From Halorussus ruber (GTDB lineage Archaea > Halobacteriota > Halobacteria > Halobacteriales > Haladaptataceae), in NCBI RefSeq assembly GCF_004765785.1, contig NZ_SBIT01000018.1:1-64000 (forward strand): a stretch of DNA of 64,000 nucleotides. The letters are read 5' to 3'. Below, in pieces: positions 1-64,000 of the stretch. The position numbers and the translations under genes were made by a program. Below the pieces are notes generated by a model that saw only the letters and a program-made list of their open reading frames with translations, did not search any database and was not told the DNA's origin. Each line of letters starts with the position of its first letter. The first letter of the stretch is position 1.

Positions 1-52
1 GTGTCCGTTCACGCTCCACAAACTCCAAGTCAATCCAGTCACTACAACCGCT

Positions 53-100
53 GAGGCGGGTGATTTTGGCCATGAATCAGCACAAAATCACTCCCGCCTC
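53..100. terminator. Long imperfect hairpin near the left edge
   Basis: The arms GAGGCGGG-TGATTTTG and CAAAATCA-ct-CCCGCCTC pair with a two-base bulge and a 14-base loop. It may terminate a gene lying left of the window or be an end of a mobile element; nothing here decides. The rest of positions 1-199 shows no gene that I can support; a reading frame open from base 1 stops at 52-54. Confidence 0.35.
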
Positions 101-199
101 ATCCTTCACTCTTAACTAAACACGACCGTAAGCTCAAACCGCGATTTTACATACCTCGGCGCGTCTGGGGGCGACTCCGAACTTCGCGTCGTACCGGCG

Positions 200-547
200 C
201 TATTCGAGGAGAACGTAGTTGTCGGAGACCGTTACGTCGTAGTCTGCATACTCGAAGGAGACCTCCACGTCGGTCGGGATGTCTTCCGTCCGGGTGAAAA
301 CCAGTCCCGCCGCGGGCGACTGGGTTTCGGCCTCGACCAGTCGGTCGAGGGCGTCGGTGTCTAGATGGTCGCCGAGCGGGGGGAGCGCGTCCTTCTCGGC
401 GTCCGTCGCGGTCGCAACCGCCGCTACGACTGCCTCGCTCGCGGTTTCGGCCTCGTCGATGAGTCGCCGCCGTCGGGGTCGGTCCCGCGGTCCCGCCGCG
501 CCCTGCGACCGACGTTTCTGCTGGTTCTCCGACATTCGTCTTGCCAT
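200..547 (-). CDS. HalOD1 output-domain protein
   Basis: A 115-residue protein. The first ~30 residues are basic and disordered (many Arg, Lys, Gln). Residues ~36-112 match the haloarchaeal output domain HalOD1: a helix with EAVVAAVA, then LPPLGDHLDTDALDRL, then two beta strands with VSFEYADYDVTV. HalOD1 proteins are presumed small signalling or regulatory modules, often near sensor genes; no biochemical role is known. I chose the ATG at 547; a second ATG at 535 (MSENQQ) is equally possible. It is monocistronic, with an AT-rich island (about 575-620) upstream as its likely promoter region. Function beyond the domain name cannot be inferred. Confidence 0.75.
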   Translation of the reverse strand: MARRMSENQQKRRSQGAAGPRDRPRRRRLIDEAETASEAVVAAVATATDAEKDALPPLGDHLDTDALDRLVEAETQSPAAGLVFTRTEDIPTDVEVSFEYADYDVTVSDNYVLLE

Positions 548-686
548 ATACGTCAAGACGATTTAGTACCTTGGGTTATTGATTTGTTCCGATGTATTAT
601 TATTTATAATATTGTCCGGGGGCAAAATTTCGTCTGCTGGCTCTTCGGCGCTTCTACCTGCTATTCTGCCGAAATCCGTAGGCTGA

Positions 687-1934
687 CTACCGCGGCGTCT
701 CGGTTCCCCACTGGTCGAGCGCGGCCGCGAGTTCCGGATGCTCCTCGGCGTAGTCTTCGAGCGGGACACCCTCCATCGTCGCGTCGATGGCCTGCCGGAG
801 GGCCTTCGCTCCGGCGTGGGTGCCGTCGGGGTGGCCGTGGATGCCGCCACCGGCCTGAATCCCGATGTTGGTTCCGGCGCGGTCCACGAGTTCCGGCACG
901 AGACCGGGGTGGAGGCCGCCGGAGGCCATCGGCAGCACGTCGTTCAGGCCGTAGAGGTCCGAGTAGAGCCACTCGTTGATGCCGACCGTGTCCTCGTTTT
1001 CGAGTTTGCCGAGGTCGGCGGTGCCGGTGTGGATGTGGTCCACGCCGCAGAGGCGAGCGACCTGCGCGACGACGCGCATCGAGACGCCGTGGGTTTCGAT
1101 GCGGTCGAAGGCGGCGTGCATCGCTCGGTGGGCGTGGATGGCCAGCCCGTGTCTCTCACACCGCTCGCGGACCTGCTGGACCGCGGCCCATCCGGCCGTA
1201 ATCACGTCCACCATGACGTACTCACAGCCCTGCTCGGCCGCCATGTCCACGCGGTCTAACATCTCGCCGCCGTCGGCGGTGACGTTGACCAGATAGCTCT
1301 TGGTCTCGCCGGTCTCGTCCTCGGCCTGGTCGCGCTTTTCGAGGCTTCGCTTGAGGCGCTCCTCGAAGGGATTGAACTCCTGGTCGGTCAGGTTCTCGTC
1401 GTCCTTCAGCAGGTCGATGCCGCCGGTCCACGCCTCGTAGCCGACTTGGACGTGCTGGTCGGTCGTGAGGCCGACCTTCGGCTTGGGCACCGTCGCGGTG
1501 ATGGGCCGGTCTCCGGCGTCGAAGATTTCGTCGCGGACGCTCGTTCCGAACTGGGGACCGGGGAAGGAGGAGGTCAGTTTCTCGGGCCAGTCGCAGTCCC
1601 GCAGTCGGATGCGTTCGACCGCTTTCATCCCGAGGATGTTGCCCGCGATGCACGAGAGGACTTGGGGCATGTTGCCCGCCTCGAAGAGGGCGTCGGGGTA
1701 CGCGACCGTCACCGAGTTCCCGTCGATTCCGCAGGCGGTGGCGCTCAGGTCCCGCACGGAGCCTTCGACCTGCAACTCGGCCCACGTGCCGTTTGAACTC
1801 TCGGAGGCGACCCTGCTGGCGGCGGCCTCCACGTCCATGTCGCTGGCCGGTTCGACGTAGAACTCGCAGACGAGGTCGGTATCGGACGGGTCGTAGTCGA
1901 GGTCGAGGAAGTCCTCGTAGGTTATTCCGGTCAT
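687..1934 (-). CDS. rbcL: Ribulose-1,5-bisphosphate carboxylase, archaeal form III large subunit
   Basis: A 415-residue form III RuBisCO, of normal length. In archaea this enzyme carboxylates RuBP made from nucleoside monophosphates (AMP/NMP pathway), giving two 3-phosphoglycerates; it is not part of a Calvin cycle. Catalytic parts are present: KPKVGL at 151-156; GGIDLLKDDE at 171-180 with the carbamylated Lys177 and metal ligands Asp179 and Glu180; IHAHRAMH at 267-273; loop-6 Lys310 in DLGKLE; and the phosphate-binding SGG (338-340) and GGG (362-364). I chose the ATG at 1934 because the upstream extension is unlike the family and a TATA-like TTTATTG lies at 1965-1971, about 33 bases before it. 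No AMP phosphorylase or ribose-1,5-bisphosphate isomerase gene is nearby, so those steps must be encoded elsewhere. Confidence 0.95.
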   Translation of the reverse strand: MTGITYEDFLDLDYDPSDTDLVCEFYVEPASDMDVEAAASRVASESSNGTWAELQVEGSVRDLSATACGIDGNSVTVAYPDALFEAGNMPQVLSCIAGNILGMKAVERIRLRDCDWPEKLTSSFPGPQFGTSVRDEIFDAGDRPITATVPKPKVGLTTDQHVQVGYEAWTGGIDLLKDDENLTDQEFNPFEERLKRSLEKRDQAEDETGETKSYLVNVTADGGEMLDRVDMAAEQGCEYVMVDVITAGWAAVQQVRERCERHGLAIHAHRAMHAAFDRIETHGVSMRVVAQVARLCGVDHIHTGTADLGKLENEDTVGINEWLYSDLYGLNDVLPMASGGLHPGLVPELVDRAGTNIGIQAGGGIHGHPDGTHAGAKALRQAIDATMEGVPLEDYAEEHPELAAALDQWGTETPR

Positions 1935-1976
1935 AGTACTCCCGAGAACTATCGTCGCTGATACCAATAAAGATGC

Positions 1977-2190
1977 ACCCCGAGCGAAAGATCCACTCTG
2001 AGCGAAAGAGGCACGCCGAGCGCCGAATCACCCGATTCGGCGCTCGGTGGCACAGACAACTGGCGAACACTCGACGTACCAGCCGGCGGCGAACACTCGG
2101 CCGACCAGCCGACAGCAGGCGCTCGGTGACCCAACCGAGAGCGAACACTTGGCCGACCAGCCGACAGCGAACGCTCCGCAAATCAGACGG
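1977..2190. repeat. Array of degenerate 26-27 bp direct repeats adjoining hairpin element A
   Basis: Read on the minus strand from 2190 leftwards, units of 26-27 bases follow one another, each of the type GAGCGTTCGCTGTCGGCTGG followed by TCGGCC. About five or six diverged units are visible down to roughly 2040; GAGCG cores continue to 1977. There is no open frame with a recognisable protein. The array ends exactly where the conserved head of the hairpin element begins (2193). The same unit type flanks other copies of the element. Confidence 0.7.
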
Positions 2191-2192
2191 CA

Positions 2193-2330
2193 GGGTGGGA
2201 TAAAGGGGCCGGTCGCTCGCAGGCCGGAGGCCCGTGGTCGTCTCAGCGACCCCTATCGGCGCGGGTTGTGCGGAGAGCGCCGATACGTCGCTGAGCGACT
2301 GCGAGCGACCGGGGACTTCAGAAGTGTTCA
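2193..2330 (+). repeat. Intergenic hairpin element, copy A
   Basis: Member of a dispersed family found seven times in this window. The head is GGGTGGGATAAAGGGGCCGG and the tail is CGACCGGGGACTTCAGAAG. Terminal arms GGTCGCTCGC and GCGAGCGACC are complementary. Inside, TCAGCGAC pairs with GTCGCTGA and CTATCGGCGC with GCGCCGATAC. Together they would fold into one long stem with internal loops. The stretch 2331-2487 to its right is AT-rich and carries nothing else I can name. Confidence 0.75.
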
Positions 2331-2487
2331 CGGTCGCCGTCGAGAACTTGGCGACTGTCCTGCCGCCACGGTTTGAGGGGCATATTTATTTCCTTATAAT
2401 AAGAATATATTTTCTTAACACCACTCTACAATTGCGATTCACGAAAGAAAGCCGAGAGGAGAAGACGAAAACTACCGCCCGCGACCG

Positions 2488-3075
2488 CTATCCCTGTTGC
2501 TCCTCGACGCGCACGAAGGTTCGGTACTTCAGGTCGTCCTCTCGCAGTTCCTCCAGAATGCGCTCGACCAGCACCTCCTCGGGGTCGTGGAGGCCCGACA
2601 CTCGGTCCTCCAAGTCCTCGAAGCTCTCGAAGGGCTTGCGCTTTCGCTGTTCGAGGATGTTGTTGCGCAGTTTCTTGCCGATGCCGGGCAGGAGGTTGAG
2701 CTGGTGGAGCCGGAGGGTAATCGGCTGGGCGTCGTTGTAGAAGTCCACGAACCGCCGTTCGTTCGACTCCACCACGTCTCGGATGGCGTGTTCGAGTTCC
2801 GACTGGGCCGCCCCGGAGAGGTCCTCGAACTCGATTTCGCGGACGTTCGCCACGAGGTCGTCCGACGGGTCGGCGTCGAACCGGTCGGTGATGGTGAGAC
2901 TCACGTCCTCTTCGAGCGTGACCTCGAACAGTCGGAACTCCTCGACGCCGAGGGCGTAGGCGAGGGCTGGCTTCTGGTACTGGGGCCGGTCGTCGTCGGC
3001 GCGGCCGTGCGGGAGGTAGTCCAGCACGACCGCGGGAACCTGCGCTTCGTCGTCGTTCTGTTCGCTCATTGTCAT
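2488..3075 (-). CDS. DUF655 family protein with helix-hairpin-helix
   Basis: A 195-residue archaeal protein of the DUF655 family. The N-terminal two thirds form an OB-like beta domain (residues ~15-115). A helix-hairpin-helix motif, LLPGIGKKLRNNILEQR (about 126-142), suggests nucleic-acid binding. In archaea this gene commonly sits beside rpl21e and rpoF, as here, which ties it to translation, transcription or rRNA maturation without proving a role. It is the last gene of the L21e-rpoF-DUF655 operon, 45 bases after rpoF. The start could be 3075 or the ATG at 3069. Annotated as conserved with unknown biochemical function. Confidence 0.88.
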   Translation of the reverse strand: MTMSEQNDDEAQVPAVVLDYLPHGRADDDRPQYQKPALAYALGVEEFRLFEVTLEEDVSLTITDRFDADPSDDLVANVREIEFEDLSGAAQSELEHAIRDVVESNERRFVDFYNDAQPITLRLHQLNLLPGIGKKLRNNILEQRKRKPFESFEDLEDRVSGLHDPEEVLVERILEELREDDLKYRTFVRVEEQQG

Positions 3076-3120
3076 GGAATACGCCGACGAGATACTTAAA
3101 GAGTTGGTGGCAATCGGTCG

Positions 3121-3477
3121 TCAGTCGTACTTGGCGACGACGTTCAGGATGTCGTCGAGTTCGTCACCCGAGAGGGTGTAGCGCTCTTGGGCGTACACAG
3201 CGCGGAGTTCGTCGCGGTCCTTCGGCAGGATGTCGGCAATCTTGTGCGCCGTCTGCTCGTCCACCTTCTCGAGTTCGAGGAGGTCCTCCACGAGTTCGCG
3301 GGACTCCTCGGCGTCGAGCGTGGCGAACCGGTTGACGTGTTCGATGGCGCGGGCCAACTCGTAGCGCATCTCTCGGTCCTCGTCCAGCGCGCGCTCTTGC
3401 TCGACGTCCGAGAGCAGTTCTTTGGCTTCCGCCGTGGTCAGGAACTCCTCCTCGACCTTTTCCTTGAAGATGGTCAT
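3121..3477 (-). CDS. rpoF: DNA-directed RNA polymerase subunit F (Rpb4-like)
   Basis: A 118-residue Rpb4/RpoF homologue, all helical and acidic, matching the archaeal family from MTIFKEKVEEEFLTTAEAKELL to the C-terminal HRDC-like helices (KIADILPKDRDELRAVYAQE). With RpoE it forms the stalk of archaeal RNA polymerase, which binds the emerging transcript and assists open-complex formation and termination. The gene starts one base after the L21e stop codon, so the two are probably translationally coupled. Its place between L21e and DUF655 is the usual archaeal arrangement. Confidence 0.95.
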   Translation of the reverse strand: MTIFKEKVEEEFLTTAEAKELLSDVEQERALDEDREMRYELARAIEHVNRFATLDAEESRELVEDLLELEKVDEQTAHKIADILPKDRDELRAVYAQERYTLSGDELDDILNVVAKYD

Positions 3478-3478
3478 G

Positions 3479-3769
3479 CTATTCCTGCGCTTTCAGGTGC
3501 GCGGGGGTGACGATGAGGGTCTTGTCCTTGCCGCGGTCGCTGATGGCGACCTTGTAGGCTTCGCCCTGCTCGCCGACGATTTCGCCGGTCTGGCCGCCGA
3601 AGCGCGGGTGGAAGCGGCCCTTCTCGACGCTCGGGTCGATTTTGAGGTGGACCTTCTGGCCCTCCTCGTACTGCTGGACGGCCCGCTGAGGCGGAGACGT
3701 ACCGCTCTCGCGGGGGTCGTTCGAGAGCTTGTTGCGAGTGCTGTGGTAGGGTCCGTTCGAACTCGGCAT
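3479..3769 (-). CDS. rpl21e: 50S ribosomal protein L21e
   Basis: A 96-residue ribosomal protein L21e (eL21). Typical features are the N-terminal [19 protein letters not shown], the SH3-like core [20 protein letters not shown] and [16 protein letters not shown], and the basic C-terminus. It belongs to the large subunit. The frame stays open upstream to 3811, but the family starts at [10 protein letters not shown], and the TATA-like ATTTATAAT at 3798-3806 (minus strand) lies about 30 bases before the ATG at 3769, fitting a leaderless or nearly leaderless mRNA. First gene of the L21e-rpoF-DUF655 operon. Confidence 0.96.
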
Positions 3770-3949
3770 AGTCGTACCACCCTCTTGTTCTGTCTCCATT
3801 ATAAATGGCACGTTCCGTGCTTCTCGGACACGAGGAGATTCGGTCGGTCGAGGGCGAAAATTCGCCTCGACTCACCCCGTCGAGCAGCGCTTTCGGCGCG
3901 ACGTGCCCAAAGGACAAGAGTAACCTGCTATCCGTTCGTCGGTTCGCCC

Positions 3950-5113
3950 ATGACCGACGACGAGTTCAGATTCGAGACGCGCTCGATTCACGCCGGACAG
4001 GAACCGGACGAGGAGACCGGGGCGCTCATGACCCCGATTCACGCCAACTCGACCTACGAGCAGGACGCGCCGGGCGAACACCGGGGCTACGAGTACTCCC
4101 GGACCGGCAATCCCACGCGCACCGACTTGGAGGCCAACGTCGCCAGCCTCGAAGGCGGCGAGTACGGCCGGGCCTTCTCCAGCGGGATGGGCGCGATCAA
4201 CACCGTGCTGAACCTCCTCGAAGCGGGCGACCACGTCGTCGCCAGCGAGGACGTCTACGGCGGCACCCACCGCATCTTCACGCAGGTCTACGAGCAGTAC
4301 GACCTCGAATTCGACTTCGTGGACATGACCGACCTCGACGAGACCGAGTCTGCGATGCGCGAGGAGACCGAACTCGTGTGGGTCGAGACCCCCACGAATC
4401 CCCTGCTCAACGTCGTGGACATCGAGGGCACCGCCGACATCGCCCACGACCACGACGCCCTCTGCGCCGTGGACAACACCTTCGCCACGCCGTACCTCCA
4501 GCGCCCGCTCGAACTCGGCGCTGACCTCGTGGCCCACTCGCTGACGAAGTACATGGGCGGCCACTCCGACGTCGTCGGCGGGGCCTTGGTCACCGACGAC
4601 GAGGAGCTAGACGAGCAGTTCGGCTTCTACCAGAACAGCGTCGGCGCGACCCCCGGTCCCCACGAGTGCTTCCTCGTCCTCCGGGGCACCAAGACGCTCC
4701 CGGTCCGGATGGACCGCCACTGCGAGAACGCCAGCGAGTTGGCCGAGTGGCTGGAGGGCCACGAGGACGTGGACCGGGTCTACTACCCCGGCCTCGAATC
4801 GCACCCCGACCACGACCTCGCCTCCTCGCAGATGGACGACTTCGGCGGGATGGTCAGCTTCGAGATGGACGCGAGCCTCGAAGAGACCGCCGACGTGGTG
4901 AGCGAGACCGAGGTCTTCACGCTCGCGGAGAGTCTCGGCGGGGTGGAAAGTCTCATCGAACAGCCCGCGACCATGACCCACGCCGCGATTCCGGCCGAAG
5001 AGCGCGAAGCGGCGGGGCTTCGTGACGGCCTGATTCGGGCGAGCATCGGCATCGAGAACGTCGAGGACCTGAAGGCGGACCTTCAGCAGGCGTTCGAGAA
5101 GTCGCTGGAGTGA
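3950..5113 (+). CDS. Cystathionine gamma-synthase/lyase-type PLP enzyme
   Basis: A 387-residue member of the Cys/Met-metabolism PLP family (fold type I). The hallmarks are EYSRTGNPTR (48-57), the PLP-phosphate site SSGMGA (77-82), ETPTNPLL (146-153), VDNTFATP with Asp175, and Schiff-base Lys200 in AHSLTKYMGGHSD. Such enzymes make or cleave cystathionine, or use O-acyl-homoserine with sulfide or cysteine; sequence alone does not fix which. The ATG at 3950 is the family start; the frame extends far upstream without similarity. Monocistronic, divergent from the ribosomal operon. No methionine- or cysteine-synthesis partner lies beside it. Confidence 0.88.
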   Translation: MTDDEFRFETRSIHAGQEPDEETGALMTPIHANSTYEQDAPGEHRGYEYSRTGNPTRTDLEANVASLEGGEYGRAFSSGMGAINTVLNLLEAGDHVVASEDVYGGTHRIFTQVYEQYDLEFDFVDMTDLDETESAMREETELVWVETPTNPLLNVVDIEGTADIAHDHDALCAVDNTFATPYLQRPLELGADLVAHSLTKYMGGHSDVVGGALVTDDEELDEQFGFYQNSVGATPGPHECFLVLRGTKTLPVRMDRHCENASELAEWLEGHEDVDRVYYPGLESHPDHDLASSQMDDFGGMVSFEMDASLEETADVVSETEVFTLAESLGGVESLIEQPATMTHAAIPAEEREAAGLRDGLIRASIGIENVEDLKADLQQAFEKSLE

Positions 5114-5206
5114 GACATCCGGGACGAAGTCTCGGTCGCTCGCTCTGTCGACCGGAAATTTCCACTCTGAATTAATTTTAAGTTATTTTACTATGTCGTG
5201 TCTCGC

Positions 5207-7621
5207 ATGGACGTGCCAGACCAGCGATGTGGCTACATCACTGAATCCGCGGAGGTTTCCAGTTGTTGCTGTCGAGAACCGTGCGAAGACAGCGACCGAT
5301 GCCTCTGGCACGCCGACCGAGCGCAGAAACCGACGACTCGAATTCACGATGACCGAGCGAACGACGGGGAGGTTCTAAACGGGACCGTCCTCCGAGCCTG
5401 TGCCTTCCAGACGCGGATTTCGTTCGCCGACTGCGCACTCGAAAGCGCCGACCTGCGTCGGACTACCTTGCGCGACAGCATCTTCTTCGGGGCGAACCTT
5501 TCGTCCGCACTCCTCGAAGACGCTGACTTCAGCGGGGCCGATTTCAAAGACGCGACCCTGCGTCGGGCAACCCTCCAAAACGCCATCTTCACCGATGCGA
5601 ATCTATCTTTCGCGGACTTAACTGAAGCCGACATCTCGTCGGCCGTCCTCGAAAGCGCGAACCTCCGACGGGCGAACCTCTGTCGAACGACTGGCAAGGC
5701 GGTGGACCTCGAATCGGCGAAGCTCTCCGAAGCAAGTCTCGAACGTGCCGAGTTCGCGTCGGCAACGTTCGACGGGGCGAACCTCCGTGAGGCAGACCTC
5801 ACGAAGGGTAGCTTCCGCGGGAGTAGCTTCACGGGGGCGAGGCTGACTGCAGCGGACCTTCCCGAATCGGATTTTGGTTTCGCTCGCCTCGACGGGGCAG
5901 TCCTACACAATGCGGACCTCTCGTCGGCAAACCTTCGCCGGGCGGAGCTTTCGGAAATAGACTTCGGAAATGCGACACTTCGGCAAGCGAACCTTGGCGG
6001 TGCATCGCTCGATGACGCGAACCTCGGCCGTGCTGGTCTCAAGAACGCCAATCTGTCAGGGGCAGACCTTCGCGGTGCCACGCTCCTCAGAGTTGACCTC
6101 CGTCTGGCGAGCCTTCGAAACGCCGTACTCGACGAGGCCGATCTCAAACGAGCGTCGTCCGCCGAGGCCGATTTTACCGGGGCATCGCTTCGTGAGGCGG
6201 ACCTCTCCGAGGCGAGTTTCGCGGAGGCCGACTTCGAGGAGGCCGAACTCTACGGCGTCGATATCTCGGGAACTAATCTCAGAGGGTGTAATTTCGTTAA
6301 CGCGGACTTTCGGGAGGCCGACCTCTCGAAGTCCGAGTGTGAGAACGCAGATGTTTCCGATGCGGACCTCTCGGACGCCGACCTCCGAGAAGCGGTCCTC
6401 GACGGGTCGGACCTCACAAACGCGAATCTCCGCGGGGCTAACCTTTCCGGTGCGAGTCTCGTCGGTGCCGACCTCCGAGGGGCGGACCTTACCGATGCCA
6501 TCGTTTCCGGAGCGACACTCTCGGACGCCGACCTCCGGGGAGTGGACCTCACGAACACGGATCTCACCGACGCCGACCTCACGAACACAGACGTTCGGGA
6601 GGCGAATGTGGGCGATGCGAGGTTCGGCGACGCCACGCTGGCCGAAGCGACGCTCCGCGGAGTGGACCTCACGGGCGTCGCGCTCGCCGAAACCGACTTC
6701 GCCGAAGCAGACCTCACCGACGCTGACTTGGCGGATGCGACCCTCGAAGGGGTGGACTTCACCGACGCCGACCTTCCGAACGCAAACCTCACGAACGCCG
6801 ATTTGCGAGAGGCTACCTGTACCGGGGCGGATTTAGAGAGCGCCTTTCTGAGAGACGCCAACCTCCGGGGGGCCGACTTCAGGGGAGCCAATTTGGAGAA
6901 CGCTTCCCTGAGACGAGCGGACCTCCGACAAGCGACCTTCTTCCGGGCCAAACTCTACCAAGTCCACCTCGCTGACGTTCGAATCAACTACCAAACGGAG
7001 TTCGGAGAAAACTGCCGGTACGAAACCGAACCCGAGGCCGATATTTTCGGCGACGTGGACAACCTCAAGGCCTCGGCGTGGACCTACCGCCGTCTGGAAT
7101 CGCTACACGAGGAACACGCGATGGTGGAGAAGGCCCGAAAGTACCACATCTGCAAAGAGGAAGCCCACCGGAAACAGCGCTGGAAGAATTGGAACAACTG
7201 GGGAGAGATAGACGGGGTGCGACCGTCTCACCTCCGGAAGTGGAACCTCCCTCGAGCACTCGTCTACTCCGTCAATCGAAACCTGACGAGACACGGGGAG
7301 AGTCCGTGGCGCGTGGTCGGCGTCTCGTTTTTCGTCATCCTCGCGTGTGCGGTGCTGTATCCGTTCGGTGGGTTCGGTCCGGATGGTACTTCTCCCCGTA
7401 GCTATCCGCACATACTGAACACATTTCCGAATTCGGTGTCCGAGACGGCGACGCTCCTTTTGGACAGCGTCTATTTTAGCACGGTCACGTTCACGACCCT
7501 CGGCTACGGAGACTTACAGCCGGTCGGGTGGGCCAAGTACGTCGCCACGGTCGAGTCCTTCCTCGGCGCGCTCCTGATGGCGCTGTTAGTCTTCGTCCTC
7601 GGCCGACGTGCGACGTGGTAA
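5207..7621 (+). CDS. Giant pentapeptide-repeat protein fused to a K+-channel pore module
   Basis: About 804 residues. A Cys/His-rich N-terminus (CGY, CCCREPC, RCLWHAD within the first ~45 residues) may bind zinc. Residues ~55-595 are roughly a hundred A(D/N)LxX pentapeptides, expected to form one long right-handed quadrilateral beta-helix. A helical, basic linker follows, then a two-helix pore domain: TM1 RVVGVSFFVILACAVLYPF, pore helix and filter TTLGYGD (about 763-769), and TM2 SFLGALLMALLVFVLG. The filter is that of K+-selective channels, so it probably acts in the membrane with the beta-helix as a cytoplasmic sensor or scaffold (inference). A GTG at 5198 is an alternative start. Synonymous codon choice in the repeats is varied and richer in AT than in the neighbours. 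Confidence 0.87.
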   Translation: MDVPDQRCGYITESAEVSSCCCREPCEDSDRCLWHADRAQKPTTRIHDDRANDGEVLNGTVLRACAFQTRISFADCALESADLRRTTLRDSIFFGANLSSALLEDADFSGADFKDATLRRATLQNAIFTDANLSFADLTEADISSAVLESANLRRANLCRTTGKAVDLESAKLSEASLERAEFASATFDGANLREADLTKGSFRGSSFTGARLTAADLPESDFGFARLDGAVLHNADLSSANLRRAELSEIDFGNATLRQANLGGASLDDANLGRAGLKNANLSGADLRGATLLRVDLRLASLRNAVLDEADLKRASSAEADFTGASLREADLSEASFAEADFEEAELYGVDISGTNLRGCNFVNADFREADLSKSECENADVSDADLSDADLREAVLDGSDLTNANLRGANLSGASLVGADLRGADLTDAIVSGATLSDADLRGVDLTNTDLTDADLTNTDVREANVGDARFGDATLAEATLRGVDLTGVALAETDFAEADLTDADLADATLEGVDFTDADLPNANLTNADLREATCTGADLESAFLRDANLRGADFRGANLENASLRRADLRQATFFRAKLYQVHLADVRINYQTEFGENCRYETEPEADIFGDVDNLKASAWTYRRLESLHEEHAMVEKARKYHICKEEAHRKQRWKNWNNWGEIDGVRPSHLRKWNLPRALVYSVNRNLTRHGESPWRVVGVSFFVILACAVLYPFGGFGPDGTSPRSYPHILNTFPNSVSETATLLLDSVYFSTVTFTTLGYGDLQPVGWAKYVATVESFLGALLMALLVFVLGRRATW

Positions 7622-7698
7622 CCCTCCTCTCGAAGCCACTTTTGAGGTGACGCGAGTGTTACCTGAGAACTATACTCGCCGACCGACTACCCAAAGCT

Positions 7699-8331
7699 AT
7701 GTCCAACGAACGCCGACCGGCCGAGGAGTTCGAGGTCACCGCCGACCTCCCGGACAGTCCGATGCACACCACCGGAACCGACCACGTCACGCTCGTCGGG
7801 AGCAACGCCGAGGAGACCATCGCGTTCTATCGGGACCTCCTCGGGATGCCGCTGGTCCTGCGACAACCCAACCTCGACGACCCCGACTCGACGCACCTCT
7901 TTTTCGACACGGGCGACGGGCGCATCCTCACGTTCTTCGTGGACGACGACCGGCCGTCGAACCCGCGGCCCCAGCGCCCTGGCGTCGGCGCGGTCCACCA
8001 CCTCTCGTTCTCCATCGACCCCGAGCGGTTCGTGGAGGTCCGCGAGGCCCTCGAAGACGCCGGACGAGGCTACAACGAGTTCGACCGGGGCATCTTCCAC
8101 TCGCTGTACACCAGCGACCACAACGGTCTGACCATCGAACTGGCGACCGACAAGTGGGCGATTCCCGACGACCGGCGGGGGGAGGTTCTGGCCACCGCCC
8201 AGCGCATCCGCGAGGAGGACGGCGCTGACTTCGCCGAGGAGCGCCACATCGAGGCCGCGCTGGAGGAGTTGGACCTCGACGTCGAGAAGTTCGACTTGCC
8301 GGACGCGCCGACTGGGGCCGGGACGCCGTAA
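7699..8331 (+). CDS. VOC-family metalloenzyme (glyoxalase/dioxygenase-like)
   Basis: A 210-residue vicinal-oxygen-chelate protein. The two beta-alpha-beta-beta-beta modules cover residues ~25-165. Metal-ligand candidates are His in DHVTLVGS (~29), His in HHLSFSI (~99) and Glu in LTIELATD (~148), as in extradiol dioxygenases and glyoxalases. The acidic C-terminal tail (~165-210) is haloarchaeal. The substrate cannot be told. Monocistronic; a hairpin GTGCGCTC-tctcgt-GAGCGCAC at 8364-8385 follows and could stop transcription. Confidence 0.82.
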   Translation: MSNERRPAEEFEVTADLPDSPMHTTGTDHVTLVGSNAEETIAFYRDLLGMPLVLRQPNLDDPDSTHLFFDTGDGRILTFFVDDDRPSNPRPQRPGVGAVHHLSFSIDPERFVEVREALEDAGRGYNEFDRGIFHSLYTSDHNGLTIELATDKWAIPDDRRGEVLATAQRIREEDGADFAEERHIEAALEELDLDVEKFDLPDAPTGAGTP

Positions 8332-8668
8332 GTTTCGGCAAGTCAGACAAAATCCCGGCGTGCGCTGGTGCGCTCTCTCGTGAGCGCACCCTTCCGCGCG
8401 AGGGACGAGTAGCGCAGGAGCGTAGCGACGAGCAACGCAGTCGGTTAGGGAGGGCGTGGTCCGCGGTAGCGGTTCGGGGGTGCTGTGCGGTGACTCCTCG
8501 GCTTCGGGAGTAGCTAGCATAAAATCATATAAAAATGGGTCAGGGAAAACTAACCAATTCTATAAGACACAAAATCAGTACCCTAACCACTAGCCTCACG
8601 ACGAGCTACGACACCCACAACTCACCACCAACCAAAAAACCGCAAACCGCGAAACTGCGAAAACCGAG
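8332..8668. other. Gene-free stretch between convergent genes
   Basis: Holds a GC hairpin at 8364-8385 (candidate terminator for the VOC gene), a purine-rich GAG/GCG segment at 8395-8450 and an AT-rich tail (8518-8640). The VOC and EF-1beta genes converge here. I see no further gene or RNA. Confidence 0.5.
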
Positions 8669-8935
8669 TTAAATCCGACCGACGTTCTGGACTTCGACGC
8701 TCTCGACGCCGTCGACGTTCGAGAAGCCCTCTTCGACGGCTTCCGTCCCGCCCGTGTCGTCGGGGACGATGACCGTCGGCAGGAGGGCGACGAGGCCGAA
8801 CGCGACCTCGTCGCGCTCGAAGCCGTTGATTTTCGCGCCCTCGGGGAGCGAGTCTTCGAGGCACTCCTGAAGGTCGTCGAGGTCGATTTCCGGGCTCTGC
8901 GGCATGACCTTGATTTTGGCGGCTACCTTTCCCAT
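8669..8935 (-). CDS. ef1b: Translation elongation factor EF-1 beta
   Basis: An 88-residue archaeal EF-1beta, the guanine-nucleotide exchange factor for EF-1alpha. It is the compact ferredoxin-like domain typical of archaea: [33 protein letters not shown], and the conserved [18 protein letters not shown] near the end. The ATG at 8935 is the family start. The zinc mini-protein gene ends two bases upstream, so both are almost certainly cotranscribed. Confidence 0.95.
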
Positions 8936-8937
8936 GG

Positions 8938-9117
8938 TTACGGACCCATAAACCCGCAGTCGGGGCACTCGTAGAGGTTGCTCTGCTTGCGACACTTGGC
9001 ACAGCGGTAAATCTGTTGCCCGCAGTCGGGGCACTTGAACGACGCGGCGTTCGTCCCCGAGATGTTGATCCCGCAGGAGACGCATCGTCGCGCCTGCTTC
9101 TGTTTCGACTGACTCAT
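8938..9117 (-). CDS. Zinc-finger mini-protein, HVO_2753-like
   Basis: A 59-residue protein with four CPxCG-like knuckles: Cys12/15, 29/32, 39/42 and 51/54. That is enough for two zinc sites. It matches the conserved haloarchaeal mini-protein encoded beside EF-1beta (HVO_2753 in Haloferax volcanii, reported to affect swarming and biofilm formation). The domain resembles the zinc ribbons of translation-linked proteins. I took the ATG at 9117 (MSQSKQ) over the one at 9123. It lies two bases before EF-1beta, and the pairing suggests a link to translation. Confidence 0.9.
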
Positions 9118-9341
9118 ACCCACTCCTACCCGGGCGCGACTTTAAATCGTTTCGATAGGGTCCGGTGTCGCTGGCGGCGAGACCGCCGAGTGCTGGCCCC
9201 AGCGACGCTCCCGCGCTCGCCGAGATTTCCGGATTCGACCGTTCTACTCGGCCTCTGGCTGGTTGCCGCCCGTTCGGCCCGCGGGCGAATCGAAAAACAC
9301 GAAACGTGATTCTTAAGGGGCGAACGAGCGACGTTTCGGGT

Positions 9342-10289
9342 ATGAGTGAAGAACAAGAGGCCGAAGCGGCCGACGAAGAGACAACGGAAGCAGAAGAGGA
9401 GGCCAATGACGGGTTCCAGAACGGCGACTTCGTCCGTCTGGACTACACCGCGCGCACCGTAGAGGACGGCGACATCGTGGACACGACCGACCCCGAAGTG
9501 GCCGAAGAGGAGGGTCTCGACGAGGAGGAGCGCGAGTTCGAGCCGCGCACCATCGTCCTCGGCGAGGGTCACATCTTCGAGAGCGTCGAAGAGGACCTCG
9601 TCGGCAAGGAGGTCGGTCACTCGGGTAACACGACCATCCCCGCCGAGGAGGCCTTCGGCGAGTACGACCCCGAAGAGGTCAAGACCGTCAGCGCCGACAA
9701 GATTCCGGAAGACGAGCGCTACCCCGGTGCGCACGTCAACGTCGACGGCGACCACGGCCACGTCGAGACCATCATCGGCGGCCGCGCTCGCGTCGACTTC
9801 AACCACCCGCTCGCTGGCGAGGACATCGAGTACGACTACGAAATCGTCGGCGAGGTCACCGACCGCGTCGAGCAGGCTCAGGGCCTCGTCTCGATGTACA
9901 TCGACGCCGACCTCGACATGTGGATCGAGACCGACGAGGTCGAAGAGGAGACCATCGTCGAACCCGACGAGGACGAAGAAGGGGAACCCGAGACCGAAAC
10001 CGAGACGGTCGAGAAGGAGACCCTCTACATCGAGAGTACGCCCCAGCTGGCGATGAACCAGCAGTGGATGTTCCAGAAGCAGCAGATCGCCCAGAACGTC
10101 ATGGACCAGCTCGGTCTGGACCGCGTCATCATCCAGGAGACCATCGAGGGCGGCGGCATGGGCCCGATGGGCGGCATGATGGGCGGCGGCATGGGCGGCG
10201 CTGACCTCGAAGAAGCCCTCGAAGACGCCGACGTCGACGAGGACGAAATCGTCGAGGAACTCGAAGACGCCGAAGCCGACGAAGAGTAA
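9342..10289 (+). CDS. Long FKBP-type peptidyl-prolyl isomerase
   Basis: A 315-residue archaeal long-type FKBP. An acidic N-terminal leader (1-25) precedes the catalytic domain: [20 protein letters not shown], an inserted acidic segment, [11 protein letters not shown], and the inserted IF/SlyD flap with [20 protein letters not shown]. The C-terminal domain (from ~225) contains [21 protein letters not shown] and ends with a Gly/Met-rich [17 protein letters not shown] and a very acidic tail. It should be a cytoplasmic proline isomerase and chaperone; the Met/Gly tail might bind metal, which is inference. The ATG at 9342 is the family start; the frame is open upstream. Confidence 0.92.
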
Positions 10290-10360
10290 GCCGACCCGTT
10301 CCTGCTTCTTTCGCGGTCGACAACGCTCAGTAGTTGAATCTCCGATTCGTCAGGTGATGC

Positions 10361-10400
10361 TCCGGCCTCTCAGGCGATATTCCGGCCTCTCAGGCGATGT
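10361..10400. repeat. 20-bp tandem duplication across a stop codon
   Basis: Two copies (10361-10380 and 10381-10400) of TCCGGCCTCTCAGGCGAT plus two bases differ at one position; a third, degenerate copy lies at 10342-10360. The stop codon of the RecA/KaiC-like gene (10390-10392, minus strand) sits in one copy. This looks like replication slippage that duplicated the 3' end of the gene. Confidence 0.8.
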
Positions 10401-11016
10401 CTCGACTCGTGTCGATGCGGACCGACTCGGCGAGTTCGAGTTTGATGGTCTCCGAGAGCGCCCGACCGCCGCGGAACTTCGGCACCGCGAGGCGGGTCTC
10501 GATGGTGTCGCCGGAGTACTCGGTGTGCAACTGGAACACCACGTCGGCGATGTGTTCGGTCACGTCGCGCGAGTCGGGCACCGACCGGCCGTCGAGACCG
10601 TGGAGGACCGCCACGCCCTCGGTGTTCTGGAGGTGGTTCTGGAGGTCGTTGAGGAAGTTGCGGTACCGACCCTCGTCTTGCTTCTCCAGCAGGTCGATGG
10701 GGTCGATGACGAGATTCGAGTCCTCGGGGAGTCGCCGAAACAGGCGCTGGGAGTGGTCCAGCGGGGCGTCGCCCGGCACTCGGCGCACGTCGGGCGACCC
10801 GGTGTTGCCCGGCGCGCGCTCCAAGGCTTTGGTCACGGCGGCCTCGTCGCGGTCGGTCGAGAGGTAGAGCGTCCGGCGCGCAGACGTGAACTCGTACAGC
10901 AGTAGCTCCGCCTGACTCGCCGGAGGTGCCGACAGCGAGACGATGCTCCCCTTCGGTAGTCCCCCGTCGAGTTTCCTGTCTAACACGTCGATGCCGGTCG
11001 AGAGACGCCGTGCCAC
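10390..11016 (-). CDS. RecA/KaiC-superfamily protein lacking the P-loop lysine
   Basis: A 208-residue protein with the fold order of archaeal RadA-paralog/KaiC ATPases: LSTGIDVLDRKLDGGLPKGSI at the N-terminus, a strand plus Walker B-like NLVIDPIDLL (~100-110), and VAVLHGLDG further on. The Walker A stretch is SAPPASQAELLLYEF, without the usual GxGKT, so ATP binding or hydrolysis is probably lost. Haloarchaeal relatives are annotated as RAD55-like or HTR-like proteins. It follows the MinD-like gene by 27 bases in the same direction and may regulate or partner that ATPase. Function unknown. Confidence 0.75.
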   Translation of the reverse strand: MARRLSTGIDVLDRKLDGGLPKGSIVSLSAPPASQAELLLYEFTSARRTLYLSTDRDEAAVTKALERAPGNTGSPDVRRVPGDAPLDHSQRLFRRLPEDSNLVIDPIDLLEKQDEGRYRNFLNDLQNHLQNTEGVAVLHGLDGRSVPDSRDVTEHIADVVFQLHTEYSGDTIETRLAVPKFRGGRALSETIKLELAESVRIDTSRDIA

Positions 11017-11043
11017 GTATTTGCACGCTTTGGCGACGTTGTT

Positions 11044-11760
11044 TCATAAGTATTTGGGCTGAAGCGCTGACACGAGTCGGTCGTGGGCGGCCCGGACCCG
11101 TTCGTCGGCCAGCGGTTCGTCGCCCGAGGGCGCGGCGGACGTCGGCGACTCGACTCCGGCGTCGGGAACGGTCCCGAGGAGCGGACACTCCAGAAGCCGA
11201 GAGACGCCCTCCGGCGGGTCCTCGGCGCGGGAGACTACCGCGCCAGCGACCGGCGTGCCGAGTTCGCGGGCCATCGCGGCGGTCTTCGAGGAGTCCCGCA
11301 GACAGGCGGGTTCGGCGGTCGTCACCACCACGACGGCGTCGGCCGCGCGGAGCGGCGCGACCGCGTCCGGTCCCGCTCCGGCGGGGCAGTCCAGCAGGAC
11401 CGCGTCGGCCCACTCCTCGGCGGGATTGAGGCTGGCTATCTCGGGGGTGGTCAATTTCTGTCGCCTGTCGGCGTTCGCCGGACCGCTCGCGGCGGGGAGG
11501 ATACTGACTTCTCCGGAGGAGGTACCACCTCGTTCGGCGACGAAGCGCGCGGGCCACCCCGCGGCCACAGCGTCGAGGCCGGGACTGCGCGCGACTCCGG
11601 CCATCGCGTGCAGGTCTGGCATCTCTCGGTCGGCGTCGGCCGCGAGGACGGTTCTGCGCTGGCGAGCGAGCGCACCCGCCAGTCCGAGCGTCGTGGTCGT
11701 CTTCCCGGCACCGCCCTTGCCTCCGGCGACTGCGAGCATGGCGCGGGGTTGTTCCGCCAT
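11044..11760 (-). CDS. MinD/ParA-family ATPase
   Basis: A 238-residue cytoplasmic ATPase with the deviant Walker A AVAGGKGGAGKTTTTLGLA (9-27), switch I-like AADADREMPDLH and Walker B ADAVLLDCPAGAGPDAV. It is shorter than canonical MinD and has no clear amphipathic membrane-targeting helix at its C-terminus. Haloarchaea carry several MinD paralogs, involved for example in positioning motility machinery; the cargo of this one is not evident. The start is the ATG at 11760 just before the P-loop strand; the open frame upstream is unrelated sequence. Probably forms an operon with the RecA/KaiC-like gene downstream. Confidence 0.88.
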   Translation of the reverse strand: MAEQPRAMLAVAGGKGGAGKTTTTLGLAGALARQRRTVLAADADREMPDLHAMAGVARSPGLDAVAAGWPARFVAERGGTSSGEVSILPAASGPANADRRQKLTTPEIASLNPAEEWADAVLLDCPAGAGPDAVAPLRAADAVVVVTTAEPACLRDSSKTAAMARELGTPVAGAVVSRAEDPPEGVSRLLECPLLGTVPDAGVESPTSAAPSGDEPLADERVRAAHDRLVSALQPKYL

Positions 11761-11888
11761 CGGACTTGAACGTTCGGACGCTACGAGTCTGCAATCGTTT
11801 TGTTTGTTTCTGGACTTGAGATTCCGGAACCAAAATGGTATGACGTCTCGACGTAACCGTGAGCATGAGCTGTAGAACCAGTGTGGTG

Positions 11889-12130
11889 TTGTCTTCTTGA
11901 AGCCCCCGCCCGCTCGCGGTCGTCGTCCGAGAGCGAAGCTCTCGTGATCACGAAAATCTCCGATTTTCGAACGACTCCGTGACATATCCTCGGTCTCTCC
12001 GCACCGGAAGACGAACCGCGTCTTCCGAGCCATCACCTCACTCCGTTCGGTGAGACACCGCCCGACCTCGGATAGGGGTCACGGAGCGACCAAGGTAAAC
12101 GCGACCGGGCGGCCCCTTCATCCCACCCTA
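11889..12130 (-). repeat. Intergenic hairpin element, copy B (with extra stem-loop module)
   Basis: In minus orientation the head is at the right (CGGCCCCTTCATCCCACCC, ending 12129) and the tail at the left (GTCTTCTTGAAGCCCCCGCC, from 11891). At ~240 bp it is longer than other copies, because its centre carries a module CGGAAGAC-gaaccgc-GTCTTCCG (12005-12027) followed by a second small stem (TCACCTCACTC...GGTGAGA). The same module is found in copy C and alone at 47587-47634. Two 26-27 bp GAGCG units lie right of the head (12131-12180). Confidence 0.72.
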
Positions 12131-12328
12131 CTGGTTACTCAGTTGAGCGTTCGCTGGCGATTAGTCCGCCGAGCGCACCTCAGACCCACAAAACAAATCT
12201 CTAAGCAATGAAAAACCAATATTTAGAAATGGTTTTTAATTCCTGAAGAAATCTCTTCATTTCCAACCCTGACGCCCGGCCTGTCCGCTCGCTCTCGAAC
12301 GGGTTCGATTCGCGCTCGACGGACCGGT
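12131..12328. other. AT-rich intergenic island beside copy B
   Basis: Contains two repeat units with GAGCG cores (to ~12180), then an AT-rich segment with a simple hairpin AAAAACCA-11 bases-TGGTTTTT at 12210-12237. No gene seen. Possibly a transcription stop or promoter region for unknown RNA; the nearest genes point away from each other's 5' ends. Confidence 0.4.
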
Positions 12329-12499
12329 TTACTCCCGAATCGGCAGGTACGTTCCGTTGATGTCCCAGTCGTGGATGCAGTTGGGGCTACCGGCGCTCGC
12401 GTCGTCGCGGATTCGCCAGCTCTGGCGGTCGGGGTCCCACACGTCCCGCCGCCCGCACTCCGTGCATTCGCGCTCCGTCGGCGGGTCGAGTCTCGTCAT
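12329..12499 (-). CDS. HEWD-family zinc mini-protein
   Basis: A 56-residue haloarchaeal mini-protein. ECTECGRRDVWD supplies one CxxC; a further Cys and His occur in NCIHDWDINGTYLPI, the signature that names the HEWD family (here HDWD). It probably binds one zinc ion. The ATG at 12499 (MTRLDPPTERECTEC) is chosen over the upstream frame extension. It lies 43 bases upstream of, and does not overlap, the convergent neighbourhood of the peptide-binding lipoprotein. Function unknown. Confidence 0.8.
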   Translation of the reverse strand: MTRLDPPTERECTECGRRDVWDPDRQSWRIRDDASAGSPNCIHDWDINGTYLPIRE

Positions 12500-12583
12500 C
12501 GGGTGGTAGGAGGACGCACGGGTACTTAAACCAGTCTCCTGCATCAGGGTTTGCCGGAAGAACGAGGAGTCAGTTTCGCCCGA

Positions 12584-14371
12584 CTACTCGCGCTTGCCGA
12601 CGCGGACGTGGTTGTACTTGTGCTTGGAGAATCCGGCGGCCCCGGTCTTTGGCACGTCCACCCAGTCGTAGTAGAACCCCTCGCCGACGGGGTGGTACAC
12701 CGGGAGCGCGACGACGTCCTCCCAGTTCGCGGCCTCCATCTGCTGGTAGGCTTCTGCCCGCGCCTTCCGGTCGGCGTCGCTTCCCGAGGGGTGATTACGC
12801 ACCGTCTGCCACGCGCTCTCGGCGCGGTCGGCCGCCGACGTGCCGCCCCAGAAGAAGAAGTAGTCGTCCGACGACGGCGGATTGAGGATTTTGAGGAAGC
12901 TGTCCGGCGACGGGTAGTCCATCACCCACCCGTAGGTAAAGGCGTCCAAATCGCCGTTTCGGCCGCGCTCGCCGATAGTCGAGAACGGGACGCGCTCGAC
13001 GGACACGTCCACTCCCACGCGAGCCAGTTTGTCGCGCAGGAGCTTTCCGGTCTCGAACCACGCCGTCGCGTCGTAGACCGAGAGCGTCATCTCCGCGGGG
13101 TTGTCGGGGCCGTAGCCCGCCTTCGAGAGTACCTCTCGGGCCTCCTCGAAGCGCGACTCGGTGAGACCGTAGGGGTACTGCTCGGCGTGGTCCTGATACG
13201 CCGGGTTCCCGCCGGGGTAGAGGTTCGGCGGCGTGAGGTGCGTGGCGGGCTTGCCTCGCCCCTCGTGAATGTCCTGCACGTGGGTCTGCTGGTTCAGGAC
13301 GTGGGCGACTGCTTGGCGGACCGGCTTCTCGACGTTCTCGGCGTTGAACCCGAGGTAGTAGGTCCACGTCAGCGGAATCTGGCGGTACTGGACCGTCTCG
13401 CCGTTCTCCGGAAGGGGGCCGTAGGTGCCGACTTTCCGGCCCTTCCGGTCGGTCTCCTCGATGGTGACGAGACTCGGGTCGAACTTCCCGCTCGGAATCC
13501 AGAAGGCGTCGGCGTTCCGGTTGATGGCGTAGGTGTAGGCCGCCGAGGCGTTGCTCGTGACCTCCCAGCGAATCCCCTCGACGAAGGGACCCTCGCCCCG
13601 GTAGTCGTCGCGCGCCGAGACCGAGTACTCCACGTCCTTCTCCCACGTGTCGAGGGTGAACGGTCCCGCGCCGATTGGGTTCTCGGTGGCGAACTCCTCG
13701 TGGCTCATCTCGCCGTCGTAGCCCTCGACGTCGCCCAGCAACCCTTCCGGGACGATTGCGAACGACGGGTAGGCCAGCACGCCGAGCGCGGCGTGGAAAG
13801 GTTCAGACAAGCGAATCTCGACGGTTCGGTCGTCCTTCGCCTCGACGCCGAGCGTGCCGGGCTTGTATTGCTCTTCGGTCCCGTCGTCGGTTTCGACGGT
13901 TTCGGTCTCGTGTTCGACGCCGAGAACGTCCAGCAAGTCGCTGGCCGACGTGGAGTGGTCGGAGGCCGCGATTCGCTCGAAGGAGTAGACCACGTCGTCG
14001 GCCGTGACCTCGCGCCCGTCGGAGAACGTCGCCTCGGGGTCGAGGTCGAAGGTGTGGACTCGCCCGCCCTCCGAAACCCGGTGGTCGTCGGCCAACAGCA
14101 GTTCGGGGTCGATGTTCCCCTTCGGGTAGTGGACCAGTCCGTCGAACAGCTGCGAGATGACGGTCGTGGACTCCGAGTCGGTGGCGGCCGCGGGGTCGAG
14201 CGTCCGGATGGCCCCGCCGACCATCCGATAGGTTCGCTCGCGGCCCGAGTCGTCTGCCGTCGGTGCGCTTCCGGAACAGCCCGCGAGGCCGACGCCGACT
14301 GCGACGCTCCCGGCGGTGCCGAGGAAGGCGCGACGCGACGCGGAAGGCTGCGTAGAGTTGTTGTGTGTCAT
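12584..14371 (-). CDS. ABC-type dipeptide/oligopeptide substrate-binding lipoprotein
   Basis: A 595-residue SBP_bac_5 protein. It has a Tat signal (SRRAFLGTA, Arg13-Arg14) and a lipobox LAGC with Cys32, so it is exported folded and lipid-anchored outside the cell. The mature part follows the DppA/OppA pattern: RTLDPAAATDSESTTVISQLFDGLVHY, the ENPIGAGPFTLDTWEKD segment, and C-terminal WVMDYPSPDSFLKIL. Ligands are probably peptides, although family members also bind nickel, sugars or other compounds. No permease or ATPase gene is adjacent, so it is a solo binding protein here. The ATG at 14371 gives a well-placed signal. Confidence 0.9.
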   Translation of the reverse strand: MTHNNSTQPSASRRAFLGTAGSVAVGVGLAGCSGSAPTADDSGRERTYRMVGGAIRTLDPAAATDSESTTVISQLFDGLVHYPKGNIDPELLLADDHRVSEGGRVHTFDLDPEATFSDGREVTADDVVYSFERIAASDHSTSASDLLDVLGVEHETETVETDDGTEEQYKPGTLGVEAKDDRTVEIRLSEPFHAALGVLAYPSFAIVPEGLLGDVEGYDGEMSHEEFATENPIGAGPFTLDTWEKDVEYSVSARDDYRGEGPFVEGIRWEVTSNASAAYTYAINRNADAFWIPSGKFDPSLVTIEETDRKGRKVGTYGPLPENGETVQYRQIPLTWTYYLGFNAENVEKPVRQAVAHVLNQQTHVQDIHEGRGKPATHLTPPNLYPGGNPAYQDHAEQYPYGLTESRFEEAREVLSKAGYGPDNPAEMTLSVYDATAWFETGKLLRDKLARVGVDVSVERVPFSTIGERGRNGDLDAFTYGWVMDYPSPDSFLKILNPPSSDDYFFFWGGTSAADRAESAWQTVRNHPSGSDADRKARAEAYQQMEAANWEDVVALPVYHPVGEGFYYDWVDVPKTGAAGFSKHKYNHVRVGKRE

Positions 14372-14592
14372 GATGAGACTCCCCGTCTCGAACGACGGAC
14401 AGGTAAGCCGCTTTCACGTTCAGAAGAAATTCCCACCTACTTCGTCTTTGTGTGAACATTAGTGGCACGGCAAATCTACACAAAGCCGTTCGCCCAACGA
14501 CAGCAGCGACAGAAACCAACGCGAGGCCCTCCCACCTTCGGCGCTGACCACCCGAACGTATTTGGGGGTTACTGCCGACGGTACTGTCGGTT

Positions 14593-15525
14593 ATGGGGGG
14601 AGACAGCGACTCGGCCTCGGCCGAGGAGGTTCTCATCGACAGCGAAAACGAACAGACGCGAGCAACTTCGCGGCGAGGAGTCTTGCGCGCTCTCGGCGGA
14701 GCGTCGGCGCTGGCGGCCACGCCAACGCTCGCCAGAGCAGGAGCAGGCAGCGACGCGGCGCAGGCCGACAGGACGACCATCGTCCTCGGCGCGCGGCGGG
14801 ACTACTGGCTCGGACTCCAGCCGCGGGCAATCGAGGGCCAGCGCAATCCCGCGCTCCAGTTGCGGCAGGGCGACCGCTACCGAATCGTCTGGGTGAACCT
14901 CGACGGCGAGCGACACCGGTTCAGGCTCCTCGACGCGGACGGAAACGCCGTGAGCCAGACCCGGGCCGCCGACCGGCAGGGTGCGACCCGAGCGACGCGA
15001 TTCAGGGCGGGGCGGGCGCTGGCCGGGTACGACTGCCAGTTCCATCCCGAGGAGATGCGCGGCGCGGTCGAACTCGGCGAGGGGTTCCCGACCACCGCGG
15101 CTCAGACGACCGAAGAAACCACGACCGAGGAGACGACTGCGACTGACGAGACGACGACGGGGGCAGGCGAGACGACGACGGAGACGGGCGGGGGGTCGGG
15201 CGACGTGGCCGTCGTCGATGTCGGCCCCTCGGGCCAGTACTTCCGGTTCGTGCCAGAGCGAGCCGAAATCCCGGTCGGCGGGACGGTCCGGTGGGAGTTC
15301 CAGAGCGCCGGCCATAACGTCTCGTGTCGGCCGGAGGCCGCCCGACAGGTCAGCCTTCCGGAGGGGGCCGAGCCGTTCTCGTCGTACCCCGAGGGCGAGT
15401 CCTTCCGCGTCGTGGCCGAGGGTGAGTCCTACGAACACACCTTCGAGACGCCCGGCGAGTACACCTACGTCTGCGTGCCGCACGTCGGCGAGGGAATGAT
15501 AGGTACAGTCGTCGTAACGGAATAG
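14593..15525 (+). CDS. Tat-exported protein with two cupredoxin domains
   Basis: A 310-residue secreted copper protein. The Tat motif is SRRGVLRAL (26-34). Domain 1 (~60-162) has type-1 copper ligands His108, Cys148, His151 and Met155. A Thr/Glu-rich linker (TTEETTTEE type, ~168-200) leads to domain 2 (~205-310), with His241, Cys294, His297 and Met302. It probably shuttles electrons outside the membrane. The sulfite-oxidase-like gene starts 90 bases downstream in the same direction, so this protein is a plausible electron acceptor for it (inference). No C-terminal anchor is visible. Confidence 0.88.
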   Translation: MGGDSDSASAEEVLIDSENEQTRATSRRGVLRALGGASALAATPTLARAGAGSDAAQADRTTIVLGARRDYWLGLQPRAIEGQRNPALQLRQGDRYRIVWVNLDGERHRFRLLDADGNAVSQTRAADRQGATRATRFRAGRALAGYDCQFHPEEMRGAVELGEGFPTTAAQTTEETTTEETTATDETTTGAGETTTETGGGSGDVAVVDVGPSGQYFRFVPERAEIPVGGTVRWEFQSAGHNVSCRPEAARQVSLPEGAEPFSSYPEGESFRVVAEGESYEHTFETPGEYTYVCVPHVGEGMIGTVVVTE

Positions 15526-15614
15526 TTCCCGCCGAACACAAATTCGATTTATCAGGTCCGACCTGTTAGCTCAGACGGAACGTTAAGCCGCGGTGGGCCG
15601 AACCGGTTGTTCGT

Positions 15615-17117
15615 ATGTCAGGGGGAGACAGGGGAACCGAGACGGGGAACGAGCGAAACGAGACCGAACACAGACACTCCTCGCGCGACCGGTATCTGAA
15701 CCGGCGGCGATTCCTGATGGCGTCCGGGGCGCTGGCAGGCGTCGGCGTCCTCTCGGGGAACGTCGGCGGCCAGCAGACCACGACGGAGGATGGGGAGCAA
15801 GGCGGCGGTCAGGGAGGCGGACAGGAACCGCCGCTGGCCGAACAGTATCCCGGCCTGCGAATCATCTCGGCGGAACCGGAGAACGCCGAGGCCGAGTCGC
15901 ACAACACCTACGAGAGTTTCATCACGCCGCGCGAGGAGCACTACATCCGGAACCACTACCCGACGCCGGACATCAACGAGGACGAGTGGACAGTCTCGCT
16001 GACCGGGATGGTGGACGAGGAGGTCGAACTTTCGATGGAGGAAATCAAGCGCGAGTACTCGACCGAGACCGTCACCCACACGATGCAGTGTTCGGGCAAC
16101 GGCCGAGCCTACTTCGAACCGCAGGTCGGCGGGAACCCGTGGACGTTCGGCGCGGTCGGGAACACGGTCTGGACCGGCACGCCCATCAGCGAGATTCTGG
16201 AGGAGTACGGCGCGAACACCGACCGGAACATGTGGCTCTCCGTGATGGGCGGCGAGGCCCCGGAAGGCGAGGACATCTTCACGCGGTCGATTCCGATGCG
16301 GAAGGTGATGAGCGACTGCCTGCTGGCCTACGAGATGAACGGCGCGCCGATGAACGACGACCACGGCTTCCCGGTCCGACTCCTCGTGCCCGGCTGGTAC
16401 GGCAACAACAACGTCAAGTGGGTCGATAGGATGCACGTGATGGACCGGATGGTCTACGGCGAGGAGTGGGAGGAGGGCGACCAACAGCTCTACACCCACT
16501 GGCAGCAGTACTCCTACCGCATCATCCCGGCGGGTGAGGACGCCAACACTCGACCGCGAATCGGCGTGTTCGACACCCAGCGCCAGATGGACGCCCAGGG
16601 CATCGAGCAAGCGTTCATCTACGACCAGATCGTCAAGTCGCTCATCGGTTACCCCGGCGAGGGCGCGACCGTCTCGCCCGGACCGGACGGACAAATCGAG
16701 GTCATCGGCGTGGCGTGGGCGGGCGACGACCGGGTGACGCAGGTCGAGGTCTCGACAGACGGCGGCGAGACGTGGAACGACGCCGAGTTCTTCGGCCCGC
16801 GGCAAGGACCGTACGCGTGGCGGCAGTTCCGGTACATGTGGGACGCCAGCGAGGGCGACCACACACTCCACTCGCGGGCGACCGACGGTAAGGGCCGGAC
16901 GCAGCCAGCGACCGTCTCGAATCCCGACGAGGGCCTGCGCGGGATTCAGGACGACAAGTTCCCGTGGAACACGGGCGGCTACTGCAACACCGCCTACGTA
17001 CCCCACGGCGTGAGCGTGACGGTCCAAGCCGATGGCGGTGACGGCGGCGGCCAGACGACCACGGAGGGCGGTGGCGAGACGACCACCGAAGGGATGGAAA
17101 CGACGACCTCGTCGTAA
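15615..17117 (+). CDS. Sulfite-oxidase-family molybdopterin enzyme, Tat-exported
   Basis: 500 residues. The twin-arginine motif NRRRFLMASG (~29-38) is followed by a low-complexity TTTEDGEQGGGQGGGQ segment. The molybdopterin domain (~75-330) carries the Mo-coordinating Cys159 in HTMQCSGNGR and the conserved GFPVRLLVPGWYG. A C-terminal immunoglobulin-like dimerisation domain (~350-480) contains VTQVEVSTDGGETWNDAE. The enzyme probably oxidises sulfite or a related compound outside the cell. The tail is Thr-rich (QTTTEGGGETTTEG) with no PGF-CTERM or membrane helix. Neighbours make sense: a cupredoxin upstream and a molybdate-type binding protein downstream at 18.3 kb. Confidence 0.9.
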   Translation: MSGGDRGTETGNERNETEHRHSSRDRYLNRRRFLMASGALAGVGVLSGNVGGQQTTTEDGEQGGGQGGGQEPPLAEQYPGLRIISAEPENAEAESHNTYESFITPREEHYIRNHYPTPDINEDEWTVSLTGMVDEEVELSMEEIKREYSTETVTHTMQCSGNGRAYFEPQVGGNPWTFGAVGNTVWTGTPISEILEEYGANTDRNMWLSVMGGEAPEGEDIFTRSIPMRKVMSDCLLAYEMNGAPMNDDHGFPVRLLVPGWYGNNNVKWVDRMHVMDRMVYGEEWEEGDQQLYTHWQQYSYRIIPAGEDANTRPRIGVFDTQRQMDAQGIEQAFIYDQIVKSLIGYPGEGATVSPGPDGQIEVIGVAWAGDDRVTQVEVSTDGGETWNDAEFFGPRQGPYAWRQFRYMWDASEGDHTLHSRATDGKGRTQPATVSNPDEGLRGIQDDKFPWNTGGYCNTAYVPHGVSVTVQADGGDGGGQTTTEGGGETTTEGMETTTSS

Positions 17118-17242
17118 CTCTCTCTCCTCTCGACTTCGATTAGCGAAGCACCAACAACCACACGCTTCACTCGGCGAATCAACCGCCATCCTGGCGTCTG
17201 CGCGAGCGGAGTGAGCGCAGACTCGTCGGAGCTTGTCTCCGA

Positions 17243-17430
17243 CGGTGGACTGAAAGGGCGAGCGGGCCTCGCGTTCATTTAGTCGTCTCAGCGCGGCCCT
17301 ATTTCGCCCGCGCAGTTCTGCGCGGGCGAAATATCCCGCTGAGCGACCGCCGGAAGACAAACCGCGTCTTCCGAGATCACGTTCGCTTCGCTCACGTGAC
17401 CGCGAGGGCCGCGAGGGCTTTCGAAACTAC
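17243..17430 (+). repeat. Intergenic hairpin element, copy C
   Basis: Head CGGTGGACTGAAAGGGCGAG and tail CGCGAGGGCTTTCGAAAC. The central stem TATTTCGCCCGCGCA / TGCGCGGGCGAAATA is perfect, with a two-base loop; around it TCAGCGCGG pairs with CCCGCTGA, one base unpaired. A second module CGGAAGAC-aaaccgc-GTCTTCCG (17351-17373) lies between centre and tail. The element fills most of the 396-bp gap between the molybdoenzyme and the convergent FKBP gene. Confidence 0.75.
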
Positions 17431-17513
17431 ATTTCTACGATTCTCTCGACTTGAACTCGAAGTAACACGTGTCTTCCCGAACGTGACCACACAAACGCCC
17501 ACCCGAAAAATCC

Positions 17514-17993
17514 TTACCCGTCGTCGTGGCGATTCAGCAGTTTCACGTCGAACTCCACGGCAAGCCCCGCGAGTTCGTGGTTGAAGTCCACCGTGACCGT
17601 TTCGTCGTTCACCTCGGTAATCCACCCCGTCTCGCCGGTCTCCGAGCGGACGAGTTCGCCGGGTTCGGCGGTCACGTCGCTTCTGGCTTCGAGGTCCTCG
17701 CGCGGGTACTCGACCACCTTCGACTCGTCGCGCTCGCCGAACGCTCGCTCGGGTTCGACCCGGACGGTTCGCTCCTCGCCGACCTCCATCTCTCGGACCG
17801 CGTCGTCTAAGCCCGGTACGACCTTCTGCTCGCCGACGCGGAACTCCAGCGGTTTGTAGTCCCGGTGTCCGTGATAGACGTCCTCGGACATCGCCACGTC
17901 CACGTCCGTCGTGTCGAAGACCTCGCCCTCGTCCTCGCCCTCCGCGATTCGCCCCGTGAAATGCACGACCGCAACTTCCCCCTGAGAGGCCAT
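17514..17993 (-). CDS. SlyD-type FKBP peptidyl-prolyl isomerase
   Basis: A 159-residue short archaeal FKBP: AVVHFTGRIAEGEDEGEVFDTTD at the N-terminus, VVPGLDDAVREMEVGEERTV, the flap insertion (PERAFGERDESKV...), and VDFNHELAGLAVEFDVKLL at the end. Predicted cytoplasmic proline isomerase/chaperone. It differs from the longer FKBP at 9.3 kb by lacking the C-terminal extension. The ATG at 17993 (MASQGEVAVVHF) is the family start; the frame runs open to 18146 without similarity. Confidence 0.9.
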   Translation of the reverse strand: MASQGEVAVVHFTGRIAEGEDEGEVFDTTDVDVAMSEDVYHGHRDYKPLEFRVGEQKVVPGLDDAVREMEVGEERTVRVEPERAFGERDESKVVEYPREDLEARSDVTAEPGELVRSETGETGWITEVNDETVTVDFNHELAGLAVEFDVKLLNRHDDG

Positions 17994-18273
17994 AGCATAT
18001 CTCTCGACGCTAGTCCTCTTGAATCCGGTGGAGCGTTCAACGCCGCGAGGCGTGTGGTTTTCCGGGTAACAGCGAGTGAAACGCGGATCGGCGAGTAACG
18101 CGAAGTTCAGGAGGTAGGACAAATAATTAATTCTTAAAGACAACAAATTATTTTCTTAAGCAATGATTAGAGTAGTTAATGGCGGATACCGACCGATAGG
18201 CACTCCGTGCGATTGGGTCTGATTCCCGCGACGCTCGACGAGGACACTCGCCCGCTCGTTCGAGCGGCCCGTA
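17994..18273. other. Intergenic region between divergent genes
   Basis: Upstream regions of the FKBP (left) and of the binding-protein gene (right). It contains an AT-rich island at 18121-18180 with two CTTAA-type motifs (AATTCTTAAAGAC and TTTTCTTAAGCAA). No coding sequence is convincing here. Confidence 0.4.
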
Positions 18274-18293
18274 CGTAACCACTACTGGTTACG
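18274..18293. promoter_or_regulatory. 20-bp dyad upstream of the molybdate-type binding protein
   Basis: CGTAACCActacTGGTTACG is a perfect 8-bp inverted repeat with a 4-base centre, centred 45 bases before the ATG at 18329. That is where a haloarchaeal regulator would sit, just upstream of the BRE/TATA region. Possibly an operator, for example of a molybdate- or tungstate-responsive regulator; the regulator is unknown. Confidence 0.45.
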
Positions 18294-18328
18294 AAATCCT
18301 TTTTCCGTATCGGATTGCAGTTACGAAC

Positions 18329-19237
18329 ATGCCGAGTCGTCGAGGAGTCCTCCGTCGCGGTGCGGGCCTGTTCGTGGCCGGGAGCGCCGCGGGCGTCGGG
18401 GCGCTAGCGGTCCGGTCGAACGCCGACGACACGAACGCCGACGGACAGACGGCTTCCGACGGCTCCGCCGCGGATGCCGACGGACCCACCGACCGCGAGC
18501 GAGGACGGGCCACCGTCCTCGTGGCCGGGAGCCTCCAGCAAATCGCCACGAAGGTCGGCGCGGCCAGCGTCGAGGCCCACGGCAGCGTGGCCTGCCGCCG
18601 ACTCCTCGAAGACGGCCTGCGCGACCCGGACGCGGTGGCGCTGGCCGACCCCCGACTGTTCTCCGGACTGACCGACCGCGTGACCTGCTTCGCAACGAAC
18701 GCGCTGGTCGTGGCCCTCCGCGAGGACCTCGCCGACGAGTACGACGACTGGCGCGCGCTCGTCTCGGACTCGGACCGCACGCTCGGTCGGACCGACCCCG
18801 AGCGCGACCCGCTGGGCTACCGGACCGTGATGGCGCTCAGACTCGCCGACCGGAACGGCGGCGGAATCGACGCCGAGGCGGTCCTCGACCGGACCAACGT
18901 CTTCCCCGAGACGGGCCTCCTCCGGACGCTGGAGGCGGGCGGCATCGACGCCGCCTTCGCCTACCGGAACATGGCGGTCGAACACGACTTGCCCTCCCTC
19001 GCGCTCCCCGACCGCATCGACTTCTCGAACCCCGAGTTCGCCGACGACTACGCCCGAGCCAGCGTGGAACTGAACGACCGGACCGTCACGGGAGCGCCGA
19101 TTCGCTACGCCGCGAACGCCCGGACTCCTCGGGGCGAGGAGTGGGTCGAGAAACTGACCGGCGCAATCGAGACACTGGAGACGAGGGGATTCGGGATTCC
19201 GGACTCGTATCCCCGCCAAATCGACGTATCAGAGTAG
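18329..19237 (+). CDS. WtpA/ModA-like oxyanion-binding protein
   Basis: A 302-residue exported binding protein. The Tat signal is SRRGVLRRGAGLFVAGSAAG near the N-terminus, followed by a disordered Asp/Ala spacer. The mature domain follows the tungstate/molybdate binder pattern: VLVAGSLQQI, VALADPRLF, TDPERDPLGYRTVMALRLAD, the hinge AFAYRNMAVEHDLPSLALPDRIDFSNPEFADDY, and a C-terminal PRGEEWVEKL. The spacing suits WtpA best. There is no lipobox and no permease or ATPase gene next to it. Supply of molybdate would fit the molybdoenzyme 1.2 kb upstream (inference). Confidence 0.78.
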   Translation: MPSRRGVLRRGAGLFVAGSAAGVGALAVRSNADDTNADGQTASDGSAADADGPTDRERGRATVLVAGSLQQIATKVGAASVEAHGSVACRRLLEDGLRDPDAVALADPRLFSGLTDRVTCFATNALVVALREDLADEYDDWRALVSDSDRTLGRTDPERDPLGYRTVMALRLADRNGGGIDAEAVLDRTNVFPETGLLRTLEAGGIDAAFAYRNMAVEHDLPSLALPDRIDFSNPEFADDYARASVELNDRTVTGAPIRYAANARTPRGEEWVEKLTGAIETLETRGFGIPDSYPRQIDVSE

Positions 19238-19271
19238 GCTCACCGCGCTCGGCAGACTCATCTACTGTGTC

Positions 19272-19403
19272 TGGGTGGACTGAAAGGGGCCGGTCGTTGG
19301 CGCATCGCGTGGTCGTCTCAGTCGGCCCTATTTCGTGGGCGCAGAACTGCGCCCGCGAAATATCCGTCTGAGCGACCGCCAGCGACCGGGGGCTTTCTAA
19401 AAC
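19272..19403 (+). repeat. Intergenic hairpin element, copy D
   Basis: The most regular full copy. Head GGTGGACTGAAAGGGGCCGG, tail AGCGACCGGGGGCTTTCTAA. Central stem TATTTCGTGGGCGCA / TGCGCCCGCGAAATA with one mismatch, outer stem CAGTCGG / CCGTCTG with one mismatch. The sequence left of the head contains one CCGAGCGC unit on the minus strand (near 19243). Confidence 0.78.
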
Positions 19404-19476
19404 GACGGTACGTCGATTACAGGAGTCGCGGTCACAGTTCCAGAACGAGGGAAATCTGAATCAGGAAGACGCCGGT

Positions 19477-19938
19477 TCACGTCTCGAAATCTGGCAAGTC
19501 GTCGGGAGCCTCGTACTCGCCTTCCCAGTCGATGTAGTTGTCTTCCAGCACGTCGCAGACGATTTGGCCGAACTCGGTCATCGCGGCGTTGATGCCCGAG
19601 ACCGTGTTCCACGAGTCGATATCGGGGTGGTACTCGCTGGCCTTCCAGTCCTCGGGGATGCCCGGCGCGTGGTAGCCAACTCGGTCGGCGAACGAGTCCC
19701 AGAAGAAGTCGTACTCCTCGAACATGTCGAGGTCCCGCGTGATGGCGAACTCGTCTTCGCCGAGGTCGGTGTGGGCGGCCCACTCGTCGAAGGCGTCGGC
19801 CCATGCGCCGTCTTCGAGGTATTCTTCGAGTTCGTCGCGCCGGTAGTCGTCGCCCTGCACGTCGGCGTCCTCGTACTGGGAGGCGTCTACTTTCGTGGAG
19901 AGCGACGGCGGCGACGGCGCGTCAACGTCGAGTGACAT
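19477..19938 (-). CDS. Conserved haloarchaeal hypothetical protein
   Basis: A 153-residue, very acidic soluble protein without signal peptide, membrane helix or cysteine motif. Aromatic-rich patches such as DMFEEYDFFWDSFADRVGYHAPGIP and DNYIDWEGEY suggest a compact alpha-helical fold. I do not recognise a characterised family; the codon pattern and the absence of long competing sense frames support it as a real gene. It stands alone between copies D and E of the hairpin element. Function unknown. Confidence 0.68.
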   Translation of the reverse strand: MSLDVDAPSPPSLSTKVDASQYEDADVQGDDYRRDELEEYLEDGAWADAFDEWAAHTDLGEDEFAITRDLDMFEEYDFFWDSFADRVGYHAPGIPEDWKASEYHPDIDSWNTVSGINAAMTEFGQIVCDVLEDNYIDWEGEYEAPDDLPDFET

Positions 19939-20056
19939 GCGCCGAGGTACGCTTTCGCTCGGGAAAAAGGTAGTCGTCGGGGACGGGAATCGTGGAAAAA
20001 CAGGTATCTCGGTCGTCTGGCGATTTCAGAAGTGGCGGGGGAAACCGGGGACGACG

Positions 20057-20190
20057 TGTTGTAGAAAGCCCCCGGTCGCTCGCGGTCGCTCCGCGGGATA
20101 TTTCCGCGCTCTCAGCACCGCCCGCGCGGAAATAGTGGCCCACGGAGCGACTGAAGTGAACGCGAGCGACCGGCCCCTTTCATCCACCCA
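20057..20190 (-). repeat. Intergenic hairpin element, copy E
   Basis: In minus orientation: tail on the left (TTGTAGAAAGCCCCCGGTCG), head on the right (CGGCCCCTTTCATCCACCC, ending 20189). Terminal arms GGTCGCTCGC and GCGAGCGACC are present in full. The central stem TATTTCCGCGC / GCGCGGAAATA is formed from bases that differ from copies C and D yet still pair. Confidence 0.77.
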
Positions 20191-20194
20191 GACG

Positions 20195-20302
20195 GTGGTC
20201 TGGAGGACCGAGCGCATCCCGGTGGTCCGTAGCACCGAGCGCGTTCTCGTGGTTTGTGGCACCGAGCGTTTGCCGGTGGAATGGTCCACCGAGCGCCCGC
20301 CC
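20195..20302. repeat. Four 27-bp direct repeats adjoining copy E
   Basis: Exactly four consecutive 27-base units, each starting GTGG and carrying ACCGAGCG at positions 13-20, from 20195 to 20302. They begin five bases beyond the head of element copy E. They match in length and core (GAGCG) the array beside copy A. No spacers separate them, so it is not a CRISPR array. Confidence 0.82.
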
Positions 20303-20358
20303 TGAATAGTCAGAATCCGCCATAGCGCTTTTGAGGCTCTCGGTAGACGTTGCTCGGG

Positions 20359-20502
20359 ATGGCACCGACGGAGTGCCCAGTCTGCGGCGGCCGAGTCCAC
20401 GAGTACGAGCGGATCGAGACGACCCATCGAGGAGACCGCTACCGGTTCTGCTCGGACGAACACAAGTCCGAGTTCGAGCGCACGCCCGAGAACTTCCTGT
20501 AG
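20359..20502 (+). CDS. YHS-like zinc mini-protein
   Basis: A 47-residue protein: MAPTECPVCGGRVHEYERIE, then a segment ending RYRFCSDEHKSEFERTPENFL. Cys6/Cys9 together with Cys31 and His35 would bind one zinc ion; FCSDEHKSEFERTPENF is the YHS/TRASH-type signature found in metal-sensing or metallochaperone domains. It is too short for usual gene-calling cut-offs, yet a clean ATG, a complete motif and a stop codon are present. Its stop codon directly abuts the stop codon of the convergent phosphatase gene. Confidence 0.75.
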   Translation: MAPTECPVCGGRVHEYERIETTHRGDRYRFCSDEHKSEFERTPENFL

Positions 20503-21894
20503 CTACTCGACCAGCGACGGCTTCTCGAAGTCCATCCCGAGGTCGTCCTCGACCCCGAGGAGAGCCGCGAGCGTCGGCGCGACCTGCCGGGCGTCTACTT
20601 CGCTCGGCACCGCCGAATCCGGTGCGGCCGGGCCGCCGAAGGCACAGATACCACCCATGTCGTCGTCAATCCGGCCGTGCGACCCGCTGATTCTCGACGG
20701 CGAGAGCGAGACGGGAGCGTTCTCCCCGAAGAAGAGTTCGCAGGGGTCGAATCCCGGCTTGGCGTGGATGTCCATGTCAGTCGCGTAGGCGGGCGGCTCC
20801 TCGTCCTCGGCCCACCAGTAGTACTGGAACCACGCGCTGGGTTCGGCCACGAGGACCAGCTCACCGGAGTTCTCGTGGTCGATGCCGTACTCGGCCTTGC
20901 CCTGCTCGCCCAGCACCTCGGCGACGCCTTCCAACTCGCCCAAGACTTCGCGGGCCTCCGAGACGGCTCCGGAATCGACGTAGACGTGCGCGGCCTGATG
21001 GTCCACCACGGCGAAGGCCTCGGAGGCCGGGATGTCCACGTCGGTTCCGGCCCCGCTTTCCTCGCCGCGCTCGCCCTCCTCGCTACCCTCGGAACGAGTC
21101 TGAAGCAGTCCGGCCTCGCGGAGCGCGCGATTCGGGAAGACCGAGGTCTCGACGCCGTGGAACCCGTACTCGCTGACGACGCTCACCGCCGTCTCGCTCC
21201 AGCGGTCGTCGCCCCGGAGGTGGTCCAGAAACTCCCCGACCATCGCGTCCACGGTTTCGACCGCCTCCAGAACTTCCTCCGAGTCCGGACCGTGGCGCTG
21301 AGCGTCGTAGTCCAGATGCGGGACGTAGACCCACAGCAGGTCGGGGTCGTAGCGCTCGACCGACTCGCGGGCCGCGGTCAGAATCCACTCGCTGGACTGC
21401 TCGTTCGCGCCCGGACCCCAGTAGTGGTGGAGCGGGAAGTGACCGTGTTCGGCCTCCAGCGCGTCGTAGAAGTCGTCGGGGTTCGTCCAGCAGTTCATCT
21501 CGATGAGGTCGTTGTTCTCGTCCTCGATGGGCGAGGGGGTCACCGCCACGTCGGCGTTCGTCCCGATGAGGTGCTGGAAGAAGAGGACGCCCGTCGTGAG
21601 CCCGGCATCGCTGGCGGCCTCCCAGATGCGCTCGCGGTCTCCTCGGTCGCGCTCCCAGAAGGCGACCGAATCCGACTCCCTATCGTACTCGCCGTTCGCC
21701 ACGTCCCCGTGGGCCGCCGGGGACTGGCCGGTCGCCAGCGTGGTCTGGACCGGAATCGTCACCGCGGGGAAGGGCGGTCGCAGGTCGGCGGCCGAGTCGC
21801 CGAGGAGGTCGGTCAGGTTCGGCGCGCGCCCGCTTCCCAGATACGCCGGGCGGAACCCGACCACGTCGAGGACGACGACGCGCTCGGCGGTCAT
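20503..21894 (-). CDS. Alkaline-phosphatase-superfamily phosphodiesterase, EboF-like
   Basis: 463 residues. It opens with VVVLDVVGFRPAYLG, where an Asp binds metal, followed by a Thr nucleophile candidate in FPAVTIPVQTTLATGQ. Other landmarks are WVYVPHLDYDAQRHGPDS, VVSEYGFHGV, FAVVDHQAAHVYVD, DIHAKPGFDPCELFF and SGSHGR. This order, including the WGP and the DIHxKPGxDPxELF motifs, is that of the nucleotide-pyrophosphatase-like protein EboF of the bacterial ebo cluster. No signal peptide is seen, so it should act in the cytoplasm. Its start overlaps the stop of the inositol-phosphate synthase gene by four bases (ATGA), implying coupled translation. Start ATG at 21894. The acidic insert SEGSEEGERGEESGAG (~270-286) is haloarchaeal. 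Substrate unknown. Confidence 0.82.
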   Translation of the reverse strand: MTAERVVVLDVVGFRPAYLGSGRAPNLTDLLGDSAADLRPPFPAVTIPVQTTLATGQSPAAHGDVANGEYDRESDSVAFWERDRGDRERIWEAASDAGLTTGVLFFQHLIGTNADVAVTPSPIEDENNDLIEMNCWTNPDDFYDALEAEHGHFPLHHYWGPGANEQSSEWILTAARESVERYDPDLLWVYVPHLDYDAQRHGPDSEEVLEAVETVDAMVGEFLDHLRGDDRWSETAVSVVSEYGFHGVETSVFPNRALREAGLLQTRSEGSEEGERGEESGAGTDVDIPASEAFAVVDHQAAHVYVDSGAVSEAREVLGELEGVAEVLGEQGKAEYGIDHENSGELVLVAEPSAWFQYYWWAEDEEPPAYATDMDIHAKPGFDPCELFFGENAPVSLSPSRISGSHGRIDDDMGGICAFGGPAAPDSAVPSEVDARQVAPTLAALLGVEDDLGMDFEKPSLVE

Positions 21895-23093
21895 GCTGTA
21901 TCCTCCAGATACCGCTCGGCGTACTCGTCCAGCAGGTCGAACTGCCGCGAGAGGTCGTGTTCCTCGACGCCCATCGGGGCCTTGAAGAACGAGGCCAGTT
22001 GGGGCTGAAGCCCGGACTCGCCGTGTTCGTCGGCGTGGGCGACGAGTCGCACCAAATCGAGGACGAGCGGCGCGGCCAGCGCCGAGTCCGACCCCTCCCA
22101 CGTGAACTGCATCGTCATCTCGGTGTCGAGAAAGCCCTCGAAGTGGATGTAGTCCCACGCGGTCTTCCAGTCGGAGAGCGAGGGCGTGTAGTCGATTCGG
22201 ACCCGGTTGTGCCCGATGTCGGGCAGAATCGAGTCGAGGACGCCCCCTTTGCTCGCCAGCTTTCCGGCCTCGTTTTCCTCGTCTTCCAGTACCTTTCCAT
22301 CGGTATTCCCGAGGATATTGTGTCCCTCCCACGACATGACTCGGAGGTTCCGCCCGGCGAACATCGGCGCGAGCGCCGACTTGACCAGCGTCTCGCCGGT
22401 CTTGGCGTCCCGACCCATGTGGGCCACGCCCTCGTCGCGGGCCACCTCTCGCAGTCCGCCGAGCGCCGACCCCGTACTCGGCGTGAAGTTGACGTAGGGG
22501 TGGCCCTCGACCAGCGCGGCGTAGGCGTAGAGCGAACTCGCCGGGAGGTCGGAATCGTCCTCGGCGACGGCTCGCTCGAACTCCTCGCGGGTGGCGTATC
22601 GCTCCGCCTCGGCCAGTTCCGGTTCGGTCGAGGCCACGTTGACCACGACGATTCTGTCGAGACCGTGGTCGCTCCGGAAGGTCTCGTAGTCGTCCCGAAT
22701 CTGGGCGACGACCTCGCCCACGCTAAAACGCTCTTCCAGTCGGTCGCGGTCGCTCAGGTCGGCGACCGCGTTGCCGCAGTTGACCGCGGTCCCGGCCCGG
22801 ATTCGGCCGTCGATTTCCCGGAGGTCGTCCGCGACCGCCTCGACCGTCTCCGAGTCCGGCACCCCGCTCTCGGAGAGGTCTCTTGCGGTCTCGACCACGC
22901 TCGTCTCTCGGATGTCGTGCCCGCCGAAGCGTAACTCCTCGACCGCCGGGAGGTCCAACTCCGAGTAGGGTCTCCTCCCCGTCACCATCCCCGTCTGGTC
23001 CGTTTCACCGCGAGCGACCGCTCTCGCCCCCGCCATCGCGGTCGTCGCCACGTTTCCCCGCGCTCCGATTAGCCACACACCTGTCTCGGTCAT
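21891..23093 (-). CDS. ino1: Inositol-3-phosphate synthase (Ino1/MIPS family)
   Basis: A 400-residue myo-inositol-1-phosphate synthase homologue, which cyclises glucose-6-phosphate with bound NAD+. The N-terminal Rossmann motif is WLIGARGNVATTAMAGARA. Family hallmarks follow: NCGNAVADL, VNVASTEPE, YVNFTPS (for NFTPS), MGRDAKTGETLVKSALAPMF, VMSWEGHNILGNTDGKVL with catalytic lysines nearby, and DYTPSLSDWKTAWDYIHFEGFL. In archaea the product feeds inositol lipids or di-inositol phosphate. Here it leads an operon with the EboF-like gene and is divergent from the EboB/E/C-like operon. I infer that it takes the place of the EboD cyclase of bacterial ebo clusters. Confidence 0.9.
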   Translation of the reverse strand: MTETGVWLIGARGNVATTAMAGARAVARGETDQTGMVTGRRPYSELDLPAVEELRFGGHDIRETSVVETARDLSESGVPDSETVEAVADDLREIDGRIRAGTAVNCGNAVADLSDRDRLEERFSVGEVVAQIRDDYETFRSDHGLDRIVVVNVASTEPELAEAERYATREEFERAVAEDDSDLPASSLYAYAALVEGHPYVNFTPSTGSALGGLREVARDEGVAHMGRDAKTGETLVKSALAPMFAGRNLRVMSWEGHNILGNTDGKVLEDEENEAGKLASKGGVLDSILPDIGHNRVRIDYTPSLSDWKTAWDYIHFEGFLDTEMTMQFTWEGSDSALAAPLVLDLVRLVAHADEHGESGLQPQLASFFKAPMGVEEHDLSRQFDLLDEYAERYLEDTA

Positions 23094-23143
23094 CCCGTAC
23101 GTAGAGGGCGGGGAGACCCTTCTGTGTTATGAGATAACTGAAA

Positions 23144-23164
23144 TATTTTCGCCGACCGAAAATA
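23144..23164. promoter_or_regulatory. Dyad in the divergent ebo-like promoter region
   Basis: TATTTTCGccgacCGAAAATA: an 8-bp inverted repeat with a 5-base centre, between the starts at 23093 (minus) and 23255 (plus). It could be a shared operator for the two divergent operons or part of their TATA elements. Confidence 0.4.
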
Positions 23165-23254
23165 CGCGCCGGAGAGGGCGCAAGCGAGGCGGTCGTCGGT
23201 ATATGTGGGATAAGTGGACGTAACGCCTTCATAACAAAGTCCGACGCGTGTCTT

Positions 23255-24064
23255 ATGCGAACGATGCGCATCATCGATCCGCACATGCACATGGTGTCCC
23301 GGTCGAGCGACGACTACGAGCGCGCTCGGCGGGCCGGAATCGAGTGCTGTATCGAACCGGCGTTCTGGAGCGGGACGGACAAGCAACACGCCGAGTCCTT
23401 TTTCGACTACTTCGAGCAGATTATCGACTTCGAGACGGAGCGCGCCGAGCGCGCCGCCGGGATGGACCACTACGTGACCATCGCGCTGGAACCCAAGGAG
23501 GCCAACTATCCCGAGATGGCCGAGCGCGTGATGGACGAGATTCCGGAGTATCTGGACCGCGAGAACGTGGTCGGGGTCGGCGAAATCGGCCTCGACCAAG
23601 GGACGGAGGAGGAAGAGTACGCCTTCCGCAGGCAACTCCGGATGGCCGAGGAGCGCGAACTCCCCGTCATCGTCCACACCCCCCACGAGAACAAGCCAGA
23701 GGGCACCGAGCGACTGGTCGAGATGATTCAGGACGAGGACGTGACCGAGGAGCGAATCGTCATCGACCACAACACCGAGAACACGGTCGAGACCTCCTTG
23801 CAGACCGACTGCTGGGTCGGGTTCACGCTCTACCCCGGCAAAATCGAGGACGAGAAGGCCATCGACCTGCTGGAGGAACACGGCACCGACAAGATGATTC
23901 TAAACAGCGCGGCCGACTGGGACCCCTCGGACCCGCTCGCGGTGCCCAAGGCCCGCGACAAGATGCTCGACAGGGGATGGGACCGCGAGGAGGTCCGGAA
24001 GGTCGTCTTCGAGAACCCCTACGAGTTTTTCGACCAGTCGCCGAACTTCGACTACGAGCCCTGA
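23255..24064 (+). CDS. TatD-like metallohydrolase, EboB-like
   Basis: A 269-residue TIM-barrel amidohydrolase. Metal ligands: His10 and His12 in IIDPHMHM, a Glu in VGEIGLDQ, His in VIVHTPHENK, His in VIDHNTENTV and Asp in NSAADWDPSDP. The stretches SRSSDDYERARRAGIECCIE, PAFWSG and VTIALEPKEANYPEMAERVMD are those of the EboB subgroup rather than of TatD DNases, so DNA is probably not the substrate. The likely substrate is the small cyclised metabolite of this cluster (inference). First gene of a three-gene operon; five bases separate it from the next gene. The ATG at 23264 is an alternative start. Confidence 0.85.
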   Translation: MRTMRIIDPHMHMVSRSSDDYERARRAGIECCIEPAFWSGTDKQHAESFFDYFEQIIDFETERAERAAGMDHYVTIALEPKEANYPEMAERVMDEIPEYLDRENVVGVGEIGLDQGTEEEEYAFRRQLRMAEERELPVIVHTPHENKPEGTERLVEMIQDEDVTEERIVIDHNTENTVETSLQTDCWVGFTLYPGKIEDEKAIDLLEEHGTDKMILNSAADWDPSDPLAVPKARDKMLDRGWDREEVRKVVFENPYEFFDQSPNFDYEP

Positions 24065-24069
24065 GACCG

Positions 24070-24897
24070 ATGGATTTCGGATTCTCCGCGAACGCGTTTC
24101 AGGAGTACGGACCGGTAGAGACGGTCGAAGTGCTGGCCGACATCGGATACGACGGCGTGGAACTGCTGTTCGGCGGGTCCCACCTCCACCCAGACGACAC
24201 CGACGAGGCCGACGTCGCCGCGGTCCGAGACGCGCTGGACGACACCGGCCTCGAAGTCAGCAACTGCAACGCGTTCATGGTGACGGCCGAGGATTTCCAG
24301 CACCCGTCCTACATCGAGGAGAACGCCGAGTACCGTCAACAACGCGTCGATTACACCCGGAAGGCGCTCGAACTGGCCGACGACTTCGACGCGGACCACG
24401 TCTCCATCCAACCCGGCGGGCCGATTCCCGAGGGGCAGTCCCGCGAGTGGGGAATGGAAACGTTCGCACAGAGCCTGAACGAGGTGATTCCGACCGCCGA
24501 GCGATTGGGAGTGGACGTTTTGGTCGAGCCGGAACCCGACCTGCTCGTCGAGACGACCGACCAGTTCCTCGACTTTGTGGAGATGGTCGATTCGGAAGCT
24601 GTCGGCTGTAATTTCGACGCCGGACACCTGTTCTGCGTCGGCGAGGACCCCGCAACAGCGGTCGAAACCCTCGGACCCTATACCCCTCACTACCACGTCG
24701 AGGACATCCCCGAGGACCGGTCGCACGAACACACCCAACTCGGGGATGGCGCGATGGACATCGACGGCTTCCTCGAAGCGGTGGACGACTCGGGCTACGA
24801 GGGGTTCGTCACGGTCGAACTCTACCCGTATCAGGAGACCGCCGAGGAGACCGCCCGCGAGTCCTACGCCTACCTCGAAGACCACGGGTGGGTGTGA
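24070..24897 (+). CDS. Sugar-phosphate isomerase/epimerase (xylose-isomerase-like TIM barrel), EboE-like role
   Basis: A 275-residue AP-endonuclease-2/xylose-isomerase-like barrel: FSANAFQEYGPVETVEVLADIGYDGVELLF, EVSNCNAFM, VLVEPEPDLLVET, NFDAGHLFC, HYHVEDIPEDRSHEHTQLGDG and VTVELYPYQ. Metal ligands are the conserved Glu, Asp, His and Glu in those strands. Enzymes of this fold isomerise or epimerise sugars and cyclitols. The gene occupies the slot held by the TIM-barrel EboE in bacterial ebo clusters, although it is shorter than EboE. It starts five bases after the EboB-like gene, and its stop codon abuts the next start. A paralog (28877-29725) lies 4 kb downstream. Confidence 0.85.
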   Translation: MDFGFSANAFQEYGPVETVEVLADIGYDGVELLFGGSHLHPDDTDEADVAAVRDALDDTGLEVSNCNAFMVTAEDFQHPSYIEENAEYRQQRVDYTRKALELADDFDADHVSIQPGGPIPEGQSREWGMETFAQSLNEVIPTAERLGVDVLVEPEPDLLVETTDQFLDFVEMVDSEAVGCNFDAGHLFCVGEDPATAVETLGPYTPHYHVEDIPEDRSHEHTQLGDGAMDIDGFLEAVDDSGYEGFVTVELYPYQETAEETARESYAYLEDHGWV

Positions 24898-25854
24898 GTG
24901 GGTGTCGTGTCGGCCCTTCGCTCCGACTCTCGAAGCGTCAGAACCACCGCGTCGGCCTACGCCGAACTCGTCCGACTGGCGAACCTGTTCACCGCGCCGC
25001 CGGACGTGATTCTGGGCGCGGCGCTCGCAAGCGCCGCCGAGGTCGGAGTCGGGGCCGACGCCCCGGTTTCGCTCCGAGCGACCGCCGGACTCGCTGTCGG
25101 GTCGATGTTGCTCTACGCCGGGGGTACGACGCTCAACGACTACTTCGACGCGCCGAAAGACGCCGAGGAGCGCCCCGAGCGCCCGATTCCCTCGGGGCGT
25201 GTTTCGCGCTCGTCGGCGCTCCGGTTCGGCCTCGGTTTGCTCGGGGTCGGGGTAGTTGTCTCGGGCGCGGCGGCAGGTCTCTGGGGTGCGCTCGTCGCGG
25301 GGTCGCTCGCAGGGACCATCCTGCTCTACGACGGGGTGCTGAAGGGCGGGTCCGCCGGATTTCTGGCGATGGGGTCCGCCCGGGGCCTCAACGTCCTCCT
25401 CGGGACGACTGCGGCGGTCGAAATCTCGCCGGTCGGCCTTCCGGCGTGGGCGCTCGCAGTTCCGGTCGTGATTGCGGGCTACGTCGCCGCCGTGACGTAC
25501 ATGGCCGCCGAGGAGGCCTCCGGCGCGGAACGCCGGGCGATTGCGGTCGCCGGGGTGGGGGTCGGCGTGGCTTTCGCGGCAGTACTGGTCCTCCTCTGGA
25601 CGACTGCATCGGCCTCGCCGCTGGTCGGGACGGCGCTGGCTGGCGGCTTTTTGGCGTGGACGGGCCGGGTGCTCGCTGGGGCGTATCGGAACCCCGCGCC
25701 CGAGGTCGTCGGACCCGCGGTGGGCACCTGCGTCCTCGCGCTGGTGGTCCTCGACGCGGCGTTCGCCTCGGTCGCGGGCCTCAGATGGGCGTTCGCCGCG
25801 GTGGCGTTCCTCCTGCCAGCAATCGGTCTGTCACGGGCGTTCGACGTGTCGTGA
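24898..25854 (+). CDS. UbiA-family prenyltransferase-like membrane protein, EboC-like
   Basis: 318 residues with about eight or nine membrane helices. The start is ELVRLANLFTAPPDVILGAALA; the first Asp-rich motif is NDYFDAPKDAEERPERPIPSG. The second motif is weak (LLYDGVLKGG), as in EboC-type UbiA relatives. UbiA enzymes move prenyl groups onto aromatic or sugar acceptors in the membrane. Here the acceptor may be the product of the soluble ebo-like enzymes, which would give a lipid-linked or exportable compound (inference). The start is a GTG at 24898, directly after the stop of the previous gene, with no gap. Not MenA or archaeal DGGGP synthase by neighbourhood. Confidence 0.83.
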   Translation: MGVVSALRSDSRSVRTTASAYAELVRLANLFTAPPDVILGAALASAAEVGVGADAPVSLRATAGLAVGSMLLYAGGTTLNDYFDAPKDAEERPERPIPSGRVSRSSALRFGLGLLGVGVVVSGAAAGLWGALVAGSLAGTILLYDGVLKGGSAGFLAMGSARGLNVLLGTTAAVEISPVGLPAWALAVPVVIAGYVAAVTYMAAEEASGAERRAIAVAGVGVGVAFAAVLVLLWTTASASPLVGTALAGGFLAWTGRVLAGAYRNPAPEVVGPAVGTCVLALVVLDAAFASVAGLRWAFAAVAFLLPAIGLSRAFDVS

Positions 25855-26061
25855 GGGCGTTAGGAAATCGTGAGTTCGGTCGGAGCTATAACTTCAATAG
25901 GAATATCCGGCTTTACTCGGCGAATCGCAAATTCAGTTAGGAAACCGACTATTTCCTGCGGATAGACCGAGGCTAATCGCCGGTCGAGGACTGAAACTGT
26001 CGGTTAGGTAGTGCAAACGGTGTTACCAGACTATATAGAGAAGGATTGTCGGAAGTCCCGA

Positions 26062-28086
26062 ATGTCGAGAGATACCGAAGACAAATCGTCACGACGAACG
26101 TTTCTGAAAGCAACCGCGGCGACCGGCACGGTGGTCGCCGTCGGCGGCGTCGCCGTCAGCGGCGTAACAGGACAGGAGAGACAGGAGTACCGATTCGGCG
26201 GCGAAGTCGCCGGATGGCAGGGCAGAGCGCCGTCCCAAGTCGAGGGTCAGACCAACCCGACCCTCCAACTCAAGGACGGACAGGAGTACGCGTTTACGTG
26301 GGAGAATATCGACGGGCTTCCGCACAACGTCGCCCTCCTCAACCGCGAGGGCGAGGTCATCGAGCGCACCGAAATCATCTCCGAGCAGGGCGCGACACAG
26401 ACGCTCCAGTTCACGGCCAGCACGAACATGGCCGAGTACGTCTGCGAGGTCCACCCGGCGTCGATGCGCGGGAACATCCAGTTCGAGGGACAGACGACCA
26501 CGGCGGGCGAGGAGGAAGTCGAGCGGTTCATGCCCCGCGGCGCGGGCATCGGCGTCGAGCGGATAGCCGACGGGTTCGTTTCGCCGGTCGGTCTCGAAAC
26601 CGCACCGGGAGAGAGCGACCGCAGGTTCATCCTCGACCAAGTTGGCCAACTGTACGTCCACGGCCCCGACGGCCTGCAAGACGAACCGTTCCTCGACCTC
26701 GGCGATAAGACCGTGGACGTGGGCGGTCGTGAGGGAAGCGACTTCGACGAGCGCGGACTCCTCGGAGTGGCCTTCCATCCGAACTTCCAAGAGAACGGTC
26801 GGTTCTTCGTTCGGTACAGCGCGCCGCTCACGGAACCGCCGTTCGTGAGTAGCGCCGACTGGAGCAACGTGGAGGACCTCCAAGAGTACGACCACATGGA
26901 GGTGCTGTCGGAGTTCCAGGCCAGCGACGACCTGAGCAGCGCCGACCCCGAATCCGAGACGCGACTGCTGGAGATGCCCTCGCCCCAGTTCAACCACAAC
27001 GCGGGTGCCGTCGAGTTCGGACCGGACGGGTACCTCTACATCCCGACCGGCGACGGCGGGGACGCCGACGACACCGGACTCGGCCACGTCGAGGACTGGT
27101 ACGACGGGAACGAGGGCGGTAACGGACAGGACGTGACGCAGAATCTGATGGGCGGCGTCCTCCGCATCGACGTGGACAACGAGGGCGACGACCTGCCCTA
27201 CGCCATCCCGGACGACAACCCGTTCGCGGAAGGTGGCGAGTTCGCGGAGTACGACGGACTACCGGAACACTTCGCGTGGGGCCTCCGCAACCCGTGGCGG
27301 GCCTCGTTCAACGACGGCGAACTGTTCTCCGCCTCGAACGGACAGAACCTGTTCGAGCAGGTGGACATCATCCAGAGCGGCGGCAACTACGGCTGGAACC
27401 TCCAGGAGGGGACCCGCTGCTTCAGCACCGAGAACCCCAACGACCCGCCAGAGGAGTGCCCGACCGGAACACCTGACAACGTGCGGGGCGGCGAGGAGTT
27501 CATCGACCCCATCATCGAGTACCCCCACACCTACGAAGGCCGGGGCGTCGGCGTCTCGATCATCGGCGGGTACGTGTACAACAACGACGCTATCTCCGGA
27601 ATTCAGGGCAAGTACGTCTTCGGCGACTACAGTCGGACGGGTGCCGACCCGGCGGGTCGCATCTTCGCCGCGACGCCTCCGGAGGGCGAGGGAATGGGGA
27701 CCGAGACCGGCCAGACGACGACTGAGGGCGGCCAGACCACGACGGCCGACGGCGGCCAGACGACCACCGCGCAGGGCGGCGACGACCAGCTCTGGGACCT
27801 CGAAGAACTCCAGGTAGCCGGAGCCCCGAACGGCAAGCTCAACAAGTTCATCCTCTCGTTCGGCCGGGATAACGAGGGTCAACTCTACGTCCTCGCCAAC
27901 GACACGGGTGTCATCACCGGCGAGACCGGCGAGGTCTTCCGAATCGTCCCGGCAGGCGAGGGCGAGGAAGTGACCACGCCTCAGATGGAGACGACCACGA
28001 CGATGGCCGACGGTGAAACCACCACGATGGCAGAAGGTGAGGCCACGACCGAAGGCGGTGGCGAGACGACGACGACGGGCAACTGA
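26062..28086 (+). CDS. Cupredoxin-PQQ-type sugar dehydrogenase fusion, Tat-exported
   Basis: 674 residues. Tat motif SSRRTFLKA (9-17). A cupredoxin domain (~40-142) has copper ligands His88, Cys128, His131 and Met135, close to domain 1 of the double cupredoxin at 14.6 kb. After a TTTAGEEE linker comes a soluble-glucose-dehydrogenase-type six-blade propeller (GSDH family): VGLETAPGESDRRFILDQ, ERGLLGVAFHPNF, FNHNAGAVEFGPDGYLYI with the catalytic His region, and GLRNPWRASF. A Thr-rich insert (TTTEGGQTTTADGG, ~555-580) interrupts the propeller. The protein probably oxidises sugars outside the cell and hands electrons to its own copper domain (inference). ATG 26062 is preferred over a GTG at 26011 for Tat-signal spacing. 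Confidence 0.87.
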   Translation: MSRDTEDKSSRRTFLKATAATGTVVAVGGVAVSGVTGQERQEYRFGGEVAGWQGRAPSQVEGQTNPTLQLKDGQEYAFTWENIDGLPHNVALLNREGEVIERTEIISEQGATQTLQFTASTNMAEYVCEVHPASMRGNIQFEGQTTTAGEEEVERFMPRGAGIGVERIADGFVSPVGLETAPGESDRRFILDQVGQLYVHGPDGLQDEPFLDLGDKTVDVGGREGSDFDERGLLGVAFHPNFQENGRFFVRYSAPLTEPPFVSSADWSNVEDLQEYDHMEVLSEFQASDDLSSADPESETRLLEMPSPQFNHNAGAVEFGPDGYLYIPTGDGGDADDTGLGHVEDWYDGNEGGNGQDVTQNLMGGVLRIDVDNEGDDLPYAIPDDNPFAEGGEFAEYDGLPEHFAWGLRNPWRASFNDGELFSASNGQNLFEQVDIIQSGGNYGWNLQEGTRCFSTENPNDPPEECPTGTPDNVRGGEEFIDPIIEYPHTYEGRGVGVSIIGGYVYNNDAISGIQGKYVFGDYSRTGADPAGRIFAATPPEGEGMGTETGQTTTEGGQTTTADGGQTTTAQGGDDQLWDLEELQVAGAPNGKLNKFILSFGRDNEGQLYVLANDTGVITGETGEVFRIVPAGEGEEVTTPQMETTTTMADGETTTMAEGEATTEGGGETTTTGN

Positions 28087-28130
28087 GCGACGATGGACGA
28101 CTGACCGCCCACCGACCGACGGCGGAGGAA

Positions 28131-28164
28131 GCGGCCGGGCGGCGGCGCGTCGCCGCCCGGCCGC
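28131..28164. terminator. Perfect GC-rich palindrome after the sugar dehydrogenase
   Basis: GCGGCCGGGCGGCG and CGCCGCCCGGCCGC form a 14-bp stem with a six-base loop, 45 bases after the stop codon. It is probably a transcription terminator or RNA stabiliser. Another long palindrome follows the PhoU-like gene (54005-54042). Confidence 0.5.
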
Positions 28165-28274
28165 AGCGTTCGTCGTGACGGAGCGAAAGCCGTATTTTTA
28201 ATTCTTTAGAAATCATAGTTATTTCTTAAAGACAATAGAATATTTCTCTATCGAGGGAAGTGCCTGACTTTCCG

Positions 28275-28330
28275 CGTGCGCCGACAGGTCGACCAACCGC
28301 CAGCGAACGCTCGGCTGAGCGACCACAGTA
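28275..28330. repeat. Repeat units adjoining copy F
   Basis: On the minus strand from 28330 leftwards a GAGCG unit, GCCGAGCGTTCGCTGGCGG followed by TTGGTCGACC, matches the units beside copies A and B; a second one is badly diverged. Confidence 0.5.
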
Positions 28331-28373
28331 GGGTGGATGAAGTGGCCGCCCGCTGGCGGGGGCTTCAAGAAAC
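28331..28373 (+). repeat. Minimal hairpin element, copy F
   Basis: A 43-base short form: the head GGGTGGATGAAGTGGCCGCC runs almost directly into the tail GGCGGGGGCTTCAAGAAAC, leaving a small hairpin (GCCCGC-tg-GCGGG). It shows that the ends are conserved even without the centre. Confidence 0.65.
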
Positions 28374-28436
28374 CGTCTTCGTAGTCTTTCCGGGGTTGTC
28401 GTTGTCCCAATCGTCTGGTTGCCGACTCCACTATTG

Positions 28437-28830
28437 ACATCCTCCCCGCCCTGAAGGGCGAGGATTCCCACGGCACCGCACCGCTGGATTGGGATGGTTA
28501 CGGTTTGTAGCCGCCACGTTGGACAGCTACTGGCTGTGCCAATCAGCCGTTACTCCTATCCCGGCATGGGATTCAGAGATACTTTCGCTTACCACACCCT
28601 GATTCCTGAGACAGAAGAGGGTGTCTTCTGCGTGGAATCGGGGAATTCCCGATATTGTCCGATTAGGAGAGGCGGGCAGGCCGCCTCGGTTGAATAGTAT
28701 TATGGTGACTGATTACTTAAAACATCCGTTCGGCACGTCGAGTGTGGTTTGTGGATGACTTGTCGGCTTCATCCCCGTCCTGAACGACCGGGCTTTCTCC
28801 TTGCACTTCCGTAATGACCTTCGAGACTCT
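28437..28830. mobile_element. Possible decayed IS200/IS605-type remnant
   Basis: A hairpin CCTCCCCGCCC-tgaa-GGGCGAGG at 28439-28463 resembles the right-end hairpins that follow tnpB in haloarchaeal IS200/IS605-type elements. A related but eroded motif, CCCCGTCCTGAACGACCGGG, lies at 28774-28793. Between them I see no transposase; a 67-codon frame on the plus strand is not convincing. The whole gap 28087-28876 otherwise holds only the palindrome, copy F and an AT-rich island at 28195-28250. Confidence 0.33.
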
Positions 28831-28876
28831 ACCCAGTAGGGACAACACGTAACTACCCGCCCGTCGTCCACGCTCT

Positions 28877-29725
28877 ATGACCGAACTGGCTTTCTCGACC
28901 AACGCCTACACCGAGTACGAACTCCCGGAAGCAATCCGGCGCGTCGCCGACCACGGCTACGCCGGGGTGGAACTCCTCGGCGACGAACCGCACGCCTACT
29001 TCCCCGAGTTCGGCGACCAGGACCGGCAAGCCGTCGAGCAAGCTCTCGACGAGACCGGCCTCGAAGTCTCGAACGTCAACGCCAACACCGCGATGGGCTA
29101 CTACGACGACGCGCCGCCCTCCGCCTTCTTCGACCCCAGTATCATCACCGACGACGACGAGGACCGGGCGTGGCGCGTCGAGTACACCGAGCGCGCGATC
29201 GACCTCGCCGAGGCCGTCGGGTCGCCCGCGGTCTGCCTCGCCACCGGGCGACCGCTTCCCGGCAACCCGCCCGAGGAGGCCCGCGAGTACCTCCGGGAGT
29301 CGCTCGCCGAGATTCTGGACTACGCCGAAGAGCGGGGCGTCGAGGTCGGCATCGAGTTCGAACCCGAACTGCTCGTGGAGTGTACCGACGAAGTGCTCGA
29401 TCTCATCGAGGACGTGGGCAGGGACTCGCTTGGCATCAACCTTGACGTGGGCCACGCCGCGGTCTACGGCGAGGACCTGACCGACACCATCCACCGGAGC
29501 GCGGGCCACATCACGGGCGTCCACCTCGAAGACATCGTCGGCGGGCGCAGAGGCAAGCACTACCACCGCGTGCCCGGCGAGGGCGACATCGACTTCGCGG
29601 CCGTCTTCGACGCGCTGGACGACGTCGGCTACGACGGGTTCGCCACGCTCGAACTCTACACCTACCCCGACGAACCCGACCGCGTCGCACGAGAGGCCTA
29701 CGAGGAGCTGGCGGGGTACTGCTAA
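28877..29725 (+). CDS. Sugar-phosphate isomerase/epimerase paralog
   Basis: A 282-residue TIM barrel of the same family as the 24070 gene; motifs line up one for one (FSTNAYTEYELPEAIRRVADHGYAGVELL, EVSNVNAN, VGIEFEPELLVECTDE, INLDVGHAAVYG, HITGVHLEDIVGGRRGKHYHRVPGEGDIDF, ATLELYTYPDEP). The metal-binding Glu, Asp, His and Glu are present. It stands alone, outside the ebo-like operon, but within 3.1 kb of it, and could act on the same compound. Substrate unknown. Confidence 0.85.
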   Translation: MTELAFSTNAYTEYELPEAIRRVADHGYAGVELLGDEPHAYFPEFGDQDRQAVEQALDETGLEVSNVNANTAMGYYDDAPPSAFFDPSIITDDDEDRAWRVEYTERAIDLAEAVGSPAVCLATGRPLPGNPPEEAREYLRESLAEILDYAEERGVEVGIEFEPELLVECTDEVLDLIEDVGRDSLGINLDVGHAAVYGEDLTDTIHRSAGHITGVHLEDIVGGRRGKHYHRVPGEGDIDFAAVFDALDDVGYDGFATLELYTYPDEPDRVAREAYEELAGYC

Positions 29726-29884
29726 ACGGGACCGATTAGCAAGGCATTTCCGCGAGACGCCGACCGAATCCGACACTCGGCATCTCATCGGCCGTAATCC
29801 GGATTGTAGGCGTCTCTACGGGGCGTTACGCCGTGGACGGTCGTGTCGATTTATGTACGCTTCGTCCTCAGAGCCGCCCGCAGT

Positions 29885-30679
29885 ATGAGAGAACAACTCA
29901 CAAACAGGATGGGACGGACGGCGGCGCTCGGTGTCGCCGTGCTGGTGATGCTGAGTTTCGTCGGGGCAGGAATCGCAACAGTAGGAGCAACGTCTGGGCA
30001 GGACGACGGGACGGCGCAGGTCCGCGTGGCCCACCTCTCGCCGGACGCGCCCGCGGTGGACGTGCTGGTAGACGGGAGCGCGGCGCTCGAAGGCGTCGAG
30101 TTCGGAACCGTCAGCGACTATCTCGACCTCTCGGCGGGCGAACACACGGTGACGATTCAGACCTCCGAGAACGAGACGGTCGTCTTCGAGGGTAACGTCA
30201 CGGTCGAGGCCGACACGATGTACACCGTCGCGGCCGTCGGCGAGGTCACCGAGGACACCTTCGCGCCCGAAATCTACGTGGACGACTTCGAGACGCCCGG
30301 AGACGAGAACGCCTCGGTCCGGCTGATTCACGCCTCGCCCGACGCGCCCGCGGTGGACGTGACCGTCGAGTCCTCGGGTGCAGTGCTGTACGACAACGTC
30401 TCGTTCCCGAACGCGACCGACTACGCCTCGGTCCCGGCGGGCGACTACACGCTCGAAATCCGGCCCGCGACCGAAGACAACGACGGTGAGGTCGTGACCA
30501 CGGTCGACGTCTCGCTGGAGGGCGGCACGGTCTACTCCGCCATCGCGGCCGGGTACCTCTCGCCCGACGAGGCACCCGCCGACACGCCCTTCGAGGTCAT
30601 CCTCGCCACCGACTCCGGCGAGGAGATGATGACGGCCACGGAGACGGCCAACGAGACCACCACGGAATCGGACCACTGA
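29885..30679 (+). CDS. Secreted DUF4397 protein 1
   Basis: 264 residues. A Sec-type signal (helix LGVAVLVMLSFVGAGIATVGATS, ~10-32) precedes two DUF4397 repeats of ~100 residues, each starting with VRVAHLSPDAPAVDVLVDG or VRLIHASPDAPAVDVTVES. DUF4397 domains are beta-rich extracellular modules of unknown function. The tail is Thr/Glu-rich (TATETANETTTESDH) and lacks a PGF-CTERM anchor. The ATG at 29885 is chosen because the signal starts there. A paralog follows 206 bases downstream. Confidence 0.85.
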   Translation: MREQLTNRMGRTAALGVAVLVMLSFVGAGIATVGATSGQDDGTAQVRVAHLSPDAPAVDVLVDGSAALEGVEFGTVSDYLDLSAGEHTVTIQTSENETVVFEGNVTVEADTMYTVAAVGEVTEDTFAPEIYVDDFETPGDENASVRLIHASPDAPAVDVTVESSGAVLYDNVSFPNATDYASVPAGDYTLEIRPATEDNDGEVVTTVDVSLEGGTVYSAIAAGYLSPDEAPADTPFEVILATDSGEEMMTATETANETTTESDH

Positions 30680-30885
30680 AAGCGACCGAACCACCGAAAG
30701 CGAACCGAACGGACGGAGACGGGGACGCGCAGTCTCCCGTCAACTTTTCCAGCGTAAGCCAGATTTCGCGGGAATCCGAGTCGGCCTAACCGGATAATCG
30801 CGGGGTTGACCCGCTCCATTCCCGATTACGCGCTTGGACAGTCGCGTCTGTTTATGACGAATCGAGGCGCAAACGGTTGTGGAGT

Positions 30886-31695
30886 ATGACAGCAACCACT
30901 TCGACGCTGAAACGAACAGTCGCAGTCGGTCTCGCGCTCCTCCTCGTCGCCAGTCTCGGCGTCGGCTCGGTGGCCTCGACCACGCAGGACGCAGAGGGCG
31001 AACCCGCCGAAGTTCGCGTCGCGCACATGTCGCCCGACGCCCCCGAGGTAGACGTGTTGGTGGACAACGAGACGGTGTACCAAGCCGTCGGGTTCAGCGA
31101 CGTGACCGAGTTCGTGGAACTCGAATCGGGCGACCATCAGGTCAGTATCGTCACCGCCGACAACGAGACCGAGGTCTACAGCGCCCAAATCTCGGTCCGA
31201 GCCAACGAGAGCTACACCCTGATGGCCTCCGGCGAGGTCTCGGAGAACGCGACCCGGAGCTTCGGCGTGCAGGCCTACCGGACCGACCCGGCGGTTCCGA
31301 GCGAGAACGAGTCGGCGGTCCGGCTCATCCACGCCTCGCCTGACGCGCCCGCGGTGGACGTGACCCTCCGCCAGTCGGGCGACGTGGTCGCCGACAACGT
31401 CTCGTTCGGTAACGCCACCGACTACGTGACCCTCCCGGAGGGCGTCTACACCTTCGAGGTCCGTCCCGCGACCGCCGACAACGACGGCACCGTGATTGCG
31501 ACCTTCAACGAGAGTCTGATGGGCGGCACCGCCTACTCGACCTTCGCGGCCGGATACGCCGACCCCGACGAGGCACCGGCCAACGAGTCGCTCAGTCTGT
31601 TCGTCGCCATCGACCGGACCGAAAACCCCGAGATACCCGGTGTGACCGTCGCTAACGAGACGACTGCGGCCAACGAGACGACGACCGAGGCGTAG
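30886..31695 (+). CDS. Secreted DUF4397 protein 2
   Basis: A 269-residue tandem paralog of the preceding gene with its own promoter region. Signal helix VAVGLALLLVASLGVGSVAS (~13-32), DUF4397 repeats at ~45-145 (VRVAHMSPDAPEVDVLVDN) and ~148-240 (VRLIHASPDAPAVDVTLRQ), then a Thr/Asn-rich tail NETTAANETTTEA with several N-glycosylation sequons (NxT/S). The frame is open to a TTG at 30877, but the ATG at 30886 fits the signal better. Function unknown, outside the cell. Confidence 0.85.
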   Translation: MTATTSTLKRTVAVGLALLLVASLGVGSVASTTQDAEGEPAEVRVAHMSPDAPEVDVLVDNETVYQAVGFSDVTEFVELESGDHQVSIVTADNETEVYSAQISVRANESYTLMASGEVSENATRSFGVQAYRTDPAVPSENESAVRLIHASPDAPAVDVTLRQSGDVVADNVSFGNATDYVTLPEGVYTFEVRPATADNDGTVIATFNESLMGGTAYSTFAAGYADPDEAPANESLSLFVAIDRTENPEIPGVTVANETTAANETTTEA

Positions 31696-31704
31696 GCTGC
31701 CGAC

Positions 31705-32196
31705 CTACCCGCCGTTTTTCTCGATTTTCTCGGCGACCGCGGCCAACTGCTCGCGGCGCTGTTCCCGGGCGGCGTCTCTGAGCGCCTGCTGGTTCTCGGT
31801 CGGGCAGTCGAGGTCCGGCACGGGCGTCGGCGTGCCGTCCTCGTCCAGTGCGACGAAGGTGAAGAAGGAGGTGGTGGTCTCGCGCTCCTCGCCCTCGCGG
31901 GGGTCTTCGGCGCGAACGTCCACCTTCACGTCGATGCTGGTCTCGCCCGTGTCGAAGACGAACGCCTCCACGATGGCGACCTCGCCGCGGTCGATCGGCG
32001 AGATGAAATCCACGTGGTCCATCGAGGCCGTGACGCACTGGTGGTTGGAGAACCGCATCGCGGCGATGGCCCCGCAGATGTCCATCCAGTGGAGGACCGC
32101 GCCCCCGAGCGCCCGGCCGAGGTTGTTGGTGTCGTTCGGGAGGAGCAACTCGGTCATCTCGGTGTACGAATCCATCAGCGTCGCGCTGTCGGACAT
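31705..32196 (-). CDS. Acyl-CoA thioesterase, hotdog fold
   Basis: A 163-residue YciA/BACH-type thioesterase: NLGRALGGAVLHWMDICGAIAAMRFSNHQCVTASMDHVDFISPI, with the catalytic Asp of MD and the family LGG..L.WMD motif, and later TSIDVKVDV. It hydrolyses acyl-CoAs in the cytoplasm, chain length unknown. The acidic C-terminal tail is haloarchaeal. It converges with DUF4397 gene 2 (nine-base gap) and is divergent from the TraB gene. Confidence 0.88.
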   Translation of the reverse strand: MSDSATLMDSYTEMTELLLPNDTNNLGRALGGAVLHWMDICGAIAAMRFSNHQCVTASMDHVDFISPIDRGEVAIVEAFVFDTGETSIDVKVDVRAEDPREGEERETTTSFFTFVALDEDGTPTPVPDLDCPTENQQALRDAAREQRREQLAAVAEKIEKNGG

Positions 32197-32359
32197 TATT
32201 TTGTGTCTCGCGCGCGAGGATTTGGTAGTTTCGCCTTCCGGGGAGTGGCGTCTCCCACCTTTCGCCTTCCGGAGGAGCCTCTTCTTCCGGACCTCTCAGA
32301 CCGATGGTAAATATCCTGGCACCGACAACGGTAAAAAGGGACGGCGTGTAAGGCGAACG

Positions 32360-33661
32360 ATGAGCGATTCAGCCGAGTTGGACGCCGGAGACGGCGACGG
32401 GAGCGTCCGGGTCGTCGGGACGGCCCACGTCTCCGCCGACAGCGTCGAGGAGGTCCGCGAGACCATCGACGCCGAGCGCCCCGACGTGGTCGCGGTCGAA
32501 CTCGACGAGGGCCGGTATCGTCAGATGCAGGGCGAGGTGGCCCAAGACCTCGAACCATCCGACCTCTTGCAGGGCAACACCGTCTTCCAGTTCATCGCCT
32601 ACTGGATGCTGTCGTACGTTCAGGCCCGGATGGGCGACCGATTCGACATCGAACCCGGCGCGGACATGGAGGCGGCCATCGACGCCGCCGAGACCGTCGG
32701 GAGCGAAGTCGCGCTGGTGGACCGAGACATCCAGACGACGATTCAGCGCTTCTGGGCCCGGATGTCCATCTTCGAGAAGTTGCGGATGGTCTGGGAACTC
32801 TGTCTGGCGATGGTCGGCATCGGCGACCCCGGAGAGGACGAGGAGTTCGACATCGAGGAACTGACCGACGGCGACGTGGTCTCGGCGATGATGGAAGAGT
32901 TCCGCCAGTTCTCGCCCGGCGGAGCCGAAGCCCTCATCGACGAGCGCGACGCCTTCATCGCCCACAACCTCGTCCAACTCCGGGACGCGGGCCACGACGT
33001 CGTCGCAATCGTCGGCGCGGGCCACCGCGCGGGCATCGAGGAGTACCTCGAACGACCCGAGACCCTCCCGCCGATGGAGAGTCTCACCGGAACGGAGTCG
33101 GGAGGTCGATTCTCCCTGTTCAAACTCTTCGGCTACGTGATGGCGCTGGGCTTCCTCTCGTTCTTCTTCCTGCTGTTCATGGCTGGGGTCCGGAACACCC
33201 TCCTGCTGAAGGTGTTCGCGGCGTGGTTCCTGTTCAACGGCGTCTTCGCGTTCGGACTGGCGAAGCTGGCTGGCGCGCGCTGGACCTCGGCGGGCGTCGG
33301 CGGCGCAGTCGCGTGGCTGACGAGCGTCAACCCTCTCCTCGCGCCGGGGTGGTTCGCGGGCTACGTCGAACTGAAATACACCTCGGTCAACGTCGGCGAC
33401 ATCGCCACACTCAACGAGATTCTCTCCGACGACGAGAGTCCGCTCAAGGACATCTTGGGCCGGATGCTCGACGTGCCGCTGTTCCGACTCATCGCCATCG
33501 TGGCGATGACCAACGTCGGGAGCATGATAGCGAGTCTGGCCTTCCCGTTCGTCGTCTTGCCCCTACTGGGGTCCCAAATCGGCGGCGTGGACCAGATTAC
33601 GAACCTGATGATACAGGGCGCGCAGAACAGCGCAGACCTCATCGTACAGACGCTAACATGA
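32360..33661 (+). CDS. TraB/PrgY-family membrane protein
   Basis: A 433-residue TraB-domain protein. Residues ~15-245 form the soluble domain with VRVVGTAHVSADSVEEVRETI, the paired Glu of VAVELDEGRY, and VVAIVGAGHRAGI, the GxxH and E..R motifs of this putative metal-dependent peptidase/EreA-like superfamily. The C-terminal part (~255-433) has five or so membrane helices. In enterococci PrgY/TraB blunts peptide pheromone; archaeal members are widespread with unknown substrate. The next gene, an M50 peptidase, starts 17 bases after it, so a membrane proteolysis function is possible. Confidence 0.87.
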   Translation: MSDSAELDAGDGDGSVRVVGTAHVSADSVEEVRETIDAERPDVVAVELDEGRYRQMQGEVAQDLEPSDLLQGNTVFQFIAYWMLSYVQARMGDRFDIEPGADMEAAIDAAETVGSEVALVDRDIQTTIQRFWARMSIFEKLRMVWELCLAMVGIGDPGEDEEFDIEELTDGDVVSAMMEEFRQFSPGGAEALIDERDAFIAHNLVQLRDAGHDVVAIVGAGHRAGIEEYLERPETLPPMESLTGTESGGRFSLFKLFGYVMALGFLSFFFLLFMAGVRNTLLLKVFAAWFLFNGVFAFGLAKLAGARWTSAGVGGAVAWLTSVNPLLAPGWFAGYVELKYTSVNVGDIATLNEILSDDESPLKDILGRMLDVPLFRLIAIVAMTNVGSMIASLAFPFVVLPLLGSQIGGVDQITNLMIQGAQNSADLIVQTLT

Positions 33662-33677
33662 CCGACCAAATCCTGCT

Positions 33678-34289
33678 ATGAGCGCGAATATCAGATTTAG
33701 CGGGCGCGAACTGCGGGACTTGGCGGTCGCGTGGATTGCCCTCGGCGTCGCGTTCGCCATCCTGCTCGGCGGCGGCCAGCGAATCATCTCGCGGCCCGAG
33801 TTCCTCGTGACGATTCTGCCGATGACGATGGTGACGGCCGGACTCGGCTTCCTGCTCCACGAACTCGCCCACAAGGTGACGGCCATCAAGTTCGGGCAAG
33901 TCGCGGAGTTCCGCGCGGACTACAACATGCTGTTCCTCGCGGTGATGGGCGCGCTGGCGGGCTTCCTGTTCGCGGCACCGGGCGCGGTCTACCACCGCGG
34001 GCACGCCACGCCCCGCGAGAACGGTCTCATCGCGCTGGCCGGACCGCTGACCAACGTCGCGCTCGGGGTCATCTTCCTCCCGGTGGCCTTCCTCGACATT
34101 CCGGGTCTCGTCGGGACCATCGCCAACTTCGGCCTCTACATCAACTTCCTGCTGGCGGGGTTCAACATGATTCCGTTCGGCCCGCTCGACGGCAACACCG
34201 TCAAAAAGTGGTCGATTCCGGCGTTCCTCGCCTTCGGCCTCCCATGCTTCGGGCTGGCGGCGTGGGCGCTGTTCGGCTTCTCGCTGTAA
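33678..34289 (+). CDS. Site-2-protease-like M50 membrane metalloprotease
   Basis: A 203-residue integral membrane protein with five or six helices. The zinc motif HELAHK (His61, Glu62, His65) sits in helix 2, and the third ligand region NMIPFGPLDGNTV lies near residue 165. It lacks PDZ or CBS domains and is of the short archaeal type. These enzymes cleave membrane proteins within the bilayer. It probably shares an operon with the TraB gene just upstream. Confidence 0.88.
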   Translation: MSANIRFSGRELRDLAVAWIALGVAFAILLGGGQRIISRPEFLVTILPMTMVTAGLGFLLHELAHKVTAIKFGQVAEFRADYNMLFLAVMGALAGFLFAAPGAVYHRGHATPRENGLIALAGPLTNVALGVIFLPVAFLDIPGLVGTIANFGLYINFLLAGFNMIPFGPLDGNTVKKWSIPAFLAFGLPCFGLAAWALFGFSL

Positions 34290-34293
34290 CTCC

Positions 34294-34539
34294 CTACGCC
34301 TCGCCGCCCGCTTTCAGGACGACTTTCTCGTCGGTGACCTCCTCGACCGCGGTCTCCTGAAACGTGTAGCCCTCGTCCTCGTCGCTCTCCCAGTCGAGGT
34401 AGGACTTGATTGCATCGTAGTCCTCCTCGGGTTCGAGGTGGGCGACGCCCTGGTCTACCTTCGCAACCTCGCCGAGGAGTTCCCCGTCGGCCGAGACGAC
34501 GCGCTTTCCCTCGTCGGACTCGGTGAGTGGGTCGGTCAC
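34294..34539 (-). CDS. PRC-barrel domain protein
   Basis: An 81-residue PRC-barrel-like protein: TDPLTESDEGKRVVSADGELLGEVAKVDQGVAHLEP, then DYDAIKSYLDWESDEDEGYTFQETAVEEVTDEKVVLKAG. The start is a GTG at 34539; the frame continues to 34635 but with unrelated residues. PRC barrels occur in ribosome maturation (RimM) and, in archaea, in division proteins such as CdpB; this single short copy is of a haloarchaea-specific type whose role is open. It converges with the M50 gene, four bases apart. Confidence 0.8.
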   Translation of the reverse strand: MTDPLTESDEGKRVVSADGELLGEVAKVDQGVAHLEPEEDYDAIKSYLDWESDEDEGYTFQETAVEEVTDEKVVLKAGGEA

Positions 34540-34640
34540 GAATCTGTTCGCAACCTGCCGGGACAAGAAGGCTGTGGGCGCGAAGTGAGAGGACGCGCGA
34601 CTGACCAGACCACCAGCAGAAGCCCGGCCAATCAACTGAG

Positions 34641-34710
34641 GGGTGGGATGAAGGGGCCGCCCGGTCGCGGGCTGCAGGCCCGCGACCGGGCGAGGGCTTC
34701 AAGAAGACAA
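34641..34710 (+). repeat. Intergenic hairpin element, copy G (short form)
   Basis: Head GGGTGGGATGAAGGGGCCGC and tail CGAGGGCTTCAAGAAGACA. The centre is a single perfect hairpin CCCGGTCGCGGGC-tgca-GCCCGCGACCGGG, 13 bp. It lies between the PRC-barrel gene and purM. Confidence 0.75.
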
Positions 34711-34826
34711 CATCACTCCGGTATTCTCCTTACCGGTCGTCTTCTCCGAACACTTCCCAAGCCGAACCACCCGTCTTCCCGAACGCAAACGGTGGAACTT
34801 TACTCACAGCGAACCCCCACTCCGAT

Positions 34827-35828
34827 ATGACCGACAAAGAGGAACTCACCTACGCGGACGCAGGGGTGGACATCGAGGCCAGCGAGGCCGCGACCGCCGC
34901 GCTGGTCGGCGCGGTCGGCGACATCGACGAGAGCGAGTACGCGGGCCTGCTCGACATCGGCGACCGCTACCTCGCGCTGGCGACCGACGGGGTAGGCACG
35001 AAACTGCTCGTGGCCGAGGCGCTCGGCGACTACTCCACCGTGGGCATCGACTGCATCGCCATGAACGCCAACGACCTCGTGGCGTCGGGCGTCGAGCCGG
35101 TCGCGTTCGTGGACTACCTCGCGGTAGACGAACCCAGCGAGGAGTTCTCCGAGCAGGTCGGCGACGGACTCGCCGCGGGCGCAGACGAGGCCAACATCGC
35201 GCTCGTCGGCGGCGAGACGGCAGTCATGCCCGAGGTCATCAAGGGCTTGGACCTCGCGGGGGCCTGCGTCGGCCTCGCGCCGAAGGACGCCGTCTTCCCC
35301 GGCGAGGCAGAGGTCGGCGACGCGCTGGTCGGGTTCCCCTCCAGCGGGATTCACTCCAACGGCCTCACCCTCGCGCGGGAGGCCGCGACCCGCAACCACG
35401 ACTACTCGGACCCCTTCCCGCTCGACGCGGAGGCCGAGACCCTCGCGGACGACGGAAATCCCTCTGTCGGCGAGGTCCTGCTGGAACCGACGCGCATCTA
35501 CACCTACCTGCTGGAGGACCTCCGCGAGCGCGAGGTCCACGCCGCGGCCCACGTCACGGGCGGCGGATGGACCAACCTCTCGCGGATGGGCGACCATCGG
35601 TACGAGATTTCCGACCCCTTCGACGCCCAACCGGTCTTCGAGTTCGTCCAGTCGGAGGGCAACGTGAGCGACGAGGAGATGCACCGGACGTTCAACATGG
35701 GCACCGGGTTCGTGGTGGCGCTCCCAGAGGACGACGCCGAGTCGCTCGCCGACGAGACCGACGGGCGCGTCATCGGCGAGGTCACGGAGGGCGATTCGGT
35801 GGCGATTCGCGGACTGGAACTCGACTGA
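34827..35828 (+). CDS. purM: Phosphoribosylformylglycinamidine cyclo-ligase
   Basis: A 333-residue PurM (AIR synthetase): it converts FGAM to AIR with ATP, step 5 of purine synthesis. Family marks are LTYADAGVDIEA, the phosphate loop ALATDGVGTKLLVAE, DCIAMNANDLVASGVEPVAFVDYLA, LVGGETAVMPEVI, GIHSNGLTLAREA and HVTGGGWTNLSRM. Length is normal and the ATG at 34827 is the family start. No other purine gene is adjacent. Confidence 0.95.
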   Translation: MTDKEELTYADAGVDIEASEAATAALVGAVGDIDESEYAGLLDIGDRYLALATDGVGTKLLVAEALGDYSTVGIDCIAMNANDLVASGVEPVAFVDYLAVDEPSEEFSEQVGDGLAAGADEANIALVGGETAVMPEVIKGLDLAGACVGLAPKDAVFPGEAEVGDALVGFPSSGIHSNGLTLAREAATRNHDYSDPFPLDAEAETLADDGNPSVGEVLLEPTRIYTYLLEDLREREVHAAAHVTGGGWTNLSRMGDHRYEISDPFDAQPVFEFVQSEGNVSDEEMHRTFNMGTGFVVALPEDDAESLADETDGRVIGEVTEGDSVAIRGLELD

Positions 35829-36064
35829 GTCGCGGTCGGTTTTCGAGCGGTCGTGGTCAGGTTTCGCGGAGTCGAAGTCGATTTTCGGGATTCGGTCGGC
35901 ACGCCATCGGTTCGTCCCGTCCTCGGATATAAACTCTCGGGCGAGTCGTCGCTCTGTTCTCGAGGGTGTTTTACGACCTCTCAGACGCATCTTTATTTTC
36001 TAAATATAGTATAATATTGCTCTAAGACGTATATTTATGTCTTTCACGTATCCGGCGCGTGCGG

Positions 36065-36123
36065 GCGCGGCGCTCTCGCGCCGCGCCTCGCGCGCGAGGG
36101 AGTCGGCCGCCCCGGCGGCCGAC
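36065..36123. other. Two GC-rich hairpins after purM
   Basis: GGCGCGGCGC-tctc-GCGCCGCGCC (36065-36088) and GTCGGCCGCC-cc-GGCGGCCGAC (36102-36123). They may be terminators or part of a structured spacer. The region 35829-36064 before them is otherwise blank apart from an AT-rich island at 35990-36040. Confidence 0.45.
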
Positions 36124-36154
36124 GAGGTTGGGGAGGACGAGGCGCGGTCGCGGG

Positions 36155-36271
36155 GCGGGCGGAGCGGGCGGAGCAGGCGGAGCGGGCGGAGCGGGCGGAG
36201 CGGGCGGAGCGGGCGGAGCGGGCGGAGCAGGCGGAGCGGGCGGAGCGGGCGGAGCGGGCGGAGCGGGCGGA
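36155..36271. repeat. 9-bp tandem repeat (GGGCGGAGC), about 13 copies
   Basis: A near-perfect array of the 9-mer GGGCGGAGC; three units carry CAGGCGGAG instead of CGGGCGGAG at about 36175, 36229 and nearby. In one plus-strand frame it would read as Gly-Ala-Gly repeats, but no proper gene surrounds it. It is a microsatellite-like spacer between purM and the convergent DUF2797 gene. Confidence 0.85.
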
Positions 36272-36360
36272 GACGCCGCTGTTCACGCCTGAATCTCTAT
36301 TGCTCGCCTTCGTCGGTCGAGTTGTCAGAGTCTCTCGTCTCGCCTCCACTCGACCCAAAC

Positions 36361-37194
36361 CTAGAACGCCGCGAGACTCGACTGCAACTCGCGCTCGGAC
36401 TCCTCCTCGTGAATCTCGTAGCCAACCAAGTCTCGCAGGTCCACGGCGTAAGTCGTCCCGCCGCGCTCGACCACCAGCACGCGGCCCTGCACGCCCCGAA
36501 CCTCGCCGGAGGCCAGCGTCTCCGGAACCGGCGCGGCGTCCAAGTCGAGGTCGTAGTCGAAGTCGAACGTCTCGATTGGGTCGAACTCCGCCAGCGTCGA
36601 TTCCCACGCCGAGGAGTCCACGTCTCGGTGGAGGCCCGAAATCTTCGCAGGCACGCGCACGCGGTCGACAAACTCCTCGGCCAGTTGGGATTCGATTTCG
36701 CGGGCAACGCGGCCGTTCTCGACGGTTCGGAGGTGGGCCGCGCGGTCCGCGCCCTGCTCGCGCAGGCGGGTCCGGAGTCGCCACTCGCGGGTCACGCCGA
36801 CTTTGAACGTCGCGGGCGCGAACGCCGCCAGATAGATGGCGTGGTCGTCGTGGCAGTCCATCTCGTCCTTGAGGCAGGTGCCGGTACACCGGGCGCAGAC
36901 CCACGTGCTGGTGTGCTGGTCGCAGTAGGGCGCGGCCTCGCGCTCGCAGTCGTAGTGGGTCGTGCCGTCGAGGACTCCCGCGCACCGCCGCTCGCCGAGC
37001 GAGTAGCCGAGGCTCCCGCCCGGTTCCAGCGGCTCGCGGCGCACCTCCTCGTCGGCGACGAACAGCGCGGGTCGCCGGTCGTCGCCTTCCGTCGCGTACC
37101 CGACGATTTGCACGCCGTCGGCTACGGGTCGGGTTCCTAAAGGCGTGCCGTTCGGCGCGTCGGGACGACGGAAATCGCAATCCGGGGAACTCAC
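36361..37194 (-). CDS. DUF2797 family protein
   Basis: A 277-residue DUF2797 protein. It has a Cys/His-rich zinc-like region (HYDCEREAAPYCDQHTSTWVCARCTGTCLKDEMDCHDDH, ~80-118), then a GIY-YIG-nuclease-like core (AIYLAAFAPATFKVGVTREWRLRTRLREQGADRA), where the KVGVT/R pair parallels the GIY-YIG catalytic strand. The C-terminal ~80 residues form a small acidic beta domain. A nuclease or nucleic-acid-binding function is possible but unproven. The start is a GTG at 37194. Confidence 0.85.
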   Translation of the reverse strand: MSSPDCDFRRPDAPNGTPLGTRPVADGVQIVGYATEGDDRRPALFVADEEVRREPLEPGGSLGYSLGERRCAGVLDGTTHYDCEREAAPYCDQHTSTWVCARCTGTCLKDEMDCHDDHAIYLAAFAPATFKVGVTREWRLRTRLREQGADRAAHLRTVENGRVAREIESQLAEEFVDRVRVPAKISGLHRDVDSSAWESTLAEFDPIETFDFDYDLDLDAAPVPETLASGEVRGVQGRVLVVERGGTTYAVDLRDLVGYEIHEEESERELQSSLAAF

Positions 37195-37280
37195 AAACCC
37201 CGGGGAACTAAACGAGAGTTTTTAATCTAAAATTTAGATTTGGAAATCGAAATTGAATACTAAAGAACCTAAGAAAAAAA

Positions 37281-37287
37281 TTTATTG
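37281..37287 (+). promoter_or_regulatory. TATA-like box of subtilase 1
   Basis: TTTATTG, 32 bases before the ATG at 37313. The spacing implies a leaderless transcript. Confidence 0.5.
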
Positions 37288-37312
37288 TGTGTGGCGATTA
37301 TTTGCATGTTGT

Positions 37313-38503
37313 ATGCCACGTAACAACAAGGATGTTTCGAGGCGTAACGTTCTGAAAGGCGTCGGTGCATCGGTCGCAACCGCGGCAGGAAGCGGACTCG
37401 CGGCAGCAGAGCCCGGCGACGAGGTAGAGGTCAACGTCGGGTTCTCCTCGACGCGCGGCCGGAACGCGGCGGTGGACAAGGCGAGCGAGGTCGTCCGCGA
37501 GTTCAACTCGCTCGACATCGTGACCGCGAAGATGCCCGCGAAGGCGGCTAAAGGACTGGAGAACAACCCGAACGTGCGCTACGTCGAGGAGAACGGCGAG
37601 ATGCACGCGCTCGCTCAGACGCTCCCGTGGGGCGTCGACCGCGTGGACGCGGAGGTCGCCCACGCCAACGGCGAGACGGGCGCTGGCGCGGACATCGCCA
37701 TCATCGACACGGGTATCGACGACGACCACCCGGACCTGCAGGCCAACCTCGGCGAGGGCAAGGCCTTCGTCTCCTGTGGCAACGGTGGCTACTTCGGCGG
37801 CTGTTCGTTCTCCGGTAACAGCAACTCCTGTAACGTCTCGTGGTCCGACGACAACGACCACGGTACTCACTGTGCGGGTATCGCCGACGGAGTGAACAAC
37901 AGCGAGGGCGTCGTGGGCGTCTCCACGGAAGCCACGCTCCACGCCGTCAAGGTGTTGGACTGTGCCGGTAGCGGTTCGATGTCCGACATCGCGGCAGGCA
38001 TCGAGTACGTCGCCAATCAGGGCTGGGACGTCGCCTCGATGAGCCTCGGTGGTTCCAGTTCCTCGGCGCTCAAGGACGCAGTTCAGTACGCTAGCGACAA
38101 GGGCGTCTTCCTCGTCGCCGCGGCCGGGAACGACGGTTCCTGTACGGACTGTGTCGGCTACCCCGCCGCCTACTCGGAGGTCATGGCGGTCTCCTCGACC
38201 GACTCCAGTGACAACCTCTCGGACTTCTCCTCGCAGGGTCCCGAGGTCGAAATCGCCGCGCCCGGTACCGACATCTACTCGACGGTCCCGAGCGGCTACG
38301 ACACCTTCTCGGGTACCTCGATGGCGTGCCCGCACGTCGCGGGTGCCGCCGGTCAGCTGATGGCCAACGGCAACACGGCCAGCGAGACTCGCAGTCAGCT
38401 CAAGTCCACGGCCGAGGACATCGGTCTGGGAAGCAACGAGTCCGGTTCGGGTCTGCTCGACGCCGCCGCGGCGCTCGGCCTCGACTCCAGCGACAGCACG
38501 TAA
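37313..38503 (+). CDS. Secreted subtilase (halolysin-like S8 protease), paralog 1
   Basis: A 396-residue preproprotein. Tat signal SRRNVLKGVGAS (9-20), Ala-rich cleavage region to ~32, inhibitor-I9-like propeptide (~35-105, with [18 protein letters not shown]), then the S8 catalytic domain. Triad: Asp132 (IIDTGID), His183 (DHGTHCAG) and Ser336 (SGTSMACPH); oxyanion Asn273. A Cys-rich loop (Cys155, 164, 173) and the CTDC pair (277/280) suggest disulfides. It lacks the C-terminal extension of classical halolysins. I chose ATG 37313, the start shared with the paralogs, over an upstream ATG at 37253. First of six tandem copies. Confidence 0.9.
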   Translation: MPRNNKDVSRRNVLKGVGASVATAAGSGLAAAEPGDEVEVNVGFSSTRGRNAAVDKASEVVREFNSLDIVTAKMPAKAAKGLENNPNVRYVEENGEMHALAQTLPWGVDRVDAEVAHANGETGAGADIAIIDTGIDDDHPDLQANLGEGKAFVSCGNGGYFGGCSFSGNSNSCNVSWSDDNDHGTHCAGIADGVNNSEGVVGVSTEATLHAVKVLDCAGSGSMSDIAAGIEYVANQGWDVASMSLGGSSSSALKDAVQYASDKGVFLVAAAGNDGSCTDCVGYPAAYSEVMAVSSTDSSDNLSDFSSQGPEVEIAAPGTDIYSTVPSGYDTFSGTSMACPHVAGAAGQLMANGNTASETRSQLKSTAEDIGLGSNESGSGLLDAAAALGLDSSDST

Positions 38504-38682
38504 ACCCCGGTTCGCTGGCTCCGGACCATCTTTTTCGCGCCGGTCGGTTTTCCTACCGGTCGATTTTTCGCGCTGATTGATTTTCGCCCCAGTCGATTTT
38601 CCGCGGTCGCGTCTTCTCGGCGATACACCGGACTTCAGATGTATTTCATCTCCGCTACGCAATTTAAATAACTAGTAGGAAA

Positions 38683-38690
38683 TTTATTAA
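38683..38690 (+). promoter_or_regulatory. TATA-like box of subtilase 2
   Basis: TTTATTAA, 34 bases before the ATG at 38717; a second TTTATTG at 38703 is too close to the start to serve. Confidence 0.5.
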
Positions 38691-38716
38691 TTTATAACCG
38701 CATTTATTGCTATGTC

Positions 38717-39907
38717 ATGTTCGATAATGACAACGGTGTGCCGCGGAGGAAAGTTCTCAAGATGGCCGGTGCGTCCGTCGCAACCGCAGCGGGAAGCGGT
38801 CTGGCGGCGGCCAAACCCGACGACACGGTCGAGGTCAACGTCGGGTTCGCTTCGGAGAGAGGTCGTCAGGCCGCCCTCGAGAAGGCGACCGAGGTGGTCC
38901 GCGAGTTCGACTCGCTGGACATCGTGACCGCCAAGATGCCCAAGCGGGCCGCGACCGCCCTCGAACAGAATCCCAACGTTCGCTACGTCGAGGAGAACGG
39001 GACGATGGAAGCGCTCGCTCAGACACTCCCGTGGGGTATCGACCGCGTGGACGCGGAGGTCGCCCACGCCAACGGCGAGACGGGGAAGGGTGCCGACGTC
39101 GCCATCATCGACACGGGTATCGACTCCGACCATCCTGACCTGAAGAAGGTCGGCAAGGGCAAGGCCTTCGTGGAGTGCGGGACCGGCGGCCTCACCGGCA
39201 GTTGCACGTTCTACGGCAACGGCAACAAGTGTCGCAAGTCGTGGGACGACGACAACGACCACGGCACCCACTGCGCGGGCATCGCGGACGCGACTGACAA
39301 CAACAAAGGCGTCGTGGGCGTCTCGACGAAAGCGACCCTCCACGCCGTGAAGGTGCTGGACTGCTCGGGGAGTGGCTCGTACTCCGACATCGCGGCGGGC
39401 ATCGAGTACGTCGCCAATCAGGGCTGGGACGTCGGTTCGATGAGCCTCGGCGGCGACTCCGGGTCGTCGGCGCTCAAGGACGCAGTTCAGTACGCCCAGA
39501 ACAACGGCGTCCTGCTGGTCGGCGCGGCCGGGAACGCCGGTCCCTGCACCGACTGTGTCAAGTACCCCGCGAAGTACCCCGAGGTCATGGCGGTCAGTTC
39601 GACCAACCAGGACGACAACCTCTCGGACTTCTCCTCGCAGGGTCCGGAAATCGAGATTGCCGCGCCCGGCTCGGACATCTACTCGACGGTCCCCGGCGGC
39701 TACGACACCTTCTCGGGCACCTCGATGGCGTGCCCGCACGTCTCGGGCGCTGGCGTCGGCCTGATGTCGAACGGCTACACCAACGACGAGGCCCGCCAGC
39801 AGTTGAAGCAGACCGCCGAGGACATCGGCCTCTCGGAGAACGAATCGGGGTCGGGCCTGCTGGACGTGGCCGCGGCCTACGGTCTCGACTCCAGCGACGA
39901 CACCTAA
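38717..39907 (+). CDS. Secreted subtilase, paralog 2
   Basis: 396 residues, same plan as paralog 1: Tat motif [12 protein letters not shown], propeptide with [18 protein letters not shown], catalytic Asp in [13 protein letters not shown], His in [19 protein letters not shown], oxyanion Asn in [12 protein letters not shown] and Ser in [12 protein letters not shown]. The loop after the Asp region is specific to this copy ([20 protein letters not shown]). The C-terminus ends SSDDT with no extra domain. Extracellular endoprotease, probably released as an active enzyme after propeptide cleavage. Confidence 0.9.
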
Positions 39908-40127
39908 CGCCCACCGAGCGTAATTTCGTCGCTGGCGGTCTTCGAACGCCTTCTTTTCTGATACGTTGCCACTCGAGTTCGCGGACGATATGAGGGTTAT
40001 CCTCTGACTTCCGAGGTAAGTTAAGAAGTACTTTAGTTGAAAAAATAAAGTCTTTCTCGGAAAACGATAAATTCTATGAGGGTGAATGCGCGTTCAACAC
40101 TTAATTTCGAGACTTGAATAGAAAAAC

Positions 40128-40134
40128 TTATTAA
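40128..40134 (+). promoter_or_regulatory. TATA-like box of subtilase 3
   Basis: TTATTAA, 33 bases before the ATG at 40161. Confidence 0.5.
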
Positions 40135-40160
40135 CAACACTTGTCTTTGTTTCACATGCC

Positions 40161-41354
40161 ATGTTAGGTAACGACAATGGTGTTTCGCGTCGTAACGTTC
40201 TCAAGATGGCCGGTGCATCGGTCGCAACGGCTTCCGCAAGCGGTCTCGCAGCAGCCAAGTCCGGCGACACGGTCGAAGTCAACGTCGGCTTCAAGTCCGA
40301 GAGCGGCCGTCAGAAGGCCCTCAGCGCGGCCGACGAGGTCGTCCGCGACTTCAACTCGCTCGACATCGTGACCATCCGCGCGGCCAAGAAGGCCGTCACC
40401 GCGCTGGACAACAACCCGAACGTGCGCTACGTCGAGGAGAACGGCACGATGGAAGCGCTCGCCGAGACCCTCCCGTGGGGTCAGGACCGCGTCGATTCGG
40501 ACGTGCTCCACGCCAACGGCGAACTCGGCGCGGGTGCCGACGTCGCCATCCTCGACACCGGTATCGACTCCGACCACCCCGACCTGACCGACAAGCTCGG
40601 CAAGGGCAAGGCCTTCACCACCTGTGACACGTCCGGTGGTTGTCGCTTCGGCGCGCAGAAGGCCGACAACACGTGTTACGAGTCGTGGGACGACGACAAC
40701 AACCACGGCACCCACTGTGCCGGTATCGCGGCTGGCGACGACAACAGTCAGGGTGTCATCGGTGCCGCGCCTGACGTGACCCTCCACGCCGTCAAGGTTC
40801 TCGACGGCTGTGGCAGCGGTTCGTTCTCGGACATCGCGGCCGGTATCGAGTACACCGCCGACCAAGGCTGGGACGTCGCTTCGATGTCGCTCGGTGGCGA
40901 CTCGGGCTCCTCGGCGATGAAGGACGCGGTTCAGTACGCCAGCGACAAGGGCGTCTTCCTCGTCGCCGCAGCCGGGAACGACGGTCCCTGTACGGACTGT
41001 GTCGGCTACCCCGCCGCCTACAGCGAGGTCATGGCCGTCTCCTCGACCGCGAGCGACGACACCCTCTCGGACTTCTCCAGCACCGGTCCGGAAGTCGAAA
41101 TCGCCGCGCCCGGTACCGACATCTACTCGTCGGTCGCCAACGGCGGCTACGACACCTACTCGGGTACTTCGATGGCGACCCCGCACGTCGCGGGTGTCGC
41201 GGGCCAGCTCGCTTCCAACGGCACGACCGGCAGCAGCATCCGCTCGACGCTGAAGAACTCCGCCGAGAGCATCGGCCTCGGCAGCAACGAGTCCGGCTCG
41301 GGTCTGCTCGACGCCGCCGCGGCGCTCGGCTACGACTCCAGCGACGACACGTAA
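40161..41354 (+). CDS. Secreted subtilase, paralog 3
   Basis: 397 residues. Tat motif [12 protein letters not shown]; the propeptide is of the FKSESGRQKALSAADEVV / KKAVTALDNNPN type, like paralog 5. The catalytic domain (Asp in [18 protein letters not shown], His in [18 protein letters not shown], Asn in AAGNDGPCTDC, Ser in SGTSMATPHVAG) is nearly identical to that of paralog 4, including long runs of identical DNA. Cys-rich loop TTCDTSGGCRFGAQKADNTC. The propeptide and protease thus have different closest relatives, as expected after recombination. Confidence 0.9.
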   Translation: MLGNDNGVSRRNVLKMAGASVATASASGLAAAKSGDTVEVNVGFKSESGRQKALSAADEVVRDFNSLDIVTIRAAKKAVTALDNNPNVRYVEENGTMEALAETLPWGQDRVDSDVLHANGELGAGADVAILDTGIDSDHPDLTDKLGKGKAFTTCDTSGGCRFGAQKADNTCYESWDDDNNHGTHCAGIAAGDDNSQGVIGAAPDVTLHAVKVLDGCGSGSFSDIAAGIEYTADQGWDVASMSLGGDSGSSAMKDAVQYASDKGVFLVAAAGNDGPCTDCVGYPAAYSEVMAVSSTASDDTLSDFSSTGPEVEIAAPGTDIYSSVANGGYDTYSGTSMATPHVAGVAGQLASNGTTGSSIRSTLKNSAESIGLGSNESGSGLLDAAAALGYDSSDDT

Positions 41355-41648
41355 GCTGTCTCTCCCGACCATCCCCGCCTCAGCGTCATTACCTGACGAC
41401 ATCTTTTGGCGGTGCCGATAACTGAGTCGGGACTTTTCGCTTCGCGTTCTATCGAGAGTACTGGCGAGTACCCCGATTAGCGACGACTACCGACGGGAGC
41501 GCCGGTCTCGCGTCGAGCGTCGGTCTCTCCTCGGCCGACACAGCCGTTTCGAACCAATAAACTAACGCCCCCTACAAGTTAGTTTCTTTATCTTAATAGG
41601 GGTATAAACTGTGAGCTATGTACTATTTTAATTAGAGAAGAGAAAGTA
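41355..41648. other. Intergenic spacer between subtilases 3 and 4
   Basis: No gene seen. It ends with an AT-rich stretch from 41565 on, which carries the promoter of paralog 4. Confidence 0.5.
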
Positions 41649-41656
41649 TTTTATAG
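41649..41656 (+). promoter_or_regulatory. TATA-like box of subtilase 4
   Basis: TTTTATAG, 32 bases before the ATG at 41681. Confidence 0.5.
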
Positions 41657-41680
41657 ACGTGGGTTAGAGTGACAAGCGCG

Positions 41681-42874
41681 ATGTTAGGTAATGACAATGG
41701 GATGTCGAGGCGTAACGTATTGAAGGCGGCTGGCGCATCGATTGCGACGGCCTCCGCGAGCGGTCTCGCGGCAGCCAAGTCCGGTGACGTGGTCGAAGTC
41801 AACGTCGGGTTCTCCTCCGAGCGCGGTCGCAAGGCCGCCGTCTCGAAGGCTTCGGACGTCGTCCGCGAGTTCGACTCGCTGGACATCGTGACCGCCCAGA
41901 TGCCCAAGCAGGCGGCCACGGCGCTCGAAAACAACCCGAACGTGCGCTACGTCGAACAGAACGGCGAGATGCACGCGCTCGCCGAGACCCTTCCGTGGGG
42001 GCAGAACCGCGTCGATTCGGACGTGCTCCACGCCAACGGCGAACTCGGCGCGGGTGCCGACGTCGCCATCCTCGACACGGGCATCGACTCCGACCACCCC
42101 GACCTGACCGACAAGCTCGGCAAGGGCAAGGCCTTCACCACCTGTGACACCAAGGGCGGCTGTCGCTTCGGCGCGCAGAAGGCCGACAACACGTGTTACG
42201 AGTCGTGGGACGACGACAACAACCACGGTACCCACTGCGCCGGTATCGCGGCTGGCGACGACAACAGTCAGGGCGTCATCGGTGCCGCGCCCGACGTGAC
42301 TCTCCACGCCGTCAAGGTTCTCGACGGCTGTGGCAGCGGTTCGTTCTCCGACATTGCGGCCGGTATCGAGTACACCGCAGACCAGGGCTGGGACGTCGCG
42401 TCGATGTCCCTCGGTGGTAGCTCGGGCTCCTCGGCCCTCAAGGACGCAGTTCAGTACGCTAGCGACAAGGGCGTCTTCCTCGTCGCCGCAGCCGGGAACG
42501 ACGGTCCCTGTACGGACTGTGTCGGCTACCCCGCCGCCTACAGCGAGGTCATGGCCGTCTCCTCGACCGCGAGCGACGACACCCTCTCGGACTTCTCCAG
42601 CACCGGTCCGGAAGTCGAAATCGCCGCGCCCGGTACCGACATCTACTCGTCGGTCGCCAACGGCGGCTACGACACCTACTCGGGCACCTCGATGGCGACG
42701 CCCCACGTGGCTGGCGTCGCGGGTCAGCTCGCCTCGAACGGTACGACCGGCAGCAGCATCCGCACGCAGCTGAAGGACACGGCCGAGAGCATCGGCCTCG
42801 GCAGCAACGAGTCCGGCTCGGGTCTGCTCGACGCCGCCGCGGCGCTCGGCTACGACTCCTCCGACGACACGTAA
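41681..42874 (+). CDS. Secreted subtilase, paralog 4
   Basis: 397 residues. Tat motif SRRNVLKAAGAS; propeptide of the FSSERGRKAAVSKASDVV / AQMPKQAATALENNPN type, close to paralogs 1 and 2. The catalytic half is almost the same as paralog 3 (Asp, His, Asn and Ser motifs identical), with a few changes such as [11 protein letters not shown]. The ATG at 41681 (MLGNDNGMSRR) parallels paralog 3; a GTG at 41669 is less likely. Extracellular endoprotease. Confidence 0.9.
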   Translation: MLGNDNGMSRRNVLKAAGASIATASASGLAAAKSGDVVEVNVGFSSERGRKAAVSKASDVVREFDSLDIVTAQMPKQAATALENNPNVRYVEQNGEMHALAETLPWGQNRVDSDVLHANGELGAGADVAILDTGIDSDHPDLTDKLGKGKAFTTCDTKGGCRFGAQKADNTCYESWDDDNNHGTHCAGIAAGDDNSQGVIGAAPDVTLHAVKVLDGCGSGSFSDIAAGIEYTADQGWDVASMSLGGSSGSSALKDAVQYASDKGVFLVAAAGNDGPCTDCVGYPAAYSEVMAVSSTASDDTLSDFSSTGPEVEIAAPGTDIYSSVANGGYDTYSGTSMATPHVAGVAGQLASNGTTGSSIRTQLKDTAESIGLGSNESGSGLLDAAAALGYDSSDDT

Positions 42875-43372
42875 ATCGCCGACACTCCGAACGGCTCTTT
42901 TCTTTCGCGGTCGCGCGGTGAGACGCTCGTCGCGCTCGTTTTCCGTCGATAGCTGTCGGCCCCGACGGACCGCCCCGACCCGCCCACGGCGGTGGCTGTC
43001 GCGCGACCGCGCACGCCGGACCCACTCCTCGTCATCACTCCCGCTCCTCGTCACTCGTCATCAAATACGGACCCTATTCGGCCGCTATCGAGCCAAGACA
43101 CCTACAGCAATCTTAAAACATTGTTTCTATGTTTCTCTATTATATATAGACACGTTTAATAATTTTGTAGCCACTCGATACGCGAAAACGAGAGTACGCG
43201 GCGCGTTATTGTTGGTTTTCTAACTTCAGAGGAGCGTCGGCCCGCGACCGCGGACCGACGCGCCATCCGCGCCGAACCCCAAACAAGAGTGCTAGGCCCT
43301 CTACTGCCAAAGAACCCGCCAGCACCCCCGTTCTAAATATAATATTTCTAATATCATAACCTAGAATAAAAC
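42875..43372. other. Intergenic spacer between subtilases 4 and 5
   Basis: At 531 bp the longest gap in the array. G+C-rich to 43080, then AT-rich patches (43105-43170 and 43330-43400). I find no gene, element copy or RNA here; the AT-rich right end holds the promoter of paralog 5. Confidence 0.5.
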
Positions 43373-43379
43373 TTTATTG
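43373..43379 (+). promoter_or_regulatory. TATA-like box of subtilase 5
   Basis: TTTATTG, 33 bases before the ATG at 43406. Confidence 0.5.
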
Positions 43380-43405
43380 CCGTCTGGTTATATTAATTAC
43401 ATGCA

Positions 43406-44569
43406 ATGCTCGAAGAAAGCAGCGGCGTATCCCGACGTAACGTCCTCCGAACTGCTGGTGGTTCGCTCGCCGCGATGAGCGTCACCGGTCTCGCTGCGGC
43501 CAAGCCCGACGACACCGTCGAGGTCAACGTCGGCTTCAAGTCCGACAAGGGCCGCCAGAAGGCTCTCGACGCCGCGAGCGACGTGGTCCGAGAGTTCGAC
43601 TCCATCGACGTCGTCACCATTCAGGCCCCCAAGAAGGCCGTCTCGGGTCTCGACAACAACCCGAACATCCGCTACGTCGAGGAGAACGGCCAGATGCACG
43701 CCCTCGCCGAGACCCTCCCGTGGGGCGTCGACCGCGTGGACGCCGACGTCGCCACCGCCAACGGCGAAACCGGCTACGGCGGCGACGTGGCCATCATCGA
43801 CACGGGTATCGACTCCGACCACCCCGACCTGCAGGACTACCTCGGCGCTGGCCACGCCGAAGTCAGCTGTAACTCCTGGTACGGCGAGTGTTACTACGAC
43901 TGGGACGACGACAACGGCCACGGTACCCACTGTGCCGGGATTGCGGCCGCCAACAACAACAGTCAGGGCGTCGTCGGCGTCGGTCCCGACCTGACCCTCC
44001 ACGCCGTCAAGGTCCTCGACTACAACGGTAGCGGTTCCTACTCCGACATCGCCGCGGGTGTCGAGTGGGTCGCCAACCAGGGCTACGACGTCGGTTCGAT
44101 GAGTCTCGGCGGTAGCTCCGGTTCCTCGACGCTCTACGACGCCATCCAGTACGCGTACGATAGCGGCGTCACGCTGGTCGCCGCCGCGGGCAACTCCGGT
44201 CCCTGTACGGACTGTGTCGGCTACCCCGCCGCCTACAGCGAGGTCATGGCCGTCTCCTCGACTGACGAGTACGACAACCTCTCGGACTTCTCCTCGACTG
44301 GTCCGGAAGTCGAAATCGCCGCGCCCGGTACCGACATCTACTCGACGTACCCCGACGAGACGTACGACACGCTCTCGGGCACGTCGATGGCCTGTCCGCA
44401 CGTCTCGGGTGCCGCGGGCATCCTCCGCGCTCAGGGCTACGCCCACGGCGACGCCCGCGCCCGTCTGAAGAACACCGCCGAGTACATCGGTCTCGGCGAC
44501 AACGAGTCCGGTTCGGGCCTCCTCGACGTCGCGGCCGCGGTCGGTCTCGACTCCAGCGACGACACGTAA
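43406..44569 (+). CDS. Secreted subtilase, paralog 5
   Basis: 387 residues. Tat motif SRRNVLRTAGGS; propeptide FKSDKGRQKALDAASDVV / KKAVSGLDNNPNIRYVEENGQ, related to paralog 3. Catalytic Asp in [18 protein letters not shown], His in [18 protein letters not shown], oxyanion Asn in AAGNSGPCTDC and Ser in [12 protein letters not shown]. The variable loop is shorter (EVSCNSWYGECYYDW), with two Cys, and the surface is unusually Tyr-rich. Complete and probably active; secreted. Confidence 0.9.
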   Translation: MLEESSGVSRRNVLRTAGGSLAAMSVTGLAAAKPDDTVEVNVGFKSDKGRQKALDAASDVVREFDSIDVVTIQAPKKAVSGLDNNPNIRYVEENGQMHALAETLPWGVDRVDADVATANGETGYGGDVAIIDTGIDSDHPDLQDYLGAGHAEVSCNSWYGECYYDWDDDNGHGTHCAGIAAANNNSQGVVGVGPDLTLHAVKVLDYNGSGSYSDIAAGVEWVANQGYDVGSMSLGGSSGSSTLYDAIQYAYDSGVTLVAAAGNSGPCTDCVGYPAAYSEVMAVSSTDEYDNLSDFSSTGPEVEIAAPGTDIYSTYPDETYDTLSGTSMACPHVSGAAGILRAQGYAHGDARARLKNTAEYIGLGDNESGSGLLDVAAAVGLDSSDDT

Positions 44570-44696
44570 TCGACGGTCCCGATTCCGGGTCGTCACCCAG
44601 CATCGACTCGCCTCGACACCCTTTTTATCGCGTCTCGCGCGAGTAGCGGAGCGTCTCCCGGAACATTTATTTCAATTTTACTAGCTACGAAATTAT

Positions 44697-44703
44697 TTTA
44701 TTG
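44697..44703 (+). promoter_or_regulatory. TATA-like box of subtilase 6
   Basis: TTTATTG, 29 bases before the ATG at 44726. Confidence 0.5.
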
Positions 44704-44725
44704 CCGGAGCGACCTCTAGAAACTG

Positions 44726-45862
44726 ATGTTCCCCGACGAAACCATCACACGACGAAGCGTGCTGAAGACGACCGGCGGTTCGCTCCTCGCGGTCGGCGCG
44801 GGCGGGTTCGCCTCGGCCGACCCCGACGACGTGGTACGCGCGAACGTCGGCTTCGAATCGGAGGCGGGCCGAACCGCGGCCCTCGACGCGGCCGACGACG
44901 TCGTCCGCGAGTTCGCCTTCGACGCGATGACGGTTCGCGCACCCAAAAGGGCCGTCTCGGCGCTCGCGGACCGACCCGGCGTGCGCTACGTCGAGCGCGA
45001 CGGGACCGCCCGAGCGCTCTCGACGACGTGGGCCTACGACCGCATCGACGCCGACGTGACGAACATCAACGGCTACACCGGAGACGGTGCCGACGTGGCG
45101 ATTATCGACACCGGCCTCCCGTGTAACAACTCCTGTCTGCCCAACGTGGGCACCGGCAAAGCGTTCGTCTCCTGTTCCAGCGGTTGCTGCGCCTCGTGGG
45201 ACGACGACAACGGCCACGGCACGAACGTCGCGGCCGCCATCGGTGCCAGCGAAAGCTGTGACTGCACCACCGGCATCGCGCCCGACGCGACCCTCCACGC
45301 CGTGAAGGTGCTGGACGACTACGGCTCGGGGTCGTACTCCGATGTGGCCGCTGGCATCGAGTACACCGCCGACCAAGGCTGGGATGTGGCCAACATCAGC
45401 CTCGGCGGCAGCTCCGGGTCCCAGACGCTGAAGGACGCCTGCACCTACGCCCAGAACAACGGCGTCCTGCTGGTCGGCGCGGCGGGCGGAAGCGGCCCCT
45501 GCACCGACTGCGTGGGCTACCCCGCGGCCTACTCGGAGGTCGTGGCCGTCTCCTCGACCAACTCCAACGACGAACTGTCGAGTTACTCCTCGACCGGCCC
45601 GGAAATCGAAATCGCCGCGCCCGGTTCCGACATCACCACGGTCGACCCCGACGGGAGTTGCATCACCATCTCGGGCACCTCGATGGCGACCGCACACGCC
45701 TCGGGCGTCGCCGCGCTGCTGATGGGCGAGGGCTACACCAACTCCGGCGCGCGCTCCCGGATGAAGAACACCGCCGAGAACATCGGCCTCAGCGACAACG
45801 AGTCGGGTGCCGGTCTGGTCGACGCCGCTGCCGCGATGGGGCTGGATTCGAGCGACGACTGA
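44726..45862 (+). CDS. Secreted subtilase, divergent paralog 6 with altered oxyanion site
   Basis: 378 residues. Tat motif TRRSVLKTTGGS; I9-like propeptide (~35-98). Triad residues remain: Asp128 (IIDTGLP), His164 (GHGTNVAAA) and Ser319 (SGTSMATAHASG). The oxyanion-hole Asn, present in paralogs 1-5 as AAGN, is Gly255 (GAAGGSGPCTDC), and the second His of HGTH is Asn. These changes should lower activity, so it may be a weak protease or a binding protein. It has the most cysteines of the set (CNNSC, CSSGCC, CDC, CTDC). It ends 42 bases before the inhibitor gene. Confidence 0.88.
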   Translation: MFPDETITRRSVLKTTGGSLLAVGAGGFASADPDDVVRANVGFESEAGRTAALDAADDVVREFAFDAMTVRAPKRAVSALADRPGVRYVERDGTARALSTTWAYDRIDADVTNINGYTGDGADVAIIDTGLPCNNSCLPNVGTGKAFVSCSSGCCASWDDDNGHGTNVAAAIGASESCDCTTGIAPDATLHAVKVLDDYGSGSYSDVAAGIEYTADQGWDVANISLGGSSGSQTLKDACTYAQNNGVLLVGAAGGSGPCTDCVGYPAAYSEVVAVSSTNSNDELSSYSSTGPEIEIAAPGSDITTVDPDGSCITISGTSMATAHASGVAALLMGEGYTNSGARSRMKNTAENIGLSDNESGAGLVDAAAAMGLDSSDD

Positions 45863-45904
45863 GGCCGGGAAAAGTTTTCAACCCCTCGTGCCGGAGGAAA
45901 AACT

Positions 45905-46237
45905 ATGACACTCCAGAGTTCAGTCACCGCGTCGGTCCAGTCCGACCGCGTCGAGTTCGAGTACACCGTCGAGAACGTCGGCGACGACCCCGAGGAGCTG
46001 ACCTTCCGAAGCGCCCTGAAGGCCGACTTCGCGGTCTTGGAGGGCGACGACGAAGTCTGGCGGGCCAGCGACGGCCAGATGTTCGCCCAGATGATACAGA
46101 CCGAGAGCCTCGACGCGGGCGACAGCGAGACCTTCCCCGGCGCGTGGGAGAATCCCGAACCCGGCGATTACACCGTCGTCGCCACGCTGAACACTTCCGG
46201 CGACGACGCCGAGGCGCGGGCCGACTTCTCGGTGTAG
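45905..46237 (+). CDS. BsuPI-type intracellular proteinase inhibitor
   Basis: A 110-residue beta-sandwich protein: VTASVQSDRVEFEYTVENVGDDPEELTFRSALKADFAV, DEVWRASDGQMFAQMIQTESLDAGDSETFPGAWE and PGDYTVVATLNT. This is the BsuPI pattern; the Bacillus subtilis prototype inhibits intracellular subtilisin-like proteases. There is no signal peptide, so it should stay in the cytoplasm. It lies 42 bases after the sixth subtilase, same strand, and may be cotranscribed with it. I infer that it protects the cell from subtilase folded and active before Tat export. No other strong alternative. Confidence 0.78.
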   Translation: MTLQSSVTASVQSDRVEFEYTVENVGDDPEELTFRSALKADFAVLEGDDEVWRASDGQMFAQMIQTESLDAGDSETFPGAWENPEPGDYTVVATLNTSGDDAEARADFSV

Positions 46238-46314
46238 GCCGTCTGCTTTTCGGAGACTCCCCGAGTCGCCCCCATTCCGAAACCCCCTAACCCGCCGACC
46301 ACCCATCCACGGGC

Positions 46315-46881
46315 ATGGAAGGCGAACCCGAGGTCGCGGTCCTCAGACTCGGCCACCGGCCGGGCCGCGACGAGCGCATGACGACCCACGTCGGCCTGAC
46401 AGCGCGGGCGCTGGGAGCCGACCGCGCGATTCTGGCTGGCGACGCGAGCAAGTCTCAGGGCACCGTCGAGGACATCACCGACCGCTTCGGCGGCCCCTTC
46501 AGCGTCGAGTTGACCGACAGCCCGAAGGCGGTCCTCCGGAACTGGGACGGAAAAGTCGTCCACCTCACGATGTACGGCGAGCGCGTCCAAGACGTAGAGG
46601 GCGAGATTCGAGACGCCCACCGCGGCGCAGACGGCGACCGCGAAAACGGCGACCCCATCCTCGTCGTGGTCGGCTCGCAGAAGGTTTCCTTCGACGTGTA
46701 CGAGGCCGCAGACTGGAACGTCGGCGTGACCAACCAACCCCACTCGGAGGTGGCCGGACTCGCGGTGTTCCTCGACCGCCTGTTCGAGGGCCGGGAGTTG
46801 GACCGCGAGTGGACCGACGCCGACCAAATCGTCGTCCCCGAGGAGACCGGCAAGACCGTCGTCCCGGCCGACGAGGAGTAG
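46315..46881 (+). CDS. trm56: tRNA (cytidine(56)-2'-O)-methyltransferase
   Basis: A 188-residue aTrm56, an archaea-specific SPOUT methyltransferase that 2'-O-methylates C56 in the T-loop of tRNAs using SAM. The signature VAVLRLGHRPGRDERMTTHVGLTARALGA is at the N-terminus; the knot region has PILVVVGSQKVSFDVYEAADWNVGVTNQPHSEVAGLAVFLDR. Normal length. Monocistronic, start ATG at 46315. Confidence 0.95.
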   Translation: MEGEPEVAVLRLGHRPGRDERMTTHVGLTARALGADRAILAGDASKSQGTVEDITDRFGGPFSVELTDSPKAVLRNWDGKVVHLTMYGERVQDVEGEIRDAHRGADGDRENGDPILVVVGSQKVSFDVYEAADWNVGVTNQPHSEVAGLAVFLDRLFEGRELDREWTDADQIVVPEETGKTVVPADEE

Positions 46882-47023
46882 GAATCTCCGGCGGGACGGT
46901 CTCCAGATGTCGCCCGCGGTCGCCTTGAGATATGCTCTCATATCCGCGAAAATTCGTTTCCGCTATCGGGCGTGTCCACGACCCCGCTCGTCTCGACGCG
47001 CTCCGGACGGAGGTGACGCACTG

Positions 47024-47341
47024 ATGTGGCAGGACGTGGTGTTCCTCCTCGGCAACGTGTTCTCGCTGGTGGTCCTCGTGCCGACGCTCCGGGACGAGAT
47101 GGCGAACGTGCCGCTGGGGACCGCGCTCCCCTCGGCGCTCATCGGCGTGGTCTACGGGACGGCGTTCGCCACGCTCGGGATGACGCTCTCGGCAGTGAGG
47201 GCGGTGCTAACCGGTCTGATGTGGAGTCTCATCGCCTCCCTCCGGTCGCCGAATCCGCTTCGGAGCGACGACGAGGTCAGCGAGTCGGACGTTCGACCCT
47301 CACCGCGGTCGGGCCGGTCGCCCGCCGTCTCGGACGACTGA
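47024..47341 (+). CDS. Small haloarchaeal membrane protein
   Basis: 105 residues. Three hydrophobic segments: VVFLLGNVFSLVVLVPTL, PLGTALPSALIGVVYGTAFATLGM and LSAVRAVLTGLMWSLIASL. They are followed by a polar, disordered tail. I see no catalytic motif. The pattern (two strong helices then an amphipathic one) recurs in haloarchaeal proteins of unknown function. ATG at 47024; the frame is also open from 46907 without membrane-protein character. Confidence 0.65.
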   Translation: MWQDVVFLLGNVFSLVVLVPTLRDEMANVPLGTALPSALIGVVYGTAFATLGMTLSAVRAVLTGLMWSLIASLRSPNPLRSDDEVSESDVRPSPRSGRSPAVSDD

Positions 47342-47737
47342 ATCTCCTCGTCAAAGTTCGAGACATCTATCGACGGGTTTGAAATGTATTTCTGATTGTT
47401 TAGAATATGTTTTTATTTCTTTAGAGGGACAGCGCATGGACAGGGTAACTGACGAACTGCGTCGAGTCGAAGTTGCGAAAAGCTAGCTAGTGCCGACTCC
47501 GAGGCGTTCCCGCACCGCAACCGCGACAGCGACCGCGGACCTCACACCTCCCCAACCTCGCGGCCGCGAAAGGCGGCCGCGTCCACCGGCAGCCAAACCG
47601 CGTCTGCCGAGCAGTCGTTCACTCCGTTCACGACAATCCCGCCAGCGCGCGCCGAACGCTGGAAACAATCGAACTTTCGGGGATGGCGAACCGAGACTAC
47701 TGTCACCGCGAAACGAGTTCCCAAAACGACCTCTCCG
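47342..47737. other. Intergenic region before tfe with a shared stem-loop module
   Basis: After an AT-rich island (47380-47425) it contains the palindrome GCGGCCGC-gaaag-GCGGCCGC (47561-47581) and then CGGCAGCC-aaaccgc-GTCTGCCG (47587-47609) followed by GTCGTTCACTCCGTTCACGAC, ending 47634. This last module is the one inside hairpin-element copies B and C. No gene seen. Confidence 0.5.
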
Positions 47738-47773
47738 ATGGTTTTAAACGGTCGAACGCCCCAGTACATCACA

Positions 47774-48310
47774 ATGGCTTTTGAGGACTTGCTGGAGGAC
47801 CCAGTAATTCAGAAATATCTTCACGAGTTGGTCGGTCCGAAGGGAATGCCCGTCGCCGCGGCCCCGCCGGACGGCGAGGTCACCGACGAGGAGTTAGCCG
47901 AGGAGTTGGATTTGGAACTCAACGACGTTCGGCGCGCGCTGTTCATCCTCTACGAGAACGACCTCGCCACGTACCGCCGCCTGCGTGACGAGGATTCGGG
48001 GTGGCTGACGTACCTCTGGACCTTCCAGTACGACAACATCCCGGACAATCTCGAAGAGGAGATGCACCGCCTGCTCGACGCGCTCGAACAGCGCAAGGAG
48101 TACGAACACCAACACGAGTTCTACCTGTGTGAGGTCTGTTCGATTCGCTTCGAGTTCGGCGAGGCGATGGACTTCGGCTTCGAGTGCCCCGAGTGCGGCT
48201 CGCCGCTCGAATCCATGGAGAACAGCCGACTCATCGACTCGATGGAGCGACGACTCGAAGACCTCCGCGAGGAACTCAACGTCGAGAAACTCGAAGAGGC
48301 CGAGGTATAG
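47774..48310 (+). CDS. tfe: Transcription initiation factor TFE alpha subunit
   Basis: A 178-residue archaeal TFIIE-alpha. Extended winged helix (~1-95: AFEDLLEDPVIQKYLHELVG, ELAEELDLELNDVRRALFILYENDLATYRR, WLTYLWTF), a coiled helix (~93-113), and a zinc ribbon with Cys119/122 and Cys138/141. TFE helps open the promoter with TBP/TFB and RNA polymerase. The ATG at 47774 follows a TTTTAAA box at 47742-47748 (32 bases), suggesting a leaderless mRNA. The next gene begins right after its stop codon. Confidence 0.95.
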   Translation: MAFEDLLEDPVIQKYLHELVGPKGMPVAAAPPDGEVTDEELAEELDLELNDVRRALFILYENDLATYRRLRDEDSGWLTYLWTFQYDNIPDNLEEEMHRLLDALEQRKEYEHQHEFYLCEVCSIRFEFGEAMDFGFECPECGSPLESMENSRLIDSMERRLEDLREELNVEKLEEAEV

Positions 48311-49003
48311 ATGGTCGTACTCGCCACCAAGGTGTACGTCCAGGGCGAGGCCCGCGAGCGCTCGCTCGACGCGCTCCGGTCGCTCGTCGGCAACGAAATC
48401 GAGGACTTAGACGTGGAGTACACCGTGGGCGTGCGCCACGACGACTTCGCGGTCGTCACCATCGAGGGCGAAGACGAGGTGATCGCGCGCAACCTCCTCC
48501 GCGAGGAGTTCGGCGAGATTACCCCCGACTTCGAGGCGGGCGAGACCTACGTCGGCACCCTCGAAGGGTGGGACGACGAGGGCTTCCTCCTCGACGCTGG
48601 CGAGGAGATTCGCGTCCCCGCCAGCGAACTCGGACTCGGGCAGGGGACCCCGGTCCAAATCGTCGAGCGCTTCGGGTTAGTCCAGCACATGCCCCTCGAA
48701 TTTGTCTACGGAGGGGAGGACCCCGAGACCGGCGAGGAACGCTCGACTCGCCTCGCCGACGCCGAGCGCGACCGCCTCTACGACTGGACTCGCGGCGCGG
48801 GCCGGGTCAACGTCAACAGCGCGACCCGCGGCGAGGTCCGAGCGACGGTCAACCGCGCCGGTCACGCCCGCGACATCGTGACGGTCGAGCGACTGGGCCT
48901 GCTGGAACAGAGTATCGTCTGCAAGGACGAGACCGACCCGCCGGGCCTGCTCGCGGCCATCGGCGACTACCTCCCGGCGGAGATTCGCTGCGTCATTCCC
49001 TGA
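48311..49003 (+). CDS. DUF2110 family protein
   Basis: A 230-residue DUF2110 protein, found almost only in archaea and usually next to tfe, as here. The N-terminal domain (~1-80) is alpha/beta (LATKVYVQGEARERSLDALRSL); a small beta barrel follows with YVGTLEGWDDEGFLLDAGEEIRVP, which looks S1- or OB-like. The C-terminal half contains RVNVNSATRGEVRATVNRAGHARDIVTVERLG. Its start codon directly follows the tfe stop, and the lipoprotein gene starts four bases after its own stop. Possibly RNA-linked; role unknown. Confidence 0.87.
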   Translation: MVVLATKVYVQGEARERSLDALRSLVGNEIEDLDVEYTVGVRHDDFAVVTIEGEDEVIARNLLREEFGEITPDFEAGETYVGTLEGWDDEGFLLDAGEEIRVPASELGLGQGTPVQIVERFGLVQHMPLEFVYGGEDPETGEERSTRLADAERDRLYDWTRGAGRVNVNSATRGEVRATVNRAGHARDIVTVERLGLLEQSIVCKDETDPPGLLAAIGDYLPAEIRCVIP

Positions 49004-49006
49004 GTC

Positions 49007-49777
49007 ATGAATCGACGACTGCTCCTCGCGTTCGGCGCGGTCGCCTTGCTGGCGATGACCGCCGGATGCTCGGGTGTCTTCGGCGGCGACCAGTTCAGCG
49101 AGAAGCGACTCGAAGGCGACGACACGGCCAGCTACGAGTGGAACACCTCCTCCGACGTGCGTATCAACGTCACGAGCGGCCAGTATCAGGCCATCTACAG
49201 CTTCGACAACCGCACGCAGCTCAAAGTCTTCGAGCGCGAGTCGCTCGGCGAGAAGACTCCCGTCGGGGTCAGTACGGTCAGGTTCAGGTACCCCAACGGC
49301 ACGGTCGTCACGCTCGGCCAGGACGCGGTCCAGAAGAAGGACTCGCGGACCGTCTTCACGCTCCCCGCCGAGAACGGCAAACTCGCCTACACTGCGCCCC
49401 ACCGCGGCAAGTCGTTCAGCACGCCCACCTACGTCGAGGGGTCGTACGAAGTCGTCCTCCCGGCCGGGATGCGCGTCGGTAACCCCGTCCTGAGTCAGGT
49501 TCGACCGAACGCCGACGACAAGACCCAAATCGACGGTCGGGTCCACCTCAAGTGGGCCGACGTGACCGCCGACAGCGTCGTGGTCCGGTACTACCTCGCC
49601 CGCGACCTCAAAATCTTCGCGGGCGTCATCGGCGCGGGCCTCCTCGTCGCCCTGCTGGGACTGGGCTACTTCCGCCTCCAGATTCGCCAACTGGAGCAGA
49701 AGCGCGAGGAGATGGGCCTGAACGTCGATACCGACGGCGACGAGTTCGACCAAGGGCCGCCGCCGGGGATGGGGTAG
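49007..49777 (+). CDS. DUF5803-type lipoprotein with C-terminal membrane helix
   Basis: 256 residues. A Sec lipoprotein signal, RRLLLAFGAVALLAMTAGCSG, places the lipid-modified Cys at ~21. The extracellular beta-rich domain (~25-190) is followed by a membrane helix IFAGVIGAGLLVALLGLGYF (~203-222) and a cytoplasmic coiled tail LQIRQLEQKREEMGLN. The family is haloarchaeal and of unknown function. It closes the tfe-DUF2110-DUF5803 operon. Confidence 0.82.
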   Translation: MNRRLLLAFGAVALLAMTAGCSGVFGGDQFSEKRLEGDDTASYEWNTSSDVRINVTSGQYQAIYSFDNRTQLKVFERESLGEKTPVGVSTVRFRYPNGTVVTLGQDAVQKKDSRTVFTLPAENGKLAYTAPHRGKSFSTPTYVEGSYEVVLPAGMRVGNPVLSQVRPNADDKTQIDGRVHLKWADVTADSVVVRYYLARDLKIFAGVIGAGLLVALLGLGYFRLQIRQLEQKREEMGLNVDTDGDEFDQGPPPGMG

Positions 49778-49846
49778 GCAGTTTTCGTTCGTTCTGTTTC
49801 TTTCCGGAGCGTCCGCTTTTTAGTCGCGCGACTACTATCCAACTCC

Positions 49847-50587
49847 ATGCAAGTAGCCATCGTCACCGTCGGCGACGAACTGCTGGCGGGTGACACCGTG
49901 AACACCAACGCCGCGTGGCTCGGCGAGCGCCTCGCCGACCGAGGAGCGACCGTCGAGCGCGTGGTGGTGGTCCCCGACCGCGTGGCCGACATCGCTCAGG
50001 AGGTCAACGAGTTGCGCGCCGAGTACGACGCCGTCGTCACCACGGGCGGCCTCGGGCCGACCCACGACGACCTGACGATGGAGGCCGTCGCGGCCGCCGT
50101 CGGCGTCCCGGTCGAGGAGAACGAGGAGGCCGTGGCGTGGATAACCGAACACACCGACTACGAACACGCCGACCTCGTGGAGGGGACGACCCACCTCCCG
50201 AAGGGGTGCCGGATGCTCCCCAACGAGAAGGGGGTCGCGCCGGGGTGCGTCATCGAGAGCGTCTACGTTCTGCCGGGCGTGCCCGACGAGATGAAGGCGA
50301 TGTTCGACGCGATTGCCGAGGAGTTCTCCGGCGACTACCGCCACGTCCGCGTCGTGGAAGCCGACGAACCCGAGAGCGCGCTGGTCGAGCGATTCGCGGA
50401 GCTACGCGACCGGTTCGACGTGACCGTCGGGAGCTATCCCGGCGACCACGTCCGCGTCAAGCTACAGAGTACCGACGAGGAGGAACTCGACCGCGCGGCC
50501 GACTGGCTCCGCGAGCGCGTCGATGGCCTCGACGAGGTTGACGAGGTCGATGGTGTCGAAGGGGCCGACGAAGCTGACGGCGTCTAG
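49847..50587 (+). CDS. CinA-like molybdopterin-binding-domain protein
   Basis: 246 residues. The MoCF_biosynth/MogA-like domain (~1-165) is of the CinA N-terminal (COG1058) type: IVTVGDELLAGDTVNTNAAWLGERLADRGATV, VVTTGGLGPTHDDLTMEAVAAAVG, GCRMLPNEKGVAPGC and YVLPGVPDEMKAMF. There is no C-terminal nicotinamide-nucleotide amidase domain, so pyrophosphatase-type activity on ADP-ribose or molybdopterin handling are the options. The Asp/Glu-Val-rich tail (~225-246) is low complexity. Its stop codon overlaps that of the opposite 36-residue gene. Confidence 0.85.
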   Translation: MQVAIVTVGDELLAGDTVNTNAAWLGERLADRGATVERVVVVPDRVADIAQEVNELRAEYDAVVTTGGLGPTHDDLTMEAVAAAVGVPVEENEEAVAWITEHTDYEHADLVEGTTHLPKGCRMLPNEKGVAPGCVIESVYVLPGVPDEMKAMFDAIAEEFSGDYRHVRVVEADEPESALVERFAELRDRFDVTVGSYPGDHVRVKLQSTDEEELDRAADWLRERVDGLDEVDEVDGVEGADEADGV

Positions 50588-50694
50588 CGGTAGAAGTACG
50601 CCAGCCACGCGGCCGTGATTGCGAGTCCGAGCACGGTGGTGACGATACCTGCGGCGTTGGCCGGAATCGTCGCCGATTCTGCGAGTACGAACAT
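50584..50694 (-). CDS. 36-residue membrane mini-protein
   Basis: MFVLAESATIPANAAGIVTT is followed by VLGLAITAAWLAYFYR: a short outer segment, one membrane helix and an aromatic/Arg end. It has an ATG, a hydrophobic profile unlike a random frame, and a stop codon that overlaps the cinA-like stop on the other strand. Similar tiny one-helix proteins occur in haloarchaea. Function unknown; coding status is an inference from composition. Confidence 0.55.
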   Translation of the reverse strand: MFVLAESATIPANAAGIVTTVLGLAITAAWLAYFYR

Positions 50695-50989
50695 GACCGG
50701 GAGTTCCCGTCGTGTACCCTTAATCCTTGCCAACGCCGTCTGCCCCTTCTCGACTCTGTCGGCCGAAATCGCCCGTTGACTCTCCGACCCGTTCGGAAAC
50801 CTATCCGTAATCCGTCGTTCGATTCAGCGTCGAAAACCGTTTATTCGACCCGGGAAGCCCGTAAGTAGACCGTTGTTCGGTTGAACTGTCGCTAACGGTC
50901 GCTCCCGTTTATCTACGAATCCGGCGAAGGTCGGTTTGCCCGCGAGAGGCGGTGCGGCGTTAAGAGCCGCCTACGCGGAGGAGTAAATC

Positions 50990-51697
50990 ATGTCACAGGA
51001 ATACCAGCAGTCCATGGGACGTACCGGCGAGCAAACGTATGGCGGCCAGTCGCAGATGAGCCAGCAACCGATGCAAGGGCGAATGGGAACACAGGTCGGA
51101 CAGCAGTCCGGGAGCGCACACCGCACCACCCACGAGAAAGTCGGTCGGCAGTTCGAGTCGGAGATGACCAACGAACTCAACGAGGCGCTCGAAGCCTTCG
51201 ACCGCGTGGTCGAAATCTCGGAGTGGTGCGCCGACAAGTGTATCGAGAGCGGACCTCAGATGGCCGAGTGCGCCCGGCTCTGTGAAGACCTCTCGGACCT
51301 CGCGTCGCTGAACGAGAAGCTCATCGCGCGCGACTCGATTAACGGCCCGGAGGTCGCCGAGGCCTTCCTCAAGGTCTCCCAGCAGGGCATGCCGATTCTG
51401 GAGCAGCACCAGCAGACGCCCCACGTCCAGGAGACCTATCAGGCGGTCCAGCAGGCGATGGACGCCACCAGCAAGTTGCTGACCTCCATCGGCGGCGTCC
51501 AGCAGACCCGGACCGGTATCCGCCAGCAGGTCCCACAGCAGGGTCAGCAGACACAGCAGCCGCAGGGCCAGATGAGCCAGCAGCCGCAAGGACAGATGGG
51601 CCAGCAGCCACAAGGACAGATGGGCCAGCAGCCACAGGGTCAGTCGTTCCAGCCGCAAGGTCAGTCCTTCGGCGGTCAGGGCGGCCAGCAGTACTGA
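50990..51697 (+). CDS. Cys-cluster helical protein with Q/G-rich repeat tail
   Basis: 235 residues. An N-terminal Gln/Met/Gly-rich segment (1-45) leads to a helical domain (~46-165) with Cys80-x3-Cys84 and Cys94-x3-Cys98 (EWCADKCIES, MAECARLCEDL). This spacing recalls four-helix-bundle copper-binding proteins, but the pattern is shorter. The tail (~170-235) is a repeat of QPQGQM(S/G)Q, prion-like in composition. No signal or membrane helix. Function unknown; possible metal storage or a condensate-forming stress protein (inference). It has its own promoter region and 290 bases of empty sequence upstream. Confidence 0.7.
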   Translation: MSQEYQQSMGRTGEQTYGGQSQMSQQPMQGRMGTQVGQQSGSAHRTTHEKVGRQFESEMTNELNEALEAFDRVVEISEWCADKCIESGPQMAECARLCEDLSDLASLNEKLIARDSINGPEVAEAFLKVSQQGMPILEQHQQTPHVQETYQAVQQAMDATSKLLTSIGGVQQTRTGIRQQVPQQGQQTQQPQGQMSQQPQGQMGQQPQGQMGQQPQGQSFQPQGQSFGGQGGQQY

Positions 51698-51803
51698 ATC
51701 GGCTTGTTTCGGCGATTGAAGCCGTCTGAATCGCGCCGCCGGTTGGCACACCTATTTTTCGGGGACCGGACCGCTTTTGGACTCGACTCGCATAGCGACG
51801 GGT

Positions 51804-52895
51804 ATGCGAACCATCGGCGTCGTCGTCAACCCAATCGCCGGAATGGGCGGTCGAGTCGGGCTGAAAGGCACCGACGGGAAAGTCGAGGAGGCCCGCGAGC
51901 GCGGCGCAGAGCCGCGAGCGCCGGACCGAGCGACCGCGGCCCTGACGGCGCTGGCCGAGCGCGCCCCCGACGCCGAAATCGTGACCTACGGCGGCCGGAT
52001 GGGCGAGGACTACGCCCGAGAGGCCGGGTTCGACCCCGAGGTCGTCGGCGACCCTGCGGGGTCGTCCACGACCGCCGAGGACACCCGCGAAGCGGTCCGG
52101 CAGTTCGCCGAGTCGGGCGTCGAGCTGATTCTGTTCGTCGGCGGCGACGGGACCGCGGTGGACGTGACCGAGGCGCTGGCCGAGGCTGAAGCGACTGACG
52201 GGGGCGACGTCGAGATACCGATTCTGGGCGTCCCGGCGGGCGTGAAAGTCTACTCGGCGGTGTTCGCGGTCACGCCCGAGGCGGCGGGCCGAGTCGCGGC
52301 CGACTTCGAGCGGACCGAGCGCAGGGAGGTCAACGACATCGACGAGGAGGCCTACCGCGAGGGCGAGGTCCGGGCCGAACTCAAGGGAGTCGCCGCGGTG
52401 CCGGTCGCCGAGGACTTGCAGTCGAGCAAGCAAGTCGGCGGCGGCACGGTCGAGAGTCTGGCCGCGGGGGTCGCCGAGGACGCCCGAAACGACTCGGGCG
52501 CGACGTACGTCCTCGGTCCCGGAAGCACCGTCGGCGCGGTCAAAGCGGAACTCGGCTTCGAGGGGTCGCCCCTCGGCGTGGACGTGTGGCGAGACGGCGA
52601 AGTGTTGGCGACCGACGCCAGCGAAGACGAGATTGTGGACCTCCTCGGCGAGCGCAACGTGGTCGTGGTCTCGCCAATCGGGGGACAGGGGTTCGTCTTC
52701 GGCCGGGGCAACGACCAGATTTCGCCCGCGGTGATTCGCCAGTCGGAAGTCGAAGTAGTCGCGTCGAAGCCGAAACTCGACGGTATCGGCGTTCTCCGTG
52801 TCGATACCGGCGACGACGAGGTGGACGAGGACCTGCGAGGGTGGCGAAAGGTTCGGGTCGGCCGGTTCGAGCGACGCATGATGAAGGTCGTTTAA
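51804..52895 (+). CDS. ATP-NAD kinase family protein (COG3199 type)
   Basis: 363 residues, of the NAD-kinase/diacylglycerol-kinase-like superfamily: TIGVVVNPIAGMGGRVGLKG at the N-terminus, the GGDGT motif in ILFVGGDGTAVDV, and PILGVPAGVKVYSAVFAVTPEAAG. COG3199 members are larger than NadK and their substrate is uncertain. The ATG at 51804 begins the first beta strand; an ATG-free extension to 51777 is discounted. The PhoU-like gene follows after 54 bases, same strand. Confidence 0.85.
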   Translation: MRTIGVVVNPIAGMGGRVGLKGTDGKVEEARERGAEPRAPDRATAALTALAERAPDAEIVTYGGRMGEDYAREAGFDPEVVGDPAGSSTTAEDTREAVRQFAESGVELILFVGGDGTAVDVTEALAEAEATDGGDVEIPILGVPAGVKVYSAVFAVTPEAAGRVAADFERTERREVNDIDEEAYREGEVRAELKGVAAVPVAEDLQSSKQVGGGTVESLAAGVAEDARNDSGATYVLGPGSTVGAVKAELGFEGSPLGVDVWRDGEVLATDASEDEIVDLLGERNVVVVSPIGGQGFVFGRGNDQISPAVIRQSEVEVVASKPKLDGIGVLRVDTGDDEVDEDLRGWRKVRVGRFERRMMKVV

Positions 52896-52949
52896 GGAGT
52901 TCGCCTGTCTCCTAGTGAGATTTAAGGTCGTTGGGACGGATGTCTACGT

Positions 52950-53978
52950 ATGGAAACGCGTAAGGTTCAGCGATTAGGTCCCTCGACGCTGGCGATGACC
53001 CTCCCGGCGGAGTGGGCCCAAGAGAACAACGTCGAGAAAGGCGACGAGGTCTCGCTCCGGATGGGCGGCAAGGGCACTCTGACGGTCCTTCCCGAGTCGG
53101 CCCACACCGAGGAGTCCGAGGCGGCCATCCACGCCGAGAATCTGGACGCCGACGCGGTCGAGCGGGCCATCGTCGCCCAGTACGTCCTCGGGCGACGGGT
53201 CATCCACGTCGAGAGCGAGGAGACCCTCGACAGCGAACACATCAACGCGGTCTACAAGGCCGAGACGCAACTCATGGGCCTCGGCGTGGTCGAGGAGACG
53301 CCCAACAGCATCGCCATCCGGTGTTCGGTCGACCCCGAGGACTTCAGCCTCGACAACCTCCTCGAGCGCCTCGAAAACACCGGTTCGACCATGCGCGGCG
53401 AGGCGGTCAAGGCGCTGGCCCACGGCAACCCGGACCTCGCCCAGCGCGCTCTCAACCGGGAGCGACAGGCGAACAAGATTTTCGTCCTCCTGCTCAGACT
53501 CATCTTCACGGCCTACCAGAACCCGACGCTGGCGCGAGCGGTCGATTTGGATAGCGGATTCCCCCTCATCGGCTACCGCTCCATCGCCAAGAACCTCGAA
53601 CTCACCGCGGACAACGCCGAGGACATCGCCGAAATCGTCCTCGACGCCGAGGGCCACAGCCTCGACGTGGACGGCCAGACGATGCGCCGCATCCGGGAGT
53701 TCACCGACCAAGTGGACGAAATCACCGCGAAGGCGGTCCAAGCCGCCGTCGAGCGCGACTACGACAAGACCCTGGAGGTCCGGGCGCTGTTTCAGGAGAT
53801 CGGCGACCGGGAGAGCGAAATCCTCTCGGACCTGCCCGAGATGGACAACGACTCGCTGTTGGCGGTCCGCGAAGTGCTGGTCAGCCTCCAGCAGACCGCC
53901 CAGTACGCCATGCGGAACGCCGAAATCGCGGCCAACCTCGCGCTGAACGAGGAGAGCGAACACACGACCATCAACTGA
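52950..53978 (+). CDS. AbrB-PhoU family phosphate-uptake regulator
   Basis: 342 residues. N-terminal SpoVT/AbrB-like swapped hairpin (METRKVQRLGPSTLAMTLPAEWAQENNVEKGDEVSLRMG, 1-40), then two PhoU three-helix bundles (~120-335) with the acidic, metal-binding-type helices (ERQANKIFVLLLRL, DQVDEITAKAVQAAV, REVLVSLQQTAQYAMRNAEIAANLAL). Haloarchaeal AbrB-PhoU fusions are thought to regulate phosphate transport or signalling. No pst genes are adjacent. The long palindrome 54005-54042 follows. Confidence 0.88.
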   Translation: METRKVQRLGPSTLAMTLPAEWAQENNVEKGDEVSLRMGGKGTLTVLPESAHTEESEAAIHAENLDADAVERAIVAQYVLGRRVIHVESEETLDSEHINAVYKAETQLMGLGVVEETPNSIAIRCSVDPEDFSLDNLLERLENTGSTMRGEAVKALAHGNPDLAQRALNRERQANKIFVLLLRLIFTAYQNPTLARAVDLDSGFPLIGYRSIAKNLELTADNAEDIAEIVLDAEGHSLDVDGQTMRRIREFTDQVDEITAKAVQAAVERDYDKTLEVRALFQEIGDRESEILSDLPEMDNDSLLAVREVLVSLQQTAQYAMRNAEIAANLALNEESEHTTIN

Positions 53979-54004
53979 GCGCTAGGCCGTCAACTGAGCG
54001 ACGG

Positions 54005-54042
54005 CGCGGCCGAGCGTCGCCGCGCGGCGACGCTCGGCCGCG
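54005..54042. terminator. Perfect 38-bp palindrome after the PhoU-like gene
   Basis: Arms of 18 bases (CGCGGCCGAGCGTCGCCG and its complement) around a CG centre, 26 bases after the stop codon. Candidate terminator. The GAGCG core in its arm recalls the 27-bp repeat unit. Confidence 0.5.
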
Positions 54043-54165
54043 TGACGACGTTCGACTGTGCGACTGCCACCAACTCCTCTCTTGCCGCGGTCGTGTCACG
54101 AATTGAAACTCTGAAGTTTGCTACGCCGTCACAACCGACTTGAGTCGAGAGACGATAGTAGGCGC

Positions 54166-54339
54166 ATGGGCATCGTTGACACGCTCAAGGGGATGCTCGT
54201 GCCAGACAACGAACCGGGAGTCGCGCTGAAGTGTACCGACTGCGGGGAGGAGTTCGACGAACCGCTCGACAGTTGCCCGAACTGCGGGTCCACCGACGTG
54301 AAGGAAGTCGAGGGCTTCGACATGCGGCCCGACACCTGA
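54166..54339 (+). CDS. Zinc-ribbon mini-protein
   Basis: 57 residues: MGIVDTLKGMLVPDNEPGVA, then LKCTDCGEEFDEPLDSCPNC and a short acidic tail. Two CxxC knuckles (Cys23/26 and Cys37/40) bind one zinc ion. Haloarchaea carry many such one-ribbon proteins; a link to transcription or translation is common but not shown. The ATG at 54166 is chosen; the frame is open further upstream. Confidence 0.78.
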   Translation: MGIVDTLKGMLVPDNEPGVALKCTDCGEEFDEPLDSCPNCGSTDVKEVEGFDMRPDT

Positions 54340-54489
54340 GTTCCCAGTCGGAACTGGCGCGGAACAGCAGTCGCTCGACGCGGCAATCGCGGAACGCGAG
54401 GAGTCCGCCGTCCGAGAGTAAGCACTATCTACAATTGCTTACCGAATTATTTTATTGCCGAACGAAACGAGTGCCGTGTTCGAGCGCGT

Positions 54490-55006
54490 CTAGTCCGCGC
54501 TGATCACCTCGCCCTCCTCGCTTCCGACGACTTGCTCGCGGTTCTGTTCCTCGGTCGTCTTCTCGGCGGTCAGGGGGTTCCGGCGCGTGATGTCGCAGTC
54601 GAAGGCCGGATGCTCGGCGAAGTGCCGGACCAGCATGTGACGGCGCGACCCGGTGATGCCGGTTCGACTCACGTCCTCCGCGGAGAACTCCGCGGGTAGG
54701 CGGTCGAACAGTCGGCGCAGGGCCTCGAAACTCTCGAACACCTTCGAGTTGCCCGCCGAGTCCGCTCCTCGGCGCGAGACCTCATAGGTGCCGTCCTCGC
54801 GGTGGACGCCCGCGGTCCGGAAGAACTCCCGGCGCTGTGTCAGGGCGTCGCCGACCGCGTCCTGCAGGTCGGTGGCCTCGTCTCTGCTCAGTTCGTAGTC
54901 GCGGCCGTCGACCGCCAGAACTATCGATTCGCCGTCTCTCTGGACCGAAACGTCTGTCTCATCGCCCGAGAAGAACTCGATCAGGAGCGTCTACACTCCG
55001 TGTCAT
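54490..55006 (-). CDS. Conserved haloarchaeal protein (DUF7528-like) with apparent 5' frameshift
   Basis: The frame from 54990 to 54490 encodes ~166 residues matching a haloarchaeal family: VQRDGESIVLAVDGRDYELS, LQDAVGDALTQRREFFRTAG, YEVSRRGADSAGNSKVFESF, then ITGSRRHMLVRHFAEHPAF. This frame has no ATG, GTG or TTG before 54741 and runs into a stop at 54991-54993. In another frame an ATG at 55006 gives MTRSVDAPDRVLLGR, which stops at once. The simplest reading is a one-base indel, real or from sequencing, between 54960 and 54995. If real, only a shortened product from the GTG at 54741 could be made. Confidence 0.55.
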
Positions 55007-55117
55007 GTGATGGTACATCCCGTCGCGGGGAATATAGTTCTACCGGCGACTACGAATTTTTACGACTTCAGTTCAGGATTCTGATCGCTTTCTTTGCTTC
55101 GATTTTTACGAAGGGGG

Positions 55118-55190
55118 AGTATCTCTTGCGCGCAGTTCTGCGCACACGAGACAGCGACCGTCAGCGACGACCACCCCGAGCGGGATGACC
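55118..55190. repeat. Possible eroded relic of the hairpin element
   Basis: GTATCTCTTGCGCGCAG-ttctg-CGCACACGAGAC followed by AGCGACCGTCAGCGACGACC resembles the centre and right arm of copies C and D, but no head or tail is left. The rest of the gap 55007-55337 is empty. Confidence 0.3.
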
Positions 55191-55337
55191 GGTGTGACAC
55201 TATTCGGAGCTTACTCCCCGGTAACGCCGACTTTAGCGATCCACTCGTACACGTCGGGGACGCGCCACCCGCTAAAACCCACCGACACCGACCGACGAGT
55301 AGAATGAACTAAGTTGCGGCCGCCGGAACCTTCGGGC

Positions 55338-55526
55338 ATGGCCGAACACGAGACGGTTGCGAGCGACAAGGGTATCGGACTCGCCACGCTGTTCACGCTG
55401 CTGGCGGCGGGCGCGACGGTTGCGATGTTCGTCGATCCGGGTAGCGAACTCGCCGCGTGGGGCTTCGCTGGCGCAGTCACCGCGGGCGTGCTGGCGGTCG
55501 CCGCGGTCCATCTCTTCTGGAAGTAG
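55338..55526 (+). CDS. Two-helix membrane mini-protein
   Basis: 62 residues with two hydrophobic helices, IGLATLFTLLAAGATVAMFV and LAAWGFAGAVTAGVLAVAAVHLF, and a polar N-terminus (MAEHETVASDKG). Resembles small haloarchaeal membrane proteins of unknown function. The ATG at 55338 is preferred over the extension to 55314. Confidence 0.68.
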   Translation: MAEHETVASDKGIGLATLFTLLAAGATVAMFVDPGSELAAWGFAGAVTAGVLAVAAVHLFWK

Positions 55527-55632
55527 ACGTTTGGGCCGCCGTACTGTCTGCTCGGCGAAAGACAGGTCCGTGAAGTGAGCGATTTCCAGCGGGAAATCGT
55601 TAAGGGTCGCAACGCCCTACACGGTAGTGAGG

Positions 55633-55857
55633 ATGACTGACTACACCGACGAGGAACGGCGCATTCTCGCGTACCTGAGCGAGAGCGTCTCTAAGGGCGA
55701 GCGTTACTTCCGCTCGAAGAACATCGCCGAACAACTCGGCCTCTCCTCGAAGCAGGTCGGTGTGAGGCTTCCGAAGCTCGCCGAGAAGAGCGAGGAGGTC
55801 GACATCGAAAAGTGGGGGCGGGCCAAGTCGACGACGTGGAAGGTAACGCCGGGATAG
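55633..55857 (+). CDS. Winged-helix mini-protein (DUF7123-like)
   Basis: 74 residues forming one winged helix-turn-helix: EERRILAYLSESVSKGERYFRSKNIAEQLGLSSKQVGVRLPKLAEK, then the wing VDIEKWGRAKSTTWKVTPG. It probably binds DNA and acts as a small regulator. The ATG at 55633 follows a GTG at 55627. Monocistronic; conserved in haloarchaea as far as I can judge. Confidence 0.78.
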   Translation: MTDYTDEERRILAYLSESVSKGERYFRSKNIAEQLGLSSKQVGVRLPKLAEKSEEVDIEKWGRAKSTTWKVTPG

Positions 55858-55927
55858 GTGACCCTAACGTCCGGGTGAAACCGGGGCGGTTCGGCGGATT
55901 TTTGACGACGGGGTCCGAAATCCAGAT

Positions 55928-56350
55928 ATGACTGTCCGGGTGGAGCGAACCTTCGACCTCGAGGTTTCGCCGGAGAACGTGTGGGAATTCATCGCGGACC
56001 CGGAGAAACGCGCGAGTACCATCAGCGTGGTCGCCGACTACGAACAGACCGGCGAGTACTCCTCGATTTGGCACATCAAGGTCCCGGTTCCGTTTCTCGA
56101 CAGCACCGTGCCGGTCGAGACCGAGGACGTGGAGCGCGACCCGCCGCGCTACGTCAAGTTCGTCGGGCGCTCGTCGGCGCTCAGCGTGACCGGCGAACAC
56201 GAGATACGCGAGGTCGAGGGGGGAAGCCAACTCGTCAACCGGTTCACCGTCGAGGGGAAGGTGCCCGGCATCGAGCGCTACTTCAAGAAGAATCTGGACG
56301 CCGAACTCGACAACCTCGAAGCGGCGCTCCGGAAGGAGGCCACGGCGTGA
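55928..56350 (+). CDS. SRPBCC-fold (CoxG/polyketide-cyclase-like) protein
   Basis: 140 residues with the helix-grip fold: VERTFDLEVSPENVWEFIADPEKRASTI, the strands with VPFLDSTVPVETEDVERDPPRYVKFVGRSSALSVTGEHEI, and the C-terminal helix YFKKNLDAELDNLEAALRKE. It has a hydrophobic ligand pocket; the ligand is unknown. Its stop codon overlaps the GTG start of the nitrilase gene by four bases (GTGA), so both are translated together. Confidence 0.85.
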   Translation: MTVRVERTFDLEVSPENVWEFIADPEKRASTISVVADYEQTGEYSSIWHIKVPVPFLDSTVPVETEDVERDPPRYVKFVGRSSALSVTGEHEIREVEGGSQLVNRFTVEGKVPGIERYFKKNLDAELDNLEAALRKEATA

Positions 56351-57150
56351 GACTCGCGCTGGCCCAACTCGACATCGAGGGCGGCGCGGTCGAGGCCAAC
56401 CGCGAGCGCGCCGAGGAGGCCGTCGCCGAGGCCGCGGACCGCGGCGCGGACCTCGTCGCGCTCCCCGAAATATTCAACGTCGGCTACTTCTCGTTCGACG
56501 CCTACCAGCGCGCTGCCGAACCGCTCGACGGTCCCACCCTCTCTCGCATCGCCGACGCGGCCCGCGAACACGGCGTCGGGGTCCTCGCCGGGAGCATCGT
56601 GGAGGACCTCGCCGAGACCGAGAGCGTCGAGACGCCCGCCGACGAGGGACTGGCCAACACCTCGGTGCTGTTCGACCGCGACGGCGGGCGACTCGCGGTC
56701 TACCGCAAGCACCACCTGTTCGGCTACGAGTCGGCGGAGGCCCAGATGCTCGTACCGGGCGAAAATCTCGGCATCGGCGAGTTCGAGGAGGCAACGATTG
56801 GGATGACGACCTGCTACGACCTCCGGTTTCCGGAACTCTACCGCTCGATTGCGGCGGAAGGCGCGGACCTCGTGCTGGTTCCGAGCGCGTGGCCCTACCC
56901 CCGCGTCGAACACTGGAAGCTCCTGCCCCGCGCCCGAGCGGTCGAGAACCAGTTTTTCGTCGCTACCATCAACGGGTCGGGCGACTTCGAGGAGGCCTCC
57001 CTGCTCGGGCGCTCGACGGTCTACGACCCGTGGGGGACGACGCTGGCGAGTACGGGCGACGACCCCGCGCTCGTCGTGACCGACGTGGACCTGAGTCGGG
57101 TCGAGTCGGTCCGCGAGGAGTTCCCGGCGTGGCACGACCGGCGGACGTAG
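56347..57150 (+). CDS. Nitrilase-superfamily carbon-nitrogen hydrolase
   Basis: A 267-residue C-N hydrolase with the catalytic triad Glu41 (LPEIF), Lys121 (YRKHHLF) and Cys156 (TTCYDLRFPELYR). Members hydrolyse amides such as omega-amidated acids, N-carbamoyl compounds or deaminated glutathione; the YRKxHLF and CYDLRFPE signatures favour the Nit/omega-amidase side. GTG start overlapping the SRPBCC stop. Confidence 0.9.
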   Translation: MRLALAQLDIEGGAVEANRERAEEAVAEAADRGADLVALPEIFNVGYFSFDAYQRAAEPLDGPTLSRIADAAREHGVGVLAGSIVEDLAETESVETPADEGLANTSVLFDRDGGRLAVYRKHHLFGYESAEAQMLVPGENLGIGEFEEATIGMTTCYDLRFPELYRSIAAEGADLVLVPSAWPYPRVEHWKLLPRARAVENQFFVATINGSGDFEEASLLGRSTVYDPWGTTLASTGDDPALVVTDVDLSRVESVREEFPAWHDRRT

Positions 57151-57217
57151 CGGCGCAGAGTGAGGCGGTCGGCGCTACGAAAACACCTTTTGGTCCGGAC
57201 TACTTATTTGCAGGTGG

Positions 57218-57805
57218 ATGGGGGAGAACACGACTTTTGACTTCGAGAGTGACACGTCCGTGAATCGGCGACGCTTCCTGAAGCGGAGTACAGCCGCATC
57301 CCTCGGGCTCGGTCTCGGCGTCCGAGGAGTCGGCGCGCAGGAGCAACCGGGGGTGGACTACTACAACTTCGTGGTTCCGGACCGAGGACTCCTCGATTCG
57401 GGGTATCTAAACAAGTTCCTCTTCGTCACCGAGCGCGCGGGGCGCACCGACAGCTATCCGTTCGAGGGATGCTTCGACGACGCCGAACCGCAGGTCGAGA
57501 AGCAGTTCGATGGTGGGTCCCACGTGTACGACGCGGTACTGGTCGATGCGACCGAGGCCTTCCAGCTATTCGGCGACGAATCCGACGGCGTCGAGCGTCT
57601 CCGTGAGATTCTCGACCGAGAGGTGACCCTGCCGGACACGGTTCAGGGGAACATCAGCGCCATCGTCGCAACGAGCGTCTTCGCGCCGGTCTCGACCGGG
57701 AGATTACCGACGACGGAAGGATACCGGGCCGTCAGCGGCGAGCGATGCGACGGGGACTTCGTCCGCCTCCGCGTCCACGAACTTCCGGACGAGATTACCG
57801 GGTGA
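57218..57805 (+). CDS. Tat-exported protein of unknown function
   Basis: 195 residues. Tat motif NRRRFLKRSTAASLGLGLGVRGVGA (~16-40, signal visible), then a soluble domain without recognised motifs: YYNFVVPDRGLLDSGYLNKFLFVTER, YDAVLVDATEAFQLF and VRLRVHELPDEITG. Single Cys at ~82 and another at ~180 could form a disulfide. No lipobox. Stand-alone gene; I do not recognise the family. Confidence 0.65.
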   Translation: MGENTTFDFESDTSVNRRRFLKRSTAASLGLGLGVRGVGAQEQPGVDYYNFVVPDRGLLDSGYLNKFLFVTERAGRTDSYPFEGCFDDAEPQVEKQFDGGSHVYDAVLVDATEAFQLFGDESDGVERLREILDREVTLPDTVQGNISAIVATSVFAPVSTGRLPTTEGYRAVSGERCDGDFVRLRVHELPDEITG

Positions 57806-57945
57806 GTTCCGATTCGAGGCGTTCGACCCGGAATTCGCTCGATTTCGAAATCGTCGTCCGTCCGTCATCTGTCCGTCTGACGGCCACAAGACTCAAAACC
57901 CGAATCTTAATTACGTAGTAGAAATAATCTTACGTAAGTAGACAG

Positions 57946-58518
57946 ATGACCGAAGCGACAACTGGTGCCCGCGCTTCGCAAGTGGGTGGGGACGGACCTT
58001 CTCGGGAGGTGATGTTCGACCTCTTGGGTAACTCCCGGCGTCGGCGCGTCCTCCGCCACCTGCTCGACGAACGCGAGATCACCCTGACGAACCTGAGCGC
58101 CCGCATCGCCGCGTGGGAGAACGACACCGCCGTCACCGACCTCTCCTCGCGCCAGCGAAAGCAAGTGTACTCCTCGCTCTACCAGACTCACATCCCGCGA
58201 CTGAGCGACCACGGCCTCGTGACCTACGACGCCGAGAACCGAGTGGTCAAGCTGACCGGGAACCGAGAGTACGTCCGGCGGTTCCTCGACGTCGAGGAGC
58301 CACAGCGCGGCCGATTTTCTCACCAGTGGAGTCGCTACTTCCTCTGGACCGCAGTCATCGGGAGCGCGGTCATCGCGGGCAACTGGCTCGGGACGACGCC
58401 CGCGACCCACATGACGACCGAGAGCCTCTACGGGGTGTTGACGGTGACGTTCATGATGCTGAGCGTCTCGTTCGTCATGGCCGTCGAGGGACCGAAGTTG
58501 TTACGGCTCGCGGAGTAG
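57946..58518 (+). CDS. DUF7344-type winged-helix protein with two membrane helices
   Basis: 190 residues. An N-terminal winged helix (~20-105: REVMFDLLGNSRRRRVLRHLLDEREITLTNLSARIAAWEND, RKQVYSSLYQTHIPRLSDHGLVTYD) is followed by two helices (YFLWTAVIGSAVIAGNWLG, YGVLTVTFMMLSVSFVMAVEG). Haloarchaea have many such membrane-bound putative regulators, presumably sensing at the membrane and binding DNA. The promoter region lies in the AT-rich stretch 57900-57940. Confidence 0.8.
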   Translation: MTEATTGARASQVGGDGPSREVMFDLLGNSRRRRVLRHLLDEREITLTNLSARIAAWENDTAVTDLSSRQRKQVYSSLYQTHIPRLSDHGLVTYDAENRVVKLTGNREYVRRFLDVEEPQRGRFSHQWSRYFLWTAVIGSAVIAGNWLGTTPATHMTTESLYGVLTVTFMMLSVSFVMAVEGPKLLRLAE

Positions 58519-58651
58519 GGGAAACTCAGCACTCAATTCTCTGCAATCGTTTTATTTCCTTTAGCAATTTATCGGCAGCTCTACGCGCGGTGGCGCGCCG
58601 TTCGAATCAGTCAACAAAATCCTTATTCTATTACGGCTTCTATATTCGGCG

Positions 58652-59389
58652 ATGGGAGTCGGTGGCGACAGTCGTATTGGTCTCCTCTGCAAGAATGACC
58701 AGCCAGTGTTCAGCACAGTCGCCGAGCGTCTTCGAGAGGCTGGGCATGTAGTTCAGTTCCTCGACCCTCGAGCGCCCCTCTCGACGAGCCAAATCGACGA
58801 CCTGTCCCTTCTCGTTAACAAGCAGGTGTTTCCACACGCGCTCCCTGCGCTCAGACACGCTCGGCAAACAGGAACGCCCTTGTGGAACAATCTCCCCGCG
58901 ACGATTGCATTTAGCTCCCGGCTGGTCGGCCTTACTGCCCTCGAGGCGGTCGGATTTCGCACACCTCCAGTGCAGTTCACCAAACCCGAGGGTGAGTACG
59001 TCGCAAAAGACTTCCTCATTTGGGATAGCGACCCCGAACTCAACGGCGAGGGCGACTTCTACCAAGAGCTAATCCCAACGGAGCCGGTTGATTACAAGTA
59101 CTACGCCGTCCACGACGGGAGTCGCGTCCAGACGGCGGGGAGACGCGTGACCTCGAAGCTATACGGGCCGAAACGCTTTCTGAGCCGCGCACGGGACAGA
59201 CCGAGACTTACCGCCCGGTTACGTCACCTCGTCGAACGGGCCGACCTCGGAGGCGTCGGGGTGGACTTCGTCAAAGACGCCCAGAACCGGTTTTGGGCCG
59301 TCGACATTAATCTCGCAGCAGGGTACCGGAATACCGGATTAGAATCCGCGCTGTTCGAATCGATTACCGCGAGTCTTCCTACCCGATAA
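58652..59389 (+). CDS. Probable ATP-grasp-type protein
   Basis: 245 residues. IGLLCKNDQPVFSTVAERL begins a Rossmann-like N-domain; the order GEYVAKDFLIWDS, FYQELIPTEPVDYKYYAVHDG and a final GVGVDFVKDAQNRFWAVDINLAAGYRNTG parallels RimK-like ATP-grasp ligases, where Asp/Asn of VDINLA bind metal. The middle domain is shorter than usual and the match is distant. Codon use is less G+C-biased than in the neighbours, so recent transfer is possible. No partner gene; substrate unknown. Confidence 0.6.
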   Translation: MGVGGDSRIGLLCKNDQPVFSTVAERLREAGHVVQFLDPRAPLSTSQIDDLSLLVNKQVFPHALPALRHARQTGTPLWNNLPATIAFSSRLVGLTALEAVGFRTPPVQFTKPEGEYVAKDFLIWDSDPELNGEGDFYQELIPTEPVDYKYYAVHDGSRVQTAGRRVTSKLYGPKRFLSRARDRPRLTARLRHLVERADLGGVGVDFVKDAQNRFWAVDINLAAGYRNTGLESALFESITASLPTR

Positions 59390-59687
59390 GCTGGTGAAAG
59401 GAAAGGGACGATACATTCGCGCACCGATTCGTTCGAGCTACAGTCAGAGCTGAAGGGTTTCAACGGAGCCGATTTCTCGGTATCACCGCAATCGCACCTC
59501 GTCTTCCCCGACCGACTGCGGTCCTCGTCCCTCGCGCGGATGGACGCGGCCCACGAGAGCGCCGACGGACAAACTGCGTCCGTCCGCGCACCGGGACGGA
59601 AACTCGAAGTTTCGCGGTTTTGTCGCTGGGTCAACTATCGCGCACTACAAAAGAAAGCGGAACTCCTTCGATTAGGAGCGTCGCGGC

Positions 59688-61226
59688 TTAGTCGTCGCTC
59701 TCGGTCTTGATGTCCGCGCTCAGGCCCTGCGCCATCTCGATGTCCTTCGAGTTGTTCATCGTCCACGCGGTGCGCTCGGTGACGGCCTCGATGGCCTCGC
59801 GGGCGCTCGGGTAGCCGTTGCCGGACTTCTTCACGCCGCCGAACGGAAGCTGGACCTCCGCGCCGATGCACGGCAGGTTGGCGTAGGCCAGACCGAGTTC
59901 CGCCTCGTCGCGGAACTGGTTGATCTGGCGGTAGTCCTCGGAGATGACCGCCCCGGCGAGTCCGTAGGGCGTGTTGTTGTGGATCTCCATCGCGCGGTCC
60001 ATGTCGCCGCTGTACTCGATGAGCGCGACGTGGGGACCGAAGACCTCCTCTTGGATACAGCGCAGGTCCTCGTCGTAGTCGATTTCGTAGACGAACGGAC
60101 CGACCCAGTAGCCCTCGTCGTGGCCCTCGGGAATCTCCTCGTCGTCGAGTTCCTCGCGGTCGACCAGCACGTTCGCGCCCTCCTCGCGGGCGAGGTCGTT
60201 GTACTTGCCGAACTTCTCGACCTGCTCCTCGTTGACCATCGGACCCATGAAGGTGTCCTCGTCGAGGGGGTCGCCGACAGAGACTTCCTGAGCGAGTTCA
60301 ACGTAGCGCTCCTTGAACTCGTCGTAGACCTCCTCGTGGACGATGAGGCGCTCGCTGGAGACACAGCGCTGGCCCGTCGTCTTGAACGAGGACATGATGG
60401 CCGAGTGGACCGCGATGTCGAGGTCGGCCTCCTCGGTGATGACGATGCCGTTCTTGCCGCCCATCTCACAGGCCGCGAGCTTGCCGGGTTCGCCGCCGAC
60501 CTTGCCCGCGATTTTGTGACCGACTTCCGAGGAGCCGGTGAACAGCACGGTGTCCACGCGGTCGTCCTCCACGATGGCGTTGCCAGCGTCGCCGAAGCCC
60601 TGCACCATGTTGAAGACGCCTTCGGGGACGCCCGCGTCTTCGAGCATCTCGGCGATGATCTGGCCGCACCACGGCGTCTGCTCGGCGGGCTTCCAGACGA
60701 CCGTGTTGCCCTCGACAAGCGCCAAGGCCATGTGCCAGAACGGGATGGCGACCGGGAAGTTCCACGGGGTGATACAGCCGATGACGCCCCGCGGTTTCCG
60801 GCGCATGTAGGCGTCCTTGCTCCCGATTTCGGAGGGGACCACGTCGCCGTGGGGGTGGCGGGCGTTGCCCGCGGCCCATTCGACCATGTGGGCGGCCTCG
60901 ACCACGTCGGCCTTGCCTTCCGAAATCTCCTTACCGCACTCTTTGGTCACGACTTCGCCGAGTTCGTCGGTGCGGTCCTTGAGTTCGTGGTAGACGTCCC
61001 AGAGGTACTCCGCGCGGTCGATGTACGAGAGGCTGGCCCACTCGTCCTCGGCCTCTTTGGCCGCCGCGAGGGCGTCGTCTACGTCCTGTTCGGTCCCGCG
61101 GTGGAACTCGCCCAGTACTTCCTGATTCGAGGGGTCGACGCTCTCGAACGTCTCGTCGCCGTGGCCCTCGGTCCACTCGCCGCCGATGTAGTGCTGGTAG
61201 GTCTCCTCGCTGGCTTGCTGGCTCAT
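59688..61226 (-). CDS. NAD(P)-dependent aldehyde dehydrogenase
   Basis: 512 residues, ALDH superfamily. Asn156 in TPWNFP, Glu254 in ACEMGGKNG and catalytic Cys288 in TTGQRCVSS are present, as is CIQEEVFGPHVALIEY. It oxidises an aldehyde to its acid in the cytoplasm; the N-terminal YIGGEWTEG and the C-terminal tail are like haloarchaeal succinate-semialdehyde or alpha-aminoadipic semialdehyde type enzymes, but the substrate is not certain. ATG at 61226 (MSQQAS). Monocistronic. Confidence 0.92.
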   Translation of the reverse strand: MSQQASEETYQHYIGGEWTEGHGDETFESVDPSNQEVLGEFHRGTEQDVDDALAAAKEAEDEWASLSYIDRAEYLWDVYHELKDRTDELGEVVTKECGKEISEGKADVVEAAHMVEWAAGNARHPHGDVVPSEIGSKDAYMRRKPRGVIGCITPWNFPVAIPFWHMALALVEGNTVVWKPAEQTPWCGQIIAEMLEDAGVPEGVFNMVQGFGDAGNAIVEDDRVDTVLFTGSSEVGHKIAGKVGGEPGKLAACEMGGKNGIVITEEADLDIAVHSAIMSSFKTTGQRCVSSERLIVHEEVYDEFKERYVELAQEVSVGDPLDEDTFMGPMVNEEQVEKFGKYNDLAREEGANVLVDREELDDEEIPEGHDEGYWVGPFVYEIDYDEDLRCIQEEVFGPHVALIEYSGDMDRAMEIHNNTPYGLAGAVISEDYRQINQFRDEAELGLAYANLPCIGAEVQLPFGGVKKSGNGYPSAREAIEAVTERTAWTMNNSKDIEMAQGLSADIKTESDD

Positions 61227-61355
61227 GCTCTGGCAAAAATTGGGACGGGCACGGATAAAAAGTCTCCCAATTCGGGTCACTCGCGCGAAAGCTCGGCGGT
61301 CTGTCACGCCCGAGGGCGGGCCGTCAGAGCCGAATTGTGACCTGTCAGCTCCGGC

Positions 61356-62165
61356 TCACTCGCCGTTGGCGTCGGCCAACTTCTCGATTTCGCCCTTGAC
61401 GCTCACCGCGTCGAAGTCGTGGTCGGGCCGGATGTTCACGAAGTCCAGAAACTCTCTCGCGGCGAGCAACTGGTCGGGCGAGTAGTGTCCCGCGGCGGCC
61501 GCGACCGCGGCGTTCGCGCCGATTCGGGGTTCGAGCGCGGCGAGGGCGCAGGCCAAGTCGTAGGACCGGGCCTCCTCGATGGCGTCCTCGCGGACCGTGG
61601 TCGCGTCGATGAAGTAGACCTCGCCGTCGTGGACGAGGACGTTCTCGCCCCGCAGGTCGCCGTGGGCGAGTCGGTGGTCGTGCATCGCGGAAAGCGACTC
61701 GAACACCTCCGGCGCGAGGAGTTCGACCTCCTCGGCGTTCATCTCCTCGAACGTCCGGAAGTCCGGCAGGTACTCCATCACGAGGACGGCCATGTCGTCC
61801 ACCTCGAAGACCTCGATTGGGGCGGGCGCGTTCAGCCCGATTTCCCGCATTCGCTCGGTGGCCTCCAACTCCTGTTCGGCCATCTCGACCGGCCCGGCAG
61901 AATGCTCGAAGAAGCCCTCGGTGCCCGACGAGAAGGCCCCGAGGTTGCGCGCCCCGGTAAAGAGCGCGTGGACCAGCGAGTTCTGTTTCGTGATGATTTT
62001 GACGAACCACCGCTCGTCCGCGACGCACGGCGTCGAGAGCCAGTTGTCGGCGTCGAGAAATTCGACCCGGAGTTCCGGCCGGTCGTAGCGACGGGCCATC
62101 TCCGCGAAGACCGCTTCGAGACGCTCCCACTCGATGGTGCCCCGCACCAGCCGCCGGATGCTCAT
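61356..62165 (-). CDS. RIO1-like protein kinase
   Basis: 269 residues, small kinase fold. ATP-binding Lys56 (WFVKIITK), hinge VMEYLPDF, catalytic loop HGDLRGENVLV (His168, Asp170, Asn175) and metal-binding Asp187 in YFIDATTV. No activation segment, as in RIO and lipopolysaccharide-type kinases. Unlike Rio1/Rio2, it has no winged-helix domain; a haloarchaeal RIO1-like group. Substrate unknown. Monocistronic. Confidence 0.82.
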   Translation of the reverse strand: MSIRRLVRGTIEWERLEAVFAEMARRYDRPELRVEFLDADNWLSTPCVADERWFVKIITKQNSLVHALFTGARNLGAFSSGTEGFFEHSAGPVEMAEQELEATERMREIGLNAPAPIEVFEVDDMAVLVMEYLPDFRTFEEMNAEEVELLAPEVFESLSAMHDHRLAHGDLRGENVLVHDGEVYFIDATTVREDAIEEARSYDLACALAALEPRIGANAAVAAAAGHYSPDQLLAAREFLDFVNIRPDHDFDAVSVKGEIEKLADANGE

Positions 62166-62253
62166 TACGCCCCCGACTAAGCGTCCGGTCCAAATAAACC
62201 CACTTGCCCTCCCCTGAAGTAGACTCCCACGACGAATCAGGGCGAGCAGGCGG

Positions 62254-63729
62254 TCAGATCAGCGACGCGACCACCGACGCGGCGTAGCCGACGACCGCCA
62301 GCGCCGCCAGAAGCAGGATGGACCTGAGCGAGGGCACCGACTCGCGCCCGAGCGACTCTCGACTCGGGAGCGACAGCGACGACCACCAGAGTTCGAGACT
62401 GCCCCAGACCGTCGCCACGCCGACCAGCGCAAACACCGCCAGCACGTCGTAGAAGCCCATCCACCACGGGAAGAAGTAGCCCAGCAGTCCGTTCTGGACC
62501 TCGACGGGCACGACGCTCCGGACCGACTCCTCGAATCGGTCGGCGAGTCCGGACGGCGCTTCGGCCCGATTCGATTCGAGGTCGGCCCTCGCGGCGCTCG
62601 AACCGCCCGCGCTCTCCTCGCCGGTTCCGAGGCGTTCGGCCTCGTAGGGTCGGTCTATCGGGAGTGTCCAGACGACTTCGCCCCGCCGGTTCACCTCGAA
62701 GACGCGGTCGCCGATGGTGTCGGTGACGAGGGTGTTGCCGTCGGGCAGGCGGTCGGCGTCGCGGGGCCACTGCATCTGCTCGTCGGTCCACGTCCACGTT
62801 CGCTTCCACCGGGCCTCACTCCCGTCTTCGCCGTTTTCACCGCCTACTCGCTGGTACTCCACGAGGCGGTCGTTCTCGGAGTCGGCGACGACCACCGCGG
62901 GACCGCCGCGCTCGCTCGGGATGTAGTCCGGATTGTGCTGTTCGCGGAGGACCTCGTAGTCGTTCTCGCTCCCGAGCGTCCAGTCGTCCACCATGCCCTC
63001 GCTCCGGTTCAGGAAGGCCACTTGGTCCTGATTTCGCAAATCGACCATGACGCGGCCGCCGTCCAGCAGTTCCACGTCGTTGAGATGGACCCAATCTTCG
63101 TCGTAGCTCCCGCCGCCGGTTATCGGCAGGTCGCTCTCGGCGGTCCACGTCCACTCGCGGATGCCCGATGTCGTGTTCACCACGAAGACGGCCTCGTTGC
63201 CGATGTCGCCGACCAAAATGTGCGAGTCGTTGATGACGTCCACGTCGTGCCACCGGCCGCCCTCCATCCGGTGAGCGTAGAGCCGGGTGCGCTCGCCCGT
63301 GGTCAGATTCAGGCGCTCGACCACGTTCCGGCGGCAGTCTCCTCGGTCGGCGAACAGGGGACCGCCGCCGCAGACCGACTCGTTGAGCCACGTCGTGGCG
63401 ACGTAGGTCACGGTCCGCTTACCCTCCGGACTCGGGTCCACGTCCCAGTAGGTGCTGTGGCGCTCGGTCTGGTAGAGGACGCTCCCGTTCGGTCGGAAGG
63501 CGACGAGTTCGCCCGAGAGGTCACGCATGTCTCCTCGCTGGACCGTGACGACGGTGACGCCCTGCCGGGGACCGACGACTTGCTCGCGTTCGCCCGGCGG
63601 TCGGTCGGCGGAGCGGTCGTACTGCTGGTTGGGCGACTGCCCGGCGGTCACGAATCCGGCGGCGAGCGAAGCCACCAACCCGAGGGCGACGACTGCGAGG
63701 AGGACTCTGGGCGGCGTGCGACCGTTCAC
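62254..63729 (-). CDS. Membrane-anchored arylsulfotransferase-like beta-propeller
   Basis: 491 residues. N-terminal signal or anchor helix LLAVVALGLVASLAAGFVTAG, then an ASST-type propeller (~50-385) with repeated WHDVDVINDSHILVGD, VHLNDVELLDGGRVMVDLRNQDQV and WPRDADRLPDGNTLVTDTIGDRVFEVNRRGEVVWTL. Two C-terminal helices (YDVLAVFALVGVATVWGSLELW and SILLLAALAVVGYAASVVASL) anchor it, so the propeller faces outside. Sulfotransfer between phenols is the family activity; the His ligands cannot be checked with certainty. Its divergent region shares 63730-63945 with the acyl-CoA dehydrogenase gene. Confidence 0.83.
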   Translation of the reverse strand: MNGRTPPRVLLAVVALGLVASLAAGFVTAGQSPNQQYDRSADRPPGEREQVVGPRQGVTVVTVQRGDMRDLSGELVAFRPNGSVLYQTERHSTYWDVDPSPEGKRTVTYVATTWLNESVCGGGPLFADRGDCRRNVVERLNLTTGERTRLYAHRMEGGRWHDVDVINDSHILVGDIGNEAVFVVNTTSGIREWTWTAESDLPITGGGSYDEDWVHLNDVELLDGGRVMVDLRNQDQVAFLNRSEGMVDDWTLGSENDYEVLREQHNPDYIPSERGGPAVVVADSENDRLVEYQRVGGENGEDGSEARWKRTWTWTDEQMQWPRDADRLPDGNTLVTDTIGDRVFEVNRRGEVVWTLPIDRPYEAERLGTGEESAGGSSAARADLESNRAEAPSGLADRFEESVRSVVPVEVQNGLLGYFFPWWMGFYDVLAVFALVGVATVWGSLELWWSSLSLPSRESLGRESVPSLRSILLLAALAVVGYAASVVASLI

Positions 63730-63945
63730 GCCCTTCGGATACGCCAGAGACCGACAACAGCGTTTCGGCGGGCGAGAGGCGGTCAGTCTCCAGCTTTGAA
63801 CAACAAACCCATATACTAAACAAATAAATATTTATTTTTAAATAATCATATTTATTTCCCGCTCTCCCGAGCTCAACGATACCCGAATCGGCGCTGGTCT
63901 CCGGGGTTCGGAGACTTTATACTACCACTCGCGCAAAAATTGCGT

Positions 63946-64000
63946 ATGGATTTCGGACTTCCCGACGAGCATCAGATGATTCGGGACGAAGTGCGTCGGT
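63946..64000 (+). CDS. Acyl-CoA dehydrogenase, 5' part only
   Basis: The first 18 codons, MDFGLPDEHQMIRDEVRR, are the N-terminus of an acyl-CoA dehydrogenase (FAD enzyme of beta-oxidation and amino-acid breakdown). The window ends here. A TATA-like CTTTATAC lies at 63915-63922, 31 bases before the ATG, suggesting a leaderless mRNA. Confidence 0.75.
   Translation, partial: MDFGLPDEHQMIRDEVRR

Follow-up and report, generated by a model that had tools for sequence, protein, structure and literature searches.

The window (the whole 64,000-nucleotide stretch of Halorussus ruber DNA that was analysed) contains a gene cluster made up of two divergent operons, one of which is headed by ino1, the gene for inositol-1-phosphate synthase (Ino1). 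This arrangement, described in the first-pass annotation, was confirmed by the coordinates, the Pfam matches and the gene spacing (Table 1). On the minus strand the PF01663 gene overlaps the end of ino1 by four bases, and the plus-strand genes EboB, TIM1 and UbiA follow one another with an operon-like spacing of 0-5 bases. TIM2, a core member that lay beyond the region annotated earlier and was missed there, is separated from UbiA in this genome by an inserted sugar dehydrogenase gene. As the sequences show, the conserved core is composed of six genes: ino1, eboF, eboB, TIM1, eboC and TIM2. No regulator site was identified in the 161-base intergenic region, and a scan of the same region with bacterial promoter models, which are ill-suited to archaea, gave no match. 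A cupredoxin-domain protein (14548-15522, plus strand) and a WtpA-related (tungstate-binding) protein (18329-19237, plus strand) are encoded upstream; no link of either to the cluster was seen.

Table 1. Features of the cluster, with positions in the window and the basis of each assignment
Feature	Positions	Strand	Basis
EboF-type PF01663 protein, 463 aa, altered metal site	20503-21894	-	Pfam (E 2e-55); identity, tree, Ebo-wide substitutions
ino1, inositol-1-phosphate synthase, 400 aa	21891-23093	-	Pfam; whole-genome search; alignment to A. fulgidus Ino1 1u1i
161-base region between divergent operons, presumed promoters	23094-23254		Sequence reading
EboB, TatD-type metal-dependent hydrolase, 269 aa	23255-24064	+	Identity to bacterial EboB; tree; metal ligands
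TIM1, xylose-isomerase-like or sugar isomerase/epimerase-like TIM barrel, 275 aa	24070-24897	+	PF01261; NCBIfam; trees; model and fold search
EboC-type UbiA membrane prenyltransferase, 318 aa	24898-25854	+	NF035940 (below cut-off); tree; Asp-rich motifs
Accessory Tat-exported sugar dehydrogenase (GSDH) with copper-binding-like domain	26011-28086	+	Pfam; neighbourhood count
TIM2, second sugar isomerase/epimerase-like barrel, 282 aa	28877-29725	+	Adjacent to UbiA in the majority of haloarchaeal clusters; clade with deltaproteobacterial ino1 loci

Ino1 is an anabolic enzyme with glucose 6-phosphate as its substrate. The protein encoded here matches both Pfam domains (PF07994 and PF01658) and was the single Ino1 found in a search of the whole genome to which the window belongs. 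It aligned to the A. fulgidus enzyme with a score of 309 bits, and its active site is complete, Asp225, Lys274, Lys278, Lys306 and Lys367 (A. fulgidus numbering) all being conserved. The Archaeoglobus enzyme (AF_1794, 1u1i), known from the context of inositol-lipid pathways, shares the family and the catalytic residues but belongs to a separate clade and is without ebo-type partners: in the Ino1 tree the haloarchaeal proteins formed one clade (100/100) that lay among bacterial Ino1s and apart from those of Archaeoglobi. EboD, the cyclase of the classical ebo operon, gave no match in the same genome (PF01761), and nothing scored above 26.5 bits in 382 genomes; the weak matches up to this value may be glycerol-1-phosphate dehydrogenases. 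EboA, EboG and EboE were not found around the haloarchaeal clusters in the loci that were read. The absence of EboA and EboD claimed in the first-pass annotation stood.

The distribution of the genes was surveyed in 392 Halobacteriales genomes, Ino1 being counted by PF01658. Ino1 was present in 58 and EboB in 57 of these genomes, and both were present in 52 (Fisher p = 6e-52, uncorrected for kinship between genomes). Conserved linkage to ino1, the loss of which in other haloarchaea had been named beforehand as contrary evidence, was found in 47 of the 52 genomes with both genes, which lay 10 kb or less apart in 17 genera and six families; in the other five the two genes were not linked on a contig. 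EboB occurred without Ino1 in five genomes and Ino1 without EboB in six. The common haloarchaeal order is the EboF-type gene (PDE) and ino1 divergent from EboB-TIM1-UbiA-TIM2, with variants, and the clusters are located on chromosomes and on plasmids; three Haloferax species carry one. Judged by these gene counts, about one seventh of the surveyed haloarchaea carry a six-gene relative of ebo. A GSDH-type dehydrogenase was encoded near 12 of 23 haloarchaeal clusters, and neither dehydrogenases nor transporters belong to the conserved core of these neighbourhoods. Two loci, L033 (on a Haladaptatus plasmid) and L043 (genome G078), contain all other core genes with no ino1 nearby, and Ino1 was not found elsewhere in G078 either; inositol uptake or a different cyclase might stand in for it there.

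Cluster-type ino1 was also seen on its own. In Halomarina (L080:7986-9230) it is without ebo genes and adjoins glycosyltransferase genes, a setting that hints at the enzyme's reuse for a different inositol pathway, and many Planctomycetota genomes (loci L093-L165) encode close Ino1 relatives with no ebo genes nearby. Such copies bear on an alternative in which Ino1 supplies archaeal phospholipids with their inositol head group, the ebo-type neighbours being incidental. The Haloferax volcanii Ino1, HVO_B0213, is filed under lipid head groups in a curated survey (PMC8305020), and the glycosyltransferase neighbours of the Halomarina gene would fit the same role. We nevertheless regard this alternative as highly improbable, because Ino1 occurs in only 58 of the 392 genomes and in 52 of those 58 together with EboB, the solo haloarchaeal copies nest within the cluster-type clade of the Ino1 tree and a CDP-alcohol transferase is absent from the core. 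HVO_B0215, called a dehydrogenase relative, would fit a sugar dehydrogenase near the H. volcanii ino1.

The assignment of the remaining proteins to Ebo families was examined by identity, by profile score and by trees, the comparison set for EboB and the PDE consisting of the Aureibacter, Azospirillum, Deinococcus and two Streptomyces ebo loci. Trees placing the TatD, UbiA and phosphatase proteins outside the Ebo subgroups would have spoken against the annotation; no such placement was obtained. The EboB assignment is secure: the protein is 42-44% identical to bacterial EboB over 96-99% of its length, its metal ligands are conserved, and the haloarchaeal proteins lie inside the EboB clade, split from Archaeoglobi-type TatD proteins at 100/100. 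For the UbiA protein the kinship to EboC held in part. Its best NCBIfam model is EboC (NF035940, 192 bits, E 1e-56) and in the tree it groups with Ebo UbiAs, not with four other UbiAs of the same genome, but the score does not reach the cut-off of 250 bits and the tree branches are long; the Asp-rich motifs are intact. The EboF-type protein is 34-42% identical to bacterial EboF and, in place of the canonical Asp-His, has the Glu-Tyr pair common to all Ebo PDEs aligned at that site; the PDE tree agrees with this lineage, but its outgroup is not clean. Kinship to EboF was in this way upheld. Using metal-ligand positions that we take to be those established for the nucleotide phosphodiesterase (NPP) family, four of the seven ligands were found to be replaced (by Val, Gln, Glu and Tyr) in all aligned EboF-type proteins, archaeal and bacterial, while the nucleophile Thr, one Asp and one His are retained. 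The NPP two-metal site was accordingly not found in the aligned Ebo PDEs, although the model of the EboF-type protein, of moderate confidence (pLDDT 80), still matches ENPP folds. The loss of four ligands makes the name phosphodiesterase unsafe for the Ebo family, which may not consist of phosphodiesterases.

The earlier description of an EboE-like TIM barrel did not survive. TIM1 scored 24 bits with the EboE model (NF035939, cut-off 250 bits) and fell in a separate clade in the trees, and its identification as EboE was rejected; TIM2 scored 22 bits against the same cut-off. EboE, the actinobacterial SPIE barrel and TIM2 formed three clades of their own (100/100, 100/100 and 97/91, respectively), the last uniting TIM2 of haloarchaea with TIM2 of deltaproteobacterial ino1 loci. 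TIM1 is 40-46% identical to its bacterial counterparts, and its monophyly was supported in one tree (95/98) but not in a second (p-AU 0.041). Since the two trees disagree, a single clean TIM1 clade is left open, whereas the TIM2 clade is robust. TIM1 matches PF01261, and its model (pLDDT 96) resembles sugar epimerases and IolI in fold as it does in sequence; Art22 was also a structural match, of which no description was found in a literature search. The catalytic residues of both barrels are intact in the alignments.

Ebo clusters were reportedly named in 2016. Compared with the ebo operon of bacteria and eustigmatophyte plastids (eboA-F, with an eboG variant), the haloarchaeal cluster has in common EboB, an EboC-type UbiA, an EboF-type protein and a sugar-phosphate cyclase; it differs in lacking EboA, EboG, EboD and EboE, in having Ino1 and two TIM barrels of other kinds in their place, and in the division of its genes between two divergent operons. 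The replacement of EboD by Ino1 had been put forward as an archaeal peculiarity. An archaea-only exchange was rejected, as the same replacement was found in Actinomycetota, on a Gemmatirosa plasmid (Gemmatimonadota) and in deltaproteobacterial MAGs; its presence in several bacterial phyla marks a widespread branch of ebo rather than an archaeal oddity. All Actinomycetota ebo loci that were read completely had ino1 and lacked eboD. The Streptomyces order is ino1, SCO3242-type UbiA, SPIE barrel, EboA, EboB, EboE, PDE, and other Actinomycetota have largely the same gene set. These clusters resemble the haloarchaeal one in that Ino1 replaces EboD beside a UbiA, a SPIE-type barrel, EboB and a PDE, but they keep EboA and EboE, have a single SPIE barrel of another clade and often lie within antibiotic clusters; SCO3242 (putative transferase) and SCO3243 (myo-inositol phosphate synthase) of S. 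coelicolor are listed in the CDA antibiotic cluster (PMC3610822). The Gemmatirosa plasmid carries EboE, EboG, EboB, PDE, UbiA, ino1 and SPIE without eboD.

In the deltaproteobacterial and planctomycete ino1-TIM loci (L099, L105, L129, L120 and L134), Ino1 and UbiA are accompanied by haloarchaeal-type TIM1, TIM2 or both, and in three of the loci also by EboB, in a gene order different from that of haloarchaea. L099 and L105 (deltaproteobacterial/proteobacterial MAGs) have ino1 with TIM2, TIM1, UbiA, EboB and PDE, L129 (a MAG) has ino1 with TIM2, EboB and UbiA, and in the planctomycete loci ino1 is accompanied by TIM1 and UbiA, with no EboB nearby. L105 further contains an EboG-like gene, and in L099 a gene for IPP isomerase overlaps the start of ino1. 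Six full EboD-type clusters (in Aureibacter, Azospirillum, Deinococcus, Mycetohabitans, Ketogulonicigenium and Salipiger) and a partial one in Gloeothece were without ino1. Loci of the Ino1 type lie on either side of the deep split in the EboB tree, which implies that the cyclase changed repeatedly or that one of the two types is ancestral. ScyD/ScyE-type or exported sugar-dehydrogenase proteins recur beside ino1-type clusters, as in Streptomyces camelliae (L039:5430-6632, a ScyD/ScyE family protein) and, as a weak sugar-dehydrogenase/ScyD/ScyE-type match, in L129 (6452-7936).

Taken together, the Ino1, EboB and TIM2 trees are most simply explained by a bacterial origin of the cluster, which haloarchaea most likely acquired by transfer. 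The nearest bacterial EboB rows are L099 and L129, both ino1-cluster loci (87/73, modest), and EboB and TIM2, as far as their trees go, point to deltaproteobacterium-like ino1 clusters as kin of the source. The respective trees did not favour an origin of Ino1 or EboB among Archaeoglobi-type relatives.

The best explanation, with a probability of about one half, is that the haloarchaeal cluster makes, rearranges and prenylates a cyclitol. Ino1 would convert glucose 6-phosphate to myo-inositol phosphate; TIM1 and TIM2 would isomerize or epimerize the cyclitol or its keto form, EboB would be a metal-dependent hydrolase among the cyclitol-modifying enzymes, and the membrane step, attachment of an isoprenoid to the cyclitol, would fall to UbiA. 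The EboF-type protein is given no step because its metal site is altered. The prenylated cyclitol could be the end product, perhaps completed by the exported sugar dehydrogenase where this is present, or a membrane carrier that moves a metabolite across, comparable with the proposed role of ebo in outward movement of the scytonemin monomer in Nostoc (PMC6282210). An isoprenoid-cyclitol product has been proposed earlier for ebo (PMC5133447). The proposal is supported by the fact that Ino1 and EboB occur almost exclusively together, even in genomes where the genes are unlinked, by the alternation of Ino1 and EboD beside shared partners, by the intact catalytic residues of Ino1, EboB, TIM1, TIM2 and UbiA, by the EboB, UbiA and TIM trees, by the overlap of IPP isomerase with ino1 in L099 and by the match of TIM1 to sugar epimerases and IolI. 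Against it were counted the UbiA score below the EboC cut-off, the missing metal ligands of EboF and the 11 genomes in which EboB or Ino1 occurs without the other. The earlier scheme, in which a sugar phosphate is cyclized, modified and then prenylated or moved in the membrane, stands as regards the exchange of the cyclase for an Ino1 with an intact site; its later steps are the conditional ones set out above.

A further point against a cyclitol acceptor is that the sole EboC relative assayed, Ubi-297, farnesylated quinoline acids, 8-hydroxyquinoline-2-carboxylic acid among them, and not cyclitols (PMC9235831). UbiA might accordingly prenylate another acceptor, such as an aromatic acid, with the Ino1/TIM branch supplying a separate sugar-like part or a signal, and the Streptomyces ino1-type clusters do have genes for the biosynthesis of peptides and aromatic compounds around them. 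We consider this unlikely: no aromatic-biosynthesis family recurred in the neighbourhood count of haloarchaeal clusters, and the acceptors of Ubi-297 were those supplied in the assay, so that its natural substrate may differ. Very unlikely is an operon for sugar or inositol catabolism in which polyols would be broken down by the dehydrogenase and the TIM barrels, the other genes being incidental. PF01261 barrels, GSDH, and Gfo/Idh/MocA genes or sugar transporters near some loci would fit such a role, but Ino1 is anabolic, UbiA is a membrane prenyltransferase and the dehydrogenases and transporters lie outside the core.

The alternation of Ino1 and EboD beside the same EboB, EboC and EboF partners suggests a cyclitol as the common theme of the family. 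It is possible, though doubtful, that ebo has a large inositol-based branch, with members in haloarchaea, deltaproteobacteria, Planctomycetota, Gemmatimonadota and Actinomycetota, and that a prenylated derivative of inositol serves this branch as its end product or export carrier; we know of no description of such a membrane molecule in archaea. No paper joining ebo with inositol was found in the literature searched, and the haloarchaeal inositol-type cluster is a real and conserved form of ebo that is apparently undescribed. Because the substrate of Ino1 is known, the cluster tells what kind of molecule to seek for an ebo chemistry that has been unsettled since 2016. H. volcanii is a genetic model. 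As Haloferax species carry the cluster and H. volcanii itself has the Ino1 HVO_B0213, a simple archaeal host is available for tests of what ebo does.
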